Below are positions 1 to 64,000 of a DNA stretch of 64,000 nucleotides, in pieces. Every line of letters starts with the position of its first letter. The first letter of the stretch is position 1. The stretch is taken from the NCBI RefSeq assembly GCF_026967575.1, contig NZ_CP114054.1:1426001-1490000 (forward strand). The letters are read 5' to 3'. The notes beneath the pieces are model-generated. The model did not search any database. It saw only the letters and a list, made by a program, of their open reading frames with translations, and was not told the DNA's origin. Source of the DNA: Aurantiacibacter sp. MUD11. GTDB taxonomy: Bacteria > Pseudomonadota > Alphaproteobacteria > Sphingomonadales > Sphingomonadaceae. The position numbers and the translations under genes are program-made.

Positions 1-548
1 TCGACTTCGGCGAAGCGCACTTCCAGCATCACCTGCTGGCTGCCGCCCATGCTGAGCAGGTTGATCACGTTGTCGCCGGCATAGGCTTCCGCCAGCTGCG
101 CAGCGCGCGAAGCGGGTCCAGGATCGCTGACCATGCCGGTCAGCAGCACACGACCGTTCGACAGGCGTACCGAGATGTCTTCACCCGGCAGCAGCTCGGC
201 GAGCTGGCCACGCAGGCCGACTACGTCGGGACCGACCGAAACGTCCATCACCGCGATCACGTTCTCGCGGGCATCGTACAGCGTCAGGCTGGTGGTGCCG
301 AACTCGCGACCCAGCACGTAGATCGAGCGATCCGAAATCGGCAGCACGTCGGCGATTTCGGCATTGCCGATCATCGCTCGGGCGATCGGGGTGTCAGCCG
401 AGACGACCATGCTCTTGTTCACGGGCACTTCCAGCGTACCGGCGTGCAGCGAGGTGGCGGAGGCAGTCTCCTGGGCCAGCGCCGGCATGGCGATGGCCAG
501 CGGGGAAACGGTTGCCAGGGCAAGCGCGCAAGCGTTGAGCATCTTCAT
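1..548 (-). CDS. cpaC: Tad pilus secretin CpaC/RcpA, N-terminal part
   Basis: This is the outer-membrane secretin of the Tad/Cpa (Flp) pilus; only the first 182 codons lie in the window and the gene continues past position 1. The start ATG at 548 gives a signal peptide with cleavage probably after AMPALA. The mature part is a pilus-secretin N-terminal region followed by a BON-like segment and a QVMLEVRFAEV stretch, typical of the start of the secretin domain. It lies one base after the cpaB stop, so the two are translationally coupled. The ATG three codons in front of this one is followed at once by a stop. Confidence 0.88.
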   Translation of the reverse strand, partial: MKMLNACALALATVSPLAIAMPALAQETASATSLHAGTLEVPVNKSMVVSADTPIARAMIGNAEIADVLPISDRSIYVLGREFGTTSLTLYDARENVIAVMDVSVGPDVVGLRGQLAELLPGEDISVRLSNGRVLLTGMVSDPGPASRAAQLAEAYAGDNVINLLSMGGSQQVMLEVRFAEV

Positions 549-549
549 G

Positions 550-1485
550 TCATTCACCCCCAAGTCGTTCGACCGGATAGCTGGTTGTCTGGGTGCCGCG
601 CACGACCACCATCCGCGGGCCGGTGCGAGCCGGTGCGGCAGCCTGCGAGGACTGGCTGGAGGACGAGCCCGACGAGCTGGACACGTAGGTCACAGGGGTC
701 GGAGCGCGCTGCGCCGGGATGTAGAAGCCGCGCGAACCGAGGTTGGCGGCGGTAATGGTCCCAAGGTCCGGCGCCTCTTCGTCACCGGACAGGGCGGGCT
801 CTGCCACGTCGCGCAGGGCGAGACTGACCGTGCCGAGGCCCTGGGCCACGGCCAGGCGCTGGGCGTCGCGGAGCGAGACGGCCAGCGTTACAGTGTCACC
901 GACGCGCGGTTCGCCTTCGCTGTCGTTGGAGCTCTGGTCCACCGCCAGCACCTGCACGTTCTCGAGCAGGACGTCGGACCGCAGGTCGTCACGGTTGGCC
1001 CCGGGACCTTCCATGCGCCGCGTCAGGATGACGTCGACGGCACTTCCGGGGAGGACGAAGCCGCCCACGCCACGGATGGCATCGACGGGCAGCGAAACTG
1101 CGCGCAGCCCCGGAGGCAATAACGCGGCAAGAGTCGCTCGCCCGTCAACACCGCTGACCTTGCTGGCCAGCACAGGCTCTCCGGGGACCATCGGACGGGT
1201 CGCTACACGACTGTCCAAGAGGGCCTGTTCGACTGAGAGGAAGGCGCCTTCGGGCACCGAGCTTGCCGGCCAGTATTGCAGCCGGACGTTCTGGTCTGTC
1301 AGCGGCGTGCCGAATTCCATCGGTTGCGATGCCACGACGAGCTGCACGGTTTCCTGTTCACGCAGCGTCGATTCGGCATCATCCTGGCGTTGCTCCATTC
1401 CGGAGAACCACGCGTTGGCAATGATGACCGCGACGATCCCGATAACTGCGGCGACAGCCAGCAGAACCCAATTGCGCGTTTGCAC
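550..1485 (-). CDS. cpaB: Tad pilus assembly protein CpaB/RcpC
   Basis: Periplasmic CpaB/RcpC protein of the Flp pilus machine (311 aa). There is one N-terminal membrane helix (about residues 8-26), then a SAF domain (about 45-110) and an RcpC/CpaB domain carrying the motif RAVSLPVDAIRGVGGFVLPG. The C-terminal 40 residues are Ser/Ala-rich and low in complexity. The start is GTG at 1485, preceded at 5 nt by a strong GGGGAGAGG ribosome site. It sits between flp and cpaC, the usual order in alphaproteobacterial tad loci, although no cpaA prepilin peptidase gene lies between flp and cpaB here. Confidence 0.92.
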   Translation of the reverse strand: MQTRNWVLLAVAAVIGIVAVIIANAWFSGMEQRQDDAESTLREQETVQLVVASQPMEFGTPLTDQNVRLQYWPASSVPEGAFLSVEQALLDSRVATRPMVPGEPVLASKVSGVDGRATLAALLPPGLRAVSLPVDAIRGVGGFVLPGSAVDVILTRRMEGPGANRDDLRSDVLLENVQVLAVDQSSNDSEGEPRVGDTVTLAVSLRDAQRLAVAQGLGTVSLALRDVAEPALSGDEEAPDLGTITAANLGSRGFYIPAQRAPTPVTYVSSSSGSSSSQSSQAAAPARTGPRMVVVRGTQTTSYPVERLGGE

Positions 1486-1517
1486 GGCACCTCTCCCCTA
1501 AGATGTAATTGCGGAGA

Positions 1518-1552
1518 ACATCCCCCGGCGACGTCAGCCGCCGGGGGGATGT
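1518..1552 (-). terminator. stem-loop between flp and cpaB
   Basis: An inverted repeat pairs ACATCCCCCGGCG with CGCCGGGGGGATGT across a 7-8 nt loop, about 30 nt after the flp stop. No U-run follows in the direction of transcription. It is therefore more likely a partial terminator or an RNA-stabilising hairpin that lets pilin exceed the assembly proteins. The structure is seen directly; the role is inferred. Confidence 0.45.
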
Positions 1553-1581
1553 ACGGGAGGCGGATAGCCTCCCTGCGGGGA

Positions 1582-1770
1582 TCAGCCTTCCTCGATCCCG
1601 CGGCCTTCTTCGATCTCGCCGGCAGCATCGTTCATGGCGCCCTGGATCTGGATGCTGAGGGCCAGCGCCGCGCCGGCCATACCGACACCGATGATGGCAA
1701 GGATGAGTGCGTATTCGGCGGCAGAGGCACCGGATTCGTCACGGATGAATGCGTCGAAGAACTTTTTCAT
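1582..1770 (-). CDS. flp: Flp-type major pilin
   Basis: Class IVb (Flp) prepilin of 62 aa. The short leader MKKFFDAFIRDESG precedes the processing site G/ASAAEYALI, with the Glu at +5 and Tyr at +6 characteristic of Flp pilins. A single hydrophobic helix (LILAIIGVGMAGAALALS) and a short acidic Gly-rich tail follow. The frame is open 39 codons further upstream, but the ATG at 1770 has an AGGAG ribosome site and gives the normal leader, so it is used. It is the first gene of the pilus operon and would be exported, cut by the prepilin peptidase and polymerised. Confidence 0.93.
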   Translation of the reverse strand: MKKFFDAFIRDESGASAAEYALILAIIGVGMAGAALALSIQIQGAMNDAAGEIEEGRGIEEG

Positions 1771-2212
1771 GATCACAACTCCTGTCCACTTGAGGGGCAG
1801 AAATGCACCGCCACCCCCATCGTTATGGTCCCAACCGAAGGGTCGATCGGACAGGTGAAAACTCGCAATCCCAGCTAGTTCAAACAACTAAGGGAATCTC
1901 CGTGGTTTGCCGTTTCGTTAAAGGAAAATTGCGCCCGTTCACTACGGAGGTTTACTGATGTTTCTCAGATTATGCGTCAGGCAGAACTATATAAACTTTT
2001 GTATTTTCGAGATAAAAGTGCCGGTCACCACCTAACAGCCCTGTCAGCAGCGATTGCGGTCCGCCTTCGCGGTAAGGTTTCTTGACCTAGGGTTTTCCCT
2101 TATCCGCCCGCCCGTCCGTGCGCCGCGCATTACGCGAAACTGCGTATAATCCCGAAGTTGCTGCAAGTCGCTTGCAGGCTAGCTTGGCCGGGTTCTTTCG
2201 ACCTGACGGATT
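1771..2212. promoter_or_regulatory. AT-rich intergenic region between flp and the 2213 gene
   Basis: About 440 bp without a convincing gene, visibly richer in A/T from 1900 to 2000 than its surroundings. It must hold the flp promoter (minus) and the promoter of the plus-strand gene at 2213. A perfect TATAAT lies at 2145-2150, 63 bp before that gene's ATG, but no matching -35 is seen at the normal spacing. A TTAA-N7-TTGC sequence at 1918-1932 resembles a degenerate CtrA site. Nothing else was recognised. Confidence 0.35.
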
Positions 2213-2626
2213 ATGCCCGTGCAATGGACCCCGCTCGGATTCGAACCATGCGAACCACAGGTATTGTGGCGCACCGGGCAATTGTATTCCTACAGCCTCT
2301 CATTGCCGCTGATCAGCGATGGCCGCATCTCGCTGGAGCAGTTCCTGAAGGGTGACGCGCAGGCCGACGTGCGGCGCTTCGACGCCCGCGGGAATGTCAC
2401 CCACGGCAAGGTTCGCCCGCTGGACGGGCAATGGTGCTTCGTCTGGTCCGGCCATCCGCGCCGGGTCGATCCGGTCGTCCGGTTCTACGGTCGCCGCTTC
2501 CTGCCGGGTGACACGGTCTGCCTGCGCTCTGCCAACACCATTGCCGCGCTTTACCGGGTTTGTAGCGAAGACCTGGAGCAGTCCCTGAACGGTGCGCTAG
2601 GCGCCGAGGGGATCACCCCTCCATGA
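2213..2626 (+). CDS. hypothetical protein, 137 aa
   Basis: Not recognised. The frame shows the strong G/C third-position bias of its neighbours from about codon 30 to the end, which supports real coding. The product is soluble, with no signal peptide or membrane helix, and rich in Arg and Asp (segments such as VRRFDARGNVTHGK and VVRFYGRRFLPGD). The start at 2213 has no clear ribosome site and could lie further in. Its last 14 nt overlap the end of the convergent fixJ-like gene. Confidence 0.55.
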   Translation: MPVQWTPLGFEPCEPQVLWRTGQLYSYSLSLPLISDGRISLEQFLKGDAQADVRRFDARGNVTHGKVRPLDGQWCFVWSGHPRRVDPVVRFYGRRFLPGDTVCLRSANTIAALYRVCSEDLEQSLNGALGAEGITPP

Positions 2627-3239
2627 CACCCGCCTGGAAGGCGATGTGCAGCATTTCCGGCAAGGTCCGTACTTCCAGCTTGCGCATGGCATTGGCGCGG
2701 TGAATTTCCACCGTGCGCGGGCTGATGCCCAGTTCGAAAGCGATGGTCTTGTTGTGCTGGCCGTGCGCCAGCCCGTCCAGCACCTGCCGCTCGCGCGGGC
2801 TGAGCAGTTCGATCAGTTGCTGCGCCTCAGCCCGCTCGCCGTCCATCTGCGTGGTCTGGCCGACCAGTTCCCCGGCAGCCTTCAGCGCGGTCATCAGGTC
2901 GGCCTTGCCGAAGGGCTTCTGGATGAAGTCGATCGCGCCCAGCTTCATCGCCTTTACCGCCGTGGACACGTCGCCGTGGCCGGTCATCAGCACTACCGGC
3001 ATGGAGATGCCGCGGTCTGCCAGCCGACGCTGGATATCCAGCCCGTCCCCGTCGCCCAGGTGCAGGTCGAGCAGGATGCAGCCCGGCTCCAGATCGGCAA
3101 CGACGTCCAGGAATTGCTCGCCGCTTTCGTGCAGCGTGCATTCGTGTCCTTCACCCCGCAGCATGAAGGAGACCGACAGGCGCACGTCGGCATCGTCGTC
3201 GACAATGTGGACAGGGATGGCGGGCAGCTTCTTCGACAT
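2613..3239 (-). CDS. fixJ: FixJ-family response regulator
   Basis: Two-domain transcription factor (208 aa). The N-terminal receiver has the acidic pocket DDD at 14-16 and the phospho-acceptor Asp at about 58 in LLDLHLGDGDG. The C-terminal LuxR/FixJ helix-turn-helix begins at LSPRERQVLDGLAHGQ. The ATG at 3239 is chosen because it has a GGGAGG ribosome site 9 nt upstream; an open stretch of 9 more codons precedes it. It starts 4 nt after the sensor kinase gene, so the pair is co-transcribed. In FixLJ systems the phosphorylated regulator activates fixK-type and microaerobic genes; its targets here are unknown. Confidence 0.88.
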   Translation of the reverse strand: MSKKLPAIPVHIVDDDADVRLSVSFMLRGEGHECTLHESGEQFLDVVADLEPGCILLDLHLGDGDGLDIQRRLADRGISMPVVLMTGHGDVSTAVKAMKLGAIDFIQKPFGKADLMTALKAAGELVGQTTQMDGERAEAQQLIELLSPRERQVLDGLAHGQHNKTIAFELGISPRTVEIHRANAMRKLEVRTLPEMLHIAFQAGVMEG

Positions 3240-3243
3240 GGCG

Positions 3244-4410
3244 TCAGCCCTCCCCCGCGTCGACATCGGGGAAGCCGCAGGGCAGCGTCATCACGAACCG
3301 CGCGCCGCCCAGCTTGCTCCGCCCATCCAGCTCCAGCGTGCCGCCGAAGGATTCGACGATCTGCCGGCAGATGGAGAGACCCACGCCCATGCCACCGGAC
3401 TTGGTGGTGACGAAGCTCTGGAAGATCTTGTCGCGCAGGTCCGCCGGAACTCCCGGTCCCGAATCCTCCACCGCAATCGCCACCGCGCTTTCGCCCACCT
3501 TGCAGGCCGACAGTTCGATCCTGTGTTGCTTGTCCGGGCCATCCGACATGGCGTCGAAGGCATTGCGCAGCAGGTTGTAGAGCACCTGTTCGGCCTGGAT
3601 TGCATCGATCCGCACCGGCGGCAGGCCATGAGGAATGTTCCGGTCGATGACCATCGACCGCCGGTAGCCATTGATCAGCGCCAGCGAGATGGTGGCATCC
3701 ACCAACTCCTCTACCGGCACCGCGTCGGACTCGTGGTCGCCCGGTTCGACGAATTCGCGCAGGCGATGGAGCAGCTGGCCCGCGCGCACGGCCTGGTTGC
3801 CGCAATTGTCGAGCGCCGCGATCACCTCTTCCAGCTCCTCGCTGTCCTCCCGCGCAGCCAGCCGGTCACGCGCGCCGGCGGCGAAGTTGGCGATGGTGGT
3901 CAGCGGCTGGTTCAGCTCATGCGCAATTGCCGTCGCCAGCGCGCCCATCGCGGACACGCGCGAGATATGCGCCAGCTCGGCCAGCATCGTCTGGATCTGC
4001 TGGCGATTGCTGCGGACGGCCTCGATCGGCCGCAGGAAACCGATGAACATCCGTTCGCCGCCCAGCTCGGTTTCGCCGATATTGATCTCCACCGCGATGG
4101 CATGGCCATTCTTGTGGAGCGCGTTCTCGATGCGGGGTGCGCCGATGATGCGACGCTCGCCCGTTTCCAGGTAGCGGGAGATATAGCCATCGTGCCGCTC
4201 GCGGTGCGGCGAAGACATCAGGATATGGAGGTTGCGCCCGACCAGTTCGTCGGGCCGGTAACCGAAATCGTCTTCGATCTTGTTGCCGACAGCGCGAATG
4301 ATGCCCCCGCGGTCGGCAAGGATCATCGCAATCGGCATGTTATCCATGAACGACTGCAGTGGCACGCTGTCCAAAGCGAGCGGAAGGTCTAAGCCTTCTA
4401 GGTCCGCCAT
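3244..4410 (-). CDS. fixL: FixL-like oxygen-sensing histidine kinase
   Basis: Soluble PAS-histidine kinase (388 aa). The PAS domain (about 15-130) contains RHDGYISRY followed 13 residues later by an Arg. These match the haem-ligand His200, Arg206 and Arg220 of Bradyrhizobium FixL, with the same 20-residue His-to-Arg spacing (H73, R79, R93 here). A kinase core follows, with the H-box AHELNQPL (H164) and ATP-binding N/G boxes ending in GGMGVGLSICR. A TTG start 8 codons upstream is possible; the ATG at 4410 has a GGGGGC ribosome site and is preferred. The product probably autophosphorylates at low oxygen and phosphorylates the adjacent FixJ. Confidence 0.87.
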   Translation of the reverse strand: MADLEGLDLPLALDSVPLQSFMDNMPIAMILADRGGIIRAVGNKIEDDFGYRPDELVGRNLHILMSSPHRERHDGYISRYLETGERRIIGAPRIENALHKNGHAIAVEINIGETELGGERMFIGFLRPIEAVRSNRQQIQTMLAELAHISRVSAMGALATAIAHELNQPLTTIANFAAGARDRLAAREDSEELEEVIAALDNCGNQAVRAGQLLHRLREFVEPGDHESDAVPVEELVDATISLALINGYRRSMVIDRNIPHGLPPVRIDAIQAEQVLYNLLRNAFDAMSDGPDKQHRIELSACKVGESAVAIAVEDSGPGVPADLRDKIFQSFVTTKSGGMGVGLSICRQIVESFGGTLELDGRSKLGGARFVMTLPCGFPDVDAGEG

Positions 4411-4538
4411 TAAGCCCCCGGTTAGCACCTGCAACCAGCGGTGCCGCGCGACCCAAACGCACCACCAGCTTTCACAGAACTATCGCAAGGATGGAATGAT
4501 AGCGTTCTGCTGGCAACAGTTGTTGCGCAAACGATTGG

Positions 4539-4551
4539 AATTGAAACAATT
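4539..4551. repeat. short inverted repeat upstream of fixL
   Basis: AATTG-AAA-CAATT is a perfect 5+5 palindrome in the otherwise gene-free 4411-4556 gap, about 130 bp upstream of the fixL ATG. It is not the TTGAT-N4-ATCAA site of FixK/Fnr. It could be an operator for fixLJ, or simply an AT-rich spacer. Confidence 0.25.
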
Positions 4552-4556
4552 AATGC

Positions 4557-5543
4557 TCAGGCAGAGCAACTCGCGCCGCCCAGTACACAAAATCTTGCGC
4601 AATGGGGGTGGTTGAGCGGCACCTCGCGATCGGACTCGGCCACGGTCGCGCCGAGGTCGAATTGCGGGTCGAACGGCAGCAACGTGCAGGCGACGACACG
4701 TGGCTGCGGCTCGCCCTTGCGGTGCACGACCATGCGCTGGCTGGCACACATGATGTCGTCGGGCGACTTGTCGAGGATGTCCCAGCAGGCGGTGGTGATC
4801 TCGGCAATGTCGGCGCTGGCGTCCATCTCCGGGAACAGCACCAGCCGCGCCGGATCGGCGGTGTCGATAGCGATGCCCTCGGCAGCGAACAGCGCGGCAT
4901 AGGCCGCGCGCGCCTCGGCATCGGTCTCACCCGCCAGGTGCCGCCCGGCCGCAGCCAGCGAGAAACCGTTTGCGGACAGCCAGCGCAGCCCTTCCAGCAT
5001 CGGCTGCCAGGAGTTCGGCCCGCGCTCGGCCTCGTGCACGGCCTGCGTGTGATGGTCGATGGAGACGCGCAGGGTAAGCCGTTCGCCATAGGCGGCGCGC
5101 AGCCGCAGCAGCTCCGCCTCGTACCGGCGCATGGGCTTCATCGCGTTGGAAAGCACCAGTACCTCGTGCCCGCGCGACAGCGCGTCCTCCACCATGGCCA
5201 CGATCTCGGGATTCATGAATGGCTCGCCGCCGGTGAAACCGATCTCGCGCACGCCGCGCGAGGCAATCTCATCCAGGAAGCGCGCCACGTGGGCCGCCGA
5301 CATGTAAACCAGTGCATCGTTGGTCGGACTGCTCTCGATGTAGCAATTGGCGCAGGCGAGGTTGCACAGCGTGCCGGTGGCGAACCACAGCGTGTCGAGC
5401 TGGCGCAGGCCAACCGTCGCGCGCGGCTCCCCCTTGGCAGTGAGCAGTGGATCGACGAACTTGCCGGAGGGCAGTCGCTCGCCCTCCACCGCGAATGGCG
5501 ACGGCCCGTCGGGCGCATTGCGGCTGTTCACCCGTGTCGCCAT
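4557..5543 (-). CDS. radical SAM protein of a putative organoarsenical cluster
   Basis: Radical S-adenosylmethionine enzyme (328 aa). The [4Fe-4S] motif is CNLACANC (C60, C64, C67), followed by the SAM-binding GGEP in FTGGEPFMNPE. The C-terminal Cys residues (ITTACW, DDIMCAS, VVACTL and the final CARFCVLGGASC) resemble an auxiliary-cluster or SPASM-like tail. The ATG at 5543 overlaps the stop of the reductase gene by one base, so both are made together; the open frame further upstream is that gene's shadow. The location beside ArsM and the TIGR04282/04283 transferases suggests a role like ArsS, which joins a 5'-deoxyadenosyl group to methylated arsenic, but this is not an obvious ArsS. The substrate is unproven. 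Confidence 0.75.
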   Translation of the reverse strand: MATRVNSRNAPDGPSPFAVEGERLPSGKFVDPLLTAKGEPRATVGLRQLDTLWFATGTLCNLACANCYIESSPTNDALVYMSAAHVARFLDEIASRGVREIGFTGGEPFMNPEIVAMVEDALSRGHEVLVLSNAMKPMRRYEAELLRLRAAYGERLTLRVSIDHHTQAVHEAERGPNSWQPMLEGLRWLSANGFSLAAAGRHLAGETDAEARAAYAALFAAEGIAIDTADPARLVLFPEMDASADIAEITTACWDILDKSPDDIMCASQRMVVHRKGEPQPRVVACTLLPFDPQFDLGATVAESDREVPLNHPHCARFCVLGGASCSA

Positions 5544-6958
5544 CAGAACGCCCGCCGCAGCCTGGCCAGCAGCGACACCCAGCGCTTGGGCCAGGTGCCG
5601 AATACCGTCGGCTCCCACGCCTTGAAGGCCGCTGCCTTCACGATCTCGACCCGGGTGGGATAGGAAATCACCGCTCCACCGACATCGAATGTGCCGGTCT
5701 TGCCGGTGATCATCTGCGTGAACGGCAGCAGCAACTCGCCCGCGTTGACCCCGCAAATGCTGGCGCCGACCACCTTCTTGCCCTTCAGCATGACCTTGCA
5801 GTGTCCCTGATCGAGCCCTTCGGCGATGGCGCGGTCGTTATGGTCGAAGCCCTCGGTCACCACCGTCAGCTTGTCGCCATACCGCTCGCGCGCCTCGCTT
5901 TCGGTCATGCCGATCTGCGCCACTTCCGGCTCGGTATAGGTGCACCAGGGCAAGGCGCGCCAGTCGACCTTGGCCGGCAGGCCCAGCGCGATTTCCAGCA
6001 CCACGTTGGAGCCTTCGTAGCCCGATACATGGGTGAGGCGCGGCCCTTCGCGGCAGTCGCCGATGGCATAGATATGCTTCATGCTGGTGCGCCGCCGCGC
6101 GTCCACCTTGATGCCGTTGCGGCCCAGTTCGATGTCCAGCTCTTCCAGCCCGTAGCCTTCGGTGCGCGCCTTGCGTCCCACGGCCACCAGCAGGTGCGAT
6201 CCGGCGATCTCCTCGCCGCCATCGGTGGTCACGGTAATCGCGCCCGCGCTGCCGGAGACCCTGGCCGCCTTGCCATCGATGAAGCGCACGCCCTCGGCTT
6301 CCATCACGCCTTTCACCAGCGCCACGCTGTCGCGATCGTCGCGCCCCATCAGTTCGCCCGGATTGATCACGGTTACCTTGCTACCAAGGCGGCAGAAGCT
6401 TTGTGCCATCTCCATGCCGATCACCCCGCCACCGATGATGACGAGATGTTCGGGCTGCTCGGTCAGGTCGAACAGGTTCTCGTTGGTGAGGTAGGGCACG
6501 CCGTCCAGCCCCTCGACCGGCGGCACTGCCGGGCCGGAGCCGGTGGCAATGACGATGCGCGGCGCGGTCAGCACCTTGCCGTCCACCTCGACCGATTTCG
6601 GCCCCGTCAGCCTGGCCCAGCCGAGGATCACCTCGCAGCCCATCCCCTCGAACCGCTCGACCGAATCGTGCGGTTCGATCTGGGCGATGGCGTCATGCAC
6701 GTGCTTGTGCACCCCGGCCCATTCGACCACCGGCGCGGCCAGCTGCACCCCGGCACGCTTCTCCTCGCGCGCTTCGGCCGCACGGCGCGCCGCGGCAATC
6801 AGCGCCTTCGACGGAACGCAGCCGTTGTTGAGGCACTCGCCGCCCATCTTGTGGCCTTCGATCAGCACGGTCTTCAGGCCGAATAGCGCGCAGCCGCCGG
6901 CAGCAGTAAGGCCGGCGGCACCTCCGCCGATGACAATCACGTCATGCGTGTATTCCAA
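5543..6958 (-). CDS. MerA/Lpd-like FAD-dependent disulfide reductase
   Basis: Class I pyridine-nucleotide disulfide oxidoreductase (471 aa). It has an N-terminal FAD Rossmann motif IGGGAAGLTAAGG, the redox pair CLNNGCVPSK (C41, C46), an NAD(P)H motif IIGGGVIGMEMAQ, and the FAD motif YAIGDC. The C-terminal dimerisation domain has YPTRVE where lipoamide dehydrogenases have HPTxxE, so the usual His-Glu catalytic base is missing. That makes an ordinary Lpd role unlikely and fits the broader mercuric-reductase-like group. It is first in the operon with the radical SAM gene and divergent from arsM. It may recycle a thiol or disulfide, or reduce an arsenic intermediate; this is inference. Confidence 0.83.
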   Translation of the reverse strand: MEYTHDVIVIGGGAAGLTAAGGCALFGLKTVLIEGHKMGGECLNNGCVPSKALIAAARRAAEAREEKRAGVQLAAPVVEWAGVHKHVHDAIAQIEPHDSVERFEGMGCEVILGWARLTGPKSVEVDGKVLTAPRIVIATGSGPAVPPVEGLDGVPYLTNENLFDLTEQPEHLVIIGGGVIGMEMAQSFCRLGSKVTVINPGELMGRDDRDSVALVKGVMEAEGVRFIDGKAARVSGSAGAITVTTDGGEEIAGSHLLVAVGRKARTEGYGLEELDIELGRNGIKVDARRRTSMKHIYAIGDCREGPRLTHVSGYEGSNVVLEIALGLPAKVDWRALPWCTYTEPEVAQIGMTESEARERYGDKLTVVTEGFDHNDRAIAEGLDQGHCKVMLKGKKVVGASICGVNAGELLLPFTQMITGKTGTFDVGGAVISYPTRVEIVKAAAFKAWEPTVFGTWPKRWVSLLARLRRAF

Positions 6959-7059
6959 GGAATTCTCCTCAGCCCGGCAGCGGGCGTAACCATTTCAGGA
7001 TGGCCGACGAAGTCAGAAACGTCCATGCATCCTTTCGGACACCACAGGAAAACGGTTTC
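6959..7059. promoter_or_regulatory. divergent promoter region, reductase / arsM
   Basis: About 100 bp separate the two divergent start codons and must carry both promoters and any arsenic-responsive operator. An alternative in-frame ATG for arsM at 7000 lies within it but has AGG immediately against the ATG, so 7060 is used. No clear ArsR-type palindrome was seen by eye. Confidence 0.4.
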
Positions 7060-8109
7060 ATGAACCTCGAAAATTCCCAGAACTATTACGGCAAGGTGCT
7101 GGAAGGCTCCGCCGACCTGCGCACCGATGCCTGCTGCACCTTCGAAATGCCCAGCGCCAGCGTGCGCGAGGCGCTGCGCAACGTGCACGAGGAGGTCAAG
7201 GCCCGTTACTACGGCTGCGGCTTGGTCGTGCCGCAGGCGCTGGCAGGCTGCCGCGTGCTCGACCTGGGATCGGGCAGCGGACAGGATGCCTACCTGCTGG
7301 CGCAACTGGTGGGGCCTAAAGGCAGCGTCACCGGGGTCGATGCCACGCCCGAACAGCTGGCCGTGGCGAACGCCCACAAGGGCTGGCACGCCGACCGCTT
7401 CGGCTATGCCAATGTCGAATTCGTCGAAGGCGATATCGAGAAGCTGGACCAGCTGGGGCTGGAGCCGGAAAGCTTCGACATCATCGTCTCCAACTGCGTG
7501 ATCAACCTGGTCGCCGACAAGGAAGCCGTGTTCCGCGCCGCGCACAAGCTGCTGAAGCCGGGCGGGGAACTGTACTTCTCCGACGTCTATGCCGACCGCC
7601 GTGTGCCCGAACACCTGCTGCACGATCCCGTGCTGCACGGCGAGTGCCTGTCCGGCGCGCTCTACTGGGGCGATTTCGACCGTATCGCCAAGACCGCCGG
7701 CTTTGCCGATCCGCGCCTCGTCACCGACCGTCCGCTGGCAATCAACGATGCCGAGGCGGCGGAAAAGCTGGCGGGCATCAACTTCGTTTCCGCCACCTAT
7801 CGCCTGTTCAAGCTGGCGGGCCTCGAGCCGCAGTGCGAGGATTACGGCCAGGCGGTGATCTACAAGGGCACCGTGCCCGAGCACGAGAAGGTGTTCGAAC
7901 TCGACGCGCATCATGCCATCGAAGCCGGGCGCGTCTTCCCCGTCTGCGGCAACTCATGGCTGATGCTGGCGGAAACGCGGTTCGCTCCGCACTTCGAATT
8001 CATCGGCGATTTCAGCCGCCACTTCGGCGTCTTCCCCGGCTGCGGTACCGCCGTGCCGTTCGGCCAGTCGGACGCCAATCCCACGAAGAACGACGCCCCC
8101 TGTTGCTGA
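7060..8109 (+). CDS. arsM: ArsM-type As(III) S-adenosylmethionine methyltransferase
   Basis: Arsenite methyltransferase (349 aa). The product begins with the family's YYGKVLEGSADL signature. The SAM-binding motif is VLDLGSGSGQDAY. Cysteines at 25/26, 53, 146 (SNCVINL) and 196 (GECLSGAL) match the four As(III)-binding Cys of characterised ArsM (44, 72, 174, 224 in the Cyanidioschyzon enzyme): two spacings, 28 and 50, are identical. After about residue 265 there is a Cys-containing C-terminal region (PVCGNSW, FPGCGTA) ending in a Cys-Cys pair. The ATG at 7060 is preceded by AGGAAA. It should convert arsenite stepwise to methylated arsenicals, the first step of arsenosugar synthesis. Confidence 0.9.
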   Translation: MNLENSQNYYGKVLEGSADLRTDACCTFEMPSASVREALRNVHEEVKARYYGCGLVVPQALAGCRVLDLGSGSGQDAYLLAQLVGPKGSVTGVDATPEQLAVANAHKGWHADRFGYANVEFVEGDIEKLDQLGLEPESFDIIVSNCVINLVADKEAVFRAAHKLLKPGGELYFSDVYADRRVPEHLLHDPVLHGECLSGALYWGDFDRIAKTAGFADPRLVTDRPLAINDAEAAEKLAGINFVSATYRLFKLAGLEPQCEDYGQAVIYKGTVPEHEKVFELDAHHAIEAGRVFPVCGNSWLMLAETRFAPHFEFIGDFSRHFGVFPGCGTAVPFGQSDANPTKNDAPCC

Positions 8110-9161
8110 AGGTGCTCGTCACCGGAGCCGCCGGCCTGATCGGCGGCGAAGTCTGCGCGCGGCTGGCGGCGCGCGGCCATGCGGTGACGGCGCTGGTGCG
8201 CAAGACCCACGAGGTGCGCGGTAACGACGGCGCCCAGGTGGACGGGGTCACTATCGTTACCGGCGACGTCACGCAGCCGCTGATGGGGCTGGATCCGGAG
8301 CCGCACGATGTCGTCATCCACTGCGCCGCCAGCCTCGAATTCGACGCCCCGAAAGCGGTGCTGGCGGCAGTCAATGTCGACGGCACGCGCAACGCGCTGG
8401 CCTATGCCCGTGCGGCAGGCGCCGGTTTCCTGCACGTCAGCACCGCCTATGTCTGCGGCGAACGCGAAGGCGCGATTGCCGAAGGCCCGGTGCCCGCAGG
8501 CACGCGCTTCACCAACAACTACGAGGAAAGCAAGGCGCTGGCCGAAGCCGCGGTTACGGAAAGCGGCTTGCCCTTCGCCGTGGCGCGGCCCTCCATCGTC
8601 TTGGGCGACAGCGATACGGGCGCGATCCGCGACTTTCCCTCGCTGTGCAACGTCTTCCGCCTGATGGCGCGCGGCAAGGTTTCCACCTTCCCGGCACGGG
8701 CAGGCTCGACGCTCGACCTCGTGCCGATCGACCATGTAGCCGAGGGCCTGGTGCGGCTGGCCGAGCGGTTCGAAGCGGCGCAGGGCGGCTATTTCCACCT
8801 CGTCGGCCAGACACCCCTGCCCGCTGCCGAGCTGGCGCACGGCGTGACACGGGTGGCGCATTTCCCCGATGTGACGGTGCTGGAACCCGACGTCTTCGAC
8901 CCTGTCTCACTGCGTCCGGCGGAGGCGATGCTGCTGGGCCGGATGCTCGACACCTTCGGCGCCTACTTCACCCGCGCGCCGCGCTTCGACGATGCAAGGT
9001 TTCGCGCGGTGACGGGCCTCGCCTGCCCGCCGACCGACCGCGACTGGCTCGACCGGTTGATCGCCTATGGCGTGGCCGCCGGATACCTGCCTAGCGCACG
9101 TCCGGGTAATGCTTCTCCAGCCGCTCGCGCACCCCGAACGCCCATAGCATCCCGACCTTGA
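8103..9161 (+). CDS. NAD-dependent epimerase/SDR family protein
   Basis: Extended short-chain dehydrogenase/epimerase (about 352 aa). The NAD(P)-binding motif VTGAAGLIGGEVCARL is at the N-terminus. HCAASLEFD, STAYVCGE and the catalytic YxxxK as NYEESKALAE follow, as in male-sterility/thioester-reductase-like or sugar-epimerase members. The TTG at 8103 is taken as start, overlapping the arsM stop by 7 nt; a GTG at 8112 is the alternative. The 3' end runs 71 nt into the convergent transferase gene, and the last 20 or so residues look unlike a domain. It may act on the sugar or lipid part of the arsenical product (inference). Confidence 0.75.
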   Translation: MLKVLVTGAAGLIGGEVCARLAARGHAVTALVRKTHEVRGNDGAQVDGVTIVTGDVTQPLMGLDPEPHDVVIHCAASLEFDAPKAVLAAVNVDGTRNALAYARAAGAGFLHVSTAYVCGEREGAIAEGPVPAGTRFTNNYEESKALAEAAVTESGLPFAVARPSIVLGDSDTGAIRDFPSLCNVFRLMARGKVSTFPARAGSTLDLVPIDHVAEGLVRLAERFEAAQGGYFHLVGQTPLPAAELAHGVTRVAHFPDVTVLEPDVFDPVSLRPAEAMLLGRMLDTFGAYFTRAPRFDDARFRAVTGLACPPTDRDWLDRLIAYGVAAGYLPSARPGNASPAARAPRTPIASRP

Positions 9162-9816
9162 AGTAGATCCAGTTGGCCTTCAGCCCGCCCCATTCGGCAA
9201 TCCGCCGGTCGGAAGTCTCGATGGTGCGGCGGATCAGCTTCACCTTGCCGTAGCGGGCCAGCCGGACGCAGAGGTCCGCCTCCTCCATCACCTTGGCATC
9301 CTGCGTGCAGCCGCCACTCTCGAGGAACTGCGCACGGCGGAAGAACATCGCATGGTCGCCGAACAGCAGTCGCACGCCACGGAAGAACAGGTGCGGCCGG
9401 GCAATCAGCGGCGCGTACCAGGTCTTCGCCCAGTTGTGCGCGGTGGTGACCCAGCGGGTCTTTTCCGGGCCGCGAATGATCGGGGTGAAGCCGGCCAGCG
9501 CGATCTTCTCATCGGCCAGTGTGTCGGCGATCACCGCCACCATGTCGTGCGGCGGTACGGTGTCGGCATGCAGCACGACGACCTGCTCTCCCTTCGCCGC
9601 AGCCACCCCGGCGTTGACCTGGCTGCCCCGCCCACGCTCGGCGGAGATGACGCGCCAGCCGGCAACCTCGGCCAGCGCGACGGACTCGTCCTCGCTCCCG
9701 CCATCGACCACGACCACTTCCAGCGGCGCGGGATCGAGCTTGGCGACACGTTCGATGAGGCTTGGTAGCGCGGCGGCCTCGTTGAGCATCGGGATGACGA
9801 TGGAAAGCTGGCTCAC
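9091..9816 (-). CDS. TIGR04283-family glycosyltransferase (arsenosugar-associated)
   Basis: GT-A family 2 glycosyltransferase (241 aa). It begins SQLSIVIPMLNEAAALP, has VVVDGGSEDES and a DxD-like LHADTVPP, and ends in the GLKANWIYFKVGML segment common in this family. TIGR04283 ('transferase 2, rSAM/selenodomain-associated') is now labelled an arsenosugar biosynthesis glycosyltransferase. The start is GTG at 9816, sharing GTGA with the preceding stop, so translation is coupled to the TIGR04282 gene. The enzyme would be cytosolic; donor and acceptor are not established by the sequence. Confidence 0.85.
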   Translation of the reverse strand: MSQLSIVIPMLNEAAALPSLIERVAKLDPAPLEVVVVDGGSEDESVALAEVAGWRVISAERGRGSQVNAGVAAAKGEQVVVLHADTVPPHDMVAVIADTLADEKIALAGFTPIIRGPEKTRWVTTAHNWAKTWYAPLIARPHLFFRGVRLLFGDHAMFFRRAQFLESGGCTQDAKVMEEADLCVRLARYGKVKLIRRTIETSDRRIAEWGGLKANWIYFKVGMLWAFGVRERLEKHYPDVR

Positions 9817-10394
9817 GGCACCAGCTCGGGCCAGTTGGCGAGGTCTTCGGGCCTGTCGCAATCGTCGAGTTCGCTCAGCAACCGGTAAGGCACGCCCTGT
9901 TCCCCCAGGCGCCCCTCTGTCGCTTTCAGCACCCTTTCGGTGCCCCAAGGCATTTCACCCCAGAGGAACGAAATTTCTCTCGTAAAACCAATCAGGTAAT
10001 AACCACCGTCGCTTGCCGGTCCGATTACGACCGGCACCTCGCGCAGCGCCTCGGCCGCCGCCAGCAAGTGCTCCGCAGTCAGCCCCGGAACATCGGCGCC
10101 CAGCAGGATCGCCGGTGCCTCAACCCGCGCCAGCCGCGCGCCAAGATCGCCCTCGCCCTGCTCCACCAGCGGCACGTCCGCGCCCAGCCAGGCGGCGAAG
10201 TCCTCCGCCGCAGCACCGGTGAAATGCACCGCGAAGGGCAGCCCGCTTTCGCGCACCGTCGCCAGCGTGCGTTCGACCAGCCGCCGGTGCACTTCCGCCG
10301 CGCCGGCATCGCCCAGCGCCGGGGCGAGCCGGGTCTTGGCCTTCCCCGCATGGGGATACTTGGCGAACAGGGCGATGGTCGGCGGCAAGCTCAT
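9813..10394 (-). CDS. TIGR04282-family transferase (CofC-like, arsenosugar-associated)
   Basis: Small nucleotidyltransferase/glycosyltransferase-like protein (193 aa) of the TIGR04282/DUF2064 family. It opens with IALFAKYPHAGKAKTRLAP, has the substrate-site motif LLGADVPGL and the family signature GPASDGGYYLIGF. It pairs with the TIGR04283 gene downstream through a 4-nt overlap. This pair repeatedly accompanies ArsS/ArsM in other bacteria, which is why databases attach it to arsenosugar synthesis. It is divergent from the hydroxylase-like gene at 10448. Confidence 0.87.
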   Translation of the reverse strand: MSLPPTIALFAKYPHAGKAKTRLAPALGDAGAAEVHRRLVERTLATVRESGLPFAVHFTGAAAEDFAAWLGADVPLVEQGEGDLGARLARVEAPAILLGADVPGLTAEHLLAAAEALREVPVVIGPASDGGYYLIGFTREISFLWGEMPWGTERVLKATEGRLGEQGVPYRLLSELDDCDRPEDLANWPELVP

Positions 10395-10447
10395 GCCACC
10401 GCTGTAACCGCTGGACGGCGCTGTGGCGAACGGTCAGTGTGCCGTGC

Positions 10448-11257
10448 ATGGCTTCCCGACTCGCCAAGCTTGCCGGCCTCGCCGTCGCCGGGGCCGCCGT
10501 GGGCACGCTGCTCTATGCGGAGCGCGCGCGCCCGCTGCGCCAGCGCACGCGTGAGGAACTGCCGCGACTGGTGCGCAACGGGGTACTGGGGGCGACCTGC
10601 CAGGCGGTGATCATGGCGACCGAGGCGCCGATCACCGATGCCATCGCCCAGGAGAACAAGCGCAAGAAGCGCGGCCTGCAGCACTTGATCGGCGGATTTC
10701 CGGGCCGCGTCGCCGCTTTCCTGCTGATGGATTACACCTACTACCTGTGGCACGTCGCCACGCACAAGGTGCCCTTCCTCTGGCGTTTCCACCGGGTACA
10801 CCACCTCGATCCCGATCTCGATACCTCGACCGCGATCCGCTTCCACGCGCTCGACATGGCGATTTCCACGCCGATGCGGATGTTGCAGGTGCGCCTGTCG
10901 GGGGCGGATCCGGAAACGCACAATGCCTGGCGCGGCTTCTTCCTTGGTTCGGTGCTGTTCCACCATTCCAACCTGCGGCTACCCGATGGCATGGACGAGA
11001 AACTGAGCCACTTGGTCACCACGCCGAAGATGCATGGCATCCACCACAGCCAGCGGCTGGACGAGATGGACGCCAACTGGTCGAGCGGCATCAGCATCTG
11101 GGACCGGCTGCACGGCACCTTCCGCCTCGACGTACCGCAGGACAGCATCGAAATCGGCGTCGACGACCCAGCCGCCGAGCGCGACATCGCCCTGCTGCCT
11201 GCTCTCGAAGCGCCCTTCCGAACTGCCGGGAATCGCGAGGAAATCGGCGGGACCTGA
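10448..11257 (+). CDS. sterol desaturase/fatty acid hydroxylase superfamily membrane protein
   Basis: Integral-membrane di-iron oxygenase of about 269 aa. The histidine boxes are HVATH (HX3H), HRVHH (HX2HH), FHHSN and HGIHH, in the expected order, with hydrophobic stretches before the first box. Family members hydroxylate or desaturate lipids. ATG 10448 is preferred over GTG 10439; neither has a strong ribosome site. It sits divergently from the two arsenosugar-associated transferases, so it could modify a lipid carrier or an arsenolipid. It could equally be an unrelated lipid or carotenoid hydroxylase. Confidence 0.8.
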   Translation: MASRLAKLAGLAVAGAAVGTLLYAERARPLRQRTREELPRLVRNGVLGATCQAVIMATEAPITDAIAQENKRKKRGLQHLIGGFPGRVAAFLLMDYTYYLWHVATHKVPFLWRFHRVHHLDPDLDTSTAIRFHALDMAISTPMRMLQVRLSGADPETHNAWRGFFLGSVLFHHSNLRLPDGMDEKLSHLVTTPKMHGIHHSQRLDEMDANWSSGISIWDRLHGTFRLDVPQDSIEIGVDDPAAERDIALLPALEAPFRTAGNREEIGGT

Positions 11258-11359
11258 GCGCGCGCGCCGGGCGCGGCTTGTGCCAAATGCAACGTTGGTA
11301 TAGCCTGTAATCAGGTTTCCGTCCGACGCGGGCGGGTGAAAGATTATTGGAATACGAAA

Positions 11360-12541
11360 ATGGCGGATATCAATCCGCCGGACCGACGCGAAAAGGCCAG
11401 GAACAAGGCGCCCGAGGGGCAAGAGCGGCGCCGCAAGAACACCAGAGGCCACAACAGCAGATCCGGCGAGAAAAATGGGGGCAGGCCGCAGGAACCGCGG
11501 CAATGGCGGCGCCCTCCGCACAAATCCTACAGGCAGGCCTACGCAGCCATCGACCTCGGCACCAACAACTGCCGCTTGCTGATCGCGCGCCCTGCCGACG
11601 AGAACTTCGTGGTGATCGACGCCTTCAGTCGCGTGGTGCGGCTGGGTGAGGGTCTGGCCCAGACCGGCCGGCTGTCCGACGAGGCGATGGACCGCGCGCT
11701 GGGCGCGCTGAAGGTCTGTTCCGACAAGCTGCGCAAGCGCAACGTCCACCTCGCCCGGTCCGTGGCGACGGAGGCATGCCGCCGCGCCAGCAACGGCGAG
11801 GCCTTCATCGAGCGGGTACGCGAGGAAACCGGCATCGTGCTCGACATCATCAGCGCGCAGGAGGAAGCCCGCCTGGCCGTGCTGGGCTGCCACATCCTGC
11901 TGGAAGACGGCATCGGCCCGGCGATCATCTTCGATATCGGCGGCGGCTCCACCGAACTGGTGCTGATCGAACCGGGCGCACCCGTGCCGCGCATCCTCGA
12001 CTGGCAGAGCGTGCCGTGGGGCGTCGTCTCGCTGTCGGAAACCGTGGGCAAGGAACCCTCGGACAACCAGGGCCGTCTCGCGCGCTACGCCAAGATGAAG
12101 CAACTGGTGCTCGACAGCTTCGCCGAATTTGCCAAGCGCATCGACCAGCACAAGGCACCCGAACAACGCCTGCTGGGGACCAGCGGCACGGTGACCACGC
12201 TGGCCAGCGTGCACCTTGGCCTGCCGCAATACGATCGCAAGGCGGTGGACGGACTGATCGTGCCGTCCGCATCCATGCGCGAGATTTCGCAGCGCCTGTC
12301 CGGCATGTCGCCGGCCGAACGCAGCCAGCTCGATTGCATCGGCGCTGACCGGGCGGACCTGGTGGTAGCGGGCTGCGCCATCCTCGAGGCGATTCTCGAC
12401 ATCTGGCCGGCCGAGCGCCTGGGCGTGGCGGATCGCGGGATTCGCGAAGGTATCCTGCGCAGCCTGATGGCCGCCGACGCCGAAGGTGCGGAAGCGCAGG
12501 CCGCGCTGCGTCGCCTGAAGCAAGGCGGGGCAGTGAACTGA
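11360..12541 (+). CDS. ppx: exopolyphosphatase / ppGppase family (Ppx/GppA)
   Basis: Ppx/GppA phosphatase (393 aa) that hydrolyses polyphosphate and/or pppGpp. About 55 basic, low-complexity residues (many Arg, Lys, Asn, Gly) precede the ASKHA-type ATPase fold. That fold carries YAAIDLGTNNCRLL (phosphate 1), IFDIGGGSTELV (phosphate 2) and LGTSGTVTTLA. It is shorter than E. coli Ppx (about 510 aa) and lacks the C-terminal HD-like part, as is usual for alphaproteobacterial versions. The ATG at 11360 has GGAA upstream; a GTG at 11336 is the alternative. Its stop shares an A with the rlmE start. Confidence 0.9.
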   Translation: MADINPPDRREKARNKAPEGQERRRKNTRGHNSRSGEKNGGRPQEPRQWRRPPHKSYRQAYAAIDLGTNNCRLLIARPADENFVVIDAFSRVVRLGEGLAQTGRLSDEAMDRALGALKVCSDKLRKRNVHLARSVATEACRRASNGEAFIERVREETGIVLDIISAQEEARLAVLGCHILLEDGIGPAIIFDIGGGSTELVLIEPGAPVPRILDWQSVPWGVVSLSETVGKEPSDNQGRLARYAKMKQLVLDSFAEFAKRIDQHKAPEQRLLGTSGTVTTLASVHLGLPQYDRKAVDGLIVPSASMREISQRLSGMSPAERSQLDCIGADRADLVVAGCAILEAILDIWPAERLGVADRGIREGILRSLMAADAEGAEAQAALRRLKQGGAVN

Positions 12542-13209
12542 TGGCCCGCGCCGGACAGGATTCGCAACGGCGGCTGAAGACCGCGAAGAAGCGCAAGGCG
12601 AGCAGCCAGCGCTGGCTCGAACGCCAGCTCAACGACCCCTACGTGAAGCGCGCCAGGGACGAGAACTATCGCAGCCGCGCGGCCTTCAAACTGCTTGAAC
12701 TGGACGAGCGATTCGGCCTGCTGAAGGGTGTCGAGCGCGTGGTTGACCTGGGCATCGCGCCGGGCGGCTGGGCGCAGGTCGTCCGCCGCAAGGCGCCCAA
12801 GGCGGCCATCGTCGGCATCGACATTCTGGAGACCGAGCCGATCGAGGGCGTCGAGATCCTGCTGATGGATTTCATGGACGATGATGCCCCGGCCGCGCTG
12901 ACCGCCGCGCTCGATGGTCCGCCAGACCTCGTCATGTCGGACATGGCCGCCAATACCGTTGGCCACAAGCAGACCGACCACTTGCGCACCATGGCGCTGG
13001 TGGAAGCGGCGGCGTGGTTCGCGGTGGAAGTGCTGGCACCGGGTGGCGCCTTCGTGGCCAAGGGCTTTGCCGGGGGTACCGACAAGGAACTGCTCGACCT
13101 GCTGAAGAAGCACTTCAAGACGGTCAAGCACGCCAAGCCACCCGCCAGCCGCAAGGGCTCCAGCGAGTGGTACGTTGTCGCTCAGGGATTCAAGGGGCGC
13201 GAGGACTAG
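12541..13209 (+). CDS. rlmE: 23S rRNA (uridine-2'-O)-methyltransferase RlmE (FtsJ/RrmJ)
   Basis: RlmE methylates the 2'-O of U2552 in the A-loop of 23S rRNA (E. coli numbering). The 222-aa product has a basic N-terminus, then YRSRAAFKLLELDE with the first catalytic Lys, the SAM site VVDLGIAPGGWAQV, and the remaining FtsJ catalytic residues in DLVMSDMA and VAKGFAGG. The ending KPPASRKGSSEWYVVAQGFKG is typical. It overlaps ppx by one base, a pairing common in sphingomonads. Confidence 0.95.
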   Translation: MARAGQDSQRRLKTAKKRKASSQRWLERQLNDPYVKRARDENYRSRAAFKLLELDERFGLLKGVERVVDLGIAPGGWAQVVRRKAPKAAIVGIDILETEPIEGVEILLMDFMDDDAPAALTAALDGPPDLVMSDMAANTVGHKQTDHLRTMALVEAAAWFAVEVLAPGGAFVAKGFAGGTDKELLDLLKKHFKTVKHAKPPASRKGSSEWYVVAQGFKGRED

Positions 13210-13219
13210 CCTCGCGCTT
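13197..13219 (+). terminator. hairpin at the end of rlmE
   Basis: A perfect 8-bp stem GCGCGAGG/CCTCGCGC with loop ACTAG contains the rlmE stop codon and is followed only by TT. It lies between convergent rlmE and the cytochrome c gene and may end transcription from the plus strand. Confidence 0.4.
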
Positions 13220-13230
13220 CGGCGTGTCGC

Positions 13231-13866
13231 TTATTCCGGCGTCGACATTTCGGCGGTCGGGTTTTCCGAACCGTCGGTAGCCTCGGCAGCCATCGCCGCG
13301 GCATCTTCCGCGTCGACAGCTTCGCCTTCGGCTTCCGGTGCCGGCGGGGCGGGCAGGTCCGGACCGCCGCCGTAATCGCGCATGTAGAGAATCACGTTGG
13401 CACGTTCTTCAGCGCTGGACAGGCCGGCGAAGCTCATCTTCGTGCCATTGGCGAAAGCGCGCGGGCTGGACAGCCAGGCGTCCATGTTCTCGTAATCCCA
13501 GTTGCCGCCCTTGTCGGCCAGCGCGCTGGAATAGGCGAAGCCCGCGGCATGGCTGCCGATCGGGGTGCCGAGCACGCCGAACAGGTTGGGGCCGATACCG
13601 GTCGCGCCGCCCTGCTCGATGGTGTGGCAGGCGATGCACTTGGCGAACACCGCGGCGCCAGCTTCGGCAGACCCGGTGTTGAGCAACTCGGCCAGCGACG
13701 GGCCAGCGTCTGCCACGCCGCCTTCTTCGGCAGCTTCGATGATATAGCCGAACTCTTCGACTTCGGGGTTGTCCGCGTGGAAAACCTTGGAGGTGATCGA
13801 GGTGAGGCCCAGCCCCACGATGCCGCTGAAAAGGACCCAGCCGAAGATTGTGTTGGTGTTGCTCAT
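13231..13866 (-). CDS. membrane-anchored c-type cytochrome (CycM-like)
   Basis: Cytochrome c (211 aa). The uncleaved N-terminal anchor IFGWVLFSGIVGLGLTSI is followed by a linker and a class I cytochrome fold with haem motif CIACH (in AKCIACHTIEQGG). The axial Met is probably in GTKMSFAGL and helix 5 is NVILYMRDYG. An Ala/Glu/Pro-rich acidic tail of about 40 residues follows. It resembles CycM/cytochrome c552, which carries electrons between the bc1 complex and oxidases in the periplasm. The ATG at 13866 fits the membrane anchor; 35 upstream in-frame codons are not convincing. Confidence 0.88.
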   Translation of the reverse strand: MSNTNTIFGWVLFSGIVGLGLTSITSKVFHADNPEVEEFGYIIEAAEEGGVADAGPSLAELLNTGSAEAGAAVFAKCIACHTIEQGGATGIGPNLFGVLGTPIGSHAAGFAYSSALADKGGNWDYENMDAWLSSPRAFANGTKMSFAGLSSAEERANVILYMRDYGGGPDLPAPPAPEAEGEAVDAEDAAAMAAEATDGSENPTAEMSTPE

Positions 13867-14000
13867 GACCAGTGGTGTTCTGCTCGTGTGGAGGCCAAAG
13901 GAATGTGTATCGGGGGGCGCTCTAGTGTGCACGGGCCAGCTACGCAAGGGTGCATGCACGCTTGTCGGCACGCAATCGCCTCGCTACCGCCTTTCGCCCT

Positions 14001-14897
14001 ATGGATTCATACCCCGCTCCCGCTCTCGCGCTGGTCGAGAAGATGCATGCCGCCGCCGCGCAGGACCCGGCGCGCGCCATCGCTTTCCAGGGCGCTCCCG
14101 GCGCCAATTCGCACCGTGCGGTGAACGAGTGGGACCCGGCAGCGCTGCCGCTGCCCTGCTACAGCTTCATCGGCGCGATCGAGGCGGTGAAGGAAGGCCG
14201 CGCGGCCTGCGCGATGATTCCCATCGAGAATTCACAGGCGGGCCGGGTGGCTGACATCCACTTCCTGCTGCCCGAAAGCGGGCTGTTCATCGTCGGCGAA
14301 CACTTCCTGCCGATTCACCACGCACTGATGGCGCTGGACGAGGAAGGCCCCTTCGACGCGGCCTACAGCCACCCCCACGCGCTGAGCCAGAGCCGCCACT
14401 ACCTGCGCGACAAGGGCATCGTGCCGTTGAGCCATGCCGACACCGCCGGTGCCGCCGCGCATGTTGCCGAACTGGGCGATCCATCGATTGCCGCCATTGC
14501 CCCGGCGCTGGCGGCGGACCTCTACGGCCTCAAGATCGTGGAAGAGAACGTCGAGGACGCGGAAGACAACACCACCCGATTCGTGGTGCTGGCACGCGAG
14601 CCGCTCGATCCCGCATCGCTGAAGGGGCAGGAGGCGATGACCACCTTCGTCTTCGAGGTGAAGAACATCCCCGCCGCGCTGTACAAGGCGATGGGCGGAT
14701 TCGCCACCAACGGCGTCAACATGACCAAGCTGGAAAGCTACCAGAAGGGCGCCAGCTTCGCCGCCACCATGTTCTATGCCGATATCATCGGCGCGCCGGG
14801 CGATCCAGCAGTCGACCGCGCGCTGGAAGAACTGCGCTTCCACTGCAAGAGCGTGCAGATGTTCGGCAGCTACCCGTTGGCGCGCAAACGCGGATGA
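14001..14897 (+). CDS. pheA: prephenate dehydratase
   Basis: Monofunctional prephenate dehydratase (298 aa) making phenylpyruvate for phenylalanine. The catalytic domain (about 25-205) begins IAFQGAPGANSHRA, includes MIPIENSQAGRVAD and ends with the TRF motif in NTTRFVVLA. The C-terminal ACT domain (about 215-295) follows; its usual ESRP loop reads ESYQKG, as in many alphaproteobacterial enzymes. The ATG at 14001 leaves the expected short N-terminus. It overlaps the next gene by ATGA. Confidence 0.94.
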   Translation: MDSYPAPALALVEKMHAAAAQDPARAIAFQGAPGANSHRAVNEWDPAALPLPCYSFIGAIEAVKEGRAACAMIPIENSQAGRVADIHFLLPESGLFIVGEHFLPIHHALMALDEEGPFDAAYSHPHALSQSRHYLRDKGIVPLSHADTAGAAAHVAELGDPSIAAIAPALAADLYGLKIVEENVEDAEDNTTRFVVLAREPLDPASLKGQEAMTTFVFEVKNIPAALYKAMGGFATNGVNMTKLESYQKGASFAATMFYADIIGAPGDPAVDRALEELRFHCKSVQMFGSYPLARKRG

Positions 14898-15382
14898 GCG
14901 GGAAGCTGCCTCCCGCGGCCTTTTCCATCGCACCCGATCCGCTGACCGATCCCGCCGTCCTGTCACTGCTGGAGCGACACCTGGAAGAGATGCACCGCTG
15001 CTCGCCGGCCTGCAAAGTGCACGCGCTGGACGCGGAGCGGCTGCGCGAACCCAACGTCACCTTCTACGCCGCGCGTCGTGAGGGCGAACTCGCCGCCGTC
15101 GGCGCGCTCAAGCGGCTGGGCGGCGGCATGGGCGAGATCAAGTCGATGCGCGCCGCCGATGCCTGGCGTGGCACCGGCGCGGGCGAAGCGATCCTGCTGC
15201 ACCTGATCGCCACCGCGCGGGCCGAGGGGCTGCGTTGGCTCGGCCTCGAAACCGGGCGGCACGAGGTCTTCGAACCCGCGCAGCGACTCTACGCCAAGCA
15301 CGGCTTTGCTCCTTGCGAAGCCTATGCCGACTACGTGCTCGACGATTTCAGCATGTGCATGGGGATGGCGCTGGCCGACTAG
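14894..15382 (+). CDS. GNAT-family N-acetyltransferase
   Basis: GNAT acetyltransferase (162 aa). The acetyl-CoA binding region is RGTGAGEAILLHLIATARAEG (A motif Q/RxxGxG/A as RGTGAG). A B motif AQRLYAKHGFAPCEAYADY follows. Close homologues are putative acetyltransferases of unknown substrate. It is translationally coupled to pheA by the ATGA overlap, and its stop overlaps the convergent halogenase stop over a CTAG. Confidence 0.87.
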   Translation: MSGKLPPAAFSIAPDPLTDPAVLSLLERHLEEMHRCSPACKVHALDAERLREPNVTFYAARREGELAAVGALKRLGGGMGEIKSMRAADAWRGTGAGEAILLHLIATARAEGLRWLGLETGRHEVFEPAQRLYAKHGFAPCEAYADYVLDDFSMCMGMALAD

Positions 15383-16944
15383 GCCATTTCCCGCGCGGCG
15401 CAATTGCGGGTGATGAATTCCGCATGGGTCGGCAACTGGCTGGCCGCGGCCTTGCACTCGGCGGCGATCTTGCGAATTTCCTGCGCGATCGCGGCCGGGT
15501 CGTCGCGGTCGGCCAAGGCATGCACGCCTTGCGGCAGGAAGCGCTGCCCGATCAGCATGGAAGCCCAGCTGCCGATCTGGAACAGGTGTCCGCCATCCAC
15601 CGCCAGGTGGCCCCGATCGCGCCACACTTGCAGCGTTTCCGCCAGCGTATCGGGCACCTCCATCTCGCGGGTGTAGCGCCAGAACTCCGAATCATCGCGC
15701 TCGGTCAGCTTGTAGTGGGCGATGATGAAATCGCGCACCTGCTCCCATTCCAGCTTGGTCCGGGCGTTGAACTGCTGTTGCAGCGAGGCGTCCATGCGCT
15801 TGGTCGGGAACAGCTCGACCAGCCGTTCCAGCGCGCTCTGCACGAAATGGATCGAGGTCGATTCGAGCGGTTCGAGGAAGCCGGACGAAAGGCCCACGGC
15901 GACCACGTTGCCCACCCATGCCCGCTCGCGCCGGCCGGTGCGGAACTTGATCAGGCGCGGTTCGGCCAGGGTTTCGGCATTCAGCGTCGCCAGCAGGCGT
16001 TCTTCCGCCTCGCTCTCGCTGGAAAAGGCGCTGGCGAAGACGTGACCGTTGCCGGTGCGATGCTGCAGCGGGATGCGCCATTGCCAGCCGACCGTGTGGG
16101 CGATGCCCTGCGTGTAGGGCTTCAGCCCGCCCTCGGCACGTTTCGTGGGCACGGCCAGTGCGCGGTCGGAGGGAATCCACTTCGACCAGTCGGTCCACGG
16201 TTCTTCCAGTTCGCTGCCCAGCAGCAGCGAGCGGAAGCCCGAGCAGTCGATGAAGAAGTCCGCCTCCAGCTTGCGGCCGTCCTCCAGCACCACGGCGGAG
16301 ACATGGCCGTTCTCGCCCTTGCGCTCGACCCCTTTGATCAGCCCCTCGACCCGCGTGACGCCACGGCTTTCCGCCACCTGCCGCAGGTGCGCGGCATAGA
16401 GGTGCGCATCGAAGTGATAGGCGTGGGTATAGCGGTTGCGCAGCTGCTGCTTGTTCGGCCCCGACGGCGCAAAGCGATCCATCTTTGCGGCGTGATAGGC
16501 GACATGGCATTCCTGCCAGCTGGGATAGTCGGCGGACTGGTCCGCCTGCCGCCCCACCAGCCACCAGTGGTGCAGCTTCACCAGCGCATCTATCTCGCGC
16601 CCCACGGCGCCGAACTGGTGCAGGTACTGATCGCCCACCCGGCCCCAGTTGTGGAACTCGATGCCCAGCTTGAAGGTGCCGTGGGTGTCGATGATGAACT
16701 GCCGCTCGTCCAGCTTCAGGAAGCGGTTGAACTTCTGCATCGGCGGAATCGTCGCCTCGCCCACACCGACGATGCCGATGGCCTCGCTTTCGACCAGCTG
16801 CACCTCGATATCGCGGGACAAGGCAGTGGCCAGCGTCGCCGCGGCCATCCAGCCGGACGAGCCGCCGCCCACCACCAACACCTTGCCGATGCGTTCTTCA
16901 CGCGGAGCTTGCAGCGAATATTCCTGGGGCGAGATTTGCGTCAT
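15379..16944 (-). CDS. flavin-dependent tryptophan halogenase family protein
   Basis: FADH2-dependent halogenase-family protein (521 aa). It has the FAD motif GGGSSGW (26-32), VGEATIPP, and catalytic Lys92 in GTFKLGIEF, aligned with Lys79 of PrnA. The class signature WxWxIP is GWQWRIP (287-291), and Glu361 in FLEPLEST matches PrnA Glu346. All known catalytic residues are therefore present, so activity is likely, with reduced flavin from a separate reductase. Free tryptophan is not certain as substrate. The ATG at 16944 has AAGG at a good distance; 40 upstream in-frame codons look non-coding. No partner flavin reductase or TonB receptor lies beside it. Confidence 0.88.
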   Translation of the reverse strand: MTQISPQEYSLQAPREERIGKVLVVGGGSSGWMAAATLATALSRDIEVQLVESEAIGIVGVGEATIPPMQKFNRFLKLDERQFIIDTHGTFKLGIEFHNWGRVGDQYLHQFGAVGREIDALVKLHHWWLVGRQADQSADYPSWQECHVAYHAAKMDRFAPSGPNKQQLRNRYTHAYHFDAHLYAAHLRQVAESRGVTRVEGLIKGVERKGENGHVSAVVLEDGRKLEADFFIDCSGFRSLLLGSELEEPWTDWSKWIPSDRALAVPTKRAEGGLKPYTQGIAHTVGWQWRIPLQHRTGNGHVFASAFSSESEAEERLLATLNAETLAEPRLIKFRTGRRERAWVGNVVAVGLSSGFLEPLESTSIHFVQSALERLVELFPTKRMDASLQQQFNARTKLEWEQVRDFIIAHYKLTERDDSEFWRYTREMEVPDTLAETLQVWRDRGHLAVDGGHLFQIGSWASMLIGQRFLPQGVHALADRDDPAAIAQEIRKIAAECKAAASQLPTHAEFITRNCAAREMA

Positions 16945-17040
16945 GCGCGCCTTAATGCGGCTTTGTTTCCTCCAGTGCAATCTGGCCTTCGGCCAATACA
17001 GGCGTTGCTTCGCACTTCTGCTCGTGCAACCAATGGTTTC

Positions 17041-17697
17041 GTGACGACGGGCCAGGGGAAACAACCGCTACCGGTGCAAGGCGATGATGTCGCGACAGCC
17101 TGGCGTGAACTGCGCGCCGATGGCGACATCCAGTTCTCGCAGATCGACTTGCCCGAGCAGGAACCGCCCCCCGACTGGTTCCTGCAATTCATGGACTGGC
17201 TGGCCATGGTCTTCGCCCCGGTCGGGCGGCTGCTGGTCGCCATCTGGCCGGTACTGATGTGGGTGCTGATCGGCGCGGCCGTGCTCGGCGTGGCCTACCT
17301 GCTTTACGAGGCCTACGGCCCCGGCTTCAGACGCGGCAAGAAGGCTGAGGCGAGCCCTGAGTGGACGCCGAGGGAACATGAAGCGCTGGCCTTGCTGGAA
17401 GAGGCCGACCGGCTGGCCGCGGCGGGCAACTTCGGCGAGGCCACGCACCTGCTGCTGAAACGTTCGGTGGGCCAGATTGCCGAGGCGCGGCCCGACCTTG
17501 TCGAACCGTCCAGCACCGCGCGCGAACTGGCGTCCGAACCGCGCCTGCCCGAAGCCGCACGCAAGGCCTTCGCCCTGATCGCCGCCCCGGTGGAGCGCAG
17601 CCTGTTCGCCTTGGGGCAGCTTGACGAAGCGGACTGGCAGGGCGCCCGCGCCGCCTATGCCGATTTCGCGCTGGCGCAAAAGGCCGTCTCCGCATGA
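17041..17697 (+). CDS. DUF4129-type membrane protein, first gene of MoxR operon
   Basis: About 218 aa. A soluble N-terminal segment precedes one strong transmembrane helix (LLVAIWPVLMWVLIGAAVLGVAYLLYEAYG). The cytosolic C-terminal helical domain (EHEALALLEEADRLAAAGNFGEATHL and following) matches the DUF4129 domain found with MoxR/DUF58 genes and transglutaminase-like proteins. The start is GTG 17041 or GTG 17074, neither with a clear ribosome site. The stop overlaps the next start by 4 nt. The role is unknown, probably in an envelope complex remodelled by the MoxR ATPase. Confidence 0.65.
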   Translation: MTTGQGKQPLPVQGDDVATAWRELRADGDIQFSQIDLPEQEPPPDWFLQFMDWLAMVFAPVGRLLVAIWPVLMWVLIGAAVLGVAYLLYEAYGPGFRRGKKAEASPEWTPREHEALALLEEADRLAAAGNFGEATHLLLKRSVGQIAEARPDLVEPSSTARELASEPRLPEAARKAFALIAAPVERSLFALGQLDEADWQGARAAYADFALAQKAVSA

Positions 17698-18943
17698 GCC
17701 GCGCGCGCAACCCCTTCAAACCCTCGGCCGTGCTGGCCTTGCTGAGCGTAGGCGCCATCGCCTTCCTGCTGCTGCTCTATGCACTGGGTCAGGGCTGGAC
17801 CGGCGAAGGCGAGCGGGACGGCGGCAGCCACGCCGCGGCGAACGGCCTCAACGGCTATTCGGGACTGGTCGAACTGCTGAGGGACACCGGTCACAACGTA
17901 TCGCTGTCACGCAGTCCGGCAGGCTTCGAGGACTATGGCCTGCAGGTGCTCACCCCGCCGAGCTGGGCAGACCCCGAAGAGATCAACGAGATCATCCAGA
18001 GCAGGTTCGACAACGACGCAGGGCCGACGCTGGTGCTGCTGCCCAAGTGGATGGCCATGCCCGTTCCCGACGCGCCCGGCGTGGAGGCGGAGGAAGGCTG
18101 GGTCGTCCTGGCCGGGGCCTCGTCGCCCGGCTGGTTCGAACAGCTGGCCGTGGCCGAGGGGGCAGAGCTTGCCATCGGCGAGACCGGCGGCTGGCAGGGG
18201 CTCGGCAGCAGCGGCGACCTGCCCGACGAGAGCCAGGTGCAGGCGCTGGTCGCCAAGCCTGACGGGCCGATGCGCGTGCTGCTGCAGGACAGCGAAGGCG
18301 ACGTGCTGGCCGCCGACCTGCGACCGGACCGGGGGGACAAGGACTACGAGCCGTGGCCGGTGATCGTGGTGTTCGAGCCGGACCTGCTCAACAACTACGG
18401 CATGGCGGACGAGATGCGGGCGCGCACGGCGCTAGCGCTGCTGGACGAAGCGCGCGACGGGGTCGACATGCCGATCAATTTCGACCTGACGCTGGCGGGC
18501 CTCGGCGCCAGCGAGAACCTGCTGACGCTGGCTTTCACCCCGCCCTTCCTTGCCGCCACGCTGTGCTTGCTGCTGGCCGGGCTGGTGATCGCCTGGCGCG
18601 CCTTCTGCCGCTTCGGCCCGGCCATTGCCGAGGCGCCCGCCATGGCGCGCGGCAAGCGACAACTGGCCCGCAACGGCGCCGCGCTGGTGCAGCGGGTGAA
18701 GCGCTGGCACCTGCTGAAGCAGCCCTACGAGGACATGGTCGGGCGCCGCGTCGCGGCCGCGCTGGGACTGCGCCCTGCCGATCACGAACACCGCGAGCAC
18801 GCCATCGACGCCGCGCTCGCCCGCCGGGGCCATGATGGCCCGCCCTTCTCCCGCCTCGCCGGTGACCTGCGCGAGGCCAATGGCCCGCGCGACATCATTC
18901 GCGCGGCCCGCGCTTTGCGGACATTCGAAAGGACGCTGACCCA

Positions 18944-18947
<4 letters not shown>
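17694..18947 (+). CDS. DUF4350 domain membrane protein
   Basis: A 417-aa protein. The N-terminal membrane helix is AVLALLSVGAIAFLLLLYALG. A periplasmic DUF4350-like region follows (GYSGLVELLRDTGHNV is its usual start, resembling a GATase/ABC-type-uncharacterised fold), then a second helix near residue 285 (PPFLAATLCLLLAGLVIAWRA) and a cytosolic C-terminal tail. It lies between the DUF4129 gene and moxR, with ATGA overlaps on both sides. In this operon type it is thought to be part of a membrane complex; function unknown. Confidence 0.78.
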
Positions 18948-19909
<962 letters not shown>

Positions 19910-19914
19910 CTCCC

Positions 19915-21273
19915 GTGCGGGTCCGCATCCCCATCCCCCGGCTGCCGCCGCTGCCCATCGTGCCGACCCCGCGCACGCTGGTGCTGCTGACTCTGCTCGC
20001 ACCTATCGCGGTGGTGGTGGCGGCGACGGCACCGGCGGCTTGGGTGATCGCCCCGGCGGCAGGCCTGGCGCTGTTGCTGCTGGTGCTGGTCGACGGCTGG
20101 CTGGCGGGGAAGCTGGTCAACTTCGCCTATCACGTGCCTGCAGATGCCGAAGTCGGGCAGGAAGCGCATATCCGCGTCGAGGCCGAGATCGAGCGCGATT
20201 CCGACGCCGCCCTGCCCGAAGCCGCGCTGGGGTTCGACGCGCGGCTGGGCGAAGGCGGCGCGGCCAGCTTCCTGCTCCAGCCGACGGGCGAGCCGGGCAT
20301 GTTCGCGGGCCATGGCGTGGCCGTGCCGCAGCGGCGCGGCCCGGGCGAACTGCACGACCTCTGGCTGCGCTGGCGCGGACCGCTGGGGCTGGCGGTGCGG
20401 CAGAAGCACGTGGCGCTCGATGCCGGCATCCGCGTCTGGCCGGACCTCTCGCCGGTTCGATCTCCCGTTCTGCAGAGCTTCCTGCGCGATAGCCAGTTCG
20501 GCCTCGTCGCCCGGCGCATTCGCGGCGAAGGCACGCAGTTCGAGGCGCTTTCGGAATACGAGCCGGGGATGGACCGCCGCCGCATCGACTGGAAGGCGAG
20601 CGCGCGGCACACCTCCCTCTACGCTCGCGAGAACGAGGCCGAGCGCGACAACCAAATCGTCTTCGCCTTCGATTGCGGCCAGTCGATGATCGAGCCGGTC
20701 GACGGCCTGCCGCGCATCGATCGCGCGGTGTCCGCCGCGCTCACCGCCGCCTATGTCGCGCTGAAAGGCGGCGACAAGGTCAGCCTGTTCGGCTTTGCCG
20801 ACCACCCGCAGCTGATGACGCCCTTCGTCACCGACACCCGCGCCTTCCACCGCCTGCAAAGCGCCGCGGCGGAGCTAGACTACACTCCGCGCGAACCCAA
20901 TTTCACGCTGGCGCTGGCAACGCTGACCGCGCGGCTCAAGCGGCGCTCGCTGATCGTGCTGTTCTCCGATTTCTCGGACCCGACCTCGGCCCAGCTGATG
21001 GTCGAGAGCGTGGAACGGCTGGTGCGTCACCACCTCGTCATCTTCGTGACCATGGTCGACACCGAGCTGGAGGAACTGACCACCACGGAGCCTGATACGC
21101 TGGGCGATATCGCGGTGGCCGTTGGCGCGGATTCGCTGGCGCGACAGCGGCAGCTGGTGCTCCAGCGCCTGCGCCGGATGGGCGTCAACGTGATCGAGGC
21201 GCCCTATGACACGATCGGCTATCGCTTGATCGACCTCTATCTCGAAACCAAGCGGGCAGAGGCGATCGGCTGA
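19915..21273 (+). CDS. DUF58 domain-containing protein
   Basis: A 452-aa protein with two N-terminal hydrophobic helices (about residues 20-60). The DUF58 signature FEALSEYEPGMDRRRIDWKASAR is followed by a VWA-like fold (FAFDCGQSM, LIVLFSDFSD). It starts with GTG at 19915, 5 nt after moxR, and its stop shares an A with the next ATG. DUF58 proteins are the typical membrane partners of MoxR ATPases. Confidence 0.92.
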   Translation: MRVRIPIPRLPPLPIVPTPRTLVLLTLLAPIAVVVAATAPAAWVIAPAAGLALLLLVLVDGWLAGKLVNFAYHVPADAEVGQEAHIRVEAEIERDSDAALPEAALGFDARLGEGGAASFLLQPTGEPGMFAGHGVAVPQRRGPGELHDLWLRWRGPLGLAVRQKHVALDAGIRVWPDLSPVRSPVLQSFLRDSQFGLVARRIRGEGTQFEALSEYEPGMDRRRIDWKASARHTSLYARENEAERDNQIVFAFDCGQSMIEPVDGLPRIDRAVSAALTAAYVALKGGDKVSLFGFADHPQLMTPFVTDTRAFHRLQSAAAELDYTPREPNFTLALATLTARLKRRSLIVLFSDFSDPTSAQLMVESVERLVRHHLVIFVTMVDTELEELTTTEPDTLGDIAVAVGADSLARQRQLVLQRLRRMGVNVIEAPYDTIGYRLIDLYLETKRAEAIG

Positions 21274-22325
21274 TGGCGCTGCCCTTCTTCAACCGCTCCA
21301 ACGAGATCGAGCCGCCTGCCGACATCGAGGCGGCGTCGCTGCGCTCCGACCAGTTCCGGCTGGAGCGCGAGGTCGACTGGCAACGGCTGGACGCCATCGT
21401 CACCGCGCTGGAAAAGAACCGCCCGCGCCGCATCAGCGACGAGGACCTGCTGGAACTGCCGGTGCTTTATCGCAAGACCGCCTCCAGCCTCGCCGTCGCG
21501 CGCGAGACCTCGCTCGATGCGGCGACGCTCGGCTACCTCGAAGCGCTGGTCCGCCGCGCGTGGTTCCAGATCTACGGGCCGCGCATGGGGCTGGCCGGGT
21601 GGCTGCGCCGCTTCCTCGGCGGCGGCTGGAGCCATGCCGTGCGCTCGATCTGGCTCGACATCTGCATCACCCTCGCGGTGATGGTGGCGGGCACGCTGGT
21701 CGGCTGGCTGCTGGTCGCGCAGGACAAGAACTGGTTCTACTCGCTGGTCCCCGTCAGCATGGCGCAGGGCCGCGGACCCGGTGCCGATCCGGAGGTGCTG
21801 CGGCAGAGCCTCGGCACGACGGACAACGCCGACGGCCTCGGCATCTTCGCCGCCTCGCTGTTCTCCAACAACACCGGGGTCTGCATCATGGCCTTCGCGC
21901 TGGGCTTCGCCTTCGGCATCCCGACGCTGCTGCTGCTGGTCTACAACCTCGCCCTGCTGGGGGCGATGCTGTGGGTGTTTGCCGAAGCGGGCCTGGGGTG
22001 GGAATTCGCCGGCTGGCTGTCGGTTCACGGCACGACGGAGCTGGGCGCGATCCTGCTGGCCGGTGCCGCCGGCCTGCATGTCGGCCGAACCATGGCTTTC
22101 CCGGGTGACCGATCCATCCTCTCCGCCATGCAGTCCGCCGGGGTGCGCGCCGCGCAGGTCATGGCAGGCTGCACCATCATGCTGATCGTGGCCGGCCTGC
22201 TGGAAGGCTATGCCCGCCAGCTGGTGGGCGAAACGGCGGCGCGCTTCGCCATCGGCGGCGGCATGCTGGTGCTCTGGGTCGTCTACTTCGCGCTGATGCG
22301 CAAGCCGAGGGAGCGCGAGACATGA
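21273..22325 (+). CDS. SpoIIM-like membrane protein
   Basis: Stage II sporulation protein M family (DUF95) membrane protein of 350 aa. A cytosolic helical N-terminus (about 110 aa) is followed by five or so membrane helices, including NNTGVCIMAFALGFAFGIPTLLLLVYN, and the family-typical HGTTELGAILLAGAAGLHVG. In non-sporulating bacteria the family accompanies MoxR/DUF58 and RDD proteins, as here. Function unknown. Confidence 0.9.
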   Translation: MALPFFNRSNEIEPPADIEAASLRSDQFRLEREVDWQRLDAIVTALEKNRPRRISDEDLLELPVLYRKTASSLAVARETSLDAATLGYLEALVRRAWFQIYGPRMGLAGWLRRFLGGGWSHAVRSIWLDICITLAVMVAGTLVGWLLVAQDKNWFYSLVPVSMAQGRGPGADPEVLRQSLGTTDNADGLGIFAASLFSNNTGVCIMAFALGFAFGIPTLLLLVYNLALLGAMLWVFAEAGLGWEFAGWLSVHGTTELGAILLAGAAGLHVGRTMAFPGDRSILSAMQSAGVRAAQVMAGCTIMLIVAGLLEGYARQLVGETAARFAIGGGMLVLWVVYFALMRKPRERET

Positions 22326-23221
22326 GCGCGGTGCGGCCCATCCACCCGGTGCTGCAACGCGACCTTTCGAAGCGCGCCCGCACGCTGGTGACGCCCGAAG
22401 GGCTGTCGCTGCCCATGACCGTCGGCAGCCGCGGCTCCCGCGCCGGCGCCTTGCTGCTGGACATGCTGTTCCTGGTGATCGGCACTGTCGTCGTGCTGGT
22501 CGCCCTCTCCGCTCTCGGCCTCGGCCTGCTCGATCTCGGCGACGAATCCCTGGAAGCCTCGCCGGTTTTGCAGGGATTGCTGATCGTCGTCATCCTGCTG
22601 ATCTTCCTCTCCCGCTACGGCTATTTCCTGTGGTTCGAGCTGGGCCCGCGCGCGGCCACGCCGGGCAAGCGGCTGGTGGGCCTGCGCGTCGCCGCGCGCG
22701 ACGGCGGACGGCTGACCGCCGAGATGGTGATTGCCCGCAACCTGGTGCGCGACGTGGAAGTGTTCCTGCCCACCTTCTTCCTGCTCGGCGGCGGACAGAA
22801 CGCGGGTGTGGCCGGTTTCGCCGCCTTCATCTGGCTGGCGATCTTCGTGCTCTTCCCCTTCTTCAACCGCGATGCCCTGCGCGCCGGCGATATCGTGGCG
22901 GGGACCTGGGTGGTCGAAGCCAGGCAGGCCAAGCTGCAGGAAGCCATGTCCCTCGCGCCCGACCGCTCGACCGATTACCGCTTCGGCGAGGCGGAACTGT
23001 CCGTCTACGGCGAGCACGAACTGCAGGTGCTGGAAGGTGTCTTGCGGCAGGACCGGGCGGAATCGCTGCGCGAAGTGGCAGAGGCGATCACCCGGAAGAT
23101 CGGCTGGCAACTGGGTGCCGGAGACGAGCGCGAATTCCTCGAGGCGTTCTACGCCGCGCTGCGCGGGCACCTGGAAAGCAACATGCGCTTCGGCAAGCGC
23201 AAGCGCGACAAGTTCTCCTGA
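22322..23221 (+). CDS. RDD-family membrane protein
   Basis: A 299-aa protein with an RDD domain. GSRGSRAGALLLDMLFLVIG gives the first helix with its Arg-Asp pattern. Two further helices follow, and ATPGKRLVGLRV is the diagnostic TPGK segment. The C-terminal cytosolic extension of about 110 aa is longer than in simple RDD proteins. It is the last gene of the six-gene MoxR operon, overlapping the SpoIIM-like gene by ATGA. Confidence 0.9.
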   Translation: MSAVRPIHPVLQRDLSKRARTLVTPEGLSLPMTVGSRGSRAGALLLDMLFLVIGTVVVLVALSALGLGLLDLGDESLEASPVLQGLLIVVILLIFLSRYGYFLWFELGPRAATPGKRLVGLRVAARDGGRLTAEMVIARNLVRDVEVFLPTFFLLGGGQNAGVAGFAAFIWLAIFVLFPFFNRDALRAGDIVAGTWVVEARQAKLQEAMSLAPDRSTDYRFGEAELSVYGEHELQVLEGVLRQDRAESLREVAEAITRKIGWQLGAGDEREFLEAFYAALRGHLESNMRFGKRKRDKFS

Positions 23222-23306
23222 CCCCGGATTCTACCCACAGGGCGATTATCGCCTTTGACCCTCGTGTGGTATTCCCTTGTCCAATAATAACAACGGGAGG
23301 GACACA

Positions 23307-24488
23307 ATGGGTATCGGAAACTACCGTTTCGATCAGGACCTGGCGCTACAGATCCTCGAAAAGATCGGCATGGCGCTAGCCATCCTGGTGATCACATGGC
23401 TGCTGGCGAAGGGCGCGAAATGGACCTTTGCAAAGCTGGTCGACAATGTCGGCTTCCTGCAGAAAAGCACCTCTGCCGGCGAAAGCATCGGCGAACAGCT
23501 GGGCAAGATCGTCAGCCTGCTGATCTGGCTGCTGGGCCTGCTCGCCATCCTGCAGGTGTTCAGCCTGGGCGGCGTGATGCAGCCTGTCACCACCCTGCTC
23601 GATGACGTCATGGGCTTCATCCCGAACATCATCGGCGCCGGCCTGATCTTCTTCATCGGCCTGATGCTGGCCCGCATCGTCCGCGACCTGACGGTGACGA
23701 CGCTGCAGACCGTGGATTTCGACAAGTGGGTCAATCGCGGGGGAGCGGAGACGCTGACCGGCAATAGCCAGCTGTCGAAGACGATCGGCACGATCATCTA
23801 CGCCATCATCATCATCTTCGTCTCGATCATGGCGCTGGAAGCGCTCAGCCTGGAAAGCGTTTCGGACCCGGCCAGCGACATGCTCGGCCTGATCCTCGAC
23901 GCCATCCCGCGCATCATCGGCGCGGCACTGCTGCTGGGCATCGGCTATCTCGTCGCCCGTTTCGTGGCCCAGCTGGCCCGTGAAGTGCTGCCGGGACTGG
24001 GCGTCGACCGGGCGCTGACCGATACCGGCGTGCTGCCCACCGGCACCAGCGTATCCAACATCATCGCCCGCGTGGCGCAGATCGCGATCATCCTGTTCTT
24101 CGCCATCGCCGCGACGCGCCTGCTCGGCTTTCCCGAGTTGACCGCGATCCTCGACGAGGTGCTGGAACTGGGTGGCCGCGTGGTCTTCGGCGGCGTGGTG
24201 ATTGCAGTCGGCTTCCTGATCGCGGGCGTGCTTGCCCGCCTGATCGGTGAAGGCAGCCTGGCGGCATCGATCGTCAAGTGGGCGGCCATCGTGCTGTTCA
24301 TCTTCATGGGCCTGCAGTTCATGGGCGTCGGCCAGGAAATCGTCGAAACCGCGTTCAGCGCACTGGTCATCGGCGGCGCGGTTGCCGCCGCGCTCGCCTT
24401 CGGCCTCGGTGGCCGTGACTGGGCGGGCCAGAAGCTCGAACAGCTCGATCGCAAGCTGGGCGGCAAGGAACCGCCGACCGGCAGCTGA
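23307..24488 (+). CDS. mechanosensitive-channel-like membrane protein (TM-helix repeats)
   Basis: A 393-aa integral membrane protein made of repeated pairs of helices with the conserved-TM-helix pattern (PF05552-like), e.g. GFIPNIIGAGLIFFIGLMLARIVRD and a second copy DAIPRIIGAALLLGIGYLVARFVA. It is annotated elsewhere as a mechanosensitive ion channel-type protein, but the MscS beta domain is not evident. The ATG at 23307 has GGGAGG 6 nt upstream, which decides the start. It stands alone, with the gene for a GNAT protein after a hairpin. Confidence 0.8.
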   Translation: MGIGNYRFDQDLALQILEKIGMALAILVITWLLAKGAKWTFAKLVDNVGFLQKSTSAGESIGEQLGKIVSLLIWLLGLLAILQVFSLGGVMQPVTTLLDDVMGFIPNIIGAGLIFFIGLMLARIVRDLTVTTLQTVDFDKWVNRGGAETLTGNSQLSKTIGTIIYAIIIIFVSIMALEALSLESVSDPASDMLGLILDAIPRIIGAALLLGIGYLVARFVAQLAREVLPGLGVDRALTDTGVLPTGTSVSNIIARVAQIAIILFFAIAATRLLGFPELTAILDEVLELGGRVVFGGVVIAVGFLIAGVLARLIGEGSLAASIVKWAAIVLFIFMGLQFMGVGQEIVETAFSALVIGGAVAAALAFGLGGRDWAGQKLEQLDRKLGGKEPPTGS

Positions 24489-24516
24489 CTTTACGAGACA
24501 GCACCAATCGCGATAC

Positions 24517-24544
24517 GGGGCGCAGGACCATGATCCTGCGCCCC
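24517..24544 (+). promoter_or_regulatory. hairpin enclosing the start codon of the 24530 GNAT gene
   Basis: A perfect 11-bp stem, GGGGCGCAGGA/TCCTGCGCCCC, has the loop CCATGA. The loop holds the GNAT start ATG (24530) and the left stem holds its AGGA ribosome site. No U-run follows. It could hide the ribosome site or act as a weak terminator for the upstream channel-like gene. Confidence 0.5.
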
Positions 24545-25048
24545 GCTTCATTAGATGATGCCGAAAATCTCGCCCGGCTTGGCCGCGAGAGCTTCTGCCA
24601 CGCCTTCGAGCACCTCTATCGCGCGGAAGACCTCGCCGCTTTCCTCGAGGAAGCCTATTCGGTGGAGGCCGTGGCGAGGGAAATCGCCGATCCCGGTATC
24701 GTGCACCAGTTGACCGAGGATTCGCCCGGCAGCGGCCTGACAGCCTTCATCAAGACCCGGCTCGAAAGCCCCTATGCCGAACATTCGGAGGCCAGGAAGC
24801 CTTTCGGCCTTGGGCAGTTATACACCGATCCCGCCCGCACCGGGGAAGGCCTGGGCGCCGCATTGATGGACTGGTGCCTCAATTTCGCCCGTTCGCGCGG
24901 CTGCGATGCGGTGCAATTGTCCGTGTGGAGCGAAAACTACGGCGCGCAACGGTTTTACCAGCGCTATGGCTTTGGAAAGATTGCCGATATCGAGTTCTGG
25001 GTGGGCGAGCAGTGCGACCACGAATTCCTCTACGAATTGCGCCTCTGA
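24530..25048 (+). CDS. GNAT-family N-acetyltransferase
   Basis: GNAT protein of 172 aa. The fold starts MILRPASLDDAENLARLGR; the acetyl-CoA loop is RTGEGLGAALMDWCLNFARS and the final strand region is YGAQRFYQRYGFGKIAD. Substrate unknown. The start codon lies in the loop of a strong hairpin (24517-24544). It precedes the GAF-EAL gene but has its own stop 60 nt before it. Confidence 0.85.
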   Translation: MILRPASLDDAENLARLGRESFCHAFEHLYRAEDLAAFLEEAYSVEAVAREIADPGIVHQLTEDSPGSGLTAFIKTRLESPYAEHSEARKPFGLGQLYTDPARTGEGLGAALMDWCLNFARSRGCDAVQLSVWSENYGAQRFYQRYGFGKIADIEFWVGEQCDHEFLYELRL

Positions 25049-25109
25049 AGCGCATTTCCGGCGCTTAGAGTTAAGAGCGCCTTAGGGCTTTTCGGTCATA
25101 GTCGCGGCG

Positions 25110-26363
25110 ATGGGAAACCCCGCCTTCAAACTACCCGCTTTCGACGATGCCCCGGCGCGTCCGCTCGCTGACGAGCTGATCAATGACCCGGCCATCGACC
25201 GCATCCTCAACGCGGTGCGCGGCCACCTCGGGCTCGAGATCGCGTTCGTCTCCCGCTACGTCGAGAACGAGCAGCGCGAGCTGACGCATGTCAGCACCGA
25301 CCTGGAGCTGCCAATGGGCGCGGGTTTCCGCGAAGATCGCGAGGACAGTTACTGCTGGCACATCCTGCAGGGCCGCCTTCCCGAGCTGATCCAGGACCCG
25401 GCCGACCATCCGCTGACCGAGAAGCTGGCCATCACCAAGTTCCTGCCGGTCGGCTGCCACGTGAACACGCCGCTGCGGCTGGCGGACGGCACCGTCTGGG
25501 GCAGCTTCTGCGCTCTGGGGCGCGAACCCCGCCGCGACATGAACCAGCGCGACCTCGAAATCCTGCAAAGCTTCGCCGGCCTCGCGGGCGAACGGATCGA
25601 GGCGAGCCTGTCCGAACAGATCGGGCTGCAACAGGCGCGCGAGCGTGTCGAGGCCATGCTGGATGGGCATGCGGTGACCATGTTCCAGCAGCCGATCCAC
25701 GAACTCGCCACCGGCAAGCCGGTCGGCGTGGAATGCCTTGCCCGCTTCCCCGATCTCAACAAGCGCGGGCCTGACGCCTGGTTCGACGATGCCGAACGCG
25801 TCGGCCTGGGGAACGAGCTGGAGATGACCGCAGTCCGCTGCGCGCTGGAGACGGTTGGGCAAGTACCCGATGGCATCTACGCCGCGATCAACGCCTCACC
25901 CGCCACGATCCTGTCTGGCGCGCTGCGGCATACGCTGGAGGAGGCGGGTGCGGACAACCTCGTGATCGAGATTACCGAGCACCAGGAAGTTTCCGACTTT
26001 GCGGCGCTGGCGCGCGAGATCAAGGCGCTCAAGCCCTTTTGCCGCATCGCCATCGACGACGTCGGCACCGGTTACGCGGGGCTGCGCCACCTGGTCGAAT
26101 TGCAGCCCGACATCCTCAAGATGGACATGGTGCTGACTCGCGAGATCGACAGCGATCCGGCCCGGCGCGCGATTACCGCCGCCATGGTCCAGTTCGCCAG
26201 TGAAATCGGCTGCAAGCTGGTGGCCGAAGGGATCGAAACCGAGGAAGAACGCGCCGTGATGCAGGACCTGGGAGTGGATTACGGACAGGGATACCTGTTC
26301 GCCCGCCCGCTGCCTGTCATCGCCGCGCAGCAACACCTGCTGGGGGTAACCATGGAAGAGTAA
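25110..26363 (+). CDS. GAF-EAL cyclic-di-GMP phosphodiesterase
   Basis: A 417-aa soluble signalling protein. The GAF sensor (about 25-170) contains DSYCWHILQGRLPELIQD. The EAL domain (about 178-410) has ECLAR in place of EALxR, keeping the metal-binding Glu, with ITEH, IDDVGTGYAGL (DDFGTG variant), KMDM, AEGIE and QGYLFARP. The key residues for cyclic-di-GMP hydrolysis appear present, so it probably lowers c-di-GMP in response to a GAF ligand. There is no GGDEF domain. Confidence 0.88.
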   Translation: MGNPAFKLPAFDDAPARPLADELINDPAIDRILNAVRGHLGLEIAFVSRYVENEQRELTHVSTDLELPMGAGFREDREDSYCWHILQGRLPELIQDPADHPLTEKLAITKFLPVGCHVNTPLRLADGTVWGSFCALGREPRRDMNQRDLEILQSFAGLAGERIEASLSEQIGLQQARERVEAMLDGHAVTMFQQPIHELATGKPVGVECLARFPDLNKRGPDAWFDDAERVGLGNELEMTAVRCALETVGQVPDGIYAAINASPATILSGALRHTLEEAGADNLVIEITEHQEVSDFAALAREIKALKPFCRIAIDDVGTGYAGLRHLVELQPDILKMDMVLTREIDSDPARRAITAAMVQFASEIGCKLVAEGIETEEERAVMQDLGVDYGQGYLFARPLPVIAAQQHLLGVTMEE

Positions 26364-26381
26364 GCCTAGCGCCTGACCGGC

Positions 26382-28139
26382 TCAGTTCTCACCGCGCAGC
26401 TGCCGTTGCTGCTCGCGCGTCATTTCCTGCGCGGCATAGATATCGCCCGCTTCCATCTGCACGCTCATGCGTTCGCGGTCGTGGCTGCGGTACTTGGCTT
26501 CCGCCTCGTCGATATCGCGCTCGCTCAGCCCGACATATTCGAGCGCCATCAGGCCCATCCTGACGGCGGACTCGAACATTTCGCGCACCACGTATTCAAC
26601 CGGCGTATCGGCCATTGCGATGACCGTGCGCCGGTCGTAGCCGCGGACGTAGATGGCTGCCTTGGGAAAGGCTTCCTTCACCGACTCGATCAGTTCCTTG
26701 TCGATATCCCGGATGCAGAACATGATCAGCTGCGCTTCGCCGGCACCGGCCTGGCGCAACATGTCCACGCGCGTGCCGTCGCCGTAGTAGACCTTGCTGC
26801 CGAATTGCTCGGACAGTTCGATCTGACTCTGCTTCTTGTCGATCAGGGTGACCGCCAGCTTGCCGCTCTGCAGCACCTGCGCCACGCTCTGGCCGAAGCG
26901 GCCGTAGCCGACCACGATCGCGTGCGCGCCTTCGTCGCGGGGGCCTTCGTGCCTGCCTTCGTCGTCCTCACCGCGCGGTTCGCGGCGGATGCGGGAAGTC
27001 GCCAGCATCAGGAACGGCGTGGCCGCCATGGAGAGGGTAACGATGGCCCCGAACAGACTCGACTGCTCGGCATTCAGCAGCCCGCCCGCCAGCGCCTGCG
27101 TGTAGAGGACAAAGGCGAACTCGCCGCCCTGGCTCAGCAGCAGGCCCAGCGCCAGGGCCGCACGCCAGGTCATCTTCAGCAGCAGGCCCAGCCCCATGAT
27201 GATGGCGGTCTTGAGGGCGATCAGCAGCACGGCGAAGCCGATGACGAACAGCGGGTTCTCGGCAATGACGCCGAGGTCCAGCATCATGCCGACGGCAACG
27301 AAGAACATGCCCAGCAGGATGGCGCGGAACGGCTCGATGTCGGCCTCCAGTTCGTGCCGGTAAGGGGTGTCGGCCAGCATCACGCCGGCGACGAAGGCCC
27401 CCAGCGCGGCGGACAGGCCCAGCGAGGTCATCACTACGGCGCTGGCGAGCACGGTAAACAGGGCGGCGACGACGAACAGCTCGCGCTCGCCGAGGTGGCC
27501 GATCAGGCGGAACAGCGGACGGATGACGAGGCGGCCCGCAGCGACGAGGCCGAACACGGCGGCCAGAGTCAGCACGCCCAGCCACCATCCGGACGGCCCC
27601 TCATCCCCGCCCTGCCCCAGCGCCGCAACAATGGTAATCAGCGGGATGATCGACAGGTCCTGGAACAACAGGATGGAGAAGGCGCGCTCACCAAACGGCG
27701 TGCGCAGCTGGCCGCCCGATTGCAGCATGGGCAGCACCTGCGCGGTGGAGGACAGGCCCAGCGGCAGACCGATGGCCAGCGCGGCGGCCAGCGGGTAACC
27801 GGCCAGCGCCAGCACGGTGGCGGAAACCGCCAGCCCGCAGATGACCACCTGTGACAGACCCAGCCCGAAGATCGCGCCCTTCAATCGCCACAAGCGCGCG
27901 GGCGATAGCTCCAGGCCGACGACGAACAGCAGCATGACGATGCCGAGTTCGGCAATCTCGGCCATTTCCTCCGCGCCGGAGACCAGCCCCAGCACGCTCG
28001 GCCCCAGCAGCGCGCCGGCGACGAGATAACCCAGCGTCGCCCCGAGGCCCGCCTTGCGGAAGGCGAGCACGGCCACCATCGCAAATCCCAGCATCAGCAG
28101 GGCATCACGCAACAGTAATCCGGCGCCGTGTTCTTCCAT
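26382..28139 (-). CDS. Kef-type monovalent cation:proton antiporter (CPA2) with RCK domain
   Basis: A 585-aa CPA2 transporter. About 12 membrane helices (residues 10-385) are followed by a short polar linker and a TrkA-N/RCK domain starting AIVVGYGRFGQSVAQVLQ. The Rossmann domain continues through YYGDGTRVDMLRQAGAGEA. It resembles KefB/KefC glutathione-gated K+ efflux systems, although a glutathione-regulated accessory flavoprotein (KefF/G) is not adjacent. It probably exchanges K+ or Na+ for protons at the inner membrane. Confidence 0.92.
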   Translation of the reverse strand: MEEHGAGLLLRDALLMLGFAMVAVLAFRKAGLGATLGYLVAGALLGPSVLGLVSGAEEMAEIAELGIVMLLFVVGLELSPARLWRLKGAIFGLGLSQVVICGLAVSATVLALAGYPLAAALAIGLPLGLSSTAQVLPMLQSGGQLRTPFGERAFSILLFQDLSIIPLITIVAALGQGGDEGPSGWWLGVLTLAAVFGLVAAGRLVIRPLFRLIGHLGERELFVVAALFTVLASAVVMTSLGLSAALGAFVAGVMLADTPYRHELEADIEPFRAILLGMFFVAVGMMLDLGVIAENPLFVIGFAVLLIALKTAIIMGLGLLLKMTWRAALALGLLLSQGGEFAFVLYTQALAGGLLNAEQSSLFGAIVTLSMAATPFLMLATSRIRREPRGEDDEGRHEGPRDEGAHAIVVGYGRFGQSVAQVLQSGKLAVTLIDKKQSQIELSEQFGSKVYYGDGTRVDMLRQAGAGEAQLIMFCIRDIDKELIESVKEAFPKAAIYVRGYDRRTVIAMADTPVEYVVREMFESAVRMGLMALEYVGLSERDIDEAEAKYRSHDRERMSVQMEAGDIYAAQEMTREQQRQLRGEN

Positions 28140-28169
28140 AGTCCGCAGGCTCCTTCCGAGCTTACCGCG

Positions 28170-29207
28170 CTAGAGCCACTTCCACTTCCAGAACAGGATG
28201 ATCTGGGCCAGCAGGATCATTCCACACAGGCCGACCACGATCCAGAAGCCGTGCACGTCGTCTACGCCCGGCATGCCGCCCACGTTGATCCCCATCAGCC
28301 CGGTGAGGAACCCCAGCGGCAGGAAGATCGCGGCGACGATGGTGAGCAGGTAATTGGTGCGTTCCGAACGCGACAGTGCGCGGGCGCGAATGTCATCCTG
28401 CAGCACCAGCGCGCTTTCCTTGGAGATGTTGATGTCCTCGAGGTAGCGCCGCAGCCGGTCGATGCTTTCGGCGATTTCGCGGCGGTCGTCGTCTTCGAAC
28501 CATTCAGGGGCAGAGCGGGAAATGATCTCCAGCGCCTCGTGCTGCGGGGCCATGTGGCGCTGCAGGCTGAGGCAATTGCGCCGGATCACGGCGATGCGCG
28601 AAAGCATCTCGTCGGTATCGGTCTCGGTGCCCTTCGCTTCCATCTCGTCGATGGCGTCGTTCATGTCGACGATGGAGGAATTCATCCGCGCGATCATCGC
28701 TTCGACCAGGTCGGTGATCGTACGCCCGGCATCGCAGGGCCCGCGCCCGGCGTCGATCTGTGCCAGCACTTGCCGCGGCGTCTGCAAGGGGCGCCGCCGC
28801 AGCGTGTAGAGCCGCTGGCCATCGCTCCAGACCTGCAGGGCGACCATGTCTTCCGGCTCCGCACCGGGATTGAAGTTGATGCCTCGCAGCGTCGCCACCA
28901 GCGTGTTTCCCTCGCGGAAGGCACGCGGGCGGGTGTCGTTGCTAACCAGCAGTTCCGCCGTCGGTTCCGGAATGCCGTGGGCCTGGAGCCAGCCTTGAAC
29001 CCCCTCGATGTTGCGACAGATGTGCAGCCACAGGAATTCGCCGTCATCGCCCGGCTGCCACTTGTCCGCTTCGGCCCAGGTGATCGGACGACCGCCGCCC
29101 TTGCCGTCGAGCACACGGCCGAAAAGCAGCGGAGCGTCGTCGGGACTGTCATTGCCTCCTTGCTGGGATGCCGCGGTGTCCAACTCTTGCTGTTCGGAAT
29201 CAACCAT
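28170..29207 (-). CDS. zntB: ZntB/CorA-family metal transporter
   Basis: CorA-superfamily transporter (345 aa). A large cytosolic N-terminal domain is followed by two C-terminal membrane helices. Between them is GINVGGMPG, close to the ZntB form (GxNxGGxP) rather than the GMN of Mg2+ CorA, suggesting Zn2+ transport. The ATG at 29207 is chosen for its GAGG ribosome site 5 nt upstream; an ATG 15 codons earlier (29252) is also possible. It follows the MFS gene in the same direction. Confidence 0.87.
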   Translation of the reverse strand: MVDSEQQELDTAASQQGGNDSPDDAPLLFGRVLDGKGGGRPITWAEADKWQPGDDGEFLWLHICRNIEGVQGWLQAHGIPEPTAELLVSNDTRPRAFREGNTLVATLRGINFNPGAEPEDMVALQVWSDGQRLYTLRRRPLQTPRQVLAQIDAGRGPCDAGRTITDLVEAMIARMNSSIVDMNDAIDEMEAKGTETDTDEMLSRIAVIRRNCLSLQRHMAPQHEALEIISRSAPEWFEDDDRREIAESIDRLRRYLEDINISKESALVLQDDIRARALSRSERTNYLLTIVAAIFLPLGFLTGLMGINVGGMPGVDDVHGFWIVVGLCGMILLAQIILFWKWKWL

Positions 29208-29258
29208 TCCACCCTCATGCCGCAATTGCCTGTCCAAGTCATCGTCGCACATTCCGGA

Positions 29259-30554
29259 TCAGGCGGGCGCGATCTCCGGCTGCTCTGCATGCGGCGCGTC
29301 GCGGTGCGATGGTACGGTGATGAGCAGGGTCAGTGCAGTCGCCACGAGAATGCCGATAGCGAGGAAGAACAGCGGTGCCTGCAATCCGCCGAACCCGGCC
29401 AGCAGGGCAAAGGTGAACCCCGCAAAACTCGTCCCCTGGTTCACGAAAGCCATGTAGATAGAGAACTGCGTCGCGCCGGTCTTCGGATCGCAAAAGGCCA
29501 TGTTGATCGCGCCGTTCCCGGTGCCCACGAGGTTGTAGAGCACCGTCCATCCAACCGCGATCACCCAGATCATCCAGGCCTCGGCCCAAAACGATTCCAG
29601 CAGGGCGAAGGCACCGATGGCGACGGCAAACAGGGCATAGGTCAGGATCTGGAATTGCTTGGCACCCAAGCGCGAGCAGAGCCAGCCACCCAGCGTGATG
29701 GCCGCAATTGCCGATACCAGCTGTGCGGTGCCGTTGGCAGCGCCGATCTGCGCCTCGTTCCAGCCCGCGTAATTGGCCGCAATCAGGGGTACTGCCACTG
29801 CCATCGTGCCATATCCCAGGCCGCGCAGGAAAATGGACCCGCTCCAGATCAGGCTGTCGCGCCGGAACAGGTAGCGGAAGGCCCCCTTCAGCAGTTCCAC
29901 CCAGCTATCCGCCTGGATCGCGACGCTGTCGGGCGATGCAGAGCCGTCGCTCCACGGCAAGCGGCGTTCGCCGGTGCGCTCCCGCACCCAGACGAGATAG
30001 GCGGTTATGAAGATGATCACGATGGCGGCGCTTACGTAGCCGGCGCCCACCCCGAACTGGTAGATGATTAGCCCGGCAATGGAGGCGGTAATGGCAATGC
30101 CCAGCGCCTGCCCACCTGCCATGATCCCACCGGCATAGCCGCGCTCGCCCTTGTCGCAGATATCGACGGCCAGGGCATCGGCGGCAACATCCTGGAACAC
30201 CACGGCAAGGCTGACAATGAACGCGATTGCGCCCAGCAGCACCTCGTCGCGGGGCCCCGGTTCCAGCAGCGCGCACAGCAGCAGGCTGGTAATCATGACC
30301 ACCTGCGAACCGATCAGCCACGCCCTGCGTCGCCCCATGGGTAAATAGGCATAACGGTCCATCAGCGCGCCGTTGACGAACTTAAGGCTCCACGGAATGG
30401 CGGCCATGCCGATGACATAGCCGATCTCTCCCGCTGTCGCCCCGCTCGCGGCCATCCACGCAGGAATTGCAAATTCAAGCAGCCCGATAGGGATGCCCTG
30501 CGCGAGATAGAGAATGAGAATTGTTGACAGCCGCATTCCGCGGTTGTCCGTCAT
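29259..30554 (-). CDS. AmpG-like MFS transporter
   Basis: Major facilitator of 431 aa with 12 predicted membrane helices. [19 protein letters not shown] is the loop 2-3 motif, and [12 protein letters not shown] is characteristic of the AmpG/muropeptide-permease group. The substrate could be anhydro-muropeptides, but several other solutes are carried by this subgroup. The ATG at 30554 is used; MRLSTIL six codons later is an alternative. It is divergent from ispG across about 160 bp that must hold both promoters. Confidence 0.82.
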
Positions 30555-30714
30555 GCACGGGTTCGCAAACACTTCTCGCCCCCTCGAAAGCGTTCGTGCG
30601 ACCCGCTGTGTGGTGAATTTGTCCGTCGGAACAGGGCAATTGTCAATGCGCGGGCAAGACATGGCCAAGAGGCTGTCATTGCTCCTTCATGGAAGCGCGC
30701 CTATATCCCCGCTC

Positions 30715-31869
30715 ATGTCCGCAGACGCCATCTCAAAGGTCCGCCCGTGGCGCATGATAGAGCGCCGTCAGTCCCGCCAGATCATGGTCGGCAACGTTCC
30801 CGTTGGCGGCGATGCGCCGATTACGGTGCAGACCATGACCAATACGCCGACCGAAGATGTCGGCGCCACGATCGACCAGATTCGCCGCTGCGAGGAGGCT
30901 GGCGCGGACATCATCCGCGTGTCCTGCCCCACGGCGGAGGCAACCGAGAATTTCGACAAGATCACCGCGGCGGCGAACATCCCGATCGTCGCCGACATCC
31001 ACTTCCACTACAAGCGCGCGCTGGAAGCGGCGGACAAGGGCGCGGCCTGCCTTCGCATCAATCCCGGCAACATCGGTGACGACAAGCGCGTGGCCGAGGT
31101 CGTGCGCGCGGCCAAGGCCAACGGCTGCGCGATCCGCATCGGCGTTAACGCGGGTTCGCTGGAAAAGGACTTGCTGGAGAAATACGGCGAACCTTGCCCC
31201 GAGGCGCTGATCGAAAGCGCGCTCGACCACATCAAGCTGCTGCAGGACCACGACTTCCACGAATTCAAGGTGGCAGTGAAGGCCAGCGACGTGTTCCTCG
31301 CCGTCGCCGCCTATCACGGCCTGGCCGAGGCGGTGGACTGCCCGCTGCACCTTGGCATTACCGAGGCCGGTGGCCTGATCGGCGGCACGGTGAAAAGTTC
31401 CATCGGCATCGGTTCGCTGCTGTGGGCCGGCATCGGCGACACCATCCGCGTGTCGCTGTCGGCAGAGCCGGAAGAGGAAGTGCGCGTCGGCTTCGAGATC
31501 CTCAAGGCGCTGGGCCTGCGCACGCGCGGCGTCCGCATCGTCTCCTGCCCGTCGTGCTCGCGGCAGGGCTTTGACGTCATCCGCACGGTGGAGGCGCTGG
31601 AGAAGCGGCTGGAGCACATCAAGACGCCGATGAGCCTGTCGGTGCTCGGCTGCGTGGTGAACGGCCCCGGCGAAGCGCGCGAGACCGACATCGGCATCAC
31701 CGGCGGCGGCGCCGGCAAGCACATGGTTTACCTGTCCGGCGTTACCGACCATCATGTCGAGAGCGACGCCATGCTCGACCACATCGTTTCGCTGGTCGAA
31801 GCCAAGGCTGCCGAGATCGAGGCGGGCACCGCCACTGCCTTCGATCCGCATGCCGAAGCGGCGGAATAG
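30715..31869 (+). CDS. ispG: 4-hydroxy-3-methylbut-2-enyl diphosphate synthase (IspG/GcpE)
   Basis: IspG (384 aa), the sixth enzyme of the MEP isoprenoid pathway, converts MEcPP to HMBPP using a [4Fe-4S] cluster. The TIM barrel begins [22 protein letters not shown], and LRINPGNIG is conserved. Cluster ligands lie in [11 protein letters not shown] and [12 protein letters not shown] near the C-terminus. The start at 30715 is the Met just before the conserved domain; many upstream in-frame codons have no family support. The 36-aa gene follows after 13 nt. Confidence 0.96.
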
Positions 31870-31882
31870 AAGGGGGAACACC

Positions 31883-31993
31883 ATGAGCGACGAGAAGAAG
31901 GTCGAGAAGCTTACGCCCGCCGAGGAAAAGCGCATCATCGCCGAAAAGGAAGCCGCTGCCGCCAAGGCCAAGGCCAAGGAAGGCAAGAAGTAG
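31883..31993 (+). CDS. small highly charged protein, 36 aa
   Basis: A 36-residue Lys/Glu/Ala-rich protein (MSDEKKVEKLTPAEEKRI...), probably one long helix with a basic tail (AKAKAKEGKK). It has a strong GGGGG ribosome site before the ATG and sits between ispG and the lipoprotein gene with 13-nt and 6-nt gaps, which supports a real gene. No function is recognised. Confidence 0.6.
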   Translation: MSDEKKVEKLTPAEEKRIIAEKEAAAAKAKAKEGKK

Positions 31994-31999
31994 GCAGCC

Positions 32000-32545
32000 A
32001 TGCAACGGGCCGGTTCACGCACCTTACGATTGGTAACGCTGGCCCCGCTCGCATTGGCGCTGGCGGCCTGCGCCACGACCGCGCCCGGCCAGCAGGCCGC
32101 GGCAGGCCACCACGGCGCACACGACTATCCGGAGGCGGCGTCCTACACCGTCACCGAGAATCCCTCTGCCGAGGTCGATGCCGCGCTGGAGCGCGCTGCC
32201 GCCAACGGCACGCGCCTGCTGCTGGTGATGGGGGCCAACTGGTGCCACGACAGCCGCGCGCTGGCCGGCTGGCTGGAAACCCCGCGCTTCGCCGCCCTGG
32301 TGGAACAGCATTACGAACTGGTCTTCGTGAATATCGGCATGCCGCAGACGGGCGACGGCCATAACCTCGACATCGCCCGCCGTTTCGGGCTGGACGGCCT
32401 GCCCGGCACGCCCAACCTGCTGGTCGTCACCGCCGAGGGTGAACTGGTGAATGCCGATACGGCCACCACCTGGCGCAACGCTGCCAGCCGCAGCGAAGAC
32501 GCCATTTACACCGAATTGCTGGATCTCGCCGCTCAGCCCGCCTGA
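32000..32545 (+). CDS. thioredoxin-fold lipoprotein
   Basis: A 181-aa protein with a lipoprotein signal (lipobox LALAAC, Cys at about 24) followed by a thioredoxin-like domain: GTRLLLVMGANWCHDSRALAGWL. The active-site position reads WCHDS, with only the first Cys, so it cannot form a normal CXXC disulfide. The cis-Pro loop GLPGTPNLLVV is present. It is probably anchored to the periplasmic face of a membrane; role unknown. It is the third gene of the ispG run. Confidence 0.75.
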   Translation: MQRAGSRTLRLVTLAPLALALAACATTAPGQQAAAGHHGAHDYPEAASYTVTENPSAEVDAALERAAANGTRLLLVMGANWCHDSRALAGWLETPRFAALVEQHYELVFVNIGMPQTGDGHNLDIARRFGLDGLPGTPNLLVVTAEGELVNADTATTWRNAASRSEDAIYTELLDLAAQPA

Positions 32546-32613
32546 CGGGCGATTTTGCCTTTCGCTTCGCGCCTTTACTCCGTGGCAAGGCTTGCCCGTT
32601 ACACAGGCGGGCG

Positions 32614-33147
32614 ATGGATCCTAAACTTGCCCTGTCCTGCGTGTTGATCGTCGGCGGTGCCGTCGGCGTGGCGCTGCCGGTTTTCCATGCGGAAGAACAG
32701 CTTACGCAAGCCGCCAGCAGCACAAATGCCGAGACCCTGACCATCGGATCGTTGCAGGAAACACCCGTTTCCGGCTGGGGTGACGAAATCATCCTCGATC
32801 GCGAACGCGACGGTCATTTCTATGCCGATGTGAATGTCGACGGCGTTTCCTCACGGATGCTGGTCGATACCGGCGCCAGCGTGGTGGCCCTGACGGGCGA
32901 CGATGCGCGCGCCATGGGACTATATTGGGACGAGAGCGAAGTCCGCCCGGTGGCGCAGGGCGCCAGCGGCGCCGTGCACGGTGTCCACACCACCCTGCCC
33001 CGCGTGCGGGTCGGCGAATTCGTCGCCAATGACGTGCAGGCGATCATCGTCCCCCAGGGCCTGGGCATTTCGCTGCTGGGCCAGTCTTTCCTGGGCACGA
33101 TCGACAACGTCAGCATCGTTGACGATCGCATGGTGCTGGGGGGCTGA
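32614..33147 (+). CDS. retropepsin-like clan AA aspartic protease
   Basis: A 177-aa protein of the TIGR02281 type. An N-terminal hydrophobic anchor (about residues 5-25) is followed by a single retroviral-type aspartic protease domain. The catalytic motif is MLVDTGASVVALT and the family's second hallmark ILG-like segment reads ISLLGQSFLG. It would act as a homodimer in the periplasm. An AGGCGGG ribosome site precedes the ATG. Substrate unknown; the next gene follows 5 nt later. Confidence 0.85.
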   Translation: MDPKLALSCVLIVGGAVGVALPVFHAEEQLTQAASSTNAETLTIGSLQETPVSGWGDEIILDRERDGHFYADVNVDGVSSRMLVDTGASVVALTGDDARAMGLYWDESEVRPVAQGASGAVHGVHTTLPRVRVGEFVANDVQAIIVPQGLGISLLGQSFLGTIDNVSIVDDRMVLGG

Positions 33148-33152
33148 CCGCC

Positions 33153-34082
33153 ATGAACATGACCAGCTTCCTGCCGCGTCGCTGGCGAGACAAGAAGGAT
33201 GCCGCCCGCCACGCAGAGGCGATTGCCGGCATTCTCGATACCCCGCCCATCGAGCCGCGACAGGACGGGCTGGTGCTGTTCTCCATGATCGGCACGGCCG
33301 TGCTGCTGCCTTACCTGGTGGCGGTGAAATCGCTGTGGCACGAATTGCGCCGGGGCCGCGTGGCGATCCTCGACGACGGCACGCTGACCGCGCAGGACCG
33401 CGCCATCCTGGCGCATCACTGCGGCGATCCGGAAATCCTGCGCATCGACCAGGTGGCGCTGAACGAATTTCCCGCCGGGGGGACGTGGGAGCGCCTGCTC
33501 ACCATCCTCGATCACCGCGTGGGCGAATACTGGATCCAGCTCGACAGCGACACGGTGACCATCGGCCCCGTGCCCGAAGTGACAGAAGCGATCGCGCGCA
33601 ACCGCAGCTTCCTGTTCCTTGGTGGCAAGGATGCCGAAGTCGGCCCGCTCCCCCTGCGGGAGTTCCGCCAGCAGTTCTATCCCGACGGCGAGGCCGAGGG
33701 CCACGTGCAGTCGCGCATTGAATCGCGGCTCGACAGCATCCCGGAAAAGCGCGGCTGGAAATATGCCCGCGGCTGTTCCGGTTTTGCCGGCTTCGCCGCC
33801 ATGGGCACGGGCCGTCCGCTCGCCTCCGCCTTCCTGGCCGAGATGAAGCGGATGATCGGGGAAGAGGACGTGACCATCTGGGGCACCGAACAGGTCACCT
33901 CCAACTTCCACCTGTCCAACGAGGCGGAACCGGTGGTGCTGCCCTACGATCGCTACATGAACTACTGGAACGAGGACTGGGGCGACGACACCAGCTTCGT
34001 CCACTTCGTGGGTACGCACCGGCACGACAACGGCGCCTATATCGAAGCCAGCCTGAGCGCGATCGCGAGGCTGAAAAGCTAG
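33153..34082 (+). CDS. glycosyltransferase-like protein of unknown function
   Basis: A 309-aa soluble protein, not firmly recognised. The region 90-140 (VAILDDGTLTAQDRA ... GEYWIQLDSDTVTIGPV) carries a DxD-type LDSDTV and strand pattern suggestive of a GT-A nucleotide-sugar fold, and a late HFVGTHRHDN could supply a metal-binding His. The ribosome site is GGGGGG, and the gene starts 5 nt after the aspartic protease gene, so the two are probably co-expressed. Donor and acceptor are unknown. Confidence 0.55.
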   Translation: MNMTSFLPRRWRDKKDAARHAEAIAGILDTPPIEPRQDGLVLFSMIGTAVLLPYLVAVKSLWHELRRGRVAILDDGTLTAQDRAILAHHCGDPEILRIDQVALNEFPAGGTWERLLTILDHRVGEYWIQLDSDTVTIGPVPEVTEAIARNRSFLFLGGKDAEVGPLPLREFRQQFYPDGEAEGHVQSRIESRLDSIPEKRGWKYARGCSGFAGFAAMGTGRPLASAFLAEMKRMIGEEDVTIWGTEQVTSNFHLSNEAEPVVLPYDRYMNYWNEDWGDDTSFVHFVGTHRHDNGAYIEASLSAIARLKS

Positions 34083-34135
34083 GCGCAAGCAGTCCGTATG
34101 GACAAGGCCCGGCAGAAACGTGCAAAATGCCTGCC

Positions 34136-34840
34136 ATGAACCGCCGCCAGCTCCTTACCGCGAGTCTCGCCACGGGGGCCGCGCTTGCCGCTGCGCCGGC
34201 GCGTGTCTTCGCCCAGGCTGCACCTGACCTGCGCACCCGCCGACTGCTCGACGTGGCGCGCCGCGAGGTCGAACGCGCGGGCAGCGCGCTGTGGCGGCGA
34301 GACCTGGTTGGCATCGCCGACTTCGGCCTGCACTCCAGCCTGCCGCGCTTCCATTTCGTGAACCTCGAATCCGGTTCGGTCGACAGCGCACTGGTGACCC
34401 ACGGCAGCGGCTCCGACCCGGAACATGACGGCTGGCTCAACGAATATTCCAACGTGCCGGACAGTTGGGCGACCAGCCGCGGCGCCTACATTTCCTGGGA
34501 ATGGTACGAAGGGCGCTACGGCACCTCCGTACGGCTGGGCGGGCTGGACGAGGACAATTCCAACGCCTTCCCGCGCGCCATCGTGATGCATGCCGCCGAA
34601 TATGCCTCCGCCGCCCATGTCGAGCGCTGGGGTCGGCTTGGTCGCTCCAACGGCTGCTTCGCCTTCGGTCCGGAGGTCTTCCAGTCGGCCATGTACCGCC
34701 TGTCCGGCGGTCGCCTGCTGTTCGCCGATACGCTGGGCATCGGCGAGAATGGCGAGGACGTCGCGCGGCCCCGGCAGCAGAGCGTGGATTTCGAAGCCGT
34801 GGCGGCAGGTCGTCGCCAGCCGGTGACGGAAACGACCTGA
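34136..34840 (+). CDS. murein L,D-transpeptidase catalytic domain protein, Tat-exported
   Basis: A 234-aa protein with a Tat-type signal (NRRQLLTASLATGAALAAAPA) and a YkuD_2-like catalytic domain. IVMHAAEYAS supplies the His and GRSNGCFAFGPE the nucleophile Cys in the SNGC motif. It is probably periplasmic, modifying or cutting peptidoglycan cross-links. An ATG three codons earlier (34127) is possible. About 215 bp without a gene follow, with no structure recognised. Confidence 0.85.
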   Translation: MNRRQLLTASLATGAALAAAPARVFAQAAPDLRTRRLLDVARREVERAGSALWRRDLVGIADFGLHSSLPRFHFVNLESGSVDSALVTHGSGSDPEHDGWLNEYSNVPDSWATSRGAYISWEWYEGRYGTSVRLGGLDEDNSNAFPRAIVMHAAEYASAAHVERWGRLGRSNGCFAFGPEVFQSAMYRLSGGRLLFADTLGIGENGEDVARPRQQSVDFEAVAAGRRQPVTETT

Positions 34841-35056
34841 CGACCTGACCTAGGTCGCGATCGTCCGGATATCGTCGACGATCTCGATAACCTCTTCGTC
34901 GCCTTCAAGCGCGCGATGCTCATTCGATTCGAAACGCGGTTATTCATCTTCGTCCTGCAATTCGCCGTTCGGCCCCGCCCCAATCGGGCAAGTGCGCTTG
35001 CCCACTGCTGCACGCCGGGAGTGACGAAAAGCTCCGCTGCCCCTAGGGCGATTCTC

Positions 35057-35956
35057 GTGGAGCACCCTGAGCGCCTTGTCCTGCCCTTCCTCGCCGCGAT
35101 TGCAGGCGTCGCCTGCCTGTCGCTGATGGACGCGCTGATGAAGGAAGCCTCTCTGGCGGCGGGCGTGTTCACCGCCTCCTTCCTCCGTTCGCTGCTCGCC
35201 GCCGGTATCGCCGTGCCGCTGTGGCTGGCGCAGAAGCCGCGCTGGCCGCGCGGACCGGTGATGAAGCTGCATGTCGAGCGCGGCGTGATCTCCGCCTTCA
35301 TGGCGCTGTCGTTCTTCTATGCCCTCACCAAGCTGCCGATCGCCGAGGCCATCGCCATCAGCTTCGTCGCGCCGCTGGTGGCGCTCTACTTTGCGCACTT
35401 GCTGCTGGGAGAGCAGATCTCGCGCGGGGCCATCGGCGCCTCGCTGCTTGGCTTTGCCGGGACACTGGTGATCGTGTGGGGCCGGCTGGGCCGCAGTGAT
35501 TTCGGCGAGGATACCGCGCTCGGCCTTGCCTCGCTGGCGTTTTCGGCACTGCTATATGCCTATAATTTCGTGATTATCCGCAAGCAGTCGCAGCTCGCCG
35601 GGCCGCTGGAAGTGGCGGTCTTCCATTCCGGTATCAGCGCGACGGTGCACCTGCTGGCCGTGCCCTTCCTGTTCGTCATGCCGCAGGTCGAGACCTTCGG
35701 CACCGTCGCCGGGGCCGCCGTGCTCAGCGTGGGCGCCTCGATGACGATCGCCTGGGCCTATGCCCGCGCCGAGGCGCAGGTGCTGGTGCCGGTGGAATAT
35801 TCGGGCTTCCTGTGGGCGGCCCTATTCGGCTGGCTGTTCTTCCGGGAAACGGTGACCGTGCCGACCATGGTGGGCGTGGTCATCATCGTGGTGGCCTGCT
35901 GGATCGCCGCCCCGCGAGCAAAACGCGCGGCGACCACCGAAGCGGCCAATCTCTAG
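35057..35956 (+). CDS. DMT-family (EamA) transporter
   Basis: Drug/metabolite transporter of 299 aa with ten predicted membrane helices in two EamA repeats. SLMDALMKEA opens the first and LLYAYNFVIIRKQ lies at the start of the second; EYSGFLWAALFGWLFFRE is typical of the C-terminal half. The GTG at 35057 is chosen because upstream in-frame codons (to 34916) encode a basic, non-conserved stretch. Substrate unknown. Confidence 0.85.
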   Translation: MEHPERLVLPFLAAIAGVACLSLMDALMKEASLAAGVFTASFLRSLLAAGIAVPLWLAQKPRWPRGPVMKLHVERGVISAFMALSFFYALTKLPIAEAIAISFVAPLVALYFAHLLLGEQISRGAIGASLLGFAGTLVIVWGRLGRSDFGEDTALGLASLAFSALLYAYNFVIIRKQSQLAGPLEVAVFHSGISATVHLLAVPFLFVMPQVETFGTVAGAAVLSVGASMTIAWAYARAEAQVLVPVEYSGFLWAALFGWLFFRETVTVPTMVGVVIIVVACWIAAPRAKRAATTEAANL

Positions 35957-35961
35957 CTGTC

Positions 35962-36129
35962 TTACCGATCCACGGTCAGGACCTCGTCCTCGATCTCTTC
36001 GTCGAACCAGCCGGACTTCTGCCAGACCAGCCCAACTGCAGCGCCCAGGAAGGCCGCCACCACGAGCGCCGACAGCATCACCAGCACCCCCAGCGGGGTC
36101 TTGCGTTTCTGCGGTGTTCCCAGTGCCAT
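35962..36129 (-). CDS. small single-helix membrane protein, 55 aa
   Basis: A 55-residue protein. The basic N-terminus MALGTPQKRKTPLG is followed by one membrane helix (VLVMLSALVVAAFLGAAVGLVW) and an acidic tail ending DEEIEDEVLTVDR. Topology by the positive-inside rule is N-in. It is convergent with the DMT gene and divergent from acnA. Function unknown; the helix plus a charge pattern typical of real small proteins support it. Confidence 0.55.
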   Translation of the reverse strand: MALGTPQKRKTPLGVLVMLSALVVAAFLGAAVGLVWQKSGWFDEEIEDEVLTVDR

Positions 36130-36295
36130 GGCGGCGATCGTCCTGCTTTCTGCCAAGCGGACCGGGCCGCTTGATTGCTGCATTGCATCATCGGAAACTT
36201 GACCTGCGCCGCGTAAAAGCGCAACTCGCCCCCGAAACGGCCCCACCCTCGCAAGTCCGGGGCCGAACTGCAACACACTAGAGGACCAATCGCCC

Positions 36296-38970
<2,675 letters not shown>

Positions 38971-38971
<1 letters not shown>

Positions 38972-39396
38972 TGCGGATCGCCGCCCTCGTCCTCGCCTGC
39001 ACCACGCTGGCCGGCTGCTCGCTCGAGCAGGACGCCTCGGCCATGGCCGTGGGCGAGGAGGAGGCGGTGGCCTCCGTCGAGCTGATGAGCATCGAGGAAC
39101 TCGCCCCGCTGGTGGCAGCGGGCGAGGTGGTGCTGATCGACGTGCGCCGGCCCGACGAATTTGCCGAGGGACGCCTTCCCGGCGCCCTCAATGCCCCAGT
39201 CGAGACCTTCGATCCCGCTGCCATCCCGATCGAGGATGGCCGCGAGACGATCCTCTACTGCCGCTCCGGCAATCGCTCCACCCGTGCCGCCGAAATGCTG
39301 GCCGAACACCTGCAGGGCAAGGTTCGCCATGTCGAAGGCGGCTTCGTCGCCTGGCAGGAAGCGGGCAACGAAGTCATCGTCTCGCCCGAGGGTTGA
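38971..39396 (+). CDS. rhodanese-domain lipoprotein
   Basis: A 141-aa protein with a lipobox LAGC (Cys17) and a single rhodanese domain with active-site loop YCRSGNRS. VVLIDVRRPDEFAEGRLPGALN gives the CH2A/B pattern. It is probably a periplasmic, membrane-anchored sulfurtransferase or a phosphatase-like variant; the loop length of 6 fits sulfurtransferase. It overlaps acnA by one base. Confidence 0.88.
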
Positions 39397-39404
39397 GCAA
39401 AAGA

Positions 39405-39431
39405 AAAGGCGACTCCGACGGAGCCGCCTTT
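39405..39431 (-). terminator. bidirectional intrinsic terminator
   Basis: A 12-bp stem with one mismatch (AAAGGCGACTCC/GGAGCCGCCTTT) and loop GAC lies between the convergent rhodanese and Ser-rich genes. On the minus strand it is followed by a TTTTCTTTT tract, so it mainly ends the Ser-rich gene; on the plus strand only TTT and C residues follow. Confidence 0.8.
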
Positions 39432-39454
39432 CCCCCCTGTTGAGCTGGCCTGAC

Positions 39455-41050
39455 CTAGGCTGCGAGGCTTTCGCCCTTGCCGTCCTTGCGGCGGCGACGC
39501 AGCAGTACAGCGCCGGCTGCTGCGCCGAACAGCAACAGCATCCCTGGTGCCGGCACCTGCGTGCCCGAGGTCGAACCGCTCGTTGTCCCGCCCGAGCTGC
39601 TGCTCGTGGAACTCGAAGTCGAAGTGCTCGAAGAGGTGCTCGACGAGGTCGACGTTGAGGTGCTCGTGCTGGTCGAGGTCGAGCTGGAGCCCGACGTCGA
39701 CGAAGTCACATTGCCCGAGGTCGAACTGGTCGAGGTGACGCCACCGGTGGTGGTCGACACGCCACCCGTGCTGGTCGAGGTCGTGGTGGTCACCCCGCCG
39801 GTGGTCGAGCCGCTGGAGCTGCCGCCGCTGGTCGTCGTGGTCGAGCCGCCAGTGGTGGTCGAACCGCCCGTCGTGGTCGAGGTGGTGTTGCCCCCGGTCG
39901 AGGTCGTGCTGGTGACGTTGCCCGAAGTCGTCGTACTCGAGGTTGCGCCCGAAGAGGTCGACGTGGTCGAGGCACCGCTGGTGGTGCTGCCGGTCGTGCT
40001 GCCGCCGCTGGTGGTCGACGAGGTGGTCGATCCGGTCGAGGAACCGTGGCCGCTGCTGCCGCCATAGCTGCTGGAGCTGCCGTGACCGCCCGAAGACCCA
40101 TGGCCGCCGGACGAACCGTGACCGCCCGAGCTGCCGCTGGACGAACCGCTCGACGAACCGCTGCTGCTGCCGCTGGTCGAGGAGCTGCCGCTGGTGCTGC
40201 CGCCGGTTGAGGTGCTGGTCGACGAGCTGCCCGAGCTGGAGCTGGAGCCGCTGGTCGACGAGGTCACGTTGCCCGAAGAGGACGAGGTGCTCGTCACGCC
40301 GCCGGTGGTGCTGGTGACGCCGCCGGTGGACGACGAGGTCGTGCTGGTCACGCCGCCGGTGCTGGTGCTGGTCGACGAACCGCCGGTCGAGCTGGTGCTG
40401 GTCACCGTGCCCGAGCTGGTCGACGTGGACGAGCCACCGGTCGAGGTCGTGCTGGTGAAATTGCCCGAGCTGGTGGAGGTCGAGCCGCCCGAGGTCGAGG
40501 TCGACGAGCCACCCGAGCTGGTCGAGGTCGACGAGCCACCCGAGCTGGTCGAGGTCGACGAGCCGGTCGAGCTGTTGTCGTTGTCGATGTCGATGATGAT
40601 GTCGCCGCTCGACGAGCCGCTGCTGGAGCCGGTCGTCGTCGTGCTCATGTCGATGGCGACGCTGCCGCCGCTCGAACCGCCGAAGAAGCCGCCGAAGAAA
40701 CCTCCGCCGAAGCCGCCGCCGGTGCTGCCGCCGACGATGATCGGCTGGCCGCCACCGCCGCCGCAGCACTGCTGGGGCGCGGTGGGAAGCGGCGGCAAAG
40801 GCAGCGGCGGAGGCGGAGCCTCGGCTTCGACGACACGACGCAGGCGGCGCTGCGGGCGCGGGGCCGGCGGGATCTCGCGGCGCGCGACAGGCTCTTCCTT
40901 CACCGAGACCAGTTCGGGCTCTTCGTCCTTGTCAGACTTGTAGCTGACTTGCGCAGCCTGCGGCTCGGCGACATGCACCGCCCCGCCTGCCACAACTGCA
41001 CCGCCCGCGGCTGCGGCGGTGAGTTTCGCAATGGCCATACGTACCGACAT
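39455..41050 (-). CDS. Ser/Thr/Gly-rich PEP-CTERM surface protein
   Basis: A 531-aa low-complexity protein. A short hydrophobic N-terminal segment (LTAAAAGGAVVAGGAV), a Pro-rich region and a Gly-rich patch (GGGFGGGFFGGFFGG) come first. About 370 residues then consist almost only of Ser, Thr and Gly (repeats such as SSTSTSSGG, STTSGG, SGGHGSSGGH). The C-terminus is a PEP-CTERM-type sorting signal: VPAPG, a hydrophobic helix (MLLLFGAAAGAVLL) and RRRRK. It should be exported, cut by an exosortase (not in this window) and probably O-glycosylated. The ATG at 41050 has AGAGAG upstream. Confidence 0.8.
   Translation of the reverse strand: MSVRMAIAKLTAAAAGGAVVAGGAVHVAEPQAAQVSYKSDKDEEPELVSVKEEPVARREIPPAPRPQRRLRRVVEAEAPPPPLPLPPLPTAPQQCCGGGGGQPIIVGGSTGGGFGGGFFGGFFGGSSGGSVAIDMSTTTTGSSSGSSSGDIIIDIDNDNSSTGSSTSTSSGGSSTSTSSGGSSTSTSGGSTSTSSGNFTSTTSTGGSSTSTSSGTVTSTSSTGGSSTSTSTGGVTSTTSSSTGGVTSTTGGVTSTSSSSGNVTSSTSGSSSSSGSSSTSTSTGGSTSGSSSTSGSSSGSSSGSSSGSSGGHGSSGGHGSSGGHGSSSSYGGSSGHGSSTGSTTSSTTSGGSTTGSTTSGASTTSTSSGATSSTTTSGNVTSTTSTGGNTTSTTTGGSTTTGGSTTTTSGGSSSGSTTGGVTTTTSTSTGGVSTTTGGVTSTSSTSGNVTSSTSGSSSTSTSTSTSTSTSSSTSSSTSTSSSTSSSSGGTTSGSTSGTQVPAPGMLLLFGAAAGAVLLRRRRKDGKGESLAA
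40511..40564. repeat. 27-bp tandem repeat in the Ser-rich gene
   Basis: Two exact tandem copies of a 27-bp unit (40511-40537 and 40538-40564) encode a nine-residue Ser/Thr/Gly block on the minus strand. Degenerate copies extend on both sides. Such repeats are prone to copy-number change. Confidence 0.75.
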
Positions 41051-41160
41051 AAAGAATCTCTCTTTGCCTTGCCGGAGGCTGGCGCGAATGGCCCGAGTGA
41101 CACTTCTCGCCTTTTCCGGTGCCTGCAAAAGAGACCCGTAAATCCCTAAATCGCAATTGC

Positions 41161-41168
41161 GTTAACCA
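41161..41168. promoter_or_regulatory. possible CtrA half-site upstream of the Ser-rich gene
   Basis: GTTAACCATG, containing the TTAACCAT half-site frequent in CtrA-bound alphaproteobacterial promoters, lies 110 bp upstream of the 41050 start, in the 41051-41284 gap. Only one half-site is seen. Nothing else was recognised in this gap. Confidence 0.25.
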
Positions 41169-41284
41169 TGATTCAGGCGCCTAGAAGCCTAAAAAATCGC
41201 CCAATTCTGCGCCTTCGCGCCCGACTGTCCCACAATGGAACCGAAAACCGGACGGTTTGGTGAGCACCGGGTTAACCCAGGGCT

Positions 41285-42325
41285 TCAGCCATCGTCCGGG
41301 AACAGGCCGCCCTGCCCGCCGCCAGCCGGAGTCGCAGGGGGAGTCATGCCCAGGTGCAGCCAGCCACCATCGTTGAGGCAGCGCCCGCGCGCGGTGCGGG
41401 CGATCAGGCCGAGCTGGATGAGGTACGGCTCGATCACTTCCTCCACCGTGTCGCGCGGTTCGGCCAGACCGGCGGCAAGCGTTTCGACGCCCACCGGGCC
41501 GCCCTTGTAAGTGGTTGCGATCATGGAGAGATAGCGCCGGTCCATGGCATCGAGGCCAAGCTGGTCGATCTCCAGCCGGGTAAGCGCTTCGTCGGCGATT
41601 CCGGAGCTGACCGTGCCCGCACCCTTGACCTGCGCGAAGTCGCGCACGCGCCGCAGCAGGCGCCCGGCGACACGCGGCGTGCCCCGGCTGCGACGAGCGA
41701 TCTCGCGCGCGCCCGTGGCATCGATCGCCATGCCCAGCAGCCCGGCCCCGCGGGTGACCACATGCATCAGCTCTTCCTCGGTGTAGAACACCAGCCGCAC
41801 GGGGATGCCGAAGCGGTCGCGCAAGGGCGTGGTGAGCAGCCCCTGCCGGGTGGTCGCGCCGACCAGCGTGAAAGGCGGTAGGTCGATCCGCACGGAGCGC
41901 GCCGACGGCCCCTCGCCGATGATGATGTCGAGCGCGCGGTCCTCCATCGCCGGATAGAGCACTTCCTCCACCACCGGATTGAGCCGGTGGATCTCGTCGA
42001 TGAACAGCACGTCATGCGGTTCGAGGTTGGTCAGCAGCGCGGCAAGATCGCCCGCCTTGGCGATGACCGGGCCGCTGGTGGCGCGGAAACCGACGCCCAG
42101 CTCCTTGGCCACGATCTGCGCCAGCGTGGTCTTGCCCAGCCCCGGCGGGCCGAAGAACAGCACGTGGTCCATCGCCTCCGACCGTCCCCGCGCCGCCTCG
42201 ATGAAGACGCGCAGGTTGTCGCGCGCGGCTTCCTGCCCGACGAACTCGCCCAGCGACTTCGGCCGCAGGGCTGCATCCGGGTCTTCCGGCTGGCGATCAG
42301 GGGAGTGGATGGGTTGGTCGGTCAT
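41285..42325 (-). CDS. ruvB: Holliday junction helicase RuvB
   Basis: RuvB (346 aa), the AAA+ motor of the RuvABC branch-migration complex. [15 protein letters not shown], Walker A GPPGLGKT, Walker B FIDEIHRL and the C-terminal winged-helix domain with [17 protein letters not shown] are all present. Its ATG overlaps the stop of the 42322 membrane-protein gene by ATGA, so it is translated from the same message. Confidence 0.97.
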
Positions 42326-42768
42326 GCTATCCCGTTCAAGGCATTGAACGAGCCGATTATGAAGAAAATTAGACTAAGGATGGCTGCCGCACTCGCAAAG
42401 CGTCGATACCGGTCAGATTCCCGATCATATTTTCCGGCATTCTTCCCATCTGGTTCTCCGATAACGGCCATTGCGCTATAAAAAGAGTACATCCTATTTG
42501 TATTCAATAACTTGAATAGCAGGAAATTGGCCAAGAGAGCTCCGAAAAGCCCTAGAGAATATAGCGCGAATGCAATCCGGAGGCCGCTAGCATCGAACTC
42601 CGCCTCGGTGTTGCCAAGGTAGGTAAGCAGAGAAATTATGGCCGCACCGTTCGCCAGGAAAAGCGATTGCATTACCGATTGGCCATAACCGGCTGCCTGT
42701 TCTCCAGCTTTGTGGGCGTCTTCACAGTAGAACCTGAATCGTTCGACAGAAGGGTCTGGCACGGTCAT
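42322..42768 (-). CDS. AT-rich three-helix membrane protein of unknown function
   Basis: A 148-aa protein, not recognised. A polar N-terminal helix ([21 protein letters not shown]) is followed by three hydrophobic helices (about 35-52, 62-88, 122-143) and a charged loop between the second and third. The layout loosely recalls SLATT-type small membrane proteins, but this is only resemblance. Base composition is clearly lower in G+C than its neighbours (two 60-nt lines I counted give 48% and 35%). It overlaps ruvB by 4 nt and sits within the ruvA-ruvB run. Possible acquired gene. Confidence 0.7.
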
Positions 42769-42779
42769 GTTTCAGCTCC

Positions 42780-43325
42780 TCAAAACGGGTTCACCGTGTA
42801 GCCGCGCTGTTGCAACAGCGCATGGGCGGTCATGGCCGATAGCGCCATCTGCACGCCGGGCGCGAGGTCTGCGTTGGCGATGCCGAGGCCCGCGGCGCTC
42901 TGGCCGCAGAGGTAGATCGGTACGCCGAACTCGATCAGTGCGGCGATCAGCGGGAGGTTGGCGTTCTCTGCCCCGTCATGGCGCGCGGCGTAGGCCTCGG
43001 CATGCATCAGGTCGAGGCCCGCGCGGCCATGGACCACCACGGCAACCTGGATACGCTCTACCGGCACGCCCGCGCGGGCATGCATGTTGATGAAGCGCGC
43101 CACGCTTTCCAGCTGGCGGCTGACCTCGCCCGGCTCGGCTGCCGCGGCAATGTCGAAGCTGTGGCGGAAGGAGGCATCGGCAGGCAGCGGCTCGGTCAGC
43201 TCGACTTCGGCAACGGGGCCGTAGTTTTCGAACACCGGGCCGTAGGTGAAGCCTTCGGGATAGCCCTGCGCGGCGGCGGGAGTGGCGAGCAGGCTCGCCG
43301 CAACGAAAGCGATCAGTTTCTTCAT
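42780..43325 (-). CDS. DsrE-family periplasmic protein
   Basis: A 181-aa protein with a signal peptide (cut near TPAAAQ) and a DsrE/DsrF-like fold. ERIQVAVVVHGRAGLDLMHAEAY and VPIYLCGQSAAGLGI carry the single Cys typical of the family. The third-codon ATG (43325) has GGGGA 6 nt upstream and is preferred over 43331. It lies 10 nt after ruvA, in the same direction. Possibly sulfur-relay or redox related; role unknown. Confidence 0.8.
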   Translation of the reverse strand: MKKLIAFVAASLLATPAAAQGYPEGFTYGPVFENYGPVAEVELTEPLPADASFRHSFDIAAAAEPGEVSRQLESVARFINMHARAGVPVERIQVAVVVHGRAGLDLMHAEAYAARHDGAENANLPLIAALIEFGVPIYLCGQSAAGLGIANADLAPGVQMALSAMTAHALLQQRGYTVNPF

Positions 43326-43335
43326 GGTCATTCCC

Positions 43336-43950
43336 CTAGCCAGCCGCCCTCTTCAGTGCGACGCGGATCAAGTCGCCCTCTGCCGCGTCGGGGCCGAGTT
43401 CTTCCTGCGCCCGCGCCACGGCCTGCGCCGCCACGGCGGGCTTGAAGCCGAGGTTCTGCAAGGCGCTGACGGCATCGGCGCTGGCACCGCCTGCCGCAGA
43501 CACCGCCGCGACGCCGCCGCCCATCGCTCCGCCAGCCGCACCGGGCATGGCCCCGGCCTTGTCCTTCAACTCGTTGACAATGCGCCCGGCCAGTTTCGGC
43601 CCTACGCCCTGCGCGCGGGCCACTGTCGCCGGATCGCTGCCGGCACAGGCATCGCGCAGTTCGCCGGTCGACAGCGCCGAGAGGATGGCGAGCGCCACCT
43701 TGCTGCCCACGCCCTGCACCGTATCGAGCAGGCGGAACCAGTCGCGTTCCTCCGCGCTGGCGAAGCCGAGCAGGCGCATGTCGTTCTCGCTCACCTGCAG
43801 CTGGGTGAAGATGGTGCAGCCCTCGCCCCGCTCTCCCAGCGTGGCGAGCGTCTTGGTCGAGCAATGGACGAGGTAGCCCACGCCGCCGACGTCGATCACC
43901 GCCCAGTCGTCACCGGTTTCGTCGAGCTTGCCTGTCAGCTTTGCAATCAT
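43336..43950 (-). CDS. ruvA: Holliday junction helicase subunit RuvA
   Basis: RuvA (204 aa), which binds the four-way junction and loads RuvB. The OB-fold N-terminus [28 protein letters not shown] is followed by helix-hairpin-helix motifs in [19 protein letters not shown] and [18 protein letters not shown], and domain III at the C-terminus ([15 protein letters not shown]). GGAA precedes the ATG at 43950. It is first in the run ruvA, dsrE-like, membrane protein, ruvB; ruvC is not seen here. Confidence 0.96.
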
Positions 43951-44200
43951 GTTTTGTTCCTGCCCGCATTGGCCCGCAAAAGCCAGCGTCAGTGCGGCTT
44001 TTTCCGCAAGGCCCGCGCTGACGTGGAACACATGGAACACTGTCCTGAAGGAGAAAACCAGTACTGCCGGGCGCGCCTTGGGAAAGCGGGACAGGCGATG
44101 ACCGCAAGACGTCATGCCGCATGGGTGCCTTCCGACACGCGACGTAGGAAAGTTTCCGGATACTCGACAGGCGCGCAAGAATCGCCCAAAGGCGTGCGCC

Positions 44201-45271
44201 ATGAGCTGGAACACTTTCGGACGCGTCTTCCGCTTCACCACCTGGGGGGAGAGCCACGGCCCTGCGCTGGGCGTGGTGGTCGACGGGTGCCCACCAGGCA
44301 TCGCGCTGAGCGAGGCGGACATCCAGCCGTTCCTCGATGCGAGGAAGCCCGGCCAGTCGAAGTACACCACCCAGCGGCGCGAGCCTGACGAGGTGCGCAT
44401 CCTGTCCGGCGTGTTCGAGGGTAAGACCACCGGCACCCCGATCAGCCTGATGATCGAGAATACCGATCAGCGCTCGAAGGACTATTCGGAGGTCGCCAAG
44501 GCCTATCGCCCCGGTCATGCCGACTACACCTACGACGCCAAGTACGGCTTCCGCGACTATCGCGGTGGCGGGCGTTCCAGCGCGCGCGAGACCGCAGCGC
44601 GGGTGGCGGCGGGCGCGATCGCCCGCAAGGTGATCCCCGAAGTCGAGATCAACGCCTGGGTGGAGCAGATCGGCGACGTCGCGCTCGACTATGCGCGTTT
44701 CGACAAGGGCGAAATCCGCAACAACCCCTTCTTCTGCCCGGATCCGGAAACGGTGCCGCGCTGGGAGAAGCTGGTCGACGATGCCCGCAAGGGCGGCTCC
44801 TCGCTGGGCGCCATGGTCACCTGCTGGGCCGAGGGCGTGCCCGCCGGCTGGGGCGCGCCGATCTATGCCAAGCTCGACAGCGAGCTGGCCGCGGCGATGA
44901 TGACGATCAATGCCACCAAGGGGGTGGAGATCGGCGACGGCTTTGCCGCGGTGTCGAACACCGGTGAAAGCAATGCCGACCCGATGCGTCCGGGCGCGGA
45001 CGGCTCCATCGAGTTCAAGGCCAACCACGCGGGCGGCATTGCGGGCGGCATCTCCACCGGCCAGCCGGTCACTTGCCGCGTGGCCTTCAAGCCGACCAGC
45101 TCGATCCTGACGCCGGTCGAGACGGTGACTCGCGAGGGCGAAGCAACCGAAATCCAGACCAAGGGTCGCCACGACCCATGCGTCGGCATTCGCGGCGTTC
45201 CGGTAGTCGAGGCGATGATGGCGCTCGTGCTGGCGGACCAGAAGCTGCTCCACCGCGCGCAATGCGGCTGA
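44201..45271 (+). CDS. aroC: chorismate synthase
   Basis: Chorismate synthase (356 aa), the last shikimate-pathway step, using reduced FMN to convert EPSP to chorismate. Signatures are [18 protein letters not shown], the family's [14 protein letters not shown], and [18 protein letters not shown]. The start at 44201 begins [20 protein letters not shown] as in relatives. Its last 10 nt overlap the next gene. Confidence 0.97.
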
Positions 45272-45840
45272 TCGCCTCGCGACCCTTCCTGTGGCTGGTG
45301 CTGGCGCTGCCCGGCATCTGGATCCTGGGGCAGTGGTGGCTGACGCCCGATGCCTATGGCTATGGCCATGCCATCGCCGATAGCGGCGACTGGGCGGCCT
45401 GGCTGCTGATGGCGACGCTGTTCGTCACCCCGCTGCGGCTGCTGCGCAAGGCGGACTGGACCATGTGGCTGATGCGGCGGCGGCGCGACCTCGGCGTCGC
45501 CAGCTTCGCCTATGCGGCCGGTCACCTGATCGTCTACGTGTGGAACAAGGCCTCTCTGGAGGCAGTGCTGGGCGAAGCGGGTTCGCCGGAAATCCTGACC
45601 GGCTGGCTGGCGCTGGCGCTGTTCCTGCCGCTGGCGGTTACCTCCAACGACAAGTACCTGCGCGCGCTCAAGCGGTCATGGAAGAAACTGCACCGGCTGG
45701 TCTACCCGGCGGCGGTGCTGACATTCGTGCACTGGGTGCTGACGGCGTTCGATCCGACGACGGCCTACATCCACATCGGGGTGCTGGCCGCCGTCGAATT
45801 GTTACGCGTTTACCTGCAGCGGCGTCAGAGGGTGACGTAG
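45262..45840 (+). CDS. msrQ: MsrQ-like haem membrane protein (ferric reductase-like)
   Basis: A 192-aa membrane protein of the ferric reductase-like transmembrane (YedZ/MsrQ) group, with about six helices. Paired haem-ligand histidines lie in [37 protein letters not shown] and AYIHIG. MsrQ passes electrons to the periplasmic Met-sulfoxide reductase MsrP, but no msrP gene is adjacent, so the partner may be elsewhere. The ATG at 45262 overlaps aroC by 10 nt; its 3' end overlaps the convergent HhH gene by 16 nt. Confidence 0.83.
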
Positions 45841-46328
45841 GTCCGCAGGCGGGCGACTTCTTCCTCGTCGACATACTTGCCGATTTCGCGGTCGAACTCG
45901 GCCATGTCCTCGTAGGGACGATATTCCTCGAATTCGTGGACCATGCGGTCGGTCATGCCGGGGATCAGCCCGATGGCTTCCGCGCTGGCATCGTTGAGGT
46001 TGATCGGCACGAAGACGTTGACCAGCACGGCGGCGGCCTCTTCTTCGGAGACATTGGCCAGCAGCACGGCATTGAGGCCGGTCACGTCGGCATAGGGCTG
46101 CCCGGCGACGATCGCCTCGGCCAGTTCGGGGGTGACGCCTTCGACGCCGGCCAGGTCCTCGGCCGTAGCGGTGTTGGCATCGAGCACACCGGCGGTCTCT
46201 TCCGCGGCGGCTTCGGTGTCGGCAGCGGCTTCCTCGGTGGGGGTGTCAGCCTCTTCGGCGGTTTCCGAGCAGGCGGCCAGGGTAAGGGCAGTGCCGGCCA
46301 TGGCGGCGGCGAGTACGAACTTGCGCAT
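45825..46328 (-). CDS. lipoprotein with helix-hairpin-helix repeats
   Basis: A 167-aa protein with lipobox LAAC (Cys20) and an acidic Ala/Glu/Thr linker (about 21-48). Two helix-hairpin-helix motifs of the ComEA type follow (LDANTATAEDLAGVEGVTPELAEAIV and INLNDASAEAIGLIPGM). HhH motifs usually bind DNA, yet this one is lipid-anchored at the envelope; it may instead mediate protein contacts. No competence genes lie near it. Confidence 0.82.
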   Translation of the reverse strand: MRKFVLAAAMAGTALTLAACSETAEEADTPTEEAAADTEAAAEETAGVLDANTATAEDLAGVEGVTPELAEAIVAGQPYADVTGLNAVLLANVSEEEAAAVLVNVFVPINLNDASAEAIGLIPGMTDRMVHEFEEYRPYEDMAEFDREIGKYVDEEEVARLRTYVTL

Positions 46329-46622
46329 TTACGAATCCTCTCTGTTGGGGACGCCCTCCTTAGCCTGCACAAAGCTTGTTGCGAACCCCTCGCAACAATG
46401 ATTTTTCAGCGCCGCGTCATGGGGGCGCTGAACCGCAGCTTCCCGCCACTTCCGAGTTCAAGTTGCAAAATTTGCATCATGTGTTGATGTTTTTGAAACT
46501 TGCGCCCTGTTAATCGATTATTTTAATCGGTCCAATCGACCAAAATCGCTTTTTTGCAGTGCAGCATTCCCTATCTGGCGCGGTGAGTTTTTAAACACCA
46601 ACCAATCAAAGGGATTACGCAA
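46329..46622. promoter_or_regulatory. ahpC upstream region
   Basis: About 290 bp without a gene. The right half (46440-46600) is AT-rich and contains the palindromic cluster at 46511-46548. The left half carries the promoter of the divergent HhH lipoprotein gene. No small gene was found. Confidence 0.6.
46511..46548. promoter_or_regulatory. candidate peroxide-regulator operator of ahpC
   Basis: TAATCGATTA (46511-46520, a perfect palindrome) is followed by three more ATCG units at 46526, 46535 and 46545. These include CGATTA-TTT-TAATCG and GGTC-N5-GACC pairs. The roughly 10-bp spacing suits a multimeric regulator. TAATCGATT and GTCCAATCGA also occur upstream of katG. OxyR is the natural candidate but is not encoded here. 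Confidence 0.55.
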
Positions 46623-47189
46623 ATGGGTATCATCGGCAGCCAGATTAAGCCGTTCAAGGCCACCGCCTTCCAGGCCGGCAAGGATTTCTTCGACGTCACC
46701 GACGAAGACCTGAAGGGCAAGTGGTCCGTGTTCTTCTTCTACCCGGCAGACTTCACCTTCGTCTGCCCGACCGAGCTGGAAGACATGGGTGAAAAGTACG
46801 CCATGCTCCAGTCGATGGGCGTCGAAGTCTATGCCGTGTCGACCGACACGCACTTCAGCCACAAGGCCTGGCACGACACCTCGGAAAAGATCGGCAAGCT
46901 GCAGTTCCCGTTCCTGGGTGACCAGCTGCACACGCTGTCGAAGAACTTCGACGTGCTGCGCGAGGACATGGGCTTGGCCGATCGCGCCACCTTCGTGGTC
47001 GACCCGGACGGTGTCATCCAGATCATGGAAATCACCTGCGAAGGCGTTGGCCGCAATGCCAACGAACTGACCCGCAAGATCAAGGCCGCCCAGTACGTTC
47101 GCGAGAACCCGGGCCAGGTCTGCCCGGCCGCCTGGGAAGAAGGCAGCGACACGCTGGCTCCCTCGCTGGACCTCGTCGGCAAGATCTAA
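46623..47189 (+). CDS. ahpC: alkyl hydroperoxide reductase peroxidase subunit AhpC
   Basis: Typical 2-Cys peroxiredoxin (188 aa). The peroxidatic Cys48 is in DFTFVCPTE and the resolving Cys in VCPAAWEEG near the C-terminus. It detoxifies H2O2 and organic peroxides and is recycled by AhpF, encoded next. The codon choice is highly uniform, fitting an abundant protein. Confidence 0.97.
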
Positions 47190-47286
47190 GCGACGGCTGA
47201 CAACCCCCGGCATGAGCAGCCGCTAGCGGTGCCATGCCCTACCCGACCGGCACCTTCCCTCCAGACAAGCCGGATCGGGTCGCCAA

Positions 47287-47326
47287 GAGGCCCGGGACAT
47301 CCCCCCCTCCCCCCGTCCCGGGCCTC
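47287..47326 (+). promoter_or_regulatory. intra-operon hairpin between ahpC and ahpF
   Basis: A perfect 12-bp stem GAGGCCCGGGAC/GTCCCGGGCCTC encloses a 16-nt loop that is almost only C (ATCCCCCCCTCCCCCC). No U-run follows, so full termination is unlikely. It lies in the 171-bp ahpC-ahpF gap and ends 34 nt before the ahpF ATG. It may limit ahpF readthrough, protect the ahpC mRNA end, or offer a C-rich loop for pairing. Confidence 0.65.
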
Positions 47327-47360
47327 CAACGCATTTCCCGCCTTTCCCGAGGAGACACCC

Positions 47361-48953
47361 ATGCTCGACGCCACCATGACGCAGCAGCTGAAGACCTATC
47401 TCGCCAACCTGCGCGAGCCCGTCGAACTCGTCGCCTCGCTGGGCGATGACGACAAGTCCGCGCAGACGCGCGAACTGCTGGAAGAGATTGCCGCGCTGCA
47501 CGATTTCGTGACCGCCAGCTTCGATGGCGACGACGCGCGCAAGCCTAGCTTCATCATCCGTCGCGGCTCGGACGCCACCAAGTGGGTGCGCTTCGCCGGC
47601 CTGCCGATGGGGCACGAATTCACCAGCCTCGTGCTGGCCCTGCTGTGGGCCGGCGGCCACCCGCCCAAGGTGGAGCAGGAGCTGCTGGACCAGATCGCCG
47701 ACCTCGAGGAAGACCTCGAGTTCGAGATGTATTTCTCGCTGTCGTGCCACAACTGCCCCGACGTGGTGCAGGCACTGACGCTGATGGCGCTGACCAACCC
47801 GCGCATCACCGCCACGCTGATCGAAGGCGGCACGTTCCAGGCGGAAGTCGCCGAGCGCGACGTAATGGCCGTGCCCGCCACCTTCCTTAACGGCCAGCCG
47901 TTCTACAACGGCAAGATGACGCTGGAGGAAGTGCTGGCGAAGGTCGATACCGGCGCCGACGCCAAGGCGGCCGAGAAGCTGTCCGCCAAGGACCCGTTCG
48001 AGGTGCTGGTGGTGGGCGGCGGCCCCGGCGGCGTGGCCGCATCGATCTATACCGCGCGCAAGGGCATCCGCACCGGGATCGCCGCCGAACGCTTCGGCGG
48101 CCAGCTGAACGACACGCTGGGCATCGAGAACCTGCCCGGCACCGAGTATACCGAGGGCCCCCGACTGACGGCGGACCTGGAACGGCAGGTGAAGGCGCAG
48201 GACGCCATCGACCTGATGAACCTCGCCACCGCCAAGAAGCTGGTGCCCGCCCCGCATGCCGGCGGCCTGCACGAACTGCACCTGGAGAACGGCGCGGTGC
48301 TGAAGGCCCGCAGCCTGATCCTCTCCACCGGCGCCCGCTGGCGCGCGCTCGGCGTGCCGGGCGAGCAGGACTATCGCAACAAGGGCGTGGCCTATTGCCC
48401 GCACTGCGACGGCCCGCTGTTCAAGGGCAAGCGCGTCGCCGTGATCGGCGGCGGCAATTCGGGTGTGGAGGCAGCGATCGACCTGGCCGGCATCGTCGGC
48501 CACGTCACGCTGATCGAGTTCGACAGCCAGCTGCGCGCCGACCAGGTGCTGCAGGACAAGCTGCGTTCCATGCCCAATGTCGATATCCTGGTGAACGCCC
48601 AGACCACCGAGATCACTGGCGACGGCAACAAGGTGGGTGGCCTCACCTACAAGGACCGGGTCACCGGCGAAGAACGCAAGGTCGCGCTGGAAGGCGTGTT
48701 CGTGCAGATCGGCCTGGTGCCCAACACCGAGTGGCTGGAAGACAGCGGCATTGAGCTGAGCCAGCATCGCGAGATCGTGATCGACGGCAAGGGCGCGACC
48801 AACCTGCCCGGCGTGTTCGCCGCGGGCGACTGCACCACGGTGCCTTACAAGCAGATCGTGGTGGCCATGGGCGCAGGCTCCAAGGCGGCGCTGTCCGCCT
48901 TCGATTACCTGATCCGCACCAGCACCACGCAGGAACTGGTCGAAGCCGCCTGA
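47361..48953 (+). CDS. ahpF: alkyl hydroperoxide reductase flavoprotein subunit AhpF
   Basis: AhpF (530 aa) passes electrons from NADH through FAD and two disulfides to AhpC. The N-terminal tandem thioredoxin folds have CHNC (in [11 protein letters not shown]). FAD motif [19 protein letters not shown], the thioredoxin-reductase centre CPHCDGPLF and [17 protein letters not shown] for NADH follow. The ATG at 47361 has GAGGAG 9 nt upstream, which excludes the open frame before it. Confidence 0.96.
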
Positions 48954-48978
48954 TCCGGCCGCTTCCGGCACCGCAGAC

Positions 48979-49015
48979 AAGGGCCCGCTCCTGCATCGGC
49001 AGGGGCGGGCCTTTT
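48979..49015 (+). terminator. intrinsic terminator after ahpF
   Basis: AAGGGCCCGC-T-CCTGC pairs with GCAGG-GG-CGGGCCTT across an ATCG loop, followed by TTTT. It lies 25 nt past the ahpF stop and ends the ahp operon. Confidence 0.88.
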
Positions 49016-49060
49016 GTCATGCAGCGAACCCATTGCGGCCAAACGTTCGAAAAATCAGGC

Positions 49061-49099
49061 AGTCGATTAATGATTGCCAACTAATCGATTGGACTAATG
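49061..49099. promoter_or_regulatory. candidate peroxide-regulator operator of katG
   Basis: TCGATTA-N12-TAATCGA (49063-49088) is an inverted repeat continuing into TTGGACTAAT. It contains TAATCGATT in common with the ahpC region, and the reverse strand reads GTCCAATCGAT, sharing GTCCAATCGA. It lies about 70-95 bp before the katG ATG. Confidence 0.55.
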
Positions 49100-49158
49100 A
49101 CAATGGCGAGTGCACCTTCTCCGCCGACGAGTCGAATTCACGAGAGGAGAATATCAAC

Positions 49159-51378
49159 ATGGACGCTAAGACTGGTTCTATTTCGGGCGGTTGCCCGTTT
49201 CACGGCGATGGCGGCACCCGCAGCCTGCTCGGCCGTACCAACCGCGACTGGTGGCCTGACGCGCTGCAGCTCGACATCCTCAAGGAGGACGGTCGCCGCG
49301 CCGATCCCTACGATCCGGATTTCGACTATGCCGAGGCGTTCAACGCCGTCGACTACAAGCAGCTGAAGGCCGACCTGACCGCGCTGATGACCGACAGCCA
49401 GGACTGGTGGCCGGCTGACTATGGCCACTACGGCCCGTTCTTCATCCGCATGGCCTGGCACGCTGCCGGCACCTATCGCACCGGTGACGGTCGCGGCGGT
49501 TCCTCCAGCGGCCAGCAGCGTTTCGCCCCGCTCAACTCGTGGCCGGATAACGGCAACCTCGACAAGGCCCGTCGCCTGCTGTGGCCGATCAAGCAGAAGT
49601 ACGGCAAGAACATCAGCTGGGCCGACCTGTTCATCCTCACCGGCAATGTCGCCATCGAATCGATGGGTGGCCCGGTGTTCGGCTTCGGCGGCGGCCGCAA
49701 GGACGTCTTCGAGCCGGAAATGGTCTACTGGGGCACCGAGGACAAGTGGGTCAACGAAGGCGTTGAAACCCGCATCATCCCGGAAGAAGGCAAGGCGCTG
49801 GATAACCCGCTCGCGGCGATCCAGATGGGCCTGATCTACGTCAACCCGGAAGGCCCGGGCGGCAACCCGCACGATCCCGAGGGCATGGCTCGCGACATGC
49901 GCGAAACCTTCGCCCGCATGGCCATGAACGACGAGGAAACCGTTGCCCTGACCGCTGGCGGCCACGCCTTCGGCAAGGCCCACGGTGCTGCCCCGTCCGA
50001 CACCTTCGGCGACGCGCCGGAAGGCGAGCGGCTGGAGCTGATGGGCTTCGGCTGGCTGACCGACGCCGACGAAATCGCCAAGGGCCACATCACCACTTCG
50101 GGCATCGAAGGCGCCTGGACTCCGAACCCCACCGAGTGGGGCAACGACTACTTCCGCCTGCTGTTCAAGTATGAATACGAGCTGGTGCAGAGCCCGGCCG
50201 GTGCCAACCAGTGGCAGCCGATCAACCCGGATCCGGAAGACATGGCGCCTGACGCGCGCGATCCTTCCAAGAAGGTTCCGACGATGATGACCACCGCCGA
50301 CATGGCGCTGAAGCGCGACCCGGAATATCGCAAGATTTCCGAGAAGTTCCTCAACGACCAGGCGGCGCTGGACGATGCCTTCGCCCGCGCGTGGTTCAAG
50401 CTGACCCACCGCGACATGGGCCCGAAGGTCCGCTACATGGGCCCCGAAGTCCCCGCGGAAGACCTGATCTGGCAGGATCCGGTGCCCGCCGGCACCACCC
50501 CGTCGGACAGCGATGTCGCGGCCTTCAAGTCGGCCGTGCTGGATAGCGGCCTGACCGTCTCCGAACTGGTCAAGGCGGCCTGGGCTTCGGCCTCGACCTA
50601 CCGCAATTCCGACCATCGCGGCGGCGCCAACGGTGCCCGCGTGCGCCTGGCCCCGCAGAAGGACTGGGCGGTCAACGATCCGGACGAGCTGGGCAAGGTG
50701 CTGGCCAAGCTGGACGAACTGCGCGGCAACCTGTCGATGGCCGATGCCATCGTGCTGGCTGGCGCTGCGGCCGTCGAGAAGGCGGCCAAGGACGGCGGCC
50801 ACGATGTCAGCGTGAACGTCACCACCGGCCGCGGCGATGCCGGCGAAGAGCACACCGATGCCGAGAGCTTCGAACCGCTCGAGCCGTTCGCTGACGGTTT
50901 CCGCAACTACCTGAAGACCAAGGCTTCGGTGAAGACCGAGGAAATGCTGATCGACCGTGCCCATCTGCTCGGCCTCTCGATCCCCGAGATGACCGCGCTG
51001 GTCGGCGGCATGCGGGCGCTGGGTGCTGTCACCAAGCACGCTGCGCACGGCAACAAGATCGGCGTGCTCACCGAACGTCCGGGCGTGCTGTCGAACGACT
51101 TCTTCGCGAACCTGCTCGATATGGGCACCGTCTGGGAAGTGGTCGATGACAGCGGCGACGAGGAATTCGTCGGCAAGGACCGTAAGTCCGGTGCCGAGAA
51201 GTGGCACGCGACCCGGACCGACCTAGTCTTCGGCTCCAACTCGCAGCTGCGGGCGATCGCCGAAGTCTTCGCCGAGAACGGCGGCGAGGCAAAGTTCGTC
51301 GAGACCTTCGTGTCCGCCTGGACCAAGGTGATGGACGCGGATCGCTTCGACCTGCGTTGCGCCAAGTACCACAAGTAA
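49159..51378 (+). CDS. katG: catalase-peroxidase KatG
   Basis: Bifunctional haem catalase-peroxidase (739 aa). The distal pocket Arg97-Trp100-His101 is in [20 protein letters not shown], the Tyr of the Met-Tyr-Trp adduct is in [12 protein letters not shown], and the proximal His motif is [10 protein letters not shown]. There are two homologous domains, as usual, of which the C-terminal one is haem-free. Start at 49159 with the GAGAGGAGA ribosome site; the open frame 42 codons upstream crosses the operator and is not coding. Confidence 0.97.
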
Positions 51379-51399
51379 TCGGCTTCACCCGATTGCACG

Positions 51400-51434
51400 A
51401 AAGGGCCCCCGGCAGCGATGCCGGGGGCCTTTTT
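51400..51434 (+). terminator. intrinsic terminator after katG
   Basis: A GC-rich stem AAGGGCCCCCGGCA/TGCCGGGGGCCTT with a short GCGA loop and a T5 tract, 22 nt after the katG stop. It is also near the end of the convergent smr gene. Confidence 0.92.
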
Positions 51435-51525
51435 CGTTGGCGCCGTTCACGCAGCTGCGTGCTTAGGCCGGCAGGTGCACAATCGAGAAAATGCCCGCCC
51501 TGCCCTCGGCAGCGCGCAAGGCTGC

Positions 51526-52098
51526 TTAGCGCCCGACCTGTTTCGGGCGGCGCAGCACCAGGTACAGCGCGCCCTCGCCGCCGTGGCGACGGTGCGCGTT
51601 CCTGACGGCGGCAATGTCCGAGGCATGCTGCCCGGCAGCCAGCCAGTCGAGGATCTTGGCGCGAATCGCCCCGCGCCGCTCGGCCCGGTCCGCGGCATCG
51701 ACCGGGCGCGGCTTGCCGGTAATCACCAGCACCAGCCGCGCGCCCATGGCCTTGGCCTGCGTCAGCCCGGCATCGAGCCGGTTGTAGGCCTGCTCCAGCG
51801 TATGGCCGTGCAGGTCGAGCGTGAAATCGGGATGGGTGCCTTGCCGTGAAAGGCGGCGCTCCCAGTGCGAATCGAGGCCCGGCGACGGTGCCGGAGTGGA
51901 CATGGGCGCAGTCTGCGGAGGCTTGAGCGGCGGCGGCACCCGCCCCTTAACGCGACGCGGAGTTTGCACTGGAGCCTGCGGCGCTGGCGCAACGACCGGC
52001 TTGGCGGGCTTCTTCGGCTCCAGCGGCTTCACCGTCGCCGCCACCTTGTTCCACAGGGCGGCTTCCTCGGCCGACAATCCACGCGGCGCTCGGGTCAT
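51526..52098 (-). CDS. Smr/MutS2-domain protein
   Basis: A 190-aa protein. A Pro/Lys-rich N-terminal half (low complexity, about 20-95) precedes a C-terminal Smr domain (about 105-188) with TLDLHGHTLEQAYNRL. The usual TGKG segment reads VITGKPRPV, an atypical change in the conserved loop. Smr domains nick or bind nucleic acids. The ATG at 52098 overlaps the mltA stop by ATGA; smr after mltA is a common alphaproteobacterial order. Confidence 0.85.
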   Translation of the reverse strand: MTRAPRGLSAEEAALWNKVAATVKPLEPKKPAKPVVAPAPQAPVQTPRRVKGRVPPPLKPPQTAPMSTPAPSPGLDSHWERRLSRQGTHPDFTLDLHGHTLEQAYNRLDAGLTQAKAMGARLVLVITGKPRPVDAADRAERRGAIRAKILDWLAAGQHASDIAAVRNAHRRHGGEGALYLVLRRPKQVGR

Positions 52099-53285
52099 AG
52101 CTCCGGCCCCAAGCCCAGTCTTAGCGCAGCCGCCTCCGGCAACAGCACCAGCGCCGGGCCGCGACCAGTCATGTCTCCGGCAATCTCGCGCGCGCGTTCG
52201 CCCGCGCCCCAGAAGGTGTCGAAGCGGTTGGGGCCCCGGATCGCCCCTCCGGTATCCTGCGCCACCCACAGCCCGTCCGCCTCGTCGCGGTCGAGATCGA
52301 GGACCACCGGTGCACCGTAGGGGACGAAGTTCGGATCGACGGCGACCGAGTTCTCCGAGGTCACCGGCACGCCGATGGAACCCAGTGGCCCTTCGCCATC
52401 GAGCACGCGGAAGAACACCCAGCTTTCGTTGAGGCGCATCAGCTCGCGCCCGTCCTCGGGGTGCTCGCGGATATATTGCATGATGCCCTGCATGGAGGCG
52501 GGATACTGGTCCGGGCCGTCGCCCAACAGGCCCTGCTCGCGCATGACGCCGCCGATGCCGGTATAGGCATGGCCGTTCTGCCCGGCATAGCCGATGCGGG
52601 TCACGTCGCCCTCGGGGCTGATCAGCTGGCCGCTGCCCTGGATCTGCAGGAAGAAGAACTCGACCGGATCGGCCGCCCAGCCGATTTCGAGACCGCGCCC
52701 GGCCAGCGCGCCATCCTCGATCTCGGCACGGGTGTAATAATCGACGCAGGTGCCTTCCGGCGTACGGCGGGACAGCGGGGCCCGGCCCTCACGCTCGTCC
52801 TCCGGCGTATCCTCGCGCCAGCAGCGCTCCAGATCGTCCGGCACGCCATAGACGGGCACTTCGAAGCCGGCACGGGGCGTGCTGCTGCCGGCGATCTGCG
52901 GTTCGAAATAGCCGGTGGCAAAGCCCTGCCCGTCGCCCACCACGGCGGGGACGAAATGGCGCTGGAAGAATGATAGTGCATCGTTACGCGGCCACAGCGT
53001 CGCCGCCTCGCACGGCTCCACCCAGTCATCGGGCCGGGTCAGGCCGGAAACATCCTCCCGGCTGCGGGCGACATGGCAGCTGTCGGCAAAGGCATCGAGC
53101 GCATTGCTGGCGTCGATCGGGCGCAGCGGCAGGCTGGCAAGCGCCGGTCCCGCGCTGACGCCGAGGATGGCCGCGTTGGGTGCGACCGGAACGGGGCTGG
53201 GCCCTTCGGGTTCGGAAATGACGCGCGAACAGCCCGCAGCCAGCGCAAGCGAGGTCAGTGCGAGAAGGAGGCGCGCCTGTGTCAC
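52095..53285 (-). CDS. mltA: membrane-bound lytic murein transglycosylase MltA
   Basis: A 396-aa lipoprotein (lipobox LAAGC near residue 20). The MltA domain includes GYFEPQIAGS and FFFLQIQGSGQ, and the C-terminal 3D domain has the catalytic Asp in LWVAQDTGGAIRGPNRFD. It cleaves peptidoglycan glycan strands in the periplasm. The GTG at 53285 begins the signal peptide (TQARLLLALTSLALAAGC), 14 nt after the timA stop; no strong ribosome site is seen. Confidence 0.93.
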   Translation of the reverse strand: MTQARLLLALTSLALAAGCSRVISEPEGPSPVPVAPNAAILGVSAGPALASLPLRPIDASNALDAFADSCHVARSREDVSGLTRPDDWVEPCEAATLWPRNDALSFFQRHFVPAVVGDGQGFATGYFEPQIAGSSTPRAGFEVPVYGVPDDLERCWREDTPEDEREGRAPLSRRTPEGTCVDYYTRAEIEDGALAGRGLEIGWAADPVEFFFLQIQGSGQLISPEGDVTRIGYAGQNGHAYTGIGGVMREQGLLGDGPDQYPASMQGIMQYIREHPEDGRELMRLNESWVFFRVLDGEGPLGSIGVPVTSENSVAVDPNFVPYGAPVVLDLDRDEADGLWVAQDTGGAIRGPNRFDTFWGAGERAREIAGDMTGRGPALVLLPEAAALRLGLGPEL

Positions 53286-53299
53286 GCGCCGAGCCGGTA

Positions 53300-53959
53300 T
53301 CAGCCCTCGTCGGTCTCGTCGAGCAGCCAGTTCGGATCGGCGCTGCGGGTATCGCGGCTGAAGGTCCAGACGTCGCGGCTCTCCACGGCATCGTCCAGCG
53401 AACCGGCGATCAGGTTGCCGTCCTTGTCGCGGGTGACACTGGCAATGTCGGACACGAAACGCACGGCGATGCGGGCGACCTTGCCATCGAGATGGGCGGA
53501 GTGGACGGTGGTGTCCTCGATCCGGATCAGACGGTTCTCCAGCGTGATGCCGGCGGCCTCGCGCTCGTCGATGACGGCGGCGAAGCTTTCGTACACGTCG
53601 TCGTCGCACAGCTGGCGCAACTCTTCCTTGTCGCCGGTCCAGAAGGCTTCGAGGATGACTTCGTAGGCGGACTTGGCGCCTTCGAGGAAGCCGAGCAGCT
53701 CGAAGTTGCGATCGGCGGCGTTGATATCCCGCAGGCCGCGCTCGATCGCGGGCGGATAGCCGGCTATGGCGCGTTCGTTCTGCACCAGTTCGGGCGAAAC
53801 CGCGGCAGGCGCCTGCGGCGTATCCTGCGCATCGCGCGGCTCGAACCGGTTGCTCGGGATGATCTCTTCCTCATGCTCCGCCCGGCGACCAAGCACCGAA
53901 TAGAGGCGCATGCCGAGGAAGGCGGCGATCATGGCGAGGATGACGATTTCAACAATCAC
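53300..53959 (-). CDS. Tim44-domain protein TimA
   Basis: A 219-aa protein. The N-terminal membrane helix (IVEIVILAMIAAFLGMRLYSVLG) is followed by a charged linker and a Tim44-like domain (about 85-215) with FLEGAKSAYEVILEAFWTGDKEEL. Alphaproteobacterial TimA is related to the mitochondrial import motor component Tim44. It is divergent from secB, the conserved arrangement in this class, and co-directional with mltA and smr. Confidence 0.92.
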   Translation of the reverse strand: MIVEIVILAMIAAFLGMRLYSVLGRRAEHEEEIIPSNRFEPRDAQDTPQAPAAVSPELVQNERAIAGYPPAIERGLRDINAADRNFELLGFLEGAKSAYEVILEAFWTGDKEELRQLCDDDVYESFAAVIDEREAAGITLENRLIRIEDTTVHSAHLDGKVARIAVRFVSDIASVTRDKDGNLIAGSLDDAVESRDVWTFSRDTRSADPNWLLDETDEG

Positions 53960-54235
53960 GAAAAATTCCCATTCTGCCCGCTCAAAAACCGGCGCGGGCC
54001 AGCCATTCCTATAGTGAACCAGATAGGCACCAATATCAAATGAACAAGCGGCTTGGACAACGCGGCCTTAAGTAACCCTGAAGCGCTTTCGCAACGGCTT
54101 GTCGCATTCCCGGCCCGCGCGCCTGCGGGAATCAAGCGCGGCATTGCGAGCATCGCCTAGGGGTGATAGGCGCGCGCCCAGCTTTTTCCGCGCGGAAAGC
54201 TCCGCGCCCCACAATCAGTGAAAGACGACAGAATC

Positions 54236-54775
54236 ATGGCCGACGAAGGCGACGTCCTGAAGAACCTCGATGCAGCACCTGCCGGCAACGGCAACGACAC
54301 GGCCCCGGTGGCCGGCATCATCTCGCAATATGTGAAAGACCTCTCGGTCGAAAACCCCAAGGCGCCGGAAAGCTTCCGCTGGCAGGACACGCCGAAGATG
54401 GACGTGCAGTTCAACATTGCCGCACGCCCGGCCAGCGACGACGTGACCGAAGTCGAACTGAAGATCACCGTGACGGCCAAGGCCGAAGGCGGCACCGCCT
54501 ATATCGTCGACCTCGCCTATTGCGGCCTGGTGGGCATGCGCAACATGGGCGAGCAGCAGCAGCACATGTTCCTCTATGCCGAAGCCCCGCGCATCCTGTT
54601 CCCGTTTGCACGCCGCGTGGTGTCGGATGCCATTCGCGATGCCGGCTTCGCCCCGCTGATGCTCGACCCGATCGACTTCAACGGCCTGTACGTCCAGCGC
54701 ATGCAGCAGCAGCAGGCTGCTGCCGGCGGCGCAGCGGCTCCGGCAGGTGGTGCACCGGCCGGCGGCGAAAGCTGA
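54236..54775 (+). CDS. secB: protein-export chaperone SecB
   Basis: SecB (179 aa) holds preproteins unfolded for SecA. The conserved core runs VKDLSVENPKAPESF ... YCGLVGMRNMGEQQ, and FPFARRVVSDAIRDAGFAPLMLDPIDF is the family signature. An Ala/Gly-rich tail of about 20 residues follows. The ATG at 54236 is preferred; a GTG at 54218 is open upstream. About 275 bp separate it from timA and hold both promoters. Confidence 0.95.
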   Translation: MADEGDVLKNLDAAPAGNGNDTAPVAGIISQYVKDLSVENPKAPESFRWQDTPKMDVQFNIAARPASDDVTEVELKITVTAKAEGGTAYIVDLAYCGLVGMRNMGEQQQHMFLYAEAPRILFPFARRVVSDAIRDAGFAPLMLDPIDFNGLYVQRMQQQQAAAGGAAAPAGGAPAGGES

Positions 54776-54804
54776 GCCGAACCTACCCGGCGGGCGGTTG
54801 AACG

Positions 54805-56391
54805 ATGAGCCTGCTCAAGAACGTCGGTACGATCGGCTCGCTCACCATGGTGAGCCGCATTGCAGGCATGGCGCGCGAGATGATCTTCGCGCGCGTGCTT
54901 GGCGCGAATGAGGTGACCGACGCCTGGTTCCAGGCGTTCATCATCCCCAACGTGTTCCGCCGCCTGTTTGCCGAAGGGGCCTTCTCGGCCGCCTTCGTGC
55001 CGATGTTCTCCAAGCGCCTGCACGGCGAAAACGGCGAGGACCTGGAGGCCGCGCGCAGCTTCTCGCAGGACGTGATCTCGGTCTTCGTACCGGCGCTGAT
55101 CCTGCTGACGGCGGTGTTCGAGATCGCCATGCCCGGTGTGATCTGGCTGCTGTCGGACAAGCCGATCAATCCCGGCGAATTCGACTATTCGGTCGATTTC
55201 GCGCGGATCATGTTCCCCTATATCCTGCTGGTCAGCCTGGTCACGCTGCTGACAGGCATGCTCAATTCGGTCTCACGCTTCGGGCCGGGCGCCAGCTTCC
55301 CGATCATCCTCAACCTGGTGCTGATCGGCACGCTGTTGTGGGTGGAGATGTCGCATGGCGCGCAAAGCAACATCGTGGCCATGGGCTATCTGGTTGCCTG
55401 GGCCATTCCCGCCGCCGGCGTGCTGCAACTGGGCTGGCTGATGTACTGGGCACATGTCGAGGGCTTCCGCCCGCGCTGGATCACCCGCCCCAGGGTTACG
55501 CCAGAGGTAAAGCGGCTGGGCAAGATCGCCTTGCCCGCGGCCATCGGTGGGGGTGCCTACCAGATCAACACGCTGCTGCAGGTCTACTTCCTCAACCAGC
55601 TGGAAGGCAGCGCGGTGAGCTGGATGAACTATGCCGACCGGCTGAACCAGCTGCCGCTCGGCATCATCGGTATCGCCCTTTCCACCGCCATCCTGCCCAC
55701 GCTCTCCAAGTTCGTCGGCGCGAAGGACAGGGCCGGGGCCAGCCGCATCCAGTCCAACGCCATCGAGCTGGGCATGCTGCTCACCCTGCCCGCCGCCGTG
55801 GCGCTGGCGGTCTGTGCAGTGCCCTTCATCACCATGATCTTCCAGGGCGGCCGGTTCGATGCCTCCGACGCCGCGACCACCGGCGGCGTGCTCGCCGTGC
55901 TGGTGATGGGCCTACCCGCCTATGTGCTGGTGAAGGTGCTGGTGCCCAGCTTCTATGCCCGTTTGGACACCCGCACGCCGGTCTATGCCGCCTTCGCCGC
56001 ACTGGCCGTGTTCATCGGCTTCAACATTGCCTTCCTTCAGCGTTTCGGGGTGGAAGGCGTCGCAGCGGCCAGCGTGGTCGGCGCCTGGCTGAACTGCGCC
56101 ATCCTCTACCTCGTATTGCGGGCGCGCGGGCATTACCGGCTCGACTGGCCGCTGCTCGGCCGCCTCGCCCGCCAGTTGGTGGCTGCCGCCGCCATGGGCG
56201 CGGCCTTGTTCTACGCGCGCGACTTGCTAGTGGACTTCTACGCCGCCGGCCTGTTCGCACGCCTGCTGGCGCTGGCAGCGCTCGTTGCCTGTTCCGTCGT
56301 GGTCTATTTCGGCGTGGCCTTCGCCATCGGCGCGGTCAGCCGGGACCGGATCGCGGTTTTCATGAAGAAGAAAGAGCCCAAAACCCCATGA
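54805..56391 (+). CDS. murJ: lipid II flippase MurJ
   Basis: MurJ (528 aa), a MOP-superfamily flippase moving lipid II across the inner membrane. The N-terminus [50 protein letters not shown] and about 14 membrane helices match the family. Its stop overlaps the trpS start by ATGA, and it follows secB by 29 nt. Confidence 0.96.
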
Positions 56392-57413
56392 TCGTCGTCT
56401 CTGGCATCCAGCCCACCGGAAACCTGCACCTTGGCAACTACCTGGGTGCGATCCGCAATTGGGTGAAGATGCAGGACGACATGGGCAGCGACCGCAAGTG
56501 CCTGTTCTTCCTCGCCGACCTGCACGCCATCTCGCTGCCGCACGATCCCGCGCAGCTGCGCGACAACACGCTGGAGATGACCGCCGCGCTGGTCGCCTGC
56601 GGCCTCGATCCGGCGCGCTGCGTGCTGTTCAACCAGGCGCAGGTTCCCGCCCACGCGGAACTGCAATGGCTGCTGATGGGCACCGCCCGCATGGGCTGGC
56701 TGAACCGCATGACGCAGTGGAAGGACAAGGCCGGCAAGAATCGCGAGGGCCAGTCGGTCGCGCTGTTCGGCTATCCGGTGCTGCAGGCCGCCGATGTGCT
56801 GCTGTACCAGGCCACCCACGTGCCCGTGGGCGAGGACCAGAAGCAGCACCTGGAGCTGGCCCGCGACATCGCGCAGAAGTTCAACAACGACTTCGCCAGT
56901 GAAGAAGACCCGGTCTTCACCCTGCCCGAACCGTTCATCCCGCCTGCCGCCGCGCGCATCATGAGCCTGCGCGACGGGTCCAAGAAGATGAGCAAGTCGG
57001 ACGTCTCCGACATGAGCCGCATCAACCTGACCGACGATGCCGACACCATGGCGCAGAAGGTGAAGAAGGCGAAGACCGATCCCGAACCGCTGCCCAGCGA
57101 GCTGGACGGACTGGAAGGCCGCCCCGAAGCACTGAACCTCGTCAGCATCTATGCCGCACTGGCCGGGACCACGCCCGAGGCGGTGCTGGCCGAATTCGGC
57201 GGACAGGGCTTCGGCGCGTTCAAGCCGGCGCTGGCCGAACAGCTGGTGAGCGTCCTTGGTCCGATCCGCGACCGCTTCGTGGAGCTGAAGGACGACCGCG
57301 AACAGCTCGACGCGATCCTGGTGCGCGGCGCATCGCAGGCCCGTGAACTGGGCACACCCACGCTCGATGCCGCCTACGATGCGCTGGGGCTGGTCCGCGC
57401 CAGCGGCAGCTAG
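56388..57413 (+). CDS. trpS: tryptophanyl-tRNA synthetase
   Basis: Class Ic TrpRS (341 aa) charging tRNA-Trp. The HIGH-type motif is [16 protein letters not shown] and the KMSKS loop is [30 protein letters not shown] is typical of bacterial TrpS. The ATG at 56388 overlaps murJ by 4 nt. About 165 bp without a gene follow, containing no clear terminator. Confidence 0.97.
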
Positions 57414-57578
57414 GACCCCGCGGTAGCATTCTTGTCACTGAAAACAATGCATTTTCTCTAGTTTCCGGTTCAATCGGGGTTCACTCTACCCTTGCTAAAG
57501 CACCGCTCATCGTAGACATTCCTGCGCGCCGGAATGAGGGACCGCGTGCGCGCCCATTCGAAATTTGAGAGTCTTGCC

Positions 57579-58298
57579 ATGTTCATTTCGACCACCATCA
57601 AGCGCGCTGCCAAGCTGGCCATGGTGCCTGCCCTCGCACTGGGTCTTGCCGCTTGCGCCACCCCGTTCCGCGCTGACGTATCGCGCTTCGAAAGCCAGCT
57701 GCCTGCGCCCGCCGGCCAGAGCTTCTTCGTCGTCGCCGACGATCCGGCGCTGGCCGGCGGTCTCGAATTCGCGCTCTATGCCGACCACGTCGAGGAAGAG
57801 ATGGCGGAGCTGGGCTACGTCCAGGCCGCCTCGCCCGAAGAAGCGACCCTGCTGGTGCGCTTTGACTACGGCATCGACAACGGCCGCGAGCGGGTGCGCT
57901 CCAGCGGCTTCGGTTACGGCTATCGCGATCCGTTCTATCGCCCGTGGTACGGCTATTCGCGCCCGGTGCTCTATCGTGACCGTCGCGGCCGCACCCGCGT
58001 CGCCTATATTCGCGACCGTGCCTGGGGCTTCGGTTGGCACGATCCGTTCTTCGGCGGGCCGGAAATCTCCAGCTACACCGTCTATACCAGCGGCATCGAC
58101 CTGAAGATTGACGACGCGGCGACGGGCCAGCGCCTGTTCGAAGGCCAGGCCGAAGCGGCCTCTACCTCGAACCGCCTGCAGTACCTAGTGCCGAACCTGA
58201 TCGAGGCCATGTTCACCGACTTCCCCGGCAATTCGGGCGAGACGGTGCGCATTTCGATCGCTCCGGAAGACCAGCCGGTGCGCCGCGACGAGCGGTAA
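57579..58298 (+). CDS. DUF4136 lipoprotein
   Basis: A 239-aa protein with lipobox LGLAAC and a DUF4136 domain: RFESQLPAPAGQSFFVVAD, GGLEFALYADHVEEEMAELGYV and, near the C-terminus, YLVPNLIEAMFTDFPGNSGETV. A central Tyr/Arg/Gly-rich stretch (GFGYGYRDPFYRPWYGYSRP) is common in the family. Presumably periplasmic and membrane-anchored; function unknown. Fifteen further in-frame codons upstream are not part of the signal peptide. Confidence 0.88.
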   Translation: MFISTTIKRAAKLAMVPALALGLAACATPFRADVSRFESQLPAPAGQSFFVVADDPALAGGLEFALYADHVEEEMAELGYVQAASPEEATLLVRFDYGIDNGRERVRSSGFGYGYRDPFYRPWYGYSRPVLYRDRRGRTRVAYIRDRAWGFGWHDPFFGGPEISSYTVYTSGIDLKIDDAATGQRLFEGQAEAASTSNRLQYLVPNLIEAMFTDFPGNSGETVRISIAPEDQPVRRDER

Positions 58299-58321
58299 TC
58301 TGCTGCTACAGAGCTTTCGTC

Positions 58322-58359
58322 AGGGCGGATTGCCGATGGGCAGTCCGCCCTTTTCTTTT
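58322..58359 (+). terminator. intrinsic terminator after the DUF4136 gene
   Basis: AGGGCGGATTGCC pairs with GGCAGTCCGCCCT (one G-T pair) around a GATG loop, followed by TTTTCTTTT, about 25 nt past the stop codon. Confidence 0.9.
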
Positions 58360-58403
58360 GCCTTTCCAGCCAATAGCTTGCTTCGGATCAGGGGAGGAAA
58401 TCC

Positions 58404-59273
58404 ATGCTGCGCAAACTCGCTCTGGCCTTGCTGGCCATCGCCATGACACCGGTGCTCGCCGCGGCCCAGGCCCGCGTGCTGGAGCCGAGCAGCGACTGGA
58501 GCCTGCGCCAGGATGACGAGTACTGCCGTATCTCGCGCAGCTTCGGTGAGGGGCGCCGCGAAGTCACCATGTACTTCTATTCCTACGGGCCGACCGGCAG
58601 CTACCAGGTGATCCTTGTCGGAAATTCGCTGCCGCGTAACCAGAACAAGGCGCGCGATGCCATGCTGGCCTGGGGCGACAGCGCCGATGCCGAGCAGGTG
58701 ATGGTGATCAACGGCAGCCTTGGGCAGAATGGCTCCATTACCTTACGCACCTACGGCAACCGGCCGGTGTTCCGGTTCGGCCGCCTTTGGTCCGGTGATT
58801 CCGAATCATTGCACGACATCCCCTTCGATGAGGAGGCGACGCAGCTCTATCTCGACCCGCCCGAACGCGATGCCATGGCCTTGCAGCTTGGCGAGATGAC
58901 GGCGGCGCTGGACATACTGGCGGATTGCGAAAGGGAATTGCTGGCCAGCTGGGAGACCGGAGCCGCCGACTATCGCGAGCTGGCCACGCAACCCCAATTG
59001 CAGAACGCGCAGGACGTGGTCGAAGCCATCCGTTGGCCGCCGGCGCTGCTGATCAACCGGCACAGCCTGTTCCTGCAATTGCGGATGACCATAGGTGCGG
59101 ACGGCAGCGTCAGCGATTGCGTGCTGCAATCGCCACCAATGGATGAGCGGGACGTGAGAGCGATCTGTCGCACCTTCGAGGGGATGGCGCGCTTCGCCCC
59201 GGCGACCGATTACGAGGGCAATCCGACGACCGCCCTGTTCCGCACCACCTACACGATGTTCGTGTTCGACTAG
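58404..59273 (+). CDS. secreted protein with TonB-C-like ending, function unknown
   Basis: A 289-aa protein with a signal peptide (cut near VLAAAQA). The central region (about 30-180) is unrecognised. The C-terminal 90 residues (LRMTIGADGSVSDCVLQSPPMDERDVRAICRTFEGMARFAPATD) resemble the TonB C-terminal fold seen in many sphingomonad envelope proteins, without a TonB membrane anchor. Two Cys in that part may form a disulfide. GGAGG precedes the ATG at 58404. It is convergent with dut. Confidence 0.75.
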   Translation: MLRKLALALLAIAMTPVLAAAQARVLEPSSDWSLRQDDEYCRISRSFGEGRREVTMYFYSYGPTGSYQVILVGNSLPRNQNKARDAMLAWGDSADAEQVMVINGSLGQNGSITLRTYGNRPVFRFGRLWSGDSESLHDIPFDEEATQLYLDPPERDAMALQLGEMTAALDILADCERELLASWETGAADYRELATQPQLQNAQDVVEAIRWPPALLINRHSLFLQLRMTIGADGSVSDCVLQSPPMDERDVRAICRTFEGMARFAPATDYEGNPTTALFRTTYTMFVFD

Positions 59274-59282
59274 GCTTCAGAC

Positions 59283-59741
59283 CTAGAGCTTCTCGTGCCC
59301 GCCGGTGGAGCCGAAGCCGCCCGCGCCGCGCGCGGTGTCGTCCAACTCGGCCACTTCCTGCCACACACCCTGCGTGACTGGTGACACCACCAGCTGCGCG
59401 ATGCGATCGCCGCGCTGGATGGGGAAGTTGTCGTCCGAGTGGTTGATCAGGATGATCTTCAGCTCGCCGCGATAGTCGCTATCGATGGTGCCCGGCGTGT
59501 TGGGCACGGTGATACCGTGCTTCAGCGCGAGGCCCGAGCGCGGCCGCACCTGGATTTCATAACCCGGCGGAATCGCGACGGCGAAACCCGTGGCGACCGC
59601 ATGGCGCGCGCCGGGCCGCAGCGTGACGTTCTCGGCCGCGAGCACGTCCATCCCGGCAGCGCCTTCGGTGGCGTAGGCGGGCAGGTCCAGTCCGTGGCCA
59701 TGCGGCAGGCGCTTCAACTGGACGGGGATCTGGTCAGCCAT
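59283..59741 (-). CDS. dut: deoxyuridine 5'-triphosphate nucleotidohydrolase
   Basis: dUTPase (152 aa), a trimeric enzyme making dUMP and keeping uracil out of DNA. The five motifs are visible: [45 protein letters not shown] and the C-terminal [10 protein letters not shown] arm. It overlaps the end of coaBC by 8 nt, the usual alphaproteobacterial pairing. Confidence 0.96.
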
Positions 59742-61467
59742 CTTCGTTCAACTTCTTCGCGATTTCCTCGACCAGCTTGGTGGCGACGCCCTGCTTGGTC
59801 ATCGGGTCCCAGTGCTCGGCCTTGCCCTCCTTGATCAGGTGGACCTGGTTGTCGTCGCCGCCCATCACGTCGCCCGAAACGTCGTTGGCGACGATCCAGT
59901 CTACGCCCTTCGACTTGCGCTTCTTGCGCGCGTTCTCGACCACGTCGTTGGTCTCGGCGGCAAAGCCGATCAGCAGGTCGGGCCGCTTGGCGCTGGCCGC
60001 CACGCTGGCAAGGATGTCCGGGTTCTCGGTCAGCACCAGGGCCGGCGGCGCGGAGCCGCGCTTCTTGATCTTGACGTCAGCGTAGTCCTTGGTGCGCCAG
60101 TCGGCGACGGCGGCCACCATGATGGCGGCATCCACCGGCAGCGCCTCGCGCACGGCCTTGGCCATGTCTTCCGCGCTTTCCACGTCGATGCGCTCCACGC
60201 CCAGCGGCGTGCGCAGGTGCACGGGGCCGGAAACCAGCGTGACCTTGGCACCCGCAGCGGCCGCCGCGGCAGCGATGGCATAGCCCTGCTTGCCGCTCGA
60301 ACGGTTGGCGAGATAGCGCACCGGGTCGATCGGCTCGTGGGTCGGACCGGCGGTGACCAGCACGTGCTTGCCGTAGAGCGGGCGGTGCTCGATGTCGTCG
60401 TCGAAGGCGGGCTGGCCTTCGAGCGGATCGAACTCGTCCGGATGCGGCTCCATCTGCGCGGCGACGCCTGCCTGCAGCGGATTGACCGGGGCGGCGGCTT
60501 CCTCGCCCTCGAAGGGCTGCGGGGCCTCCTGCTTGGCGTTGACCTCGTGGTTGATCGCCTCGCGGTCGGTCGGCGGGGCAGCCTTGGCCTTGCCCTTGGT
60601 CGCCATCAGGTGTTCGGACCCGGCATAGTCGGGCTCCGGCAAGTCCGGGCCCTCGCTGCCGTCGAAGGCCATTTCGCCTTCCAGTTCCTCGCCCTCTTCG
60701 CCTTCGAAGGTGACCTCGTCGTCTTCCAGCTTGCGCGGGGTGGACCGCGGGATGATGCTGGCCAGCATGCCGGCCAGGCCGCCGGGATGATCGCCGCCGA
60801 TATCGGCGCCTTCGTCATCCTCTTCACCGCCCGCCTCGACGGCGCGCAGGTAATCCTCGATCTCGGAGCCGATGGCCCCCGGATCGAGGCCGAGCATGTC
60901 GGCGATTTCCAGCCAGACCATTTCCGGTTCGGGCAGTCGGCCGGGGCCGAATTCGCCGCAGGCCATGGCGCCTTCGTCCGGCTGCATCACGCGCACGCCG
61001 GCATCCTTCAGCCACTCGATGTTCCGCTGTGTCGCCTCATGCTGCCACATCTTCACGTTCATGGCGGGCACGGCGAGCACCGGCTTGTCCGTGGCCAGGA
61101 TCAGCGTGGTCGCAAGGTCGTCGGCGATGCCGGCGCTCATCTTGGCCATCAGGTCTGCCGTTGCCGGGCAGACGACCACGAGGTCGGCCTCGCGCGAAAG
61201 CTGGATATGGCCGATCTCGGCCTCGTTCTTCAGGTCCCACAGCGAGGTGAAGACCTGGTTGCCGGACAGCGCCGCCAGCGCCATGGGCGTGACGAATTGC
61301 GCCCCGCCCTCGGTCAGCACGCAGGTGGTTTCACCCCCGGCCTTGGCGATCAGGCGGACGAGTTCACAGGACTTGTAGGCGGCGATTCCGCCACCCACCA
61401 CCAGCAGTATGCGGGGACTGGTCGACTGTTCCTCCCGTTCTTCCGTCTCGATCCGCTCTTGGAGCAT
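59734..61467 (-). CDS. coaBC: bifunctional CoaBC with a long acidic inter-domain insert
   Basis: Phosphopantothenoylcysteine decarboxylase/synthetase of coenzyme A synthesis (577 aa versus about 400 normally). The CoaC part (about 18-200) has [18 protein letters not shown] (active His87), PAMNVKMW and [12 protein letters not shown]. The CoaB part (about 365-577) has [25 protein letters not shown]. Between them are about 160 residues rich in Glu, Asp, Pro, Gly and Ala, with no recognised fold. The frame is intact and the insert keeps the neighbours' codon bias. The start at 61467 adds a short Glu-rich N-terminus. Confidence 0.94.
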
Positions 61468-61468
61468 C

Positions 61469-61521
61469 GGTTAACCATCCCGCTAATAATCCAAGCGCGC
61501 GTGATGGCAAATGATGGTTAA
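61469..61521. promoter_or_regulatory. TTAACCATC inverted pair upstream of coaBC
   Basis: TTAACCATC (61471-61479) and its reverse complement GATGGTTAA (61513-61521) face each other across 33 bp in the 61468-61529 gap, just before the coaBC start. TTAACCAT is the half-site form seen in many CtrA-bound promoters. It may be a CtrA-type or other operator. Confidence 0.3.
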
Positions 61522-61529
61522 ATTAGCCT

Positions 61530-62615
61530 TTAGTTACGCGCCCCGGCGTTTCGCAGCAAATCGGCCAAGGCGCGCGGCGCGAAGGCTAGGCCGGCGAAAT
61601 AGGCCGGCAGCACCAGCTGCGCCCAGTAGAAATTCTCCGGCCGGGCGAACAGCGCCATGGCGGTGAAGAACCCGGCAAACCATAGCGTGGCGAACAGGCC
61701 CAGCCGACCGCCCTGCCCCAGCCAGCCGAGGAACGGCAGGACGGCGAGCGGCGCGGCTACGGTCACCGGCAGCACCAACAGCGCAGTAAGCCGCGAAAGC
61801 GCCATCAGCGGCAGGGCCAGCCCGGTGAAGGCATCCCAGCCCTGCGAGGCGGGATCGCCTGGCAGGCGCTGCGCCTCCACGCCGAGGTAGTGCAGGTACA
61901 TGCCGATGCTGAAGAGCCCGAGCAGGCCGACCAGCGCCGCCACCTCGCGCCAGCGTTTCCCGACCAGGGCGAAGGCCAGCCACAACAACACGAAATGCAC
62001 CGCCAGTTCGCGCACCGCCAGCGCCAGCCCCGCCGCCAGCAGGCTCGGCCACCAGCGCTCGCGATCATAGAGCAGGAAGGCGAGCGAGAGCAGTGCGCCC
62101 GCGAGCACCTCGTGCAGCAGCCCCGCCAGCGGCGCCGCGACCGCCGCGCCGCCCAGTGCCAGCATGAACAGCGCGCCCACGCGTTCCGCCATCTCCACCT
62201 TGCCGTTGAGCCGCTGGTGCAGGCCCCAGAGGCAGCCGAGCAGCAGGAGCAGCGCCAGCATCCGCACGCCATCCGGACCGATGCTGTTGTGCAGCCAGGC
62301 CAGCGTCGGCAGGCGGACGGTGACGAAGGGCCGCGTCGGGTAGTTGCGCGCCCGCTGCTCGTCCATCGCGGCGACGTAGTAGTCCTCGCCAGCGGCGACG
62401 CGTTCCGAGATGCGCGCGTAAAGCGCGATGTCGCCCTCGGTGGTGTCGGGCTTGGCCTCGACCTGCGCCGTTTCCGCCTGGTCGACCGGCGCCACCGCGA
62501 CCACGCTCCACGCCATGGTCGCCAGCAGCACGGCCAGCACGGCAAGCGCACCCCAGCGCGGCAGGCGCGCGAGCGGTCGCCCAAGGCTGTTCCACCAGGT
62601 CAGCGGGTCGGTCAT
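61530..62615 (-). CDS. polytopic membrane protein, possibly GT-C-like
   Basis: A 361-aa protein with about nine hydrophobic helices. After the first helix a short periplasmic loop (about 45-105) contains acidic and aromatic residues, e.g. EGDIALYARISERVAAGEDYYVAAM and ARNYPTRPFVTVRLPTLAWL. This resembles the first loop of GT-C type lipid-linked glycosyltransferases or related mannosyltransferase-like proteins, but no signature is certain. It lies between ubiB and coaBC in the same direction. Confidence 0.65.
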   Translation of the reverse strand: MTDPLTWWNSLGRPLARLPRWGALAVLAVLLATMAWSVVAVAPVDQAETAQVEAKPDTTEGDIALYARISERVAAGEDYYVAAMDEQRARNYPTRPFVTVRLPTLAWLHNSIGPDGVRMLALLLLLGCLWGLHQRLNGKVEMAERVGALFMLALGGAAVAAPLAGLLHEVLAGALLSLAFLLYDRERWWPSLLAAGLALAVRELAVHFVLLWLAFALVGKRWREVAALVGLLGLFSIGMYLHYLGVEAQRLPGDPASQGWDAFTGLALPLMALSRLTALLVLPVTVAAPLAVLPFLGWLGQGGRLGLFATLWFAGFFTAMALFARPENFYWAQLVLPAYFAGLAFAPRALADLLRNAGARN

Positions 62616-62680
62616 GGCAGAGGGGTTTGGACCGCGCGGGCGATCCGCTCAAGCAGGGCGCGGGGATTACCCCCGCTTCG

Positions 62681-64000
62681 CTAGGCGATCAGGCCCGCGA
62701 TACTTGCCGCCCAGACGGCCGCCCCGCCCACCGCAGCGGCCAGCAGATAGCCCGGCCAGCGTCGTCCGGTCCGCGTGCGCCGTTCCCACACCAGTTCGAT
62801 ATCGGGCAGCGGCGGCGGCTCGGGCGCGCCACCCTTGGGCGGGAAGCGGTCCTCGATCCGGCGCACCAGATCGGGGATGCGCAGCAGCGTCTCCGTATCG
62901 GTGCGGATGCGGTCGGCAATCGCGGCTTCGGGGCCAAGCTCGTCGCGGATCCAGCTGCGCACGTAGGGGGCGGAAACGTCCCACATGTTGATCTGCGGGT
63001 TGAGCTGGGTGGCGATGCCCTCGACCATCACCATGGTCTTCTGCAGCAGCAGCAGGTGCGGCTGGGTCTGCATGTCGAAATCGCGAGTGATGGCGAACAG
63101 GCCGTCGAGCATCTGCCCGACCGACAGTTCGCTCACCGGCTTGCCGCGCATCGGCTCGCCCACGGCGCGCAGCGCGGTCGCGAACTCGTCCACCGAGTGG
63201 TAGCTCGGCACATATTGCGCTTCGAAATGGATTTCGGCGACGCGCTTGTAGTTGCCTGTCGTCAGGCCATAGAGGATTTCCGCCAGCCATTGCCGGGCGC
63301 GGCGATCGATGCGGCCCATGATGCCGAAGTCGATGGCCACGATGGTGCCGTCGCCTTTCACGAACAGGTTCCCCTGGTGCATGTCGGCATGGAAGAAGCC
63401 GGCGCTGATCGCCTGCGTCAGGAAGGCCAGCACCAGCCGCTGGGCGAGATCGGGAAGGTCGTGCCCGGCGGCCAGCAGCTTCTGCGTCTCGGAAATCTTG
63501 ATGCCGTCGATCCACTCGATGGTCATCACCCGGCCATTGGTGCGGTCCCAGTCGATGTCGGGAATCGCATAGCCCTCGATCCCGTGCATGGCGGCGGCCA
63601 GTTCGGAGGCAGAGGCAGCCTCGCGCCGCAGGTCCAGCTCGCGATTGGTCCAGCGCTTGAAGTTAGCGATGGTCAGGCGCGGGCGCAGGCGCGCGGCTTC
63701 GCCGCCCATGGCTTCGAGGTGCGCGGCGGCCCATTCGTAGGTGGCGATGTCGCGCGCAAAGCGTTCGCGAATGCCGGGACGCAGCACCTTGATGGCAACG
63801 GTCTTGCCGTCGGTCGTCACCCCGCGATGGACCTGCGCAATACTGGCCGCGCCTACCGGGACCGGATCGATCTCGGCGAACAGCGTGTCGACCGGCCGGT
63901 CGAAGCTGGACTCGATCACCGCCTTGATTTCCGCAAAGGGCACCGGCGGCAGGCTGTCCTGCAGGCTCAGCAGGTTGCGCGCGGCTTCCTCGCCGACGAG
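62681..64000 (-). CDS. ubiB: UbiB (ABC1/ADCK) ubiquinone biosynthesis protein, start outside window
   Basis: UbiB-family atypical kinase/ATPase needed for ubiquinone synthesis; the 5' end lies beyond 64000 and 439 codons are present. The frame stays open to the window edge (reading LVGEEAARNLLSLQDSLPPVPF first), so internal GTG 63943 is not the start. Motifs are VPVGAASIAQVHRG (the Ala-rich loop), TVAIKVLRPG (Lys), FFHADMHQGNLFV and AIDFGIMGRID. Two C-terminal membrane helices anchor it. ubiB upstream of coaBC and dut is the class-typical order. Confidence 0.95.
   Translation of the reverse strand, partial: LVGEEAARNLLSLQDSLPPVPFAEIKAVIESSFDRPVDTLFAEIDPVPVGAASIAQVHRGVTTDGKTVAIKVLRPGIRERFARDIATYEWAAAHLEAMGGEAARLRPRLTIANFKRWTNRELDLRREAASASELAAAMHGIEGYAIPDIDWDRTNGRVMTIEWIDGIKISETQKLLAAGHDLPDLAQRLVLAFLTQAISAGFFHADMHQGNLFVKGDGTIVAIDFGIMGRIDRRARQWLAEILYGLTTGNYKRVAEIHFEAQYVPSYHSVDEFATALRAVGEPMRGKPVSELSVGQMLDGLFAITRDFDMQTQPHLLLLQKTMVMVEGIATQLNPQINMWDVSAPYVRSWIRDELGPEAAIADRIRTDTETLLRIPDLVRRIEDRFPPKGGAPEPPPLPDIELVWERRTRTGRRWPGYLLAAAVGGAAVWAASIAGLIA

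Follow-up and report, generated by a model that had tools for sequence, protein, structure and literature searches.

The genome of Aurantiacibacter sp. MUD11 contains a seven-gene cluster that, on balance, is predicted to make an organoarsenical of the arsenosugar kind, a reading that we favour with some reserve. Judged from sequence, the conserved set is an ArsM arsenite methyltransferase, an FAD reductase, a radical SAM (rSAM) protein and two transferases, with the rSAM protein occupying the position of ArsS. Arsenic is likely the element handled by the cluster, and the conserved genes probably attach a sugar to methylated arsenic. The cluster was confirmed at positions 4557-11257 of the window (the whole stretch of 64,000 nucleotides that was analysed), near where the preliminary description had placed it, and consists of the following genes:

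4557-5543, minus strand: rSAM protein of 328 aa, candidate ArsS replacement (PF04055; CxxxCxxC)
5543-6958, minus strand: FAD/NAD(P) disulfide reductase of the PRK06370/Lpd/MerA type (PF07992, PF02852)
7000-8109 (start possibly 7060), plus strand: ArsM arsenite methyltransferase of 369 aa (PDB 5evj, NF008823)
about 8103-9161 (start TTG 8103 or GTG 8112), plus strand: extended SDR (PF07993/PF01370; PF07993 119 bits)
9091-9816, minus strand: GT2 glycosyltransferase, TIGR04283-type (TIGR04283 176.6 bits)
9813-10394, minus strand: TIGR04282/DUF2064 CofC-like transferase (TIGR04282 171.7 bits, PF09837)
10439-11257, plus strand: membrane di-iron hydroxylase family protein, OlsE-like, optional (PF04116, 77 bits)

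The overlapping and divergent arrangement reported at the outset was borne out. The rSAM and reductase genes overlap by 1 bp, the TIGR04282 and GT2 genes by 4 bp, and the convergent SDR and GT2 genes by 71 bp, while the reductase and ArsM genes form a divergent pair and the SDR gene abuts arsM. Scans of the window for Rfam families (gathering scores) and tRNAs matched nothing. The order rSAM, reductase, ArsM, GT2, TIGR04282 is kept in 25 of the 25 closest loci (L001-L025); 24 of these also contain the SDR and 18 the hydroxylase. More distant genomes retain the set as well, but with its genes rearranged. Locus counts were made by tblastn, as our own codon-usage gene caller left some loci (for example L130, L148, and L059) empty or nearly so. 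Given this retained order in the closest loci and the recurrence of the set where it is rearranged, the cluster exceeds what chance would produce. That a genomic island or mere coincidence brought unrelated genes into a loose neighbourhood would agree with the restriction of the SDR and hydroxylase to certain lineages, but is highly improbable given that the gene set recurs in several orders and many genera and that rSAM, TIGR04283, and ArsM share a genome even when unlinked (G001 and G095; L135-L140).

The methyltransferase had been described as an ArsM with four conserved cysteines, and this held. The protein matches PDB 5evj over 335 residues (1.4e-103) and 4fr0 with 1.5e-72, and its C45, C73, C166, and C216, which we take to be the arsenic-binding cysteines, align with cysteines of 4fr0; the C-terminus carries a CC motif. 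When the protein was compared with the curated NCBIfam ArsM models, it passed none of their cut-offs (NF008823, 172.7 of 263 bits; NF040538, 139.7 of 500; another model, 87.5 of 400). Since it aligns with arsenite methyltransferases of solved structure over nearly its whole length and shares the four cysteines, the encoded protein is nevertheless classified as ArsM.

Of the two transferase assignments made beforehand, TIGR04282 stands (171.7 bits, cut-off 134), and the GT2 protein falls 5 bits short of the TIGR04283 cut-off (176.6 vs. 182). The reductase scores 380.8 bits against NF004991 (cut-off 620) and carries a CxxxxC pair (C42, C47); a homologue is fused to a VTT domain in two ArsS operons. 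In loci of Sphingomonadales and of Parvularcula, the SDR gene stays next to arsM or the reductase gene; it is near the rSAM gene in none of 40 class loci. The hydroxylase, which reaches 71.4 bits against NF052566 (cut-off 475), is encoded within 6 kb of the rSAM gene in 21 of 41 and 12 of 31 loci.

Canonical ArsS is absent, as had been noted: the window rSAM protein scores 62.2 bits against the ArsS model TIGR04167 (cut-off 300), and none of 119 genomes of the family has an ArsS above this cut-off. Its best curated model is the Rv1681 family (NF049973), whose radical core it matches at a total score far below the cut-off (97.9 vs. 380). A radical SAM core with CxxxCxxC at C60/C64/C67, as expected of an ArsS, is present, and further cysteines are found at C253, C266, C286, C315, C319, and C326; the cysteines are conserved in relatives. 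The DUF3641 (PF12345) C-terminal domain present in the ArsS of locus L064 was not found in the window protein, and hhalign detects homology between this rSAM and ArsS only in the radical core (residues 47-229). By its model scores and domain content, the rSAM protein is thus assigned to a family other than ArsS. Homology of this extent could also be given by other SPASM-type rSAM proteins. With an AlphaFold model (pTM 0.84), Foldseek matched rSAM structures of the SPASM/twitch type and others, which is not specific, and PDB sequence searches with this protein and with one ArsS returned only remote rSAM enzymes. An ArsS-like C-terminal cysteine pattern, seen by eye, was dropped as evidence, as hhalign does not align it; such a pattern also comes near the usual arrangement in SPASM proteins.

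The association of this rSAM family with arsenosugar synthesis comes from its partners. The window shares ArsM, FAD reductase, TIGR04282, and TIGR04283 with the known ArsM-ArsS arsenosugar clusters (TIGR04167), so that the partner genes expected of an ArsS operon stand beside its rSAM gene; it differs from these clusters in having another rSAM family in place of ArsS, in lacking a VTT domain, and in its additional SDR and hydroxylase. ArsS loci and rSAM loci have the FAD reductase, a VTT protein, TIGR04283, TIGR04282, an MTA phosphorylase (MTAP), and a phosphoesterase in common. The alphaproteobacterial ArsS loci L264 and L265 contain reductase, ArsS, MTAP, TIGR04283, TIGR04282, and phosphoesterase, partners some of which recur in rSAM loci such as L188 (4283-4282-MTAP-rSAM), and in Methylocapsa aurea (L045, rSAM-FADox-VTT-4283-4282) the rSAM gene lies inside an otherwise ArsS-type operon. 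Furthermore, among 120 proteins listed, one phosphoesterase domain is fused to rSAM in 113 and to ArsM in four; two of the four ArsM fusions pass the arsenosugar ArsM model at its cut-off, and one of the four is 61% identical to the window ArsM. Finally, 42 searched genomes with a window-type ArsM divide into 19 with the rSAM protein, 19 with canonical ArsS, four with neither in strong form, and none with both (hypergeometric 2e-8, a complementarity confounded by taxonomy); in the other 38 of the 80 with this ArsM, the rSAM gene is in the locus. The shared partners and fusions support the view that a different rSAM protein, tied to the arsenosugar gene set, would act at the first step, and this protein likely represents a second radical SAM family that, like ArsS, serves arsenosugar-type synthesis. 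ArsS itself has reportedly been studied by Xue in 2019 and Cheng in 2021. Neither a published alternative to ArsS nor the same gene set was recognised among the papers listed in literature searches, which drew mainly on journals outside subscription.

An arsenical of another kind could be envisaged in the form of an arsinothricin-type product, as in the arsinothricin cluster arsQML ArsM also adjoins a C-As bond-forming rSAM enzyme, ArsL, which is described there as transferring an aminocarboxypropyl group (PMC8552651). The rSAM protein and the partners differ between the two systems, however: the window ArsM is far below the cut-off of NF040538, the arsinothricin-type ArsM model, no permease was matched among the seven cluster proteins in profile searches whereas arsQML has ArsQ, and the MTAP, TIGR04282, and TIGR04283 partners are better suited to adenosyl and sugar transfer. 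We therefore consider this product very unlikely.

For the favoured arsenosugar-type route, the following sequence of steps can be proposed. ArsM would methylate As(III) to dimethylarsenite, with the FAD reductase keeping the arsenic or enzyme thiols reduced, and the rSAM protein may then, like ArsS, place the SAM-derived 5'-deoxyadenosyl radical onto dimethylarsenite. Adenine would be removed by an MTAP-type enzyme, yielding a ribose-1-phosphate. The corresponding gene adjoins rSAM in many relatives, but neither an MTAP nor a phosphoesterase gene was found by tblastn of the window. The TIGR04282 protein might activate the arseno-ribosyl group and the TIGR04283 protein transfer it to a glycerol or lipid acceptor, possibly with participation of the phosphoesterase in some lineages, and in Sphingomonadales the SDR and hydroxylase could modify the product, which may be a lipid. 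In adenosylhopane metabolism, HpnH performs an rSAM adenosyl transfer, after which the phosphorylase HpnG takes off adenine. The proposal follows the same logic with a different acceptor, and the window rSAM protein scores only 28.3 bits on the HpnH model (cut-off 225). The preliminary description had envisaged either a different radical SAM chemistry or a different end product. A different rSAM protein is upheld, but different chemistry or a different product is not indicated, since the partner genes, MTAP especially, fit an ArsS-like adenosyl transfer.

The initial reading as an organoarsenical cluster with ArsM and an alternative rSAM protein in place of ArsS is retained in part. Occurrence of the TIGR families in related genomes without arsM or the rSAM gene had been named at the outset as a refutation, and this was partly observed, so that ArsM cannot be considered obligatory. 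Within the family, wherever ArsM was matched (22 genomes), TIGR04283 and rSAM are present too (one rSAM gene cut by a contig end), and none of the 35 genomes with TIGR04283 lacks rSAM (G037 cut by a contig end), yet ArsM was not found in 13 of these 35. Among 289 genomes of the class, ArsS occurs in two and the rSAM gene in 83 (~29%), with one match per genome except in G212, mostly at 50-65% identity and also in a 1.2 Mb genome; 68 of the 83 have no ArsM match. TIGR04283 is encoded in 79 of the 83 rSAM genomes vs. 27 of 206 without rSAM, so that 27 of 106 class genomes have it without rSAM, and 25 of these 27 are also without ArsS. All six class genomes with an ArsM of the window's own type have rSAM, compared to 77 of the 283 others (p = 5e-4). 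The presence of ArsM requires nine changes, five of them forced, usually in the same slot, and in ArsM-less pairs the remaining genes appear to be under purifying selection (dN/dS 0.07-0.33).

The wide distribution of rSAM without ArsM, and the coming and going of ArsM at one position, could also mean that the rSAM-TIGR04282-TIGR04283 core makes an arsenic-free glycoconjugate of 5-deoxyribose, or another rSAM-derived moiety, and that a few lineages acquired ArsM in addition, either to methylate arsenic in the ordinary way or to provide a side branch. We consider this unlikely: the phosphoesterase is fused to ArsM as well as to rSAM, and of the 42 searched genomes with the window-type ArsM, 38 also have rSAM or ArsS, while the other 38 of the 80 have rSAM in the locus. 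ArsM accompanies canonical ArsS in 36 of 59 genomes vs. 15 of 83 for the class-wide rSAM; since the other 23 ArsS genomes also have no ArsM match, a missing ArsM does not exclude arsenic, and we rejected its absence as proof of an arsenic-free pathway.

If the rSAM protein performs the ArsS step, ArsS-based counts would miss most producers in the class. The MTAP, the phosphoesterase, and the fusions propose steps leading from the adenosyl-arsenical to the arsenosugar, ArsS pathways included. More tentatively, and with somewhat less than even confidence, the rSAM proteins may form an ArsS-independent family of arsenic adenosyltransferases, most carriers of which, being without ArsM, would build arsenosugars or arsenolipids from the methylated arsenic of their neighbours. 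As arsM has repeatedly been lost or gained while the rest of the cluster stayed intact, such cross-feeding of methylarsenic is directly testable. If true, organoarsenical synthesis would be a trait divided among members of a community and much commoner than ArsS counts suggest.

The cluster lies in a host genome made up of one 2.79-Mb contig, and the nearest named relatives are Aurantiacibacter species.

4557-11257, both strands: seven-gene cluster

Over most of its length, the methyltransferase aligns with solved arsenite methyltransferases (PDB 5evj, 335 aa aligned, 1.4e-103), and C45, C73, C166 and C216 align with cysteines of 4fr0, while the protein scores below every cut-off of the curated NCBIfam ArsM models. 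The TIGR04282 protein passes its model cut-off and the TIGR04283-type glycosyltransferase (GT2) misses its own by 5 bits. The radical SAM protein (rSAM, 328 aa) best matches the curated model NF049973 of the Rv1681 family (97.9 vs a cut-off of 380 bits), followed by the ArsS model TIGR04167 (62.2 vs 300 bits), and Pfam did not find in it the DUF3641 domain that it found in an ArsS. Judged by the tests applied, rSAM falls outside the ArsS family. A FixJ/FixL-like response regulator and a PAS histidine kinase adjoin the cluster on the same strand as rSAM (2613-4434, -); a FixL match is present in just one of the 25 closest loci.

An ArsM-based scan retained 80 loci from 209 confirmed stretches. 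The order of rSAM, FAD reductase, ArsM, TIGR04283 and TIGR04282 is identical in all 25 closest loci, with the SDR in 24 and the hydroxylase in 18. Sphingomonas-, Parvularcula-, Novosphingobium-labelled and other genomes (among L026-L044) keep most cluster genes with changed orders and strands; three Parvularcula-type loci (L027, L030, L031) lack the FAD reductase, and ArsM stands by itself at L035, L038 and L043. Forty-two of the 80 loci were taken for whole-genome searches, and the other 38, scored on the fetched locus only, all contain rSAM. Among the 42 genomes, 19 encode rSAM (E<=1e-85), 19 a canonical ArsS over the cut-off and none both; the remaining four (G408, G415, G421 and G436, the last with a 36% rSAM match) have no strong match to either. 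This complementarity is confounded by taxonomy, since by record title rSAM genomes are alphaproteobacteria and ArsS genomes gamma-, beta- or cyanobacteria, the titles of L029 and L072 saying no more than Proteobacteria. Still, window-type ArsM is nearly always accompanied by rSAM or ArsS, which taxonomy alone does not explain. In Acidiphilium (L046, 6403-7545, -), ArsM lies near a different radical SAM protein weakly similar to the tetraether synthase Tes and TrsS, and near a protein that by eye is DUF547-like; the same genome (G411) carries a window-type rSAM elsewhere.

The preliminary description found no evident canonical ArsS, and this extends to the family sample, with ArsS over the cut-off in 0 of 119 genomes. 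TIGR04283 is encoded in 35 of them (E<=1e-25) and rSAM in 34, all among these 35. The rSAM calls, read from the weak TIGR04167 match (E<=1e-13), were upheld by tblastn or the class-level rSAM search in 33 of 34, G103 being outside that check; in the 35th genome (G037) the match is broken by a contig end. All 22 ArsM genomes (E<=1e-20; at least 70% identity in 21, 39% in G099) encode TIGR04283, but in 13 of the 35 TIGR04283 genomes ArsM was not found at this threshold. In these 13, two of which (G010, G022) are less than 90% complete, the best that the ArsM family model produced was a match of 58-60 bits in each of two genomes. In ten, rSAM, reductase, SDR and TIGR04283 remain together and solely ArsM is gone:

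L115, L116, L118-L125: ArsM-less clusters, gap between reductase and SDR

G072 also lacks the reductase, and in G005 and G022 rSAM lies outside any such cluster. Some ArsM-less clusters among L115-L125 have sister species retaining ArsM. On a tree of 32 rSAM proteins, ArsM presence requires nine changes, five forced by well supported branches, and three genera hold members with and without ArsM. For the other cluster genes, pairwise dN/dS is 0.07-0.33 in pairs without ArsM and 0.11-0.26 in pairs with it, and several comparisons have synonymous sites close to saturation.

In the class sample (289 genomes, best 6 to 9 candidates scored per genome), rSAM is found in 83 genomes (E<=1e-30) and TIGR04283 in 106. 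They occur together in 79 (Fisher 6e-42, a test that, like the others on this sample, ignores shared ancestry), rSAM without TIGR04283 in four (G153, G311, G344, G402) and the reverse in 27. Canonical ArsS is present in two (G131, G263), each of which encodes TIGR04283 and lacks rSAM, leaving 25 TIGR04283 genomes with neither. ArsM was detected in 20 genomes, 15 of them among the 83 with rSAM (Fisher 1e-5), and rSAM is present in all six with ArsM of the window's own type (at least 55% identity), whereas ArsM was not found in 68 of the 83; thus, ArsM predicts rSAM, but rSAM does not predict ArsM. In 40 class loci rSAM is mostly apart from its partners (reductase in 5, TIGR04283 in 8, ArsM in 2), and a gene that by eye is metZ-like often adjoins it. 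Another radical SAM gene, resembling the PA0069 family by eye, adjoins the TIGR04283-TIGR04282 pair in many class genomes (among L234-L271; 19 loci near the pair), where moaB- and rnhB-like genes form part of a conserved gene context.

ArsS itself often occurs without ArsM at the threshold used: among 59 canonical ArsS genomes (57 of 104 with at least 95% completeness, plus G131 and G263), many from one family, 36 gave an ArsM match and 23 none (14 of 27 genera with ArsM), and divergent ArsM may escape the threshold. The window family (22/35) is like the ArsS genomes in ArsM frequency. The class-wide rSAM set (15/83) has ArsM far less often, and this is the chief argument left for a core function free of arsenic.

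ArsS and rSAM loci also share partners. The ArsM scan yielded five ArsS loci, of which four have an FAD reductase within 6 kb and three TIGR04283 and TIGR04282; the L062 reductase carries a fused VTT domain. Two alphaproteobacterial ArsS operons (L264, L265) have the order FADox(VTT)-ArsS-MTAP-TIGR04283, MTAP being an MTA phosphorylase, with TIGR04282 nearby (by tblastn only in L265) and an adjoining calcineurin-type phosphoesterase; downstream lies what by eye is a phosphonate-type ABC transporter gene set. The Methylocapsa aurea locus L045 (rSAM-FADox-VTT-4283-4282) is an ArsS-type operon with rSAM at the ArsS position. MTAP lies within 6 kb of rSAM in 5/41, 13/31 and 1/40 loci of three sets, and the phosphoesterase near rSAM in 4/40 class and 0/72 other loci; tblastn found neither gene in the 64-kb window. 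In L226, phosphoesterase and rSAM form a single 616-residue protein. Using the phosphoesterase portion as query yielded 861 matches, and among the 120 listed, 113 contain an rSAM match, four ArsM and three neither; single-domain forms are under-counted because proteins were limited to 0.55-1.75 x query length.

P0211, P0230, P0240, P0179: phosphoesterase-ArsM fusions, calcineurin-type domain with two different ArsM types

Two exceed the arsenosugar ArsM cut-off of 400 (461.5, 464.5), a third, shorter one scores 316.8, and the last shares 61% identity with the window ArsM. One domain fused to both rSAM and ArsM is the strongest link between rSAM and arsenic outside the cluster itself.

Alongside the established gene identities, co-occurrence, shared partners and fusions, we infer an order of reactions. 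Arsenic is adenosylated by a radical SAM enzyme in oxo-arsenosugar synthesis, as described in PMC12159101. MTAP would be a natural candidate for removing adenine from a 5'-substituted deoxyadenosine to give a ribose-1-phosphate, which could be activated by the TIGR04282 protein and transferred by the GT2; alternatively, MTAP could merely recycle 5'-deoxyadenosine. The SDR and hydroxylase may tailor the product. The cluster finding is real, arsenosugar synthesis is its likely role, and rSAM most likely works like ArsS. What sets this cluster apart is that another radical SAM family stands in for ArsS.
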